The translations under genes and the position numbers were made by a program. From IMG/VR virus record IMGVR_UViG_3300009419_000060, positions 1 through 30,215 of that record: a DNA stretch of 30,215 nt, one strand, 5' to 3'. Below, in pieces: positions 1-30,215 of this stretch. Each line of letters starts with the position of its first letter. The stretch's first letter is position 1. Source of the stretch: a virus. The notes beneath the pieces are model-generated. The model was not told the DNA's origin and did no database searches. It saw nothing but the letters and a program-made list of their open reading frames with translations.

Positions 1-1
1 A

Positions 2-114
2 GAGGCTGACGCCAAGGACTACACCGGGATGACAAAGAAGATCAACGGTGGGACAATCGGGCTTGAAGACCGTATCAAGCACACATCAACCACGCGCTGG
101 CCGTGCTCACCTAA
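2..114 (+). CDS. C-terminal end of GH19-type endolysin (partial, apparent frameshift)
   Basis: This is the 3' end of a gene that starts left of the window. The visible residues include MTKKINGGTIGLEDRIKH, which matches the usual end of glycoside hydrolase family 19 (chitinase-like) phage lysozymes, where I(T/N)(R/K)xINGGxxGLxDR sits about 15 residues from the C-terminus. These enzymes cut peptidoglycan at lysis. The opening frame (codons from position 2) does not stop there but runs 136 bases into the next gene. The adjacent frame reads NHALAVLT and stops with TAA at 112-114, which is how this family normally ends. That frame is closed upstream by TGA at 64-66, so one base seems to be missing near 84-87. 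I place the end at 114. The family call rests on a short stretch only. Confidence 0.6.
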
Positions 115-123
115 GAGGCCCAC

Positions 124-2280
124 ATGCCACTGCAAAAGCTCCAACTCCGACCCGGCGTTAACCGAGAATCGACGACTCTGGCCAATGAAGGCACTTGGTT
201 CGAGATGGACAAGGTGCGCTTTCGCTCGGGCTATCCCGAGAAGATCGGCGGTTGGGTAAAAGACACTGGCGGGTCTATTTCTGGGCTACTGCCCCCTACA
301 GGTTCGTACTGGGGCGTTGCGCGGTCGCTGTGGAACTGGGTCACGCTGGCAGGCTTCAACCTGATGGGCGTAGGCACCAACCTGAAGTACTACATCCAAC
401 CCTCCGTCGGGGGCGCGTTCAATGATGTCACGCCAATCCGCAGCACTGTAACGGTTGCATCTAATGCGTTTACAACGGTGAACGGTTCCACTACGGTGAC
501 GGTTAATAACGTAGGGCACGGCGCAAGCACGGGCGACTTCGTGACCATCTCCGGTGTCGCTGGCGCAGTGAACGGCATCCCAGCATCTGCGTTGAACCAA
601 GAGTTCCGCATCACGGTTTTGAATGCCGCTACCTTCAGTATTGTTGTCGCAGCGCCAGCAACATCTTCGGGCACCACCGGTGCGGCAACGCTTACGTATC
701 AAATCTCTGTAGGCGCTGAAATTTTTGAGGTTTTGACAGGCTGGGGCGCTGGCGGTTTTGGCGGGACGTTGTTTGCTTCAGCTTCCACAACGCTCAACGG
801 CGCGTTGAATTCTTCGGCGACCACCATTACTGTGCTCTCTACCACCGGGTTTGCGGCTTCGGGGGCGATTGGTATTGATGCCGAGTACATCACGTATTCG
901 GGTGTAACCCCCACGACTTTTACCGGATGTGTCCGGGGTGTTGGCAGCACCGCGACTACGCACGCCAACGGCGCGGCTGTTAAGCAGTACTCGGGTGCTA
1001 CGGGGTGGGGGTTGTCGTCGAGTGTTGGCTTGGCTTCCCAGTTGCGGCTCTGGAGCCAGAACAACTACGGTCAGGACCTTATCATCAACCCACGCGGCGG
1101 TGCTTTGTACCTCTGGAAAGTTGATGCTGTCTCGCCTTTCGTATACAACCGCGCCGTGTTGCTGTCCTCTACGAGCCCAGCGCCGTACACCACCGACACT
1201 GACTGCCCAACGATATGTAACGCTGTAGCCGTATCAGACTCTTCACGTTTTGTGATTGCGTTTGGATGCAACGATTATGGTTCCGCAACAATTGATCCTT
1301 TGCTGGTACGCTGGTCGGATCAGGAGGACTACGCACTGTGGACTCCGGCTGCCACCAATCAAGCGGGCAGTTTCCGTCTAAGTACGGGCTCGTCAATCGT
1401 TGCGCACCAACAGGCTCGTCAGGAGATTTTGGTCTGGACCGACGCCGCTATCTACTCCATGCAGTACCTTGGCCCACCCTATGTCTGGGGCTTCCAGATT
1501 CTGGGTGACAACATCTCGATTGCCGGGCCCAACGCCAAAGCCACAGCTGCCAACATCACGTACTGGATGGGGCTGGACAAGTTCTACATGTACTCTGGTC
1601 GTGTGGAGACGCTTTACTGCCCGTTGCGCCAGTACATCTTTGGTGACATCAACCTGCAGCAGCAGTATCAGTTCTTTGCAGGCACCAACGAGGGCTTCAA
1701 CGAAATCTGGTGGTACTACTGCTCTGCCAACTCTACGACCATCGACCGTTATGTGGTGTACAACCACTTGGAAAAAGTCTGGTCATACGGCAACCTTGCT
1801 CGGACTGCTTGGCTTGATACCCCGCTTCGGGACCATCCTACGGCAGCAGGATATGGTGGGCAGCTTATTTATCACGAGAATGGTGTTGACGACGGCACGA
1901 CCAACCCGCCAAGCCCCATTTCCTCGTTCGTTCAATCAGCCGACTTCAACATTGGCGACGGGCACAACTACGGCTTTGTGTGGCGGATGATCCCAGACGT
2001 TACGTTTGATGGTTCTTACGCCAACAACCCTGCGGTGACGTTCACTGTGCGCCCTCGGCAGAACCCCGGCGCTAACTACAGCGTTGCAGCCACCCCCACG
2101 GTAACCAGTACGCAGAACTACTCTGGGCAGCGCAACTACACGGTGCAGCAGTTTACGCAGATTGTTTATACCCGCGTGCGCGGTCGTCAGATGGCGTTCA
2201 AGATTAGCTCCGATGGCCTTGGGGTTCAGTGGCAGCTTGGCGTCCCCTCGGTCGATGTGCGTCCTGATGGCCGGAGATAA
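124..2280 (+). CDS. Virion structural protein, possible P22 gp10-like tail/DNA-stabilisation protein
   Basis: The 718-residue protein starts at ATG 124 behind an AAGAGG ribosome binding site and begins MPLQKLQLRPGVNRE. It then runs through a beta-rich, aromatic-rich body (WFEMDKVRFRSGYPEKIGGW at about 25-44). The size, the N-terminal pattern and the place between endolysin and other virion genes resemble packaged-DNA stabilisation or tail-nozzle proteins of podoviruses. I recognise this only by pattern, so the assignment is tentative. Two small domains look inserted near the N-terminal third. One, at about 108-196, is Thr/Val/Ser-rich with HGASTGDFVTISG. The other, at about 220-288, is of the ATTITVLSTTGF...AEYITYSG...FTGCVRG type that recurs in phage structural proteins. 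The body continues at about 300-718 with many Trp and Tyr residues. No signal peptide or membrane segment is visible. Confidence 0.75.
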   Translation: MPLQKLQLRPGVNRESTTLANEGTWFEMDKVRFRSGYPEKIGGWVKDTGGSISGLLPPTGSYWGVARSLWNWVTLAGFNLMGVGTNLKYYIQPSVGGAFNDVTPIRSTVTVASNAFTTVNGSTTVTVNNVGHGASTGDFVTISGVAGAVNGIPASALNQEFRITVLNAATFSIVVAAPATSSGTTGAATLTYQISVGAEIFEVLTGWGAGGFGGTLFASASTTLNGALNSSATTITVLSTTGFAASGAIGIDAEYITYSGVTPTTFTGCVRGVGSTATTHANGAAVKQYSGATGWGLSSSVGLASQLRLWSQNNYGQDLIINPRGGALYLWKVDAVSPFVYNRAVLLSSTSPAPYTTDTDCPTICNAVAVSDSSRFVIAFGCNDYGSATIDPLLVRWSDQEDYALWTPAATNQAGSFRLSTGSSIVAHQQARQEILVWTDAAIYSMQYLGPPYVWGFQILGDNISIAGPNAKATAANITYWMGLDKFYMYSGRVETLYCPLRQYIFGDINLQQQYQFFAGTNEGFNEIWWYYCSANSTTIDRYVVYNHLEKVWSYGNLARTAWLDTPLRDHPTAAGYGGQLIYHENGVDDGTTNPPSPISSFVQSADFNIGDGHNYGFVWRMIPDVTFDGSYANNPAVTFTVRPRQNPGANYSVAATPTVTSTQNYSGQRNYTVQQFTQIVYTRVRGRQMAFKISSDGLGVQWQLGVPSVDVRPDGRR

Positions 2281-2282
2281 GC

Positions 2283-2954
2283 ATGACTTTGATCGTCACT
2301 TCTGAGTACGAACTCAACAGGGTTGTAGCCCCACGTTTGCCTACCGCACCAATACAGTACGACAAGCAGTTTCATGATCAGCACAGCGATGTGCTGCGTT
2401 TGTACTTCAACCGACTCGACAACATTTTGGGGCAGCTACAAACTGGCTCAGGCTCAATTGATGGCTCTGGGGTGCGGTTTCCCTACGGGGCTTTTTCAAG
2501 CGATCAAGATCAAACGACAACGGCCAATACCGCCACGTTGATGACGCTCAACACTACGGATTTTGCCAATGGTGTCAGCATTACAAGTTCAAAGATCACA
2601 GCGGCAACTGCTGGCATATACAACCTACAGTTCAGTGCTCAGTTTCAAAACACGGACAACCAAATTCAAGACATGAGTATTTGGCTGCGTCAAAATGGCG
2701 TAGATATTCCGGGGTCAACAGGTTTTGTGTCAATCCCAGCCCATAAAAGCGCGTCAGCAGGGGATGAGGCGCATGAGATTGTTGGATGGAATTACTACCT
2801 CCAGATGCAGGCCAACGACTACGTGGAGATTTGGTGGTCAACCACCAACGCCACTGTGACGATACAGCACTACCCCGCATCTACTGGCCCGGTTCGCCCC
2901 TCAACGCAGTCTGTTGTGGCCACACTTTCATTTGTCTCCGCGCTTCCCCCGTGA
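2283..2954 (+). CDS. Small virion protein with C1q/TNF-like jelly-roll C-terminus
   Basis: The 223-residue protein starts 2 bases after the preceding stop, consistent with translational coupling. Residues 1-55 are a short head region with a helical stretch (HSDVLRLYFNRLDNILGQL), a pattern common as the anchor of small phage virion proteins. Residues about 66-223 are beta-rich and end LSFV. The layout FPYGAF, then ITAATAGIYNLQFSAQF, SIWLRQNGVDI, and NDYVEIWW is the typical strand order of C1q/TNF-like jelly-rolls used by phages in head fibres, decoration proteins or receptor-binding tips. I infer that it is a trimeric surface protein, either a fibre or a head appendage. Which of these it is cannot be decided from sequence alone. 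Confidence 0.75.
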   Translation: MTLIVTSEYELNRVVAPRLPTAPIQYDKQFHDQHSDVLRLYFNRLDNILGQLQTGSGSIDGSGVRFPYGAFSSDQDQTTTANTATLMTLNTTDFANGVSITSSKITAATAGIYNLQFSAQFQNTDNQIQDMSIWLRQNGVDIPGSTGFVSIPAHKSASAGDEAHEIVGWNYYLQMQANDYVEIWWSTTNATVTIQHYPASTGPVRPSTQSVVATLSFVSALPP

Positions 2955-2988
2955 TAGACTCGACCAACCCCCTTTCCGAGAGGCGCAC

Positions 2989-4305
2989 ATGAGCCTGCAA
3001 CTTGCCGCACAACACATGGCCTCGCGTGGCCGTGGCCCAGACACGACCCTAGTCCATATGGCCCCACAAGAGGTGGCTGGCCTTCAGGCAGTTGCCAAGG
3101 CGCACGGTGGCTCCCTGACCATCAACCCTGATACGGGTTTACCCGAAGCTGGGTTCCTCAAGAATCTTTTGCCGACGCTGCTCGGTGTAGGGTTGGCCGC
3201 TACGGGTGTTGGCGCTCCTCTGGCAGCAGCCATGGTCGGCGGTGGTTACGGATTGGCCACGGGTAGCCTGAAAAAAGGTCTGATGGCTGGTCTCGGCGCA
3301 TACGGCGGCGCAGGTTTGGCTGGTGGTCTGAGCGCTGCCGGGACTGCCGCTGCTGGGGCAGAGAGTGTGGTTAACCCACTTCAGGGTATGGAAGCAGCTG
3401 CATTGGAGAATACTGCGGTGGCCCCTGCTGCAAGTGTTGAGGTAGGAGCCCCAATTATGGAGCGCGCAAATCTGTCCCAGATTACCCCTGCGCGGAGCTC
3501 GTTGGATGCTATGGCGGATGTCTATTCTGCGCCGGTTGCCCCCGTTGCAGCCCCTGCACCCATGGTGCCGCAGACAGATATGCTAGCTGGCATGGACAGA
3601 GCGGCTATGGAGAACAAAGCTGTGGCAGGATTCAACCCTGCAAACACCGACAGCCTTACAAATGCAAAGCGGGGGCTGTCCGGGCTTATGGATAACCCAG
3701 CCTCACGTGATGCGTTCATGACCAAAATGGGCGGTGCTCCCGGACTTCTGAAAACAGGAATGATGGCAGCGGCCCCAGTGCTTATGGGCGACCAAAAACA
3801 AGCCGAGTACAAAGGCAGCGGCCCTAACCCATACGAGTATTCGTACGACTACAAAACTGGTTCATACGCCCGTCAAGCCCCCGGATACCGTGACGCACAA
3901 ACAGTAACTTCACCTCGCGCTATGGCAGCAGGGGGGCCAATCGAAGAGATGTCTAACCAAAACCGTATGAGCACCATGATGGCTAACGGTGGCCAGATGT
4001 TTGCCCGGGGTGGTATTTCCCACCTTGGCGACTACTCCGACGGTGGTCGGCTTTTGAAAGGTCCCGGCGATGGCGTATCTGACTCCATTCCTGCAACGAT
4101 TGCGAACAAGCGCCCAGCGCGTCTTGCTGATGGTGAGTTCGTTGTGCCTGCTCGTATCGTTTCTGAACTAGGTAATGGCTCGACCGAGGCGGGTGCACGT
4201 AAGCTGTACGCCATGATGGACCGCGTGCAGAAGGCCCGCAAGAAGTCGATTGGCAAGAACCGCGTAGCCGTTAACAGCCGCGCAGAGAAGCTGCTGCCCG
4301 CATGA
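2989..4305 (+). CDS. Glycine-rich virion-type protein with SDSIPA...GEFVVPA C-terminal motif
   Basis: I chose ATG 2989, behind GAGAGG, over the in-frame ATG at 2914, which would overlap the previous gene. This gives 438 residues. An Ala/Gly-rich hydrophobic stretch covers about 50-100 (LLGVGLAATGVGAPLAAAM, then GLGAYGGAGLAGGLSAAG), which could be membrane-active. The middle is Ala/Pro/Met-rich and probably disordered. The C-terminus (about 312-438) has repeated short Gly-Gly peptides (MAAGG, MMANGG, FARGG, YSDGG). It then has GPGDGVSDSIPA (358-369), ADGEFVVPARIVSELGNG and a basic end. The SDSIPA...GEFVV pattern is familiar from C-termini of phage tape-measure and other virion proteins; its function is unknown to me. 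It is probably an internal or ejected virion protein. It overlaps the next gene by ATGA. Confidence 0.7.
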   Translation: MSLQLAAQHMASRGRGPDTTLVHMAPQEVAGLQAVAKAHGGSLTINPDTGLPEAGFLKNLLPTLLGVGLAATGVGAPLAAAMVGGGYGLATGSLKKGLMAGLGAYGGAGLAGGLSAAGTAAAGAESVVNPLQGMEAAALENTAVAPAASVEVGAPIMERANLSQITPARSSLDAMADVYSAPVAPVAAPAPMVPQTDMLAGMDRAAMENKAVAGFNPANTDSLTNAKRGLSGLMDNPASRDAFMTKMGGAPGLLKTGMMAAAPVLMGDQKQAEYKGSGPNPYEYSYDYKTGSYARQAPGYRDAQTVTSPRAMAAGGPIEEMSNQNRMSTMMANGGQMFARGGISHLGDYSDGGRLLKGPGDGVSDSIPATIANKRPARLADGEFVVPARIVSELGNGSTEAGARKLYAMMDRVQKARKKSIGKNRVAVNSRAEKLLPA

Positions 4306-4763
4306 TTGAGTACGCCGTAGAAGACCCCGCGACCTTCATCGAGGAGTTGAAGGAAGTCATTCCACTGCACTACGACGAGTTGTGCGTCACCAAAGACTTC
4401 CCACTCATACCCGACTACGAGGCGTATGGGCGGCTGTACATGGCAGGGTTTCTCAAGTGTATAACCGCGAGGGATGAGCACGGGTTAGTCGGTTACGCTA
4501 TCTTTATTGTGCAACCGCATTTACACTACAAGTCTTGCAAAACAGCGTTTGAGGACATTTACTTCCTCAGAAAAGAACATCGATTGGGGCGTACGGGTAT
4601 CCGTTTGTTCCAGTTTGCGGAAGAAGCCCTGCGTGCGGATGGTGTCAATCGCGTCATCATGCACACGAAAATTCATATGGACAACTCACGGCTGTTTGAG
4701 TATCTTGGCTACAAGCATACGGACAAGCTGTACACGAAAATCTTGAGTACGGAGCAATCATGA
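4302..4763 (+). CDS. GNAT-family acetyltransferase
   Basis: The 153-residue protein has the order of a GCN5-related N-acetyltransferase. After an N-terminal helical part, a strand GLVGYAIFIV (61-70) is followed by EDIYFLRKEHRLGRTG (84-99). The R94-L-G-R-T-G99 segment is the acetyl-CoA pyrophosphate-binding loop (Q/RxxGxG/A). The following helix is RLFQFAEEAL, and LFEYLGYKH near 131-139 is the usual motif B end. The gene overlaps both neighbours by 4 bases (ATGA), so it is translationally embedded in the virion module. I infer it modifies a protein made or met late in infection, possibly a virion protein. The substrate cannot be read from the sequence. Confidence 0.88.
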   Translation: MIEYAVEDPATFIEELKEVIPLHYDELCVTKDFPLIPDYEAYGRLYMAGFLKCITARDEHGLVGYAIFIVQPHLHYKSCKTAFEDIYFLRKEHRLGRTGIRLFQFAEEALRADGVNRVIMHTKIHMDNSRLFEYLGYKHTDKLYTKILSTEQS

Positions 4764-7060
4764 GCTACTCCCGCCGACAACTTGAAGCCTTGGGTGAGCC
4801 CCTTGGCGAATCCGTAACCCGCAAAGAAGGCGGGCGCATTGTCTATGGCGGCGGTGGTAGCAGCGCCCCTGCGGAACAAACGCAAACTGTTAAGCAAGAC
4901 CTGCCTGACTGGGCAATACCTACCGCGCAACGGAACCTTGCGAAAGCAGAATCTCTCGCGGTAGATAAGCCATACCAAAGCTATGGCAACTGGGCACGGC
5001 AGTCTGGTATTGATCCTAGCCGTGTGGCAGGTTTTACCGGGTTGCAAAACCAATCGTTCCAAGGCGCACAGAATCTTCAGCCCTCGCAAGGGTTGCGCCC
5101 TGCAATGGGTATTGCTGGTGCCGGTGCTATTGGCAGTCTGGGCGCGGGTCAAAACTATATGAACATGGCGACCGACCCCGGTTCAATGCAGGGGTTTATG
5201 TCTCCGTACATGCAGAACGTGGTTGATACCCAACAGCAAGAAGCTATTCGCCAGTCAAACATCCAGCGTCAGTCCGATCAGGCTCAGGCCGTGCAGCGTG
5301 GTGCGTTCGGCGGCAGCCGCCAAGCTATTGTGGAAGCCGAGCGTCAGCGCAATCTGGGCACACAGCTCGGCGGTATCCAAGCTCAAGGCTTGCAAAGCGC
5401 GTTTCAAAATGCCCAGCAAGCACGGCAATTTGGCTCCCAACTCGGGCTGCAAGGCTACGGCCAAGCCATTTCTGGCGCGGGCCAACTGGCCAATATCGGC
5501 ACCCAACAGTTCGGCCAGCAAAAAGATATTCTGGGCCTGCAAAATCAATTCGGTGCCCAGCAGCAAGCCAACGAGCAAGCCAAGCTCGGTTACAACATGC
5601 AGGACTACGCTGCGGAGCAAGCGTATCCATACCAGCAGCTGTCGTTCCTGTCGAACATCATGCGCGGCACTCCTATGGGTGGTGTCAGTACCATGTACGC
5701 GCAGGGGCCTACTACGGCCCAAACACTCGGCTCTTTGGGTATGGGTGCTTATGGCCTGAGCCAGCTGGCCAGAGCTGATGGCGGTACTGTTTCCTCCTAC
5801 GCTGATGGTGGTAGCGTTGACAGCGCGCAAAACATCGAAGCCATCGTGGACAAGCTGTCGGACCCACAGTTGAAGCAAGCCGCTGAAGCGGCCCAGATGC
5901 GTGGTGACGTGGAGCAGTTACAGATCATCCAGCAAGAAATGGCCTCACGCGCTTCCGAGCGTGGCGGGATGATGGGCGCGTTCAACCAGCTACCTCAAGA
6001 GCAGCAACAGCAGATGATGGCTGGTGGGGGCATGGTTGCGTTTGCCGGGGATGAAGACGAAAACGATGAGGATACCGGGCAGCAGGTAACTGACCGCATG
6101 CCCGTTGGTAGAGGTGACTTGGCTGTTTATGGCTCATCTATGTCCGGTTTGCAGGCGCTGCAACAGCAAATGGCTGCGGACAAAGGTTACTCTCCCCTTA
6201 CAGCGGCGGAAGAAAAGACCCTGTATGACCGTTCCACCTCTCGTGGGAAGGAAATTTACGGCGACGTGCTGGACAAAATCAAAGCCGACATTGAGTCCCA
6301 GCGTGGGGAAAGCGCCGAGTCTTTGCGCGAAGGCCGTGGTCTGGCTGCGCTCCAAGCTGCCGCTGGCATGCTTAAAGGTCGTGGGTTCGTGCAGGGGCTT
6401 GCCAATGCTGGCGGTGCCTTCGGTGAGTCTTACGGCAAGGCTCTGCGTGCCGACAAGGAACAAAAACGCGCTCTGTCCAGTATGGACTTGAACTTGGCCA
6501 AGGCTGAAGCAGACCAGCGCATGGGCCTGCACGACAAAGCAGAAGCGCAAGTTGCTAAAGCCAACACCAACCGCGAGAAAGCGTACAACGCTGGGATGGC
6601 CAAAAAGAAAGCAATGGCCGAGGTACTGTACAAGTCCGGTCGCCTCGCTTTGCCTCCAGCCCCCGCTAAGGTTAGCGCGGCTAAACCCCCTAAGTTGGCC
6701 GAGCAGCTCGCTGCGGCGGAGGTTGCGCACGAGACCAACCCAACAGAATCTACGCTGGCGAACGTGAACGCCTTGCGCCGTGCTATGGACCGGGCCAGAA
6801 CTGCCGACTACGGCCCAACTCGTGCGGGTCAGGTTGAAGGCCAGCAGGACATTGTGCTTGGCAACCAGATCACTACAGCGCAGCAGAAGCTCAAGTTCAC
6901 ACCGGAGTACGTCAAGGCGGATGCGGCTACGAAAGCCCAGATGCTGCGGGACGAAGCTGCTCGGGTTCGCGCTAATGCGGGTAGAAACGCGCCCGTAAAC
7001 AATAATTCCCCACGGGGCGGCCAAAACGATTATAGTAGCCTCTGGGGCGGCAATAATTGA
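4760..7060 (+). CDS. Gln/Ala-rich coiled-coil virion protein (putative internal/ejection protein)
   Basis: The 766-residue protein starts at the ATGA overlap with the acetyltransferase gene. Residues about 145-290 are strongly Gln-rich and helical, with the core YMQNVVDTQQQEAIRQ and the segment QRGAFGGSRQAI (179-190). The AFGGSRQA box recurs in uncharacterised structural proteins of environmental phages, as far as I recall. Short Gly-Gly peptides follow (LARADGG, SYADGG, MMAGGGMVAFAGDED at 338-431) and echo those of the glycine-rich protein two genes upstream. The second half (about 455-766) is helical, Ala/Lys/Glu-rich and ends in an Asn/Gly-rich tail. There is no signal peptide. Its position directly before the giant gene suggests an inner-core or DNA-ejection role, but this is inference. 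Confidence 0.7.
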   Translation: MSYSRRQLEALGEPLGESVTRKEGGRIVYGGGGSSAPAEQTQTVKQDLPDWAIPTAQRNLAKAESLAVDKPYQSYGNWARQSGIDPSRVAGFTGLQNQSFQGAQNLQPSQGLRPAMGIAGAGAIGSLGAGQNYMNMATDPGSMQGFMSPYMQNVVDTQQQEAIRQSNIQRQSDQAQAVQRGAFGGSRQAIVEAERQRNLGTQLGGIQAQGLQSAFQNAQQARQFGSQLGLQGYGQAISGAGQLANIGTQQFGQQKDILGLQNQFGAQQQANEQAKLGYNMQDYAAEQAYPYQQLSFLSNIMRGTPMGGVSTMYAQGPTTAQTLGSLGMGAYGLSQLARADGGTVSSYADGGSVDSAQNIEAIVDKLSDPQLKQAAEAAQMRGDVEQLQIIQQEMASRASERGGMMGAFNQLPQEQQQQMMAGGGMVAFAGDEDENDEDTGQQVTDRMPVGRGDLAVYGSSMSGLQALQQQMAADKGYSPLTAAEEKTLYDRSTSRGKEIYGDVLDKIKADIESQRGESAESLREGRGLAALQAAAGMLKGRGFVQGLANAGGAFGESYGKALRADKEQKRALSSMDLNLAKAEADQRMGLHDKAEAQVAKANTNREKAYNAGMAKKKAMAEVLYKSGRLALPPAPAKVSAAKPPKLAEQLAAAEVAHETNPTESTLANVNALRRAMDRARTADYGPTRAGQVEGQQDIVLGNQITTAQQKLKFTPEYVKADAATKAQMLRDEAARVRANAGRNAPVNNNSPRGGQNDYSSLWGGNN

Positions 7061-7090
7061 GCAAGTAGCGCCCCGTAATAAGGGGTTGCT

Positions 7091-10000
7091 ATGGCGAAAA
7101 AGTGGGTTGACGTTGTCGGTAGTGAGGCATTTCAGGCACTGCCGGATGATCAAAAAGAGGTTGCTCGGAACCAATACTTCGACAGTGTCGTAGCCCCACA
7201 GGTGCCCGAAACTGACCTTGACGCAGTCCGCCAACAGTTTCTCTCCACCACTTCACTCGGCCCAAAGAAAGCCCCCGCTCCACAAGGCGGTGGGTTTGAA
7301 ATGGGTAACCCAATGGGGGATGACTTCGGCTCCTCCATCATGGCCGCTGCCCGCGCACCCAAGCGCGAGAACGTTCTCGAAGACCAGAAGATGCCCGGTC
7401 CACTGCCGACCGAGGACAAGATGATTCGACCCGAGTTTGTTTCCGGTCTGGAAGCACAACTCAACGCAATGCCGGAAGCCAAGCGCAGCGCTGCGCTTGA
7501 GAAGATGCTCCAACGCCCAGACGTTTACGGTCGTGCGGCCAAAGTAATCCAAGGTCGGTACGCTGCTAGGGACAAGATGCAGCCCACGTCGCTCCAAAAC
7601 TTGACCGACCTGCGTCTGGAGCAACAACAGAAACGATTCATTGATCAGGGTATGGAGGCTGAAGCAGCCTTGAACCTTGCCCGCCAGCAAGCCCAGCAGG
7701 GTGTTGCCCGCCCCGACCTTCAGCAGATGAACCGGGACATCGAAGGCGAGATTGCCGACCAAGAAGCCGCTCGGATGCGTGAGGTGACTAAGGACGCTGG
7801 GTTCCTTGACCGTGTCGGTGAGGAGACTAAAGCGCAATACAAGCAGGCTGGGCTTGGCCTGATGAACGTGTTTGCTGACATTACCGGCGACAAGCAGATG
7901 CAGCGCGACATCTCTGGTGCTCGGCGTATGGTCGAGGCTGGGCGGCAAGCCATCCCCAAAGGCGATAGTATTTTTGAACGCTCGGCACAAGGGGCCATTT
8001 CGTCCTTGGCCGGACAGACCCCCATGATTGCCCTGAGCGTGCTTACTGGTACGGCAGCTCCTGTTCTTTTGCAGGCGGGCGTCCAACAGTTCGGCGACTC
8101 TTACGGCGAAGCTCGTGCTGCGGGTCAATCCCCCGCAGCGGCGGCGGCTCGTGCTGTTCCTATGGCGGCTGCGGAGATTTTCTTCGAGCGCTTCGGTATG
8201 GAAAAGGCGATGGCTGGCCTGCGCAAGTTTGTGTCTGACGCCACTGCCAAAGGGGAGAAGGTAACCGGCAACCAGATCGCCGAGTACATCGGCAAGGCGG
8301 CGGTGAAAGAAATCCCATCAGAGATGGCTACTACGCTGACTCAGTACGGGATTGACATCGTGCCGGGAGTGGGCCTCAACAAGAACCCCAGCGTGGCCGG
8401 TTTGTATCAACAGTTGGAAGAGACTTTGCGCCAAACGATCATTCAAGCGGGTACGCAAGCTGGCGTAACGCTCGGAGCGGTCAAGGGTGCCCAGAAGCTC
8501 GGCGACGTATTGAAGGCGGATACCCCTAGGTACGAACGTCCAGACGACATGGGGTACTACCAAGCCCTGCTCGCGGCGAAGAGCAAAGGGTTCTTGGTGC
8601 CTGAGCGCCGCAACCAGATGGTGCCTCCCGACCAAACTGCGGAAGCTCCCCCCACCGATGTTCCCGAAACCAACTTCGGGAACATACCAAAAGAAGAACA
8701 GCTGGCTGCGCTCACTGCCGAGATTGAATCTACGGGTATACCCGCAGAAGACGCACGGGTGCAGGCTGAGCAGATGCTCGTCGCCCAAGAAGCTGAGCAA
8801 CGCAAGGTTCTGGCCCCTCGCATCATCGAGCTGACACGCGAGTTTGTAGATGCGGGCATGGAGCCACAGCAAGCCAATCAACTGGCTATCCAACAAGCTA
8901 CAGAGGAGGCACAAGCAGATGCGCAAGCCGAACGAGAGGGCGCAGTCAATGCCCAACCAACTGTCAGTACCGCAGATCGAACAGGCGCTGGAGTGGCTGG
9001 ACAGCCCGGTGGAGTCGCCCCCACCGGAGGGGTTGGAAGCACTCAGCCAAGTGGAGTGGTACCTGCTGGACAAACTGCTGCAGGAACTGTGGCGGGAGAA
9101 GGCGAACAGCAGGGTGCATTGACGCTTGGCGAGCGTATCGGACCTATTCTTGGCCCCGCTAGGCCCGATGCCAAAAACGAAGAAATCTCTGCTGAAGACT
9201 CCGCCATGCTACGTAGCATGGTTGTGAAAACTGTAGAAGATGGACTTGCCCAAGGAAAAACTCGGCAGCAAATTATTCAGCAAATCGACGGGCTTACGCA
9301 AGGGGGCATCCCACCTGCGGGGTTCTTGCGTATCAACGATTATCTGACCGAAAACGGAGTAGCTGAAGAAGGGGCCGCGCCCAAAGCCAAGCGTGGCCGA
9401 CCAGCTAAGCTGACTGAGGAAGAAAAGCAGCAGCGTGCGGAAAACAAGCGCCCGGTCCAAGCGGCCAAGGCCAAGGCTGAACGCTCGCTTATCCGACTGA
9501 CCAACAAGCTGGACGAGCTGGCTGCGTTGCCAGACGAAGGCGACTTTGAGACCGACGAAGATTACGAAGCAGCTCTGGCCGACCACCGAGCCGAGCGCCG
9601 TGAGACCATCAAGTCTTTGTTGCAGCTGCAGGCTGACCCCTTGCTCCGGGGCACTATGGTTGGCGAACGTGTCAAAGCCGCATTGGCTCGCCCTGACATC
9701 TCTGAGAAAGAAAAAGCTGATCTCAAAGCAGGTATGGAGGCGCAGAAACGTGCGCAGGCTGCACTCCAAGGCGAGCAGGCTAGCTCTTCCCGTGTGACCA
9801 AGGGCACACCGGATACCGCATTTGGCAAGTTCGCCAATGGCGTTCAGGCTTTGAACCACATCATCAAGACGGGCAACGACTTCCAAAAGGCGCTCGGCAA
9901 GCGCCTGCGCAACTTTGTGACCAACGTGAAGTTTGTGGTTATTGAAGAAGGTCAAGAGCTGCCAGCACAGCTCAAGACCGCCAAGAACGCTCGCCACTGG

Positions 10001-13000
10001 GATCGTTCCATTGCGCTGTACATCGAGAACTACAACACGGGTGACCGTGTGATTTACGTGCGCGGTGCATCCTTTGGCGAGAACCAAGGCATCAACAACC
10101 TGACCATCCTGCACGAGCTGCTGCACGCGGCCACCAACCGCAAGATCGTTCTGGCTATCGAGGCTATCAAGAAGGGCGCAGACCTTAACTCGCCTTTGGT
10201 CCGCGCTGCGGGTGATCTGTTGCGCACAATGAACAGTGCCATCAGCACGTTCAACGACATGGCGGCTAAAAAGCAGCTGCCTGAGTATCTGTCTTTGCTG
10301 GCTGATCGTGGTGAAGTTTTGGAAGACCCACGCGAGTTTATTGCGTACGGCATGACCGACCCCGAGTTCCAGAATTTCTTGATGAAGGCCCAAGGGTACG
10401 AGGAAGACACTTCGTACTTCAACCGCTTTGTGCGCGGTATCCGTGAGCTGTTCGGTATGGACGAGGACACTACCAACGCCTTCACCGACTTGATCGTCGT
10501 GACCGACACCATCCTGAGCACCAAGGCTCCGCAGTATCCAGCTCGCACTGGGGACCAAGCAAGCTCTATGTTTGGGATGTTTGGCAAGAAAGAAGAGCCA
10601 AAGGCCAGCGAGCCGCTGCCGGAAGAAACAACCATCAAGGCTCGCCCAACTGCCAACGTGCAGCGTCTGGCCAAGATGCTCGGCTCCAAGCTGTACGGCA
10701 CGCCGAAAGACATTGCCGCTGTCTCGATCAAAGAGCTGTTCCAAAACTCCTTCGACGCTATCAAGGGCTCGTTGGAGCAGGGGCAGCTTACCAAGGGCCG
10801 CATCGACGTAAAGATTGACGACACCAACCGCTCTATCCGCGTTGTGGACAACGGCCTTGGTATGCCGACCAGCGTGATGGGCAATCAGTTCTTGCAGATT
10901 GCTGGTACTGTCAAAGAGACAAAGCGTGCGTCCGGTGGTCTCGGCGTTGCCAAGATGCTGTTCCTGTTCGAGAACAAGCAGCTTGAAGTCGTGTCGCTGC
11001 GCGATGGCGTGATCTCTCGCATGGTCACCAACGGTGATGACTTAAAGGCTGCGCTGGATGATCCAGACCGGGGGCCTAACATCGAAACCACTAAAGACCC
11101 AGCGACCGTGCAACGCTACATTGAGACTTTGTTCCCCGATGGCCACGGTACTGCGGTGACTGTGACTATTCCTGAGACGTTCACTAACGAGTCTACTGGC
11201 GAGCAGGAAAAAATTAACTTTAGCAAATGGGACCTCAAGAACGCTCCCGTGCTGGAACACAGCCCGCTGTTTGGTGATATTGATGTCAACGTCGATTACG
11301 GGTACGGTAATAACGAGCTGCCTATCGGTTCTAAGTTTCCGGTCAATGACTTCACTCCGTTTGCAAACGTCAACTTTGCTTGGGGTACTGCACGTATCTA
11401 CGTGTCTAAGGAGAAGACAGACCCATCGTACAAGGGCAACACTCACGTGCTGTCTAACGGTCTGTGGCAATTCGACACCTCGATCAAAGATCGCCCCGGT
11501 TTTGACGGTAAGAACATCAAGCGCACGTTCTATGTGGATGTGACTCCCGCCGAGAACGTCAGGCCAGAAGACGCTGGGTATCCGTTTGACTTGAACCGTC
11601 AGAACTTCTCGGCTGTGGCCAAGGATGACTTCGGCAAAATCTTCAACTACATCACCGCTATCTACAGCCAGCTTGATCTGGCCGAGGGCGTCAAAAACTT
11701 CGGCACGGTGCAGTACGTCAACGCCGATGGGTCGGTGACTGAAGCAGAAGCACTGGAGCCAACCGCCCCTCCAAGCGACAACGCGTTCACACTGATCAAA
11801 CCCGGCGACCAAGTAGAAGTGCGTGACGGCGTGCTGTATGTGAACAACCGCGCACTGCCCGAGTTGACCGCCAAAGACTTGGAGAAAACGAACATCCGCA
11901 TCGACGAGCTGACCATTCCGCAGAATGAGATCGACTCGACCAAGGTCATGATCCATGACAACACGCAGACGGATGTGTCGGCCTTGAATCCGGGTGATGC
12001 CGAGGCTGCGCTGAAAGCTCTGCAGAGCCAAGACCCCGTAAGATATTCAGTCGTAGATTTGGGCAACGGTCGGCTGTGGATGACAGCCAACGATGACAGC
12101 GGTAACCCGATTATTAACTATTCGGGTACACCATCCGAGGTGCTTCAGTGGGCCACGATGAACGACATCCCTGTGGAGATGCCCAAGGGCACGCCTCAGT
12201 CCTTGTCCGATCTTGCACGTGACCAATTTGGCGCTGCTCGTGTCAACAAGTACTTGTCAGCCATTGGCCAGACGTTCCATACGTTGCGCGATGCTTTGCT
12301 GTCCATTGACAGCACGTACTCTGATATGTCTACTCAAGCCTTTGGTGTGAGTATCGACAACGAGTATTACGGCGTCAGCATCATGGTGCCGTTCAAGGGT
12401 ATGTTCATCAACCCGGCTACGACTGACCTGCGCGGCACCCCTGCGCAAGTTGCGGTGTCTATGATCGGCACGATGGTCCACGAGATGGCCCACTTCCGCG
12501 TGCGTAACCACGGCGGCAGTTTTGCGTCTGAGATGCAGAAGATCATGACGCTGCTTGACACGCACCCATCGTTTGATTTACAACAGGCCAAAAAAGACCT
12601 GACCAAAGTCATCACCAGCAACGATGACATCTTCCAATTTTTAGACAAGGAGTTCCGCAGTGGAAATCTCAAACCTCGTGGCAACCGCTTCCAAGACGCT
12701 AGCTACCAACAAATCGGAGATGAAGGCGCTTCTGAGCCAATGGAAGGCGAACGCGCAGAAGGACAAGGAGGACCCGGCGTATCAGAACAGCTTGGAGCAA
12801 GCGCTCAAAGTACTGGACAAGTCGGCCAGCCTGCCGGAGATGGTGGCGAAACTGCGGAGACTGGAAATGCCGTCCGCACCCAAAAGCAACTGAACCGTGC
12901 GGTCAACGTAGCAAACGCTAAGTTTGAAGAGTCCCAGAACGGGGAGGAGTACAGCAAGGCAGTATCTCTGCTGCAGATGGCGCAAGACCCGCGCAAAATT

Positions 13001-15805
13001 ATCCCCGCGCTCCGCGACTTGTATCAGCGTATGAATCTCGGTGCACGGATTGCGTTTACTTACGCAATGACTACTGACTTCATGGCCGAGATGGCTGCGA
13101 ACACAGTGCCGGAGTTGAAGAACACCGACAAGCTGATGCAGAAGATGAGTGGCATGACTCAGACGCTGCTCAAAGCTGCGGGCGACTTGACCAACGATAT
13201 TGCCCGTGCGTACCGCAAGGACCCAACCCTGCGCGACAAGCTGGACAAGGTTACGCACATGGCGACTCTCGCCGAGTACGACCCAGCGGACAAGTCTCAG
13301 ACCCTGCGCAATAAAAAGCTCGATCAGATGTATGACGATCTGGGCCCCGAGGGTCAGCGCGTTTACAACCGCATCAAGAAGCACTTCGAGACTCTGTCGA
13401 ACTACTTCACCAAACTGCTCGATGACCAGATCACACAGTCTGGTTTGCCGATGGCGGAGCAAGCCAACCTGATTAAGAAGATCAGGGCCATGTACGAGAC
13501 CGGTAGCAAGATCACACCGTACTTCCCACTGGTGCGCCGTGGTGATTTCTGGTTGTCGATCGGCAGTGGTGAGACCCGTCAGTTCTTCATGTTTGAAAGC
13601 ATGGGTGAGCGTGACCGCGCCATGCAAGGTTTTGCCGACGAGAAAGTGAAGCAAAAGCCCGGTGAGTCCAACGCTGCGTTCCAAAAGCGCCGCGACCGCA
13701 ACATGCAGGACTTGCTGGAGTCGGAAGACTTTGTGTTCGGCAACGACATCAGCGCCTTGCGTAAAGCTACAGTCGGCAATAGCCAGCTCTTGACCGGCGT
13801 GTTCGGCGAGATTGATCGTGTTGGTGCAGGTACAGAGTTCACTCCCGAGGCCAAAGAGCAGCTCAAAGATGCGGTGTACCAAATCTACTTGCAGACAATG
13901 CCTGAGCAGAGCTTCCGCAAGCAGTTCATTCACCGTAAGGGCTTCGCTGGTTTCCGCACCGACTTGCTGCGCAACGTGGCCGACACGACCACCAAGATGG
14001 CAACTCAGCTTGCCCGTATCAAGTACGCACCCCTGCTGCGCAACTCGCTGTCTCAGGCACGTGACTCGATCAAGAACCGTCCGACCTACGAGCCGTACGT
14101 CTCTGCGTTTGAGCGCCGTGTGTCAGATGCGTTGTCGGCTGGCAAACCATCTATGGCCGAGAGCATTGCGGGCTGGTCCAACAAGTTCTCGTTCATTTAC
14201 TATTTGGGCGGTATGTCCTCGGCCATGCTTCAGCCGCTGAGCTTGTTCCAGACCGGTATCCCCGTGCTGACAAAGTATGGTGTCGGCAATGCCTACGCCG
14301 AGATGGGCAACATGCTGAAGGTGTGGCAAGAGTACGGTGTGATGCAGAAGAACGCTGACGGCACCTACTCGTGGGTGGCTCCATCCATTGAGAACGTCAC
14401 GCGCAGTGAAGACGAGCGCCGCGCTATCAAGGACATGCTGGCTCGTGACGTAACCACCTCCACCTACGCAAGTGATGCGCTGGACTACAAGGCTACGCCG
14501 ACTGATGCTATCTCGTCGCCTACGGTGCAGTTCGGCAAAGATACCGTCAGTGCGTTGGTGCTCGGCGGTTTGATGCACTCGACTGAACGCTTGTCCCGTG
14601 AGGCCATGTTCCTTGCAGCGTACCGACTGAACCGCAAAGCGGGCCGGGATCATGGAACCGCAGTGGACAACGCTGTCTTCGATACGAACGAAGCTCTTGG
14701 TAACTACGGCCAGTACAACCGCCCTGACTTTATGAAGGGCGCTGCCGGTAAAGTGCTTACCCAGTTCATGATGTACCCCGTGTACATGACTGCGTTCTTG
14801 GGCAGAAACTTTGTCGAGATGATCAAGCCTATGAACGGGCGCACTCGATTTGAGGCAGCCAAGAAGTTCTTCGGCACTATGGGCCACACTTGGATACTCG
14901 GCGGTGCAGTTGGTCTGTGGGGTTTCAGCACGGTCATGGGTTTCCTCGGCGCTATGTGGAACTCCCTCAAGGACGACGAGTGGCCCGAAGATGTCAAGAG
15001 CATGAGCTACGAGTTGTGGTGGCGCACTGTCTGGCTCAAAGAACAGCTTGGTGGTACTAAAGTTGCTGGATACGATCTCGCCGACGTGATTGAGCGCGGC
15101 CCTGTCAATGCCATCACCGGTGCAGACATCTCCGGTCGTGTGAGCTTGAACAACATGTGGCTGCGCGACACCAAAGAGACCGCAACCCCACGTGAGAGCA
15201 TCACAGCCATGGCCATGGAGAAGGCTGGCCCAACAGCCAACATGATCCTGTCTTGGGCTGACGCATACGGCGCGTTCATGGAGGGCGACTACAAGAAGGG
15301 TGTCCTCAAAGCCGCCCCTGCTGGTTTCCGCAACTACATCAACACGTACAACTACTGGAAAGAGGGCGCAAAGGACAACAAGGGCGTTGAGATTTTGTCG
15401 CGGGATGCGTTCACCACAGGTGATTTGATCTTCCAAGCTGTCGGCTTTCGCTCAGACCTGCTTGCGAATACGCAGTACGTGACGTTCAAAGTGATCGGCC
15501 TTGAGCAGAAGATTCTGAACGAGCGCAACAAGATCATGACCCGACTCGACCGCACGTACCGGGAGAAAGACTTTGGCGCGTACACCGACTCCTTCAGGGA
15601 CATGGAGAAGTTCAACCGCAAGTACCCAACGTACGAGATCACGGCGGACAACCTTGCGGATTCTCTGGAACGCCGACAGGAGCAACGAGCTACATCCTTC
15701 CGGGGCGTTACGCTGACCGAGAAAAACGTGGCACCGTTCGCAGAAGCCCTGCTCCCATCCCGGATTGCGGCGGACAAGCGCGAAGAGAAGAACCGCCAGA
15801 AGTAA
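7091..15805 (+). CDS. Giant virion polyprotein: two metallopeptidase-like motifs plus GHKL ATPase
   Basis: This is a 2904-residue protein behind AAGGGG, 30 bases after the previous stop. Segments in order are as follows. Residues 1-55 are an N-terminal module (WVDVVGSEAFQALPDDQ). About 300-340 is an Ala-rich hydrophobic segment. KRGRPAK (767-773) resembles an AT-hook. H1008-E-L-L-H1012 lies in TILHELLHAATNRK, followed by DPREFIAYGMTDPEF, a pattern of metallopeptidase domains in large polyvalent phage proteins. A GHKL ATPase follows: N-box E1215, N1219, D1222; G1 box D1253-N-G-L-G-M; G2 box G1282-G-L-G. Then H1797-E-M-A-H1801-x5-H1807-GGSF resembles SprT/YgjP-type zinc peptidases. The long C-terminal part is helical with PLVRRGDFWL and a membrane-like segment at 2600-2623. 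The family role is to be carried in the capsid and ejected into the host. Residues 610-678 and 1857-1935 are low-complexity linkers that overlie two nested genes. Confidence 0.85.
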   Translation: MAKKWVDVVGSEAFQALPDDQKEVARNQYFDSVVAPQVPETDLDAVRQQFLSTTSLGPKKAPAPQGGGFEMGNPMGDDFGSSIMAAARAPKRENVLEDQKMPGPLPTEDKMIRPEFVSGLEAQLNAMPEAKRSAALEKMLQRPDVYGRAAKVIQGRYAARDKMQPTSLQNLTDLRLEQQQKRFIDQGMEAEAALNLARQQAQQGVARPDLQQMNRDIEGEIADQEAARMREVTKDAGFLDRVGEETKAQYKQAGLGLMNVFADITGDKQMQRDISGARRMVEAGRQAIPKGDSIFERSAQGAISSLAGQTPMIALSVLTGTAAPVLLQAGVQQFGDSYGEARAAGQSPAAAAARAVPMAAAEIFFERFGMEKAMAGLRKFVSDATAKGEKVTGNQIAEYIGKAAVKEIPSEMATTLTQYGIDIVPGVGLNKNPSVAGLYQQLEETLRQTIIQAGTQAGVTLGAVKGAQKLGDVLKADTPRYERPDDMGYYQALLAAKSKGFLVPERRNQMVPPDQTAEAPPTDVPETNFGNIPKEEQLAALTAEIESTGIPAEDARVQAEQMLVAQEAEQRKVLAPRIIELTREFVDAGMEPQQANQLAIQQATEEAQADAQAEREGAVNAQPTVSTADRTGAGVAGQPGGVAPTGGVGSTQPSGVVPAGQTAAGTVAGEGEQQGALTLGERIGPILGPARPDAKNEEISAEDSAMLRSMVVKTVEDGLAQGKTRQQIIQQIDGLTQGGIPPAGFLRINDYLTENGVAEEGAAPKAKRGRPAKLTEEEKQQRAENKRPVQAAKAKAERSLIRLTNKLDELAALPDEGDFETDEDYEAALADHRAERRETIKSLLQLQADPLLRGTMVGERVKAALARPDISEKEKADLKAGMEAQKRAQAALQGEQASSSRVTKGTPDTAFGKFANGVQALNHIIKTGNDFQKALGKRLRNFVTNVKFVVIEEGQELPAQLKTAKNARHWDRSIALYIENYNTGDRVIYVRGASFGENQGINNLTILHELLHAATNRKIVLAIEAIKKGADLNSPLVRAAGDLLRTMNSAISTFNDMAAKKQLPEYLSLLADRGEVLEDPREFIAYGMTDPEFQNFLMKAQGYEEDTSYFNRFVRGIRELFGMDEDTTNAFTDLIVVTDTILSTKAPQYPARTGDQASSMFGMFGKKEEPKASEPLPEETTIKARPTANVQRLAKMLGSKLYGTPKDIAAVSIKELFQNSFDAIKGSLEQGQLTKGRIDVKIDDTNRSIRVVDNGLGMPTSVMGNQFLQIAGTVKETKRASGGLGVAKMLFLFENKQLEVVSLRDGVISRMVTNGDDLKAALDDPDRGPNIETTKDPATVQRYIETLFPDGHGTAVTVTIPETFTNESTGEQEKINFSKWDLKNAPVLEHSPLFGDIDVNVDYGYGNNELPIGSKFPVNDFTPFANVNFAWGTARIYVSKEKTDPSYKGNTHVLSNGLWQFDTSIKDRPGFDGKNIKRTFYVDVTPAENVRPEDAGYPFDLNRQNFSAVAKDDFGKIFNYITAIYSQLDLAEGVKNFGTVQYVNADGSVTEAEALEPTAPPSDNAFTLIKPGDQVEVRDGVLYVNNRALPELTAKDLEKTNIRIDELTIPQNEIDSTKVMIHDNTQTDVSALNPGDAEAALKALQSQDPVRYSVVDLGNGRLWMTANDDSGNPIINYSGTPSEVLQWATMNDIPVEMPKGTPQSLSDLARDQFGAARVNKYLSAIGQTFHTLRDALLSIDSTYSDMSTQAFGVSIDNEYYGVSIMVPFKGMFINPATTDLRGTPAQVAVSMIGTMVHEMAHFRVRNHGGSFASEMQKIMTLLDTHPSFDLQQAKKDLTKVITSNDDIFQFLDKEFRSGNLKPRGNRFQDASYQQIGDEGASEPMEGERAEGQGGPGVSEQLGASAQSTGQVGQPAGDGGETAETGNAVRTQKQLNRAVNVANAKFEESQNGEEYSKAVSLLQMAQDPRKIIPALRDLYQRMNLGARIAFTYAMTTDFMAEMAANTVPELKNTDKLMQKMSGMTQTLLKAAGDLTNDIARAYRKDPTLRDKLDKVTHMATLAEYDPADKSQTLRNKKLDQMYDDLGPEGQRVYNRIKKHFETLSNYFTKLLDDQITQSGLPMAEQANLIKKIRAMYETGSKITPYFPLVRRGDFWLSIGSGETRQFFMFESMGERDRAMQGFADEKVKQKPGESNAAFQKRRDRNMQDLLESEDFVFGNDISALRKATVGNSQLLTGVFGEIDRVGAGTEFTPEAKEQLKDAVYQIYLQTMPEQSFRKQFIHRKGFAGFRTDLLRNVADTTTKMATQLARIKYAPLLRNSLSQARDSIKNRPTYEPYVSAFERRVSDALSAGKPSMAESIAGWSNKFSFIYYLGGMSSAMLQPLSLFQTGIPVLTKYGVGNAYAEMGNMLKVWQEYGVMQKNADGTYSWVAPSIENVTRSEDERRAIKDMLARDVTTSTYASDALDYKATPTDAISSPTVQFGKDTVSALVLGGLMHSTERLSREAMFLAAYRLNRKAGRDHGTAVDNAVFDTNEALGNYGQYNRPDFMKGAAGKVLTQFMMYPVYMTAFLGRNFVEMIKPMNGRTRFEAAKKFFGTMGHTWILGGAVGLWGFSTVMGFLGAMWNSLKDDEWPEDVKSMSYELWWRTVWLKEQLGGTKVAGYDLADVIERGPVNAITGADISGRVSLNNMWLRDTKETATPRESITAMAMEKAGPTANMILSWADAYGAFMEGDYKKGVLKAAPAGFRNYINTYNYWKEGAKDNKGVEILSRDAFTTGDLIFQAVGFRSDLLANTQYVTFKVIGLEQKILNERNKIMTRLDRTYREKDFGAYTDSFRDMEKFNRKYPTYEITADNLADSLERRQEQRATSFRGVTLTEKNVAPFAEALLPSRIAADKREEKNRQK
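8904..8909 (+). promoter_or_regulatory. Shine-Dalgarno AGGAGG for nested gene at 8919
   Basis: A perfect AGGAGG sits 9 bases before the ATG at 8919, inside the giant open frame. It has no use for the giant frame itself, so it supports internal initiation of the +1-frame gene. A second candidate start, ATG 8949, has GAGAGG at 8934-8939. Confidence 0.6.
8919..9122 (+). CDS. Nested +1-frame gene inside the giant gene (67-residue Trp/Leu/Glu-rich protein)
   Basis: This gene lies wholly inside the giant gene, in the +1 frame. It has a perfect AGGAGG 9 bases before ATG 8919. The product looks like a folded helical protein: PQIEQALEWLDSPVESPP, then LEALSQVEWYLLDKLLQ and ELWREK. Leucine is mostly CTG, as in the surrounding genes. 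In the same stretch the giant frame reads only Gly/Ala/Pro/Thr/Val, with 9 of 14 glycine codons being GGA, which the giant frame otherwise seldom uses. This suggests the nested frame is the one under protein-level selection. Its TGA (9120-9122) overlaps a TTG in the giant frame (TTGA at 9119-9122), the same geometry as this phage's ATGA overlaps. I do not know a function. It could be a non-expressed relic, but the signals argue against chance. Confidence 0.6.
   Translation: MRKPNERAQSMPNQLSVPQIEQALEWLDSPVESPPPEGLEALSQVEWYLLDKLLQELWREKANSRVH
12647..12652 (+). promoter_or_regulatory. Shine-Dalgarno AAGGAG for nested gene at 12660
   Basis: AAGGAG lies 7 bases before GTG 12660, an ideal distance, within the giant frame. 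It supports internal initiation of the second nested gene. Confidence 0.55.
12660..12893 (+). CDS. Second nested +1-frame gene inside the giant gene (77-residue helical protein)
   Basis: This is a 77-residue gene in the +1 frame of the giant gene, with a GTG start behind AAGGAG at 7 bases. The product looks like a two- or three-helix protein (SEMKALLSQWKANAQKDKED, YQNSLEQALKVLDKSA, LPEMVAKLRRLEMP) and is charged and soluble. Over the same bases the giant frame is a Gly/Glu/Ser/Gln linker in which 8 of 14 glycine codons are GGA, the same codon anomaly as at the first nested gene. The TGA at 12891-12893 overlaps a CTG in the giant frame (CTGA). An alternative is that the linker arose when separate genes on both sides were joined and read through this small gene out of frame. 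No function is recognised. Confidence 0.58.
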   Translation: MEISNLVATASKTLATNKSEMKALLSQWKANAQKDKEDPAYQNSLEQALKVLDKSASLPEMVAKLRRLEMPSAPKSN

Positions 15806-15835
15806 AAAACCCCCCGTTCCGCAAGGTCCGGGGGG
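15804..15835 (-). terminator. Leftward intrinsic terminator at the convergence point
   Basis: A CCCCCCG / CGGGGGG stem (15810-15816 with 15829-15835) holds an inner CC-GCAA-GG hairpin. The six A residues at 15804-15809 become a U-tract on the minus strand, so this ends the leftward replication operon. On the plus strand no T-run follows, so its effect on the late transcript is uncertain. The rest of 15836-15893 holds no supported gene. Confidence 0.75.
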
Positions 15836-15893
15836 TAAACTTACTAGCAACCAAGGAGAAATGCTGGTCCAACTCCAGCGGCTCCAGTGTAAT

Positions 15894-16088
15894 TCAGAGT
15901 CGCCAAACGCGCAAGCCCTTGATACCGTCTTCGATCACAACTTTGCTAACGGTCTTGAGCTTCAGCCGTTTGGTGACCACGGCCAGAGTTTTTCTGGCCG
16001 CTTCATGGTCGATGCAGGGTACAAAGAAAGAGTACCCGCGCCGGAACTTCTTCCAGTCAATCTGGAACGCTACTGTTTCGATCTTCAT
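15894..16088 (-). CDS. Small basic phage protein (64 residues), function unknown
   Basis: The last gene of the leftward operon starts inside the 3' end of the primase-helicase gene (32-base overlap). The 64-residue product is basic and has a compact alpha/beta look: WKKFRRGYSFFVPCIDHEAA, then a helix (ARKTLAVVTKRLKL), a strand (TVSKVVIEDGIKGLRVWRL) and the end. The strand-helix-strand order, and its conserved feel (FFVPC...VIEDG..GLRVW), suggest a genuine small phage protein, possibly nucleic-acid binding. No named family is claimed. Confidence 0.72.
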   Translation of the reverse strand: MKIETVAFQIDWKKFRRGYSFFVPCIDHEAARKTLAVVTKRLKLKTVSKVVIEDGIKGLRVWRL

Positions 16089-18912
16089 CGGCGCTCAGTT
16101 GTACGTCCACTTGCAGGAACTCTGAGGATGAGGCGTCAAACTTCAGCACTCGGACGGCGGGGGAAACCATCTTCATGCCTTTGGACATCCGTTTGTTCAT
16201 GGCCTCGGTGTAGCAACCCAGCATCTGGAGCTCCTTGAGGGTGCCCTTGTAGTTGATCTGCTGACGTACGCAGAAGTCTTTGAACGCCTTGGCCGCGATG
16301 TACAGCTCTTTGGTGTCGGGCTCGTAGCGGATCATCAGCTCACCACGGGGCTCCAGCAAGGGCAGTGCGGACAGGTTGCTCCGAGCGTCCAGCTCACCGT
16401 TGACCACCAGCGCGTTGGAGATGTGTGCGTTGATGAATTCGCCGACTGCGGTGATCGGCGATGCCTGTGGGGGCTTCACTTCTTGGCGCATCTCGCTGAG
16501 CATACGCTTGAGCCACTCGTAGACAGCCTTCATGTCGAAGTCGTGCAAGCCGAGGCTTTTGGCGATCAGGCCACCAGCGATATTGCAAGCGGCAACGCCA
16601 GACCAGAAACGCTCACGCTGAGTGAACTGAACTTCCTTGTCGATACGGGCCTGAACTTGGCGCATCAGATCGACCGCCTCTTCCTTGTTGTTCACCAGCC
16701 ACTGCGCATAGACTTCCATCGCATGGCCGTAGTTGTCCCGCAGTTGGTGATCAAAGAACCGCTTGCCATCGGTCATGGAGATGATGTCGTTGTGGTCAAT
16801 CCTGTACTCAAGTAAGCGCATCGACTCACCATCGGGGGAACTCTTTGCTACGCCGAGCTTCTCGTAAAAGCTGGAGTTGGATGAGCACAGCGTTATGCCC
16901 TGCCATTTGGTGTTGTTGACGCGGAGCTCGTTGGTCGAACCCTTCATCTTTTCTTTGCCCCGGCCTTGGCTGATGCTGTACGCCAGATCGGAGAACTCCA
17001 TGCCGCTCATGTTCGTGATCTCGTCAATCGTGTTGGCGAGGTTGTTCATCACACCCAGTCGGTGAATCTTGGCGTTGAACGTGTCCTTGAACATGGAGGT
17101 CAGCTCTTTGGGCTCACCGCTCACGCTGTTGCACATGTACAGTGCCGTGGACTTGCCCGAGCCTGACTCCGGGGATATGACGTTGATGATTGCCCCTTCC
17201 AGTCCAGTGAACTTGAGCAGTGGAGAGCCGAACGCTGTGAGTGCGGCAAACGCATGGGGCTCCATACCCTTGAGGGCGTACAGGTTGAAGACTTGCTTCC
17301 ACAGGTCAAAGTCACCTTTGACGTGAATCTTCTCTGCGGCATCTTTGTTGGTGCTGGACGGTGGGCTGTAGAACACCCCGTCCTTTGTAATTTCTCGGTC
17401 GCCTAGGATGAACTTGCTGTCACCATCGGCCCAGCCAAATTGGGTTCTCATGGTCTCTGCTTTCTTTACGTACTGCAAATTTTTAACGAATGACACAACA
17501 AACGATGCGAGGTTCTCGTACTGCTTGTGGTGGGCAACAACGCCGTGGTGGGCCAGCTGTTTGCGCAACTCGTCTTTTGCAGAAATGGATGAAGTGGAAA
17601 TGCTGAACTCGCGCACACCATCGTGCGGCAGGTGCAGTCGGAACAGTGCGACTTCCCCAACCTCGGGGTCTTTCATGCGCTTGACCACGTACAGGTCATG
17701 CTCGTACACCAGAGCCGGTTCGTCTTCTTCCTCGGTTGCTCGGCGATAGATGCCGCCCTTTGCGCCACGGAAGAATGGGTATGGATATTCAGGAATCAGG
17801 TAATGCGTCTCTTCGCCAGTCTCCTCGTCGGCAACCACAAAGTCGTTGTCGTCCGGGTCGGCTTCTTCGATCTCCATGCCGAGCACGATCGGGGATTTGA
17901 TCTTGCCCTTGTGGGGGCAGTCGGTGCACCCGGTGGGGTTCAGCTTCTCAAACGTAGCGCAGTGGTGGGGCCCACCCTTGGCGCGTATCTGTGCGACTTT
18001 CCTGCCGACTTCCTCGGGGTCGTACTCCGGGTGCCCCTTGGACATTTTGTGCGCAGCCGCATCGCCATCGGAGCAGAACGCCGCGATCGACAAGGCAGAA
18101 CGCCACAGGGGTTCCTCGATGGACGCTTGGTTTTCAAAGCAGTTAAGCAGTTGCTGACACCCATCACCCTCGGCTGTGCGGAGCATGATGGTCTTGAACT
18201 TTTTGACCTTGTTGCCCATGAGTGCTTCCATCATCGGGCTCATTGAGCGCGGGATGAAGTCGGGTACATCGTCCTTGGGTTCAGGTGCGCCGAGCAACTC
18301 CTTGAGCTGAGCGTACGTCAGGCGCTGTGTGTTCTCGTTGAGGACTGTTACCTCTTTGGGGTCGTCCTGCTTGAAGTTGTACGTGCCGGGTATGCGCAGA
18401 ACCCGTGATGCTTCAAACACCGAGGAGTCAACGATCAGCCCTTGCTCTACACACAACTCACGGAGTCGGTTGGCAAGTGGTTCCCAGTCGCGGCGTGTCA
18501 CTACTTCTTCAAGTAGCCAGTAGGCGTGAATCCCATACCCGGAACTCACCAGAATTGGTCGTGGTAGGCCAACGGCCATGCAGAACTTCTTGAACTCGGC
18601 AAGCCCAATCTCTTGGGTCAAATAGCCTTTGACAACACCCTTCTCGTCTGGGACACCCTTGGTGGGGCCGCAGTCAATGTCCATCCACAGTGCGCGGAAG
18701 TACGTGGCGTTCTCATGTGTCCTGTTATTCAGTGGGCCATACTTGGCGCAACCAAAATACGCATCCACTTTGCGGCGGACAAACTCAGCGGCTATCGCAT
18801 CGACTTCTTCTTTAGTATCTGCAAATCGTTGGTCCGGGTAACGACCGTATCCGAAAACACAGTACCGCCCCTCCGTGGGCAACACGGTGTCGAGTAGGTC
18901 AAAACTGGACAT
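16057..18912 (-). CDS. Bifunctional primase-helicase (AEP-type primase domain plus DUF927-like helicase)
   Basis: The 951-residue replication protein has an N-terminal archaeo-eukaryotic-primase-like domain with MDID (77-80), SSGYGIHAYWLL (123-134) and ASRVLRIPGT (168-177). These are the DxD, sxGxH and R...RxPGT motifs of that superfamily. A PriCT-like linker follows, with a Cys/His cluster (C318, C329, C332, H334). The C-terminal half is a DUF927-like helicase: Walker A E582-SGSGKST-589, Walker B-like D630-E631, and SISQGRGKEKMKG downstream. It makes primers and opens the fork for the polymerase encoded in the same operon. It starts 2 bases after the HTH gene with no clear Shine-Dalgarno, so it probably depends on translational coupling. 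The length fits fused primase-helicases of phages. Confidence 0.88.
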   Translation of the reverse strand: MSSFDLLDTVLPTEGRYCVFGYGRYPDQRFADTKEEVDAIAAEFVRRKVDAYFGCAKYGPLNNRTHENATYFRALWMDIDCGPTKGVPDEKGVVKGYLTQEIGLAEFKKFCMAVGLPRPILVSSGYGIHAYWLLEEVVTRRDWEPLANRLRELCVEQGLIVDSSVFEASRVLRIPGTYNFKQDDPKEVTVLNENTQRLTYAQLKELLGAPEPKDDVPDFIPRSMSPMMEALMGNKVKKFKTIMLRTAEGDGCQQLLNCFENQASIEEPLWRSALSIAAFCSDGDAAAHKMSKGHPEYDPEEVGRKVAQIRAKGGPHHCATFEKLNPTGCTDCPHKGKIKSPIVLGMEIEEADPDDNDFVVADEETGEETHYLIPEYPYPFFRGAKGGIYRRATEEEDEPALVYEHDLYVVKRMKDPEVGEVALFRLHLPHDGVREFSISTSSISAKDELRKQLAHHGVVAHHKQYENLASFVVSFVKNLQYVKKAETMRTQFGWADGDSKFILGDREITKDGVFYSPPSSTNKDAAEKIHVKGDFDLWKQVFNLYALKGMEPHAFAALTAFGSPLLKFTGLEGAIINVISPESGSGKSTALYMCNSVSGEPKELTSMFKDTFNAKIHRLGVMNNLANTIDEITNMSGMEFSDLAYSISQGRGKEKMKGSTNELRVNNTKWQGITLCSSNSSFYEKLGVAKSSPDGESMRLLEYRIDHNDIISMTDGKRFFDHQLRDNYGHAMEVYAQWLVNNKEEAVDLMRQVQARIDKEVQFTQRERFWSGVAACNIAGGLIAKSLGLHDFDMKAVYEWLKRMLSEMRQEVKPPQASPITAVGEFINAHISNALVVNGELDARSNLSALPLLEPRGELMIRYEPDTKELYIAAKAFKDFCVRQQINYKGTLKELQMLGCYTEAMNKRMSKGMKMVSPAVRVLKFDASSSEFLQVDVQLSADEDRNSSVPD

Positions 18913-18914
18913 GT

Positions 18915-19166
18915 TTATTTCTGCTTGTTGTGGCGGCGCTTGATACTGCGTATGTACTTCTCGATGGCGGCGTGAGTCTCTGGGTGGGGCACTGAGTCCC
19001 CTTTGAACCAGTTGTAAACGGCCATGCGACTGACTCCAAAAGAATCAGCAACATGGCTTACGCTTACGCCTTCAAGAATACATACACGGCCCAAGGCTAC
19101 GCCGAGAGACTTGATGTTGGCCTTTTTGTTGGCGTACACCAAGCTCTGGCTGTAACCATAGCTCAT
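18915..19166 (-). CDS. Small helix-turn-helix DNA-binding protein
   Basis: The 83-residue basic protein has a helix-turn-helix at about 34-55 (VSVSHVADSFGVSRMAVYNWFKG), of the XRE/Cro or resolvase-like type, followed by a basic tail (IRSIKRRHNKQK). It has a GGAG-type ribosome binding site, lies 2 bases after the ssDNA-binding protein gene and 2 bases before the primase-helicase gene. I infer it is a phage regulator or a replication accessory factor. The palindrome at 20535-20553 is a natural candidate operator, but nothing in the sequence links the two directly. Confidence 0.75.
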   Translation of the reverse strand: MSYGYSQSLVYANKKANIKSLGVALGRVCILEGVSVSHVADSFGVSRMAVYNWFKGDSVPHPETHAAIEKYIRSIKRRHNKQK

Positions 19167-19168
19167 GC

Positions 19169-20068
19169 TTACTCCTCGTCAGTCCATGCGGCGACCACAG
19201 AACCCAAGTCCTTCTTCGCGGTCGGGGCAGGTGCGTCAGCTTTCTTGCTTTCGCGTTTGGTGGGCTCGGCCACAGCATCGGCAACCGTCACGGGCGCGGC
19301 GGCTTTGGGTGCGGGGGCTTCCAGCTTAGGGGCTCGGCCTGATGTGTCCGCTTGGTACGGAGTCATCAAGACCATCTTCTGCACTTCGGGCTTTGCCGCC
19401 ACTTCGCTAGTCACAGCGTACTCAGCCTTGTTGATGAAACGTGCTGGGGTGAACAGCACCGACTGGTTGTCGTTTTCTTCGTTGAAGCTGATGGTGGTCA
19501 CCACGTAGTCCAAGCTCTTGCCGTTGTTGGCGAGGTACTTGGTGTAGTTACCGAACGTGTGGGTGTTGTCGGCAGTGCTGTCACCGAACAGGGACTTGGA
19601 GGCCAAGTTCATTTGGTAGATTTCACCTTCCAGCGAAGTACCAAAGTCTTCTTCCAACACCATAGCGATGCGCTGGCTGTAACGGCAAGCCTTGGAGTTG
19701 CCCATGCCGGAACCCTTGATGTTCTGCTGGCAAGAGTCGCAACGATCTGCTTGGGGGTTAGCCGAACCTGCGTCCGGTGCATTGCCGTCATTGCTGAAGC
19801 AGTCAGGTGCGGAGGGCTCGGCATCGGGGGTCCACTGCTTTGCGTAGAAAATACGACCGACCTTGGGGGATGCGTTGACGATGATGGCGTTAAGGTTGCC
19901 CTTAACTTTGCCCATCTCTTCGCCGCCGACTACCTTGCGGAAGATGCCGTTCTTCGGCACGATGCGTTTGACGCCGGTCTTACCAGCCAACGATTTCGTA
20001 AGGTCACTGACACCTGCTTGTTGCAGGAAGTCGGGGAGGTCTTGATTCAACAGTGTGAGGTTACTCAT
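19169..20068 (-). CDS. Putative ssDNA-binding protein with four-Cys cluster and acidic tail
   Basis: I chose ATG 20068, behind AAGGAA, rather than the in-frame start at 20095, which would overlap the gene upstream. The result is 299 residues. The N-terminal two thirds look OB-fold-like in composition and include a Cys cluster (C90, C110, C113, C128; CDSCQQNIKGS...ACRYSQR) that could bind zinc. A Pro/Ala/Lys-rich linker leads to a short acidic, aromatic tail (VVAAWTDEE), the hallmark of single-stranded DNA-binding proteins that recruit replication partners. The position between a Gp157-like gene and the primase-helicase gene fits. The family is inferred from architecture, not from a recognised homologue. 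Confidence 0.6.
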   Translation of the reverse strand: MSNLTLLNQDLPDFLQQAGVSDLTKSLAGKTGVKRIVPKNGIFRKVVGGEEMGKVKGNLNAIIVNASPKVGRIFYAKQWTPDAEPSAPDCFSNDGNAPDAGSANPQADRCDSCQQNIKGSGMGNSKACRYSQRIAMVLEEDFGTSLEGEIYQMNLASKSLFGDSTADNTHTFGNYTKYLANNGKSLDYVVTTISFNEENDNQSVLFTPARFINKAEYAVTSEVAAKPEVQKMVLMTPYQADTSGRAPKLEAPAPKAAAPVTVADAVAEPTKRESKKADAPAPTAKKDLGSVVAAWTDEE

Positions 20069-20069
20069 C

Positions 20070-20498
20070 TTAATTTCCTTTGGAACGTCTAACAACCACG
20101 GAGTACGAATTTTCCACGTTGACCCCGATGGGGAACGTGTCGGGATTCTCGGAAAGAAACTCTTTCAGGTGTGTCTGATGAAGTCTCTTTTCCAACAGGC
20201 CAAACGCATCATGTTCTTTGATGAACTGATACATCGAATCCCAATCATTCGTCCAGTACCGTGACTTTACGGAACGGATGATCGTGCCATGTGGGGTGCG
20301 AACGCTGTCGGCGTTCATGTTTTTGCAGACCTCAAGCATCTCTGTTTCGATGATGCTCATCTGCTCTTCAATTTCTTTTTCACGGGCCTCGGCCTCACGG
20401 CGCATGTCGTCCCGCTTGTCGCGCATCTTGAGGTAGACGGCGGTCAGTGTGTCGAGGTCTACGAGGGGGGAATCTTTCCCCTGAACTTCTTCGTCCAT
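20070..20498 (-). CDS. Gp157-like coiled-coil protein (142 residues)
   Basis: The first gene after the internal promoter at 20523-20550 has a strong AAGGAG ribosome binding site. Residues about 15-62 form a charged coiled coil (LKMRDKRDDMRREAEAREKE, then EEQMSIIETEMLEV). The C-terminal half has TPHGTIIRSVKSRYWTNDWD, then EKRLHQTHLKEFLSEN and PIGVNVENSYSVVVRR. This coil, then a small strand, then the W-W-D pattern is that of Gp157-type phage proteins, thought to act in phage resistance or recombination. The assignment is by pattern only. Its stop is 1 base from the ssDNA-binding gene start. Confidence 0.6.
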   Translation of the reverse strand: MDEEVQGKDSPLVDLDTLTAVYLKMRDKRDDMRREAEAREKEIEEQMSIIETEMLEVCKNMNADSVRTPHGTIIRSVKSRYWTNDWDSMYQFIKEHDAFGLLEKRLHQTHLKEFLSENPDTFPIGVNVENSYSVVVRRSKGN

Positions 20499-20522
20499 AC
20501 TTTTCTCCTTGGTTGGTGAGCT

Positions 20523-20550
20523 ACTCTACCACAACTCTTGACAGTGTCAA
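20523..20550 (-). promoter_or_regulatory. Sigma70-like promoter PL2, -35 TTGACA, -10 TAGAGT
   Basis: On the minus strand a perfect TTGACA (20545-20550) is spaced 16 bases from TAGAGT (20523-20528), about 25 bases before the start of the gene at 20498. The -35 box lies inside a 19-bp palindrome. The site shares TTGACA, AAGAG and TGTGGTA blocks at identical spacing with the promoter at 27168-27195. Confidence 0.7.
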
Positions 20551-20553
20551 GAG
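20535..20553. repeat. Perfect 19-bp palindrome over the -35 box, candidate operator
   Basis: The site is CTCTTGACA-G-TGTCAAGAG, with two perfect 9-base arms around one base. It covers the -35 hexamer of the minus-strand promoter and the last codons of the helicase gene. A dimeric repressor bound here would block that promoter. It is not followed by a U-tract, so a terminator is unlikely. Confidence 0.7.
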
Positions 20554-21935
20554 GTTTCTTCAAAAATTTCTTCTTGGTAGAGGTCGATGATTTCTTTGTG
20601 TCCCGCCACGTTGTTTTGCAACATGGAGTACAGGCGGCTTTCGACTTGGCTTCCACGGATGTGGACGATGGTCATGGGGTTGACCTGCCCGGGGCGGTCG
20701 ATACGTGCGTTGGCTTGCAAGTACGTTTCTACGCTGGTGCACGGAGCGTACCAAATAATGGTGTCGGCGGCAGTTAGGGTAAGCCCGTGGGATGCGGCTT
20801 GCGGTTGGATAATCAACACTTTGGGGTCGGGTTGCTCTTGGAACTGCTTGACCACGTCCGATCGCTTGTTCACCGACACACTGCCGTTGATGATCTCGCA
20901 CGTCACGCCGTTCTTTGTCAGGTGCTTCTCAAGTAGCATGATCGAGTGAGTGAACGGCACAAAGATCAACACCTTGTTACTGCACTCGTCCACGATCTCC
21001 TGCACCACGTTCAGGCGGTTGCTTACGTCAAAATCCACCACCTCGCCAGTGTCGGTATAGATTGAGCCACATGAAATCTGGAGCAGCTTGTTGATCTGCG
21101 TTGCGGCGTTGACGGCTGAGATTTCTTCCCCTGCCGCCTCGATCATCATCTCCTTCTTGAGTAGCTTGTAGAAGCCAGTCTGCTGGGGAGTCAGTGGGGC
21201 ATCGCGTTCAACGAACGTCAGCGGAGGCAGGTCAATACACTGGCGCTTTTCAAACCGGATTGCGGGTTGCAGTGCAGTGTGCACGATGTGCTTTGCAGTC
21301 GGCTTCGGGATGTACCGATACTGGCTGACCTTGGTCATCACCATGTCTTTGAAGTGCGTGAAGAACTGCGGTACGCCCTTGGGGTTGACCAGCTTTGCCA
21401 AGCCATAAGCATCGGCGGGAGACTGAGCGGCGGGTGTGCCGGTCAACATCCATAAGCCCTTGATAACTTTTGTTAGGTCTCGGAGGTCTTTCCAGCGGCT
21501 TGTCTGTGCGTTCTTATACGCAGACGCTTCGTCTACAACGATGAGGTCAAACCCGCCGTTGATGATCTCGTCCTTGACGATGCCGACCCCGTCAAAGTTG
21601 ATGATGACGAACTCGGCCCCAGCGTTGATGATCTCCTTGCGCTTACGTGCATTGCCGTAGGCGACAGAGACTGTGCGGTGCAGTGCAAACTTGAACAGGT
21701 CGCCCTGCCAAGCGGACTTCATGATCGACAAGGGGCAGATCACAAGCACTCGGCGTATGAGGCCGATGTTCATGAGGTAGTCAACGGCCCAGATCACTGA
21801 TGCGGTTTTGCCGGTGCCTTGCTCGTTGAAGCAAAACGCCTTGCGGTTACTAACCAAAAACTCTGCTGTTGACTTCTGATGTACGAACGGAGTGAACCCG
21901 TGAGGACGGGGCCACTCATACTCTGATAGGTTCAT
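20547..21935 (-). CDS. SNF2-type DNA helicase/translocase (SF2)
   Basis: The 462-residue protein shows SF2/SNF2 motifs in order: Q-like N-terminus, Walker A N37-EQGTGKT-44, DEAS box 135-138 (IVVDEASAYKN), LTGTP (164-168), and motif VI QANARIDRPGQ (407-417). The DRPGQ and TGTPAAQSP forms are typical of phage SNF2-like helicases. It hydrolyses ATP to move on DNA, probably in recombination or replication. It has a good AAGGAAG ribosome binding site. The gene overlaps the small upstream gene by 20 bases. Its stop codon lies inside the palindrome at 20535-20553, so the next gene in the operon has its own promoter. Confidence 0.9.
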   Translation of the reverse strand: MNLSEYEWPRPHGFTPFVHQKSTAEFLVSNRKAFCFNEQGTGKTASVIWAVDYLMNIGLIRRVLVICPLSIMKSAWQGDLFKFALHRTVSVAYGNARKRKEIINAGAEFVIINFDGVGIVKDEIINGGFDLIVVDEASAYKNAQTSRWKDLRDLTKVIKGLWMLTGTPAAQSPADAYGLAKLVNPKGVPQFFTHFKDMVMTKVSQYRYIPKPTAKHIVHTALQPAIRFEKRQCIDLPPLTFVERDAPLTPQQTGFYKLLKKEMMIEAAGEEISAVNAATQINKLLQISCGSIYTDTGEVVDFDVSNRLNVVQEIVDECSNKVLIFVPFTHSIMLLEKHLTKNGVTCEIINGSVSVNKRSDVVKQFQEQPDPKVLIIQPQAASHGLTLTAADTIIWYAPCTSVETYLQANARIDRPGQVNPMTIVHIRGSQVESRLYSMLQNNVAGHKEIIDLYQEEIFEETS

Positions 21936-22110
21936 TTTCTTCCTTTGGTTTCAGTCTAACTTTCAATCTGGCGTGGTCGCTTTCAAGCAACCGGGCATCG
22001 TGCATACGCTCGGCTAGACTGGATAGGTCATTCCCGGTTTCGTTCGCAAGTTCCCACCAGTCCACCCAGCCTCTGCCATACCGCAGTAACCACATTTGCT
22101 CGTCCGTCAT
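21916..22110 (-). CDS. Small phage protein (64 residues), possible DNA-binding
   Basis: The 64-residue protein begins MTDEQMWLLRYGRGWVDWWE and continues with a helix-turn-helix-like stretch (LANETGNDLSSLAERMHDARLL) and a basic end (KVRLKPKEE). Its start overlaps the HNH-like gene by 4 bases (ATGA), and its end overlaps the helicase start by 20 bases. The short helix pattern could be a winged-helix-like DNA-binding fold. I do not recognise a named family. Confidence 0.7.
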   Translation of the reverse strand: MTDEQMWLLRYGRGWVDWWELANETGNDLSSLAERMHDARLLESDHARLKVRLKPKEENEPIRV

Positions 22111-22418
22111 TTCTTCCGTTCCTTTGTGCTGGTCTCGGTCACCAGCTTGTGGTTGCTGTTGCGTTTGAACGAACGGTTCTTGGCCGCGCTTTCGATACGC
22201 ACACCGTGTCCGTTGGTTCCACCTTTAGATAGAGCCTTGACGTGTGCAACATCTTTGCCTTCGCGGATGTCAGCTTTTCCGTCCTTGTCTCGGTCAGGGT
22301 GCTTCTTGTCGATGGTCTCTCGCGCACGTTGGCGCTCGGCTCGTGCTGGCCCTTCTCCTCGGGCTTTCTGTAATTCGTATTCATGTTTGTACGGTCGGGG
22401 GGTTTTGGTGTAAGGCAT
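22107..22418 (-). CDS. HNH-endonuclease-like protein (103 residues)
   Basis: I chose ATG 22418 behind AGGAG; the frame is open upstream to 22526, but that part overlaps the RecB-like gene. The C-terminal half resembles the phage HNH family: KDVAHVKALSKGGTNGHGVR (55-74), then IESAAKNRSFKRN (75-87). The usual DVDH is DVAH here, so one acidic residue of the first metal site is replaced, and activity may be reduced or altered. The N-terminus is basic (RPYKHEYELQKARGEGPARA). It lies between two small replication or recombination genes and overlaps the next gene by ATGA. Confidence 0.65.
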   Translation of the reverse strand: MPYTKTPRPYKHEYELQKARGEGPARAERQRARETIDKKHPDRDKDGKADIREGKDVAHVKALSKGGTNGHGVRIESAAKNRSFKRNSNHKLVTETSTKERKK

Positions 22419-22419
22419 T

Positions 22420-23082
22420 TCAGCTCCTGTTGTATTCGCACTGCCGCACTGAGCAGAACTTGCACAGCGGCCCTTGGACGGGATTCCGGACCCCATTTTC
22501 CAACGCCGCCTCGATTCGCGCAACATCCCGCGCAGGTTTTTCCACGTACTTGGGGACCATCACGGCGTGGTGTTCCGCTTTGACAAACTCTTTACTTACA
22601 ACGAACAAGAGCGCCGACTTGATGCGCTCGATCTTCGGGAACTTGGCAAAGATACCAGCGGCAACCAAGTCCAGTTGTTTGATGTCTGCGTACCGGGCGC
22701 TCTTGCTGGTCTTGTAGTCCACAGAGTAGGCGAGCTTCTTTTCTTCGTTGATCACAACCAAATCGGCGATGCCGTGCCACCAGACATTCGGGGCGCTGAA
22801 CTCACACGCCTGTAAGTCCTTGGTCAGCCCCAGCTTCACTTCGCACAGCTTCTCGCCGGGGATTGCCTTGAGGTTGTCCAGCGTCTCTTGCATGTACGCA
22901 AACTGAGGGGGAACTGGTTTATCGTCACGGATGTATTCTTCCGCAACGGTGTGGGCAGACTTCCCGTACAGCGTGGCCGTGGTGTCGGGCTCGACAACAT
23001 CCTTGGCGATTTTGGTGTGGTAGTACTTCTTCGGACACTGCTGGAATGTCTTGAGGCTACTGAATGACCAGACGATGCTCAT
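22420..23082 (-). CDS. RecB/Cas4-like PD-(D/E)XK nuclease with four-Cys (Fe-S type) site
   Basis: The 220-residue protein starts MSIVWSFSSLKTFQQCPKKY, the classic entry of RecB-family/Cas4/AddB nucleases with the first Cys (C16). It then has GKSAH (40-44), GIADLVV (D107), a DYKT box (D122, K124) and Q136. Three further Cys are at the C-terminus (C207, C210, C215), so a Fe-S cluster is likely. The domain order and length fit a stand-alone exonuclease acting in recombination or DNA processing. It overlaps the upstream nuclease gene by ATGA. Confidence 0.88.
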   Translation of the reverse strand: MSIVWSFSSLKTFQQCPKKYYHTKIAKDVVEPDTTATLYGKSAHTVAEEYIRDDKPVPPQFAYMQETLDNLKAIPGEKLCEVKLGLTKDLQACEFSAPNVWWHGIADLVVINEEKKLAYSVDYKTSKSARYADIKQLDLVAAGIFAKFPKIERIKSALLFVVSKEFVKAEHHAVMVPKYVEKPARDVARIEAALENGVRNPVQGPLCKFCSVRQCEYNRS

Positions 23083-23681
23083 TGTGCGCCCCGCTGTCCA
23101 TGTTCAAACCTAGCGGCTCGTGCGGCGGCGTACGCCTTCTCTACTTGGGGGTAGTACACGTTTACGTGGACCTGCCTTGTGTCAATGCCCCAGTTGTCTT
23201 CTTCGCAGTCCAGCCCGTGCACGGGTGCTACGCCCAACATACGGGTAAACGGTTCATCCCCAACAATGGCTATTTGATCGCCGTCAAAAAACGCGTAGGA
23301 TTTGCAGAGCCCCTTGTAGTGTTGCAGGATGGGGTGCAGGTATATTTTGCTCGTTGATGCCTGTGGGATTTCGGACAGCAAAAGCAAGCCGTGGCGTTTC
23401 CCGTACGAGTCCTGAAAGTCCGGCAGGATGCCACCGTAGTCGTGCATCTCGGAATAGCGGTGCCAATCTTTTTTCAGCGCGTTCGTGTCGCCCTTAACTT
23501 CTACGTAGATACCACCACTGCCATAGCGGTTGGGCAAATAAAAGTCCGGCAAGTAGCGTTCAATCTTGCTGGCTTTGACTTCGCCCCGATCGTAGTAGTC
23601 AAATATCTCCCGCTCAAACCCTTGATCTTCGTACTTCCACTGGATGCCGAGCGTGTCAAAGAACACAGCCCAACGCCTCAA
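23079..23681 (-). CDS. PD-(D/E)XK endonuclease-like protein, N-terminus frameshifted
   Basis: The visible frame encodes 200 residues from a TTG and begins MRRWAVFFDTLGIQWKYEDQ. YLPDFYLP (43-50, D46) and YVEVKGD (59-65, E61, K63) form a PD-(D/E)XK nuclease core. A better start is ATG 23739, which overlaps the upstream gene by ATGA and reads KGYHFRSRLEA in another frame. Together they give KGYHFRSRLEA-RWAVFFD, the usual beginning of this phage protein. About two bases seem missing near 23680-23690 (a CGCG step reduced to CG). The N-terminal Glu (RLEA) would be cut off by the shift. Treat the gene as real but broken, either by mutation or by a sequence error. Confidence 0.72.
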   Translation of the reverse strand: MRRWAVFFDTLGIQWKYEDQGFEREIFDYYDRGEVKASKIERYLPDFYLPNRYGSGGIYVEVKGDTNALKKDWHRYSEMHDYGGILPDFQDSYGKRHGLLLLSEIPQASTSKIYLHPILQHYKGLCKSYAFFDGDQIAIVGDEPFTRMLGVAPVHGLDCEEDNWGIDTRQVHVNVYYPQVEKAYAAARAARFEHGQRGAQ

Positions 23682-23739
23682 GGCGTGACCGAAAGTGGTA
23701 GCCCTTGTAGAAAGTTTCGATTGCTTTAATTTCGCTCAT
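23656..23739 (-). pseudogene. Out-of-frame N-terminal piece of the PD-(D/E)XK gene
   Basis: An ATG at 23739 opens 27 codons (MSEIKAIETFYKGYHFRSRL, then EALGCVL) to a TGA. It overlaps the upstream gene by ATGA and matches the missing start of the nuclease gene at 23079-23681. It joins that frame only if about two bases are restored near 23680-23690. Confidence 0.65.
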
Positions 23740-24020
23740 GTGTTGAGTCCTTTCAAGACCAGCAGGGTTGTGAGTGCTTGCGTAAGCGTTTGGTCCTCGG
23801 GCACGATGAACATCTCGTTGGTCCAGTCAGGTCCGTGGTTGTTGGGCTTGTACGTGCTTACCTCCAAGATGCGCCCGTTCATCGCCTTCATCACGCCGAT
23901 GCGGAACGAGGGGATGGTGTCACTGCGGATGCTTTCGCACCTGCTAACTTGTGGTGTCAGCCCCCGCATGTCTTCCTCACGTAACGCCCATTGGATTATT
24001 TGGTTGAGTAGTTTTCTCAT
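23736..24020 (-). CDS. Conserved-looking phage protein (94 residues), unknown function
   Basis: The 94-residue protein sits directly behind the polymerase gene with a TGATG overlap, and runs into the nuclease gene with ATGA. It is basic at the N-terminus (MRKLLNQIIQWALREEDMRG), then has a beta-rich core (RIGVMKAMNGRILEVSTYKP, NNHGPDWTNEMFIV) and a helical end. The pattern GRILEVSTYKPNNHGPDW is conserved-looking, but I cannot attach a function. Close linkage to the polymerase suggests a replication accessory role. Confidence 0.7.
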   Translation of the reverse strand: MRKLLNQIIQWALREEDMRGLTPQVSRCESIRSDTIPSFRIGVMKAMNGRILEVSTYKPNNHGPDWTNEMFIVPEDQTLTQALTTLLVLKGLNT

Positions 24021-25840
24021 CAGCAGTCTCCGTAGCTTTTGCCAGAACCAGATTCACAGTTGAGTGGAAGCTCGGGCCCCCACTGCGGACGTATACGCAT
24101 GCACAACTCAACGTACTCGACAGCACGTTCAACTTCGCCCTCGGGCACGATGCAAGCGATCGCGTCATGCACCGTCATGACCACTTGGTACTTCTTCGCG
24201 ACCATCAGCATCTGGTCGCCGATCACGATCCGAGCAAGGGCTTGGCACACGTTCTCCACCACCTTGCCGCCGTAAATGCGGTTGGGGATTGTAGCTTTGC
24301 CTTTCTTGGTGTCGTACACGTACTCGGGTTTGCCGTCTTCCTCGTTGGTAGCCCAGCGCAGGTTGGGGTAACGCAGGTACAGGCCGTTGGGCAATAGGAT
24401 GCCCTTTGTGCCCATCACCTTCAGGACGCCGTCTCGACCAAGCGTAGTAGCTTGGTCGCCGATGATAGCTCCAAGGATTCCGTTTGCGGCTTTCCACAAC
24501 TCAGTGATCCTCGGGTACGTGCGGCGATACGTGTCTATGATGCGCTTGGTTTCGTCAATCTCGATAACAACGCCAAAGTTTTTGAGTTGAGCTTGGAATT
24601 TCGCCGCGCCCATGCCGTACCCCGCACCAAGGATTGTCGTTTTGCCCACGAACCGTTCATCCTTGGTAATGTCCGAGATTGCCTTGCCATAAATAGCAGA
24701 TGCCATGATTTTGTAAACGTCTTCGCCACGATCAAATGCCTCCACTAAGTCGTCTTGCCCAGCTAGCCATGCCAGCGTACGGGCTTCAATCTGCGATGAG
24801 TCTGAGTCGATCATCACGTACCCATCAGGGGCCAAGATCGAGTATTTCAGCGGGGATTTTCTCGGCAGGTTTTGCAGGTTAAGTTTGTCATCACCACCCC
24901 AGCGCCCCGTGTGGGCCGCGTAGTACCGCAAGGGAACTGGCATAGGTCCGCGCCCCGCGATCCCAATGAACCGCTCGGTCCGGCTCTCCTCGATCGTAGA
25001 CTTAGTACCCAGTCGGGCGGCAACCAAAGTCTGCACCGCCGTGATCGGGTGTTCGAGCAGGGCTTTGAACTCCTCGTCCGTCTTGGCAAACGCATACGTC
25101 AGCTTGCCCGTGGTAGGGCTCTTCTTCATCGGCGGCTCAACACCCAGCTGACGCAACAGGTCGGCGAATTGGGGGTTGCTCATCAAAGCATCTTTGTCAA
25201 AAGTCCTGAGCAGTTCTTCCTTGCGGTCACGCTCATTGTTCAAGTGGGCGCGAAGCATCACCGGGTCCAGCCGCAACACAGGGTCGGTGAACATACGCAC
25301 GGTCAGGTCGATCAGGCGCAACTCGGTCTTGGGGAACCCTCGGCTCATGTGGCCGAACAAGTCCCACGTCAGCGTCACGTCATTGCAACAGTACGATCCG
25401 TAGTCGGCCAGCTCCTCGGGGGTAAAGGTACTGCGGAAGTAGTTGATGTACTGCTTGACCTGCTCACCCTTCACGCCGATGCCGTAGTGCGCGGCTAACA
25501 CCCCAAGGCTCCCGCCTACGTTCGTACCGTGAAGTGCTCGGCCCATGCTCAGCGTATCCAACCAACCCTTGGGCTTGATGCCGAAATGCTCGGACAGAAT
25601 GAACCCATCGAACACAGCGTTGTGCGCCAGTGCAAGGGAGTTGGCCCAGTCGAACTGATTGAGGAACACAGCAGTGTCAGTCATCGAACCGCTGAACCAC
25701 TCGGGCTCACCGTCATTGACCTGCACAGCCACACCGATCACCTCAAAGCGTGGGTCCCGTACGTATTCCTCGGTAGTCTGAGTCTTGAACCCAAGGTCAC
25801 CGCCGTACGCAGATTCAAAGTCGATCGTGATGATGTTCAT
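24020..25840 (-). CDS. Family A DNA polymerase with 3'-5' exonuclease
   Basis: The 606-residue replicative polymerase has the exonuclease domain first: DFE (D7, E9), HNAVFD (H73-D78) and D154 (CCNDVTLTWD) are the metal-binding acids. The polymerase domain has the GRWGGDDKLNLQNLPR block (312-327), motif A IDSDSSQIEAR (344-354; D345/D347), motif B KTTILGAGYG (400-409; K400, Y408) and motif C TVHDA (556-560; H558-D559). All key residues are present. The size is that of phage exo-pol proteins without the 5' nuclease domain. It starts by ATGA overlap with the gene upstream and has no clear ribosome binding site of its own. It pairs with the primase-helicase further down the operon. Confidence 0.95.
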   Translation of the reverse strand: MNIITIDFESAYGGDLGFKTQTTEEYVRDPRFEVIGVAVQVNDGEPEWFSGSMTDTAVFLNQFDWANSLALAHNAVFDGFILSEHFGIKPKGWLDTLSMGRALHGTNVGGSLGVLAAHYGIGVKGEQVKQYINYFRSTFTPEELADYGSYCCNDVTLTWDLFGHMSRGFPKTELRLIDLTVRMFTDPVLRLDPVMLRAHLNNERDRKEELLRTFDKDALMSNPQFADLLRQLGVEPPMKKSPTTGKLTYAFAKTDEEFKALLEHPITAVQTLVAARLGTKSTIEESRTERFIGIAGRGPMPVPLRYYAAHTGRWGGDDKLNLQNLPRKSPLKYSILAPDGYVMIDSDSSQIEARTLAWLAGQDDLVEAFDRGEDVYKIMASAIYGKAISDITKDERFVGKTTILGAGYGMGAAKFQAQLKNFGVVIEIDETKRIIDTYRRTYPRITELWKAANGILGAIIGDQATTLGRDGVLKVMGTKGILLPNGLYLRYPNLRWATNEEDGKPEYVYDTKKGKATIPNRIYGGKVVENVCQALARIVIGDQMLMVAKKYQVVMTVHDAIACIVPEGEVERAVEYVELCMRIRPQWGPELPLNCESGSGKSYGDC

Positions 25841-26196
25841 GGGAAGTTGTACCGGGTTTCCGATTGCTTGGGTATCGTTTGGTTGGAAATTGCTGCGACA
25901 CGGCTATCGTATGAACTTGCAGTGATGACCCCTTGGGAGATCACCCCTTGAGCGTACCCCTTCATCTGGTCCTGCATCTCGTCTTTCAGCAGTGTCTGCA
26001 CTACGCTGTAGTCAAACTCTTTGCGGCGTACAGCTTTCAGCGCCTCGTGCAGTGCGCCCTTCTCGGGCTCGGTCAGCACCTCACGGAATTTATCCTTGAA
26101 AATAAAGCGCCACTTGTCTGCCTCGTTGAAGAACTCCTCGGGGTTGGTCTCCATGCGCTTGATGACGGTCTCTACACCTGTTGAAAAATTAGACAT
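25837..26196 (-). CDS. Small helical protein A of a paralogous pair (119 residues)
   Basis: I chose ATG 26196 behind a full AGGAGG instead of the longer frame to 26229. The N-terminal half has VIKRMETNPEEF (11-22), then KWR (28-30) and a charged helix. The neighbour at 26189-26602 has the same plan (MIARLHERPDDF, RWR), so the two appear to be ancient duplicates. The C-terminal part (VISQGVITASSYDSRVAAIS) is low in charge. No enzyme motif is visible. It overlaps the polymerase start by ATGA. Confidence 0.65.
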   Translation of the reverse strand: MSNFSTGVETVIKRMETNPEEFFNEADKWRFIFKDKFREVLTEPEKGALHEALKAVRRKEFDYSVVQTLLKDEMQDQMKGYAQGVISQGVITASSYDSRVAAISNQTIPKQSETRYNFP

Positions 26197-26602
26197 TGCG
26201 GTTTCCTCCTTGGAAAAGTGATTGCGCATCGTTGTAATTGCCGAGTTGGCTGGCGTATTGGCCTTGCATTGCGTTCATTTGCGCCCTCACTTGGGCTGTT
26301 GAAATGTTGTTCGCGCTTATACCCGCGAATCCAAGGTTGCCAAACAAACCACGCTCTTTGGGTGTTGGGTTAAGCACCTCGTTGTTAATGAGGCCCAACA
26401 GGTCGCGGCGCTTTTGGTTCTTCTTGTACTTGGTCCACTCCTTGTCCAGCACCTTGCGCTCGGCCCAAGTGAAGCCTTGCCGCATTTCTGCCAAGTCTCT
26501 CCATCTACTGCCGTAAGTGAAGTCGTCTGGGCGCTCGTGCAATCGAGCAATCATGGTACGCACCTCTGGTGCGCAGAATCGGATTAAAAATTTCTCAATC
26601 AT
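26189..26602 (-). CDS. Small helical protein B of a paralogous pair (137 residues)
   Basis: The 137-residue protein overlaps the next gene by 8 bases and the previous gene by ATGA. It opens MIEKFLIRFCAPEV, then has TMIARLHERPDDF (16-28), RWR (33-35) and a basic helical stretch (KYKKNQKRRD). The later half is Asn/Gln-rich (AQMNAMQGQYASQLGNYNDA). The shared IxR(M/L)xxxP(E/D)(E/D)F plus WR pattern ties it to the gene at 25837-26196. The function is not recognised. Confidence 0.62.
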   Translation of the reverse strand: MIEKFLIRFCAPEVRTMIARLHERPDDFTYGSRWRDLAEMRQGFTWAERKVLDKEWTKYKKNQKRRDLLGLINNEVLNPTPKERGLFGNLGFAGISANNISTAQVRAQMNAMQGQYASQLGNYNDAQSLFQGGNRNV

Positions 26603-26841
26603 TTTGGTTCCTCTAAAAGTTTCATCATTCCCTCGGCTGTCTCTTTGTCCAGCCCCTTGGCGAGTGTGGTGCTCCTGCGTTCACCGAGGGGGTTGTCGTA
26701 GTCCCAGCGATAGATGCTGTACTTGCCGTACCTGCAACGCTTGATGTACTCGGGGGGTTTGCGCTTGCTGTGCGCGGCCCCAAACAAAATGTTCAGGGCG
26801 GGCAGTAGCTCTTTGAGTATTTGTGCGCGGGAGACGGCCAT
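26599..26841 (-). CDS. Small protein with SRAQILKELLPALNILFG opening (80 residues)
   Basis: I chose ATG 26841, joined to the VRR-NUC gene by a TAATG overlap. The longer frame to 26904 would run far into that gene. The 80-residue protein begins MAVSRAQILKELLPALNILFG, which from memory resembles N-terminal arms of some phage capsid or scaffold-type proteins. The rest (YGKYSIYRWDYDNPLGERR, then a helix) is unlike a capsid fold and too short for one. It may be a regulatory peptide or a short conserved protein. This reading is tentative. Confidence 0.6.
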   Translation of the reverse strand: MAVSRAQILKELLPALNILFGAAHSKRKPPEYIKRCRYGKYSIYRWDYDNPLGERRSTTLAKGLDKETAEGMMKLLEEPK

Positions 26842-27137
26842 TATTTTCTGTACTCCACAACCCACTGTTTGAACTCCTCCAAGTTCTCCTCGTTGACTAC
26901 CCATGCGTAGCCGCCGGACATTTTGATGTCCCGCAGGTTCTTTTCTTGGAGTGCGGTGGTCTTGCCCTTACCCGCCTTGGCTTCAATCGCTACAAACTGA
27001 CCTTGTAAGCAACACAGGAAGTCGGGCACACCAGCGTTACCGTAGCCACTGCCGATGGGCATGGCGTAGTAGACGTTGTGTTCTTTCAGGATGGTCTTGA
27101 TTTTGGCCTTGACCTTGGCCTCTGGCGTGGTTGCCAT
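26841..27137 (-). CDS. VRR-NUC-type PD-(D/E)XK nuclease
   Basis: This is the first gene behind the promoter at 27168-27195. The 98-residue protein is the size of minimal VRR-NUC nucleases. The catalytic core is present: GVPDFLCCLQGQFVAIEAKA (36-55), with D39, E52 and K54, then Q64. An upstream helix (EAKVKAKIKTILKEH) and a basic character fit. In phages this fold acts as a branched-DNA or replication-fork nuclease. It is stand-alone here. ATG 27137 is preceded by a GGAG-type site. Confidence 0.85.
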   Translation of the reverse strand: MATTPEAKVKAKIKTILKEHNVYYAMPIGSGYGNAGVPDFLCCLQGQFVAIEAKAGKGKTTALQEKNLRDIKMSGGYAWVVNEENLEEFKQWVVEYRK

Positions 27138-27167
27138 CTAACACTCCAATTTGTTTTCAGGACCCAT

Positions 27168-27195
27168 AGAATACCACACCTCTTTACTTTGTCAA
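27168..27195 (-). promoter_or_regulatory. Sigma70-like promoter PL1, -35 TTGACA, -10 TATTCT
   Basis: On the minus strand TTGACA (27190-27195) is spaced 16 bases from TATTCT (27168-27173), about 31 bases before the VRR-NUC start. It follows the terminator at 27207-27230, so transcription restarts here for the replication operon. It is similar block by block to the promoter at 20523-20550. Confidence 0.72.
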
Positions 27196-27206
27196 CACCC
27201 AGACGC

Positions 27207-27230
27207 AAAAAAGCCGCCCGAAGGCGGCTT
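27207..27230 (-). terminator. Intrinsic terminator with UUCG loop, ends the small-gene cluster
   Basis: A perfect 8-bp stem (AAGCCGCC / GGCGGCTT, 27211-27218 with 27223-27230) closes a four-base loop that is UUCG on the minus strand. A run of six T on the minus strand starts at 27212 and continues to 27207. It stops transcription from the DUF3310 gene before the next promoter. Confidence 0.88.
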
Positions 27231-27239
27231 AGTATTTTC

Positions 27240-27255
27240 CCTAACAGTTGTTAGG
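27240..27255. repeat. Short palindrome at the end of the DUF3310 gene
   Basis: CCTAACA and TGTTAGG (7-base arms, 2-base gap) overlap the stop codon of the gene at 27251. It could be a weak operator or a secondary terminator element, or chance. Confidence 0.35.
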
Positions 27256-27796
27256 TATTGTGGCCCAGCTCTCGTTTGAGGTACCAAATGGCTTTCTCAA
27301 GGTCTTGCTTGCGGTTGCCCTTGTGGTCGGCACGGGTGATGTACTTCACGGCGTTACCCATGTTGTAGTTAAGCTCCTTGGCCTCGATGAAGTCGATGGT
27401 CTCGATACCACCGTACTTGTAGTGCGCGGGATGGTTGACGGGGTCGGCTTTGTCGTTGATTGTCATGCGCATCACTGTGCGCAACTCGCCTTGGTTTTGG
27501 GTTTTGTTCGCGGCTTTGGGCTCCTCCATGGTGATGGGGAACTCTTGCTCCATCGCCTTCTCGATGTTGTTGTCGGATGTGGTCATGTGCATCAACGTCC
27601 AATCCCGTGGTCGGCTGATTTCCTTGTTAACTCGATACGCAATCTCGGCGGACAACGTCTTGTCCTTTGTTCGTTTGGTCATGTAGACAGTTTGGTACTT
27701 CAGGCCCATTTCCTTGGCAACCTCTGACACCGTTTTACCGGGGTGTCTAGTAAAGTAGTCGCGGATGCTCTGTGCTTGGGTGATTTTCTTAGCCAT
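27251..27796 (-). CDS. DUF3310 (SaV-like) protein with N-terminal helix-turn-helix
   Basis: The 181-residue protein has two parts. Residues 1-50 look like a helix-turn-helix (SIRDYFTRHPGKTVSEVAKE, then MGLKYQTVYMTKR). Residues about 117-178 are the DUF3310 domain, with VNHPAHYKYGGIETIDFIEA and then GNAVKYITRADHKGN and DLEKAIWYLKREL, all typical. The domain is a common phage protein, annotated by some as nucleotide-kinase-like; its role is unproven. The fused HTH suggests a regulatory use. It has a strong AAGGAG site and overlaps the upstream gene by 8 bases. A terminator follows its stop. Confidence 0.85.
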   Translation of the reverse strand: MAKKITQAQSIRDYFTRHPGKTVSEVAKEMGLKYQTVYMTKRTKDKTLSAEIAYRVNKEISRPRDWTLMHMTTSDNNIEKAMEQEFPITMEEPKAANKTQNQGELRTVMRMTINDKADPVNHPAHYKYGGIETIDFIEAKELNYNMGNAVKYITRADHKGNRKQDLEKAIWYLKRELGHNT

Positions 27797-28001
27797 TGAT
27801 TTCTCCTTGGGTTTGGCTTTTAACGTAGTCGGTTAGGACTTCGCGGATTTTCACTTGCTTGGAATGAGGGTAGTGCTTTTCAAAAAAGTCGAGCACCTCC
27901 CTCGGTAGTCGCAAGCTCGTGCCGTTCAAAGCGGGTTTCTTTGCAGGTCCCCGCCCTTTACGTTTCTTCACAGGTTTGAGTTCTTCAATACCGGTTGTCA
28001 T
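27789..28001 (-). CDS. Small ribbon-helix-helix-like DNA-binding protein
   Basis: The 70-residue protein has a very basic N-terminal arm (KPVKKRKGRGPAKK), then TSLRLPREVLDFFEKHYPHS and a helix (IREVLTDYVKS). The strand TSLRLP followed by two helices is the ribbon-helix-helix pattern, typical of small phage repressors. The Arg/Gly-rich arm may add DNA affinity. It starts by a TAATG overlap with the gene upstream and has AAGGA as ribosome binding site. Confidence 0.65.
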   Translation of the reverse strand: MTTGIEELKPVKKRKGRGPAKKPALNGTSLRLPREVLDFFEKHYPHSKQVKIREVLTDYVKSQTQGEING

Positions 28002-28252
28002 TACTTTCTTCCTTTCTTAGCGTCTGGTCTTGGGCAATTTTCTGGGGGCACGACTACGCACCAGATTGCGCTGGGCTTACCAATACCGCCAAAGCGTGTC
28101 CACCTGTCGATGTAAGCGTCTGGCATTGTTTTAAGGATGCGGCGCACGTTCTCTGGTTCCCGGTTCAAGGTGTTGGCAATAGTGCCTACATCCATACCGT
28201 CAGCGTTGATCTTGAGCAGTTCGCGGATTGACCGCGTTGCGAATGTTCTCAT
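28001..28252 (-). CDS. Winged-helix-like protein, paralogue 1
   Basis: The 83-residue protein has IRELLKINADGMDVGTIANT (9-28), then a recognition-like helix (REPENVRRILKTMPD, 31-45) and a wing region with AYIDRW (46-51), ending ENCPRP (71-76). The gene at 28721-29023 has the same plan in the same register, with MPD-x-Y-x-DRW at the same positions. The fold is inferred from the helix pattern. It is probably a transcription factor made early. It overlaps the upstream gene by ATGA and has no clear ribosome binding site. Confidence 0.7.
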   Translation of the reverse strand: MRTFATRSIRELLKINADGMDVGTIANTLNREPENVRRILKTMPDAYIDRWTRFGGIGKPSAIWCVVVPPENCPRPDAKKGRK

Positions 28253-28461
28253 TGTTCGTGCTTGTTTGGTGATGGCTTGTTCAATGGGTGTGCGCGGCTG
28301 TAGATGCCAAACTGTTTGTACGCGATCATGGATTGCTCCATCGTGAGGTTCTCGTCTACGGCGATACCTTTAGCGCGGAACGCGATGTCACGCACAAAGA
28401 TGCTTGGTTGTACATTCTCACGCCAGTGGAACGGTGAGTCGGGGTGGCATTTGCATTTCAT
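28249..28461 (-). CDS. Small Cys/His N-terminus protein (70 residues), unknown
   Basis: The 70-residue protein opens MKCKCHPDSPFHWRENVQPS, with two Cys and two His that could bind a metal, then a short helical core (ENLTMEQSMIAYKQFGIYS). It overlaps both neighbours by ATGA. The function is not recognised. Confidence 0.62.
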   Translation of the reverse strand: MKCKCHPDSPFHWRENVQPSIFVRDIAFRAKGIAVDENLTMEQSMIAYKQFGIYSRAHPLNKPSPNKHEQ

Positions 28462-28724
28462 TGGTTGCGCTCCTTGAGTTTGGCTTCGATGGCTCGGATA
28501 AAACGTAGTTCACCACTATGCTCGGCGTGTATGTCGCCACCAAACACTTTGCTTACTTCTTCATCCGTCAGCCCAACCCATGTGCGCTGTGCTGGTGGCA
28601 AGTTGACAAGCGCCCACTCCAACGCGCCAAGTTCTGCTTGGTCATAGCTGTTTCTGTGTTCTCTTGCCTTCAAAAAAGCTACACGCCTTTGTAGGGTTCT
28701 GATGTGTTCACCTTGTGTTCTCAT
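28458..28724 (-). CDS. Small helical phage protein (88 residues), unknown
   Basis: The 88-residue protein has a charged helix at the N-terminus (HIRTLQRRVAFLKAREHRNS), then GALEWALVNLPPAQ, WVGLTDEEVSKVFG and a final helix (RFIRAIEAKLKERNQ). The WVGLTDEEV and AIEAKLKE elements occur in uncharacterised small phage proteins, as far as I recall. It overlaps both neighbours by ATGA. Confidence 0.68.
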   Translation of the reverse strand: MRTQGEHIRTLQRRVAFLKAREHRNSYDQAELGALEWALVNLPPAQRTWVGLTDEEVSKVFGGDIHAEHSGELRFIRAIEAKLKERNQ

Positions 28725-29023
28725 GCGGTTGCTCCTTCAACGATGACCCACTGGGTCTTTGGTTTCTTAAAGTTCGTGCCCCACTTGACGCGGTCCTTGG
28801 GGTGAGGGCAGTCATCGGGCACAGGCACAGCGACCCACACCTTCTCATACTGTCCGCGCTTACCCATACGCCAGCGGTCAACATAGGTATCAGGCATCGT
28901 CCTCAGTGATGTCCGGACATTGGCAACGTGTAGGCCCGTTGCCTCCGCGATTTCGTTGGGTGTCATGCCGCTTGGCCTTGAGCGCAGGATTGTGCGGATT
29001 CTTTTCTGTCTGACCGGGGTCAT
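28721..29023 (-). CDS. Winged-helix-like protein, paralogue 2
   Basis: I chose ATG 29023, overlapping the Cys-rich mini-gene by ATGA and preceded by GAGGA, rather than the open frame to 29245, which crosses two other genes. The 100-residue protein has KRIRTILRSRPSGMTPNEIA (7-26), a recognition-like helix (HVANVRTSLRTMPDTY) and DRW (49-51), then a C-terminal extension (KDRVKWGTNFKKPKTQW). It aligns without gaps with the protein at 28001-28252, so the two are duplicates. Confidence 0.72.
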   Translation of the reverse strand: MTPVRQKRIRTILRSRPSGMTPNEIAEATGLHVANVRTSLRTMPDTYVDRWRMGKRGQYEKVWVAVPVPDDCPHPKDRVKWGTNFKKPKTQWVIVEGATA

Positions 29024-29109
29024 TTGATAATCCTCATGAACGCGCCGCATCGGACGCATTTGTAGATCGGTTGGTCTGGGACCGGCTCCCAGCGGTGTTG
29101 GCAGGTCAT
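29020..29109 (-). CDS. 29-residue Cys-rich mini-protein (zinc-ribbon-like)
   Basis: The gene is very short but well supported. ATG 29109 has AAGGAG upstream and overlaps the previous stop by ATGA, and its own TGA overlaps the next start by ATGA. The peptide has C3, H5, C18 and C21 (TCQHRW, then YKCVRCGAF), the spacing of a small zinc ribbon or knuckle. It could be a metal-binding nucleic-acid or protein-interaction module. Confidence 0.62.
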   Translation of the reverse strand: MTCQHRWEPVPDQPIYKCVRCGAFMRIIK

Positions 29110-29486
29110 GTGTTGCTCCTTGCTCGGATGGCTGCGGCGAACTTTTCACCCCACATCTCCATATCGTCCAGTGCACTGAGGCTAGTTGCAATTGCCAACC
29201 CTTGCTCACACAACTGTGCGCATTGCTCACGCTCTGTTTCCACACCAGTTTTCATAGCACTAGTCCAGTTTTGTACTACCTGCCAATCAAGCTCATCAAG
29301 TAAATCTTTTGTCGTATTACCGTGCCCTATTGAATAGCCACGTTGAATCATCCACGCAGCTAGTTTTTCACGCTCGTCAGCGATAGAGTCAGCACGGACA
29401 AGCTCGGCAAAGCGTTCAAGGGTTTTATCCACCATCTCTGGATGGATAATCCCAGCCTCACGCGCCATTTCAATCACTGTTTTCAT
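29106..29486 (-). CDS. Phage protein with MAREAG start (126 residues), unknown
   Basis: I chose ATG 29486 behind GGAGG; the frame is open further to 29528. It has MKTVIEMAREAGI, ERFAELVRADSIADEREKLA, a middle region and a final helix MEMWGEKFAAAIRARSNT. The layout (MAREAG...ERFAALV...AAIRAR) matches a common phage family of unknown role, as I recall it. It overlaps the membrane mini-gene by 17 bases and the Cys-rich mini-gene by 4. Confidence 0.72.
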   Translation of the reverse strand: MKTVIEMAREAGIIHPEMVDKTLERFAELVRADSIADEREKLAAWMIQRGYSIGHGNTTKDLLDELDWQVVQNWTSAMKTGVETEREQCAQLCEQGLAIATSLSALDDMEMWGEKFAAAIRARSNT

Positions 29487-29556
29487 GCGAACCTCCAGCC
29501 ACAACGTATGTGTAAACAGCCTGTGCAATCAGCACGGCGATCAGCGCGTAGATCAT
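29470..29556 (-). CDS. 28-residue membrane mini-protein
   Basis: ATG 29556 has AAGGAGA upstream and overlaps the previous gene's stop by ATGA. The peptide begins MIYALIAVLIAQAVYTYVVA, a single hydrophobic helix, then a short polar tail. Its 3' end contains the ribosome binding site of the next gene. It may be a small inner-membrane effector; being in the early cluster argues against a holin. Confidence 0.55.
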   Translation of the reverse strand: MIYALIAVLIAQAVYTYVVAGGSHENSD

Positions 29557-30215
29557 TCTTTCTCCTTAATTGCGTAATCGTGAAATACCGTGCCCTTGCT
29601 TGCATCTCCTACTTTGCAAGATTTAACCCAGACATTTTTACCGGTTGACAACCTTCTTAAATGGCCTCTGCGCTCATGCAGCCGGGGTGATGCGTGTGTA
29701 CCACCTTTTGCTTCTTGGCGAGGCTTGGATGGCTCAATCCACACCGTTGTCCAGTCGTAAGTCGGTAGCTTGCCTTGTTGTATCTTGCGGCGGTTGGTAA
29801 AGGTGTCCCGCATAAACGGGATGTAAGCCTCAATACGCTGATCCATAGCGCTGTACCAAGCCCCAATCTGCGCCAACATAATTTCCGCAAGCTCCTTGTC
29901 TATCGGCTCATCATCATTGACTGCGCCGTAACGGATGTTGTCATCCTCGATGAAATAAAACATCGCAGGGATGGGGCGCAGCCTTGTGCCGCTTGGCCCC
30001 TTCCACATTGACACCGTGATGCCTTCATCTGGGTCAATACCAGCCACAAGCATCAGGACTTCATAGTTTGAGTGACTGCGTGTCTTGCCTTGCCAAGCAA
30101 CAAAGCATTTGTCAAATGGTGGACGATGCGTCATCACGGGATCAAGATTGGCTTTTTGTTGATCTGAAAATGCGCCGGTTAAATCAAACCATTTGATGTC
30201 AACAATGTCTATGCC
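29553..30215 (-). CDS. Conserved phage protein, 5' end beyond window (220 residues visible)
   Basis: The frame is open to the right edge, so the start is outside; GTG 30137 and ATG 30134 are internal. The visible part begins with DIKWFDLTGAFSDQQKANLD, then RPPFDKCFVAWQGKTRSHSN, WKGPSGTRLRPIPAMFYF, a helix, RDTFTNRRKIQQGKLPTYDW, and a C-terminal GGTHASPRLHERRGHLRRLS followed by WVKSCKVGDASKGTVFHDYA. I recall this C-terminal pattern from phages but no function. The last part is rich in His and Arg, so nucleic-acid or metal contact is possible. It ends by ATGA overlap with the membrane mini-gene. Confidence 0.75.
   Translation of the reverse strand, partial: GIDIVDIKWFDLTGAFSDQQKANLDPVMTHRPPFDKCFVAWQGKTRSHSNYEVLMLVAGIDPDEGITVSMWKGPSGTRLRPIPAMFYFIEDDNIRYGAVNDDEPIDKELAEIMLAQIGAWYSAMDQRIEAYIPFMRDTFTNRRKIQQGKLPTYDWTTVWIEPSKPRQEAKGGTHASPRLHERRGHLRRLSTGKNVWVKSCKVGDASKGTVFHDYAIKEKE

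Follow-up and report, generated by a model that had tools for sequence, protein, structure and literature searches.

Within the giant gene of a viral genome fragment, a short open reading frame in the +1 register has its own start codon and ribosome-binding site, which raises the question of whether it is a real gene or a stop-free stretch tolerated by the gene around it. The window, i.e., the whole stretch of DNA analysed, is a 30-kb IMG/VR virus record. The initial annotation had proposed a real small gene, here named gene A, that forces a passive linker in the giant protein. The features concerned are as follows.

7091..15805, + strand: giant host gene, DarB-like / PLxRFG polyvalent-type; ORF of 2904 aa, assigned from NF032893, phrog_10089 and cultured homologues
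13850..15727, + strand: PLxRFG domain of the giant, NF032893 PLxRFG match
10724..11023, + strand: HSP90/Top6B-like ATPase segment of the giant, within residues ~1160-1900, a region absent from many relatives' giants
8904..8909, + strand: Shine-Dalgarno AGGAGG of nested gene A; duplex energy -12.0 kcal/mol, retained by the closest relatives
8919..9122, + strand: nested gene A, +1 frame of the giant, ATG start, 67 aa plus stop
8918..9124, + strand: low-complexity linker in the giant frame, overlapped by gene A; residues 610-678, GGA skew, predicted disorder at 621-675

The giant matched the PLxRFG model NF032893 with an E-value of 2.9e-101 and 340 bits (cut-off 100), which satisfies the criterion for a PLxRFG domain. 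Its C-terminal part also matched the DarB-like family phrog_10089 (E 2e-56), with only the C-terminal end of the profile covered. The criterion for P1 DarB proper was not met, as no Pfam DNA methylase-helicase dyad domain was found in the giant of the window. The host of gene A is of the same kind as the polyvalent and DarB-like giants described earlier (Iyer et al. 2017, PMC5512222; PLxRFG NF032893). It has been proposed that polyvalent proteins accompany the DNA of the phage (Iyer et al. 2017, PMC5512222), and by analogy we infer that the giant of the window may do the same. A text search of PMC5512222 returned no mention of genes nested in polyvalent proteins. A small GNAT acetyltransferase gene (4302-4763, + strand) lies before an ejection-protein-like gene and the giant; the giants of ZX1 and Atu_ph08, both cultured phages, likewise have a gene for a GNAT or N-acyltransferase nearby.

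When the coordinates were re-read, the AGGAGG at 8904-8909, the nine bases separating it from the ATG at 8919 and the 67 codons were confirmed, with the stop codon at 9120-9122. GGA had been reported for nine of 14 glycines in the linker; the nine GGA codons are correct, the total is 15, and the reported scarcity of this codon elsewhere in the giant also holds (18 of 220 glycine codons; Fisher p = 3e-6). A giant-frame GGA is produced wherever a nested codon ending in G precedes an Asp or Glu codon. The placement of the linker at residues 610-678 was correct as well, and the same stretch is rich in Gly, Ala, Pro, Val and Thr in relatives. Single-sequence AlphaFold modelling of residues 480-800 gave pLDDT values below 50 and almost no secondary structure for residues ~621-675, with helices on either side. 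The suggestion that the linker is passive fits both its composition in relatives and this predicted disorder between helices. The length of the open frame was not significant by itself: 421 of 2000 synonymous reshuffles of the giant (21%) kept the 67 codons open, and the +1 frame of the giant gene has stop-free runs longer than gene A. Because the interval stays open at this rate, the window alone is insufficient as proof of gene A. Its significance derives from the start codon with its Shine-Dalgarno, the flipped codon-position pattern, the conservation of the protein and its universal presence in the clade of the giant.

Relatives of gene A were collected by protein and profile scans of IMG/VR, with peptides read in any frame, which returned hundreds of matches. 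In all 246 loci listed (245 fetched loci and the window, some contigs being counted more than once) the homologue lies inside a long ORF and is read in the +1 frame relative to it. A loose DNA motif scan added at least 120 further stretches; of the 120 listed, 119 are nested in an intact long ORF, with HMM scores down to 24 bits. In the remaining one (L308, ~12100-12200) the giant frame has a TAA within the overlap and the nested homologue is intact. After removal of duplicates, at least 210 distinct nested sequences remained in public viral contigs. Their complete host ORFs (n = 55) range from 1685 to 3204 aa, with a median of 2099. Since the IMG/VR scans read any frame, stand-alone copies would have shown up; neither these six-frame scans nor the DNA motif scan found one among the at least 210 distinct sequences, which answers the search for a stand-alone 67-residue protein that the initial annotation had suggested. 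The idea of a common N-terminal module ahead of gene A was abandoned, since it is present in only 21 hosts.

We also searched from the side of the giant, using the C-terminal PLxRFG domain, 4-5 kb away from gene A, as the IMG/VR query. Among the 79 new loci listed, all 51 giants with a complete 5' end carry gene A in the same phase. Each of the 22 loci without gene A inside the giant ORF is a contig truncated upstream, and one of them has a partial copy at its end. As far as sampled, gene A appears to be universal in the clade whose PLxRFG domains are ~45-91% identical to that of the window. Outside of it, the HMM found no member of the family in the eight cultured Bcep22-like podovirus giants tested, which are more distant (22-26% identity). 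No relative of gene A, or of a second nested gene, B, described below, was found in cultured phages or in bacterial genome contigs.

Comparison of the two frames revealed that the nested one is the better conserved. In 64 distinct sequences, identity was 0.675 for the nested frame and 0.444 for the giant frame; in 2013 of 2016 pairs the nested value was the higher one. Stops interrupt the third frame of the overlap in 61 of the 64. For the 88 pairs whose flanks could be aligned, changes in the giant frame within the overlap fell at codon positions 1, 2 and 3 in proportions of 51/30/19%, compared with 23/15/62% upstream and 25/19/55% downstream. Synonymous reshuffling of the giant codons would drop nested identity from 0.471 to 0.159. 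A signature tryptophan of the nested protein is kept in 206 of 206 sequences. The contrast is weaker for the closest relatives; between the window and L009, giant-frame identity (.85) is slightly above nested identity (.83). Selection on the nested frame, judged by an excess of changes at nested third positions and by a conserved protein, was accepted on these data. In relatives the linker residues of the giant drift, while the protein of the +1 frame is retained together with its start and ribosome-binding site, the opposite of the pattern that would have refuted the gene.

The start sites were of two types, GAGGAGG-N8/9-ATG, mostly opening proteins of 61-69 aa, and AAGGAG-like-N6/7-ATG or GTG, mostly opening proteins of 55-58 aa, and their position varies by clade (55-69 aa). 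Thirteen members start with GTG or TTG. All 125 best ATG candidates have a Shine-Dalgarno of -5 kcal/mol or lower (mean -8.6), whereas among the 5612 remaining ATGs in the +1 frame of these giants 11% do (mean -1.9); the former figure is somewhat inflated, because the best of several start candidates was taken. An own start and ribosome-binding site, kept in relatives, is the second property by which we judged the gene, and it was present. Although no direct expression data are available, positions 8919-9122 very probably constitute an overprinted gene with independent initiation, a conclusion that rests on comparative sequence evidence. Ribosomes initiating at the AGGAGG-ATG inside the giant mRNA would make a small helical protein from the +1 frame, and others would read the same bases as the disordered linker of the giant protein. 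Within the overlap, selection would act mainly on the small protein, and the giant frame would need only to remain open and flexible.

The structural model of the gene A product has helices at residues 17-28 and 44-63 with a Pro-rich turn between them (pLDDT 74), and the protein is predicted to be a two-helix hairpin. Sequence and fold searches found no relative in Pfam, PHROGs, PADLOC, PDB or BFVD. A weak match to phrog_5825 (E 0.13) was not reproduced on a repeat search, and this family was rejected. With its function unassigned by homology, an even chance is given to a late function of its own, such as host takeover, lysis timing or counter-defence, that is unrelated to the giant, the location merely reflecting its origin by overprinting. 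Nothing in the functional searches ties the product to any process, vertical inheritance alone accounts for the constant location, and the surrounding giants are mosaic, several having no detectable homology to that of the window. The absence of any stand-alone escape among the at least 210 distinct sequences and of any loss in the 51 complete giants weakly favors a tie to the giant instead. Because gene A is universal in the giant clade and was never found apart from a giant, its product might be a partner devoted to the giant, such as a factor for assembly, packaging or ejection. This role is inferred from linkage only and is held tentatively, as vertical inheritance of an overprinted gene would give equal co-occurrence, and it is ranked below an unrelated late function. 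The choice between these two roles does not bear on whether the gene is real.

Gene A is not alone in its host. The initial annotation described one nested gene, which stands; a second one had escaped it. A codon-position scan of the whole giant against six close relatives revealed that variation at position 3 collapses twice along the giant, at residues 606-690, corresponding to gene A, and, more deeply, at residues ~1846-1940. The latter collapse coincides with another +1-frame ORF, gene B.

12660..12893, + strand: nested gene B, +1 frame, GTG start, 77 aa plus stop
12647..12652, + strand: Shine-Dalgarno AAGGAG of nested gene B, -8.0 kcal/mol

In the giant frame, the bases of gene B encode a linker rich in Gly, Ser and Gln that separates the ATPase region from the PLxRFG region. 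Fifty-three loci of family B were fetched, and each distinct sequence among those listed overlaps a long ORF, always with the same offset between the two frames. All 30 usable distinct members start behind a Shine-Dalgarno (GTG in 18, ATG in 12), and the giant-frame pattern is flipped here as well, at.187/.098/.090 for positions 1/2/3. Homology between A and B was tested and not supported.

When the codon-position scan was extended to groups of related giants, A reappeared in nearly all of them and B in seven. A third nested family (MDVQQLQTLQSLLETTKKVPPQHRMEALQ...) was observed at residues 1565-1642 of the L090 giant by the scan of that giant's group. Three more regions, given here in the coordinates of L454, were indicated by the same scan in Pavtok, PEp14 and Stean, which are cultured Erwinia phages.

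L454 3135-3446: N1, reversed codon-position pattern in Erwinia phage giants; 76 aa, ATG with GGAGG
L454 5682-6005: N2, +1 frame of the giant; homologues in L373, L455, L368, L456, L374, L371 and L372
L454 11595-11867: N3, reversed codon-position pattern; GTG-started, less certain, over a non-linker stretch

N2 (~105 aa, MNLNNWVGQAKAHWKEHQPT...) has matches in 21 cultured phage records, with Erwinia, Klebsiella, Pseudomonas, Agrobacterium, Vibrio, Sinorhizobium, Ochrobactrum and Microcystis as hosts. In all eight giants checked it lies inside the giant in phase 1, over a Gly/Ala/Arg-rich linker, and none of the records inspected annotates it as a gene. Like gene A, N2 of the Bcep22-like phages is a +1-frame gene with its own start over a linker of a DarB-like giant; it differs in its unrelated sequence, its greater length and its position in the giant. 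A test for homology between A and the N1 of Pavtok gave no support. Other regions of low position-3 variation in some giants, among them a lysine-rich stretch in its +1 reading (...ALKPLKPSKQKRKD...), were rejected since they look like echoes of a conserved giant-frame motif. Literature searches did not turn up these nested genes, with most subscription papers outside our reach. In Sinorhizobium phage PBC5 (L457 ~2955-3309), homology to the giant switches frame just before N2; the annotated orf33 has the N2 protein as its end, and a separate ORF encodes the downstream half of the giant. This switch reflects either a sequencing error, a natural split or a frameshift.

PBC5 provides the only support for programmed frameshifting from the giant into the +1 frame, by which gene A would be expressed as the tail of a truncated giant, since there the upstream half of the giant runs into the frame of N2 and ends. 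However, that case may be a sequencing or natural frameshift, and for gene A such an origin seems highly improbable: the start codon and Shine-Dalgarno are conserved even as their position shifts between clades, neither being needed by a frameshift, and the nested frame is often open only shortly upstream of the start, at varying places. That there is no gene at all, the openness stemming from biased linker composition or the bases forming an RNA or DNA element, can be set aside almost entirely, because the rate of open reshuffles noted above is its sole support and is outweighed by conservation at the amino-acid level with changes concentrated at nested third positions, by the invariant tryptophan and conserved starts, and by the L308 giant, broken while its nested frame is intact.

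Independent initiation of an overprinted gene, the preferred reading, has precedents among phages. Gene E of phiX174, which lies within D, and gene K are overprinted genes. More generally, overprinting creates a new viral protein by the use of another reading frame within a gene that already existed (reviewed in PMC8227390). Gene A departs from this general picture in that its nested frame is the more conserved one and lies in a disordered interdomain linker, and the giant of the window in that it holds two unrelated nested genes. The closest known architecture is that of lambda Rz1, embedded entirely in the +1 frame of Rz over a mutationally silent stretch of the Rz protein (PMC5295617); gene A is likewise wholly +1-embedded in a larger phage gene. 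Unlike Rz1, a lipoprotein paired with Rz in lysis, the gene A product has no cysteine, its host is a polyvalent-type giant and no stand-alone copies were found. The criteria for an Rz1-type o-spanin were not met, since a protein without cysteine has no lipobox cysteine and signal peptide, and since its host is a 2904-aa PLxRFG giant and the gene is not in or beside an i-spanin gene. Membership among the spanins was excluded on these grounds.

Gene A is a real gene missed by annotation. Gene callers normally suppress a small ORF within a long one, which renders families like A invisible in phage catalogues; for this one, public viral contigs yielded at least 210 distinct members, none of them found in Pfam, PHROGs or cultured-phage records. 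Based on gene B and the further nested genes in cultured relatives, the linkers look like a recurrent habitat for such genes. We consider it somewhat more probable than the contrary that +1-nested genes systematically inhabit the disordered interdomain linkers of giant polyvalent proteins in phages, with at least four unrelated families (A, B, the third family of L090, N2 and N1) retained in such linkers while the domains of the giants are exchanged. The giant gene would then also serve as an operon for concealed small genes, and their products may act together with the giant. The locus offers a testable case of two proteins sharing one stretch of DNA, in which the cost to the giant is a disordered linker, paid at least twice in one giant. 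Cultured phages of Sinorhizobium and Agrobacterium, which are laboratory bacteria, share the nested-in-giant architecture, which makes it amenable to testing at the bench.
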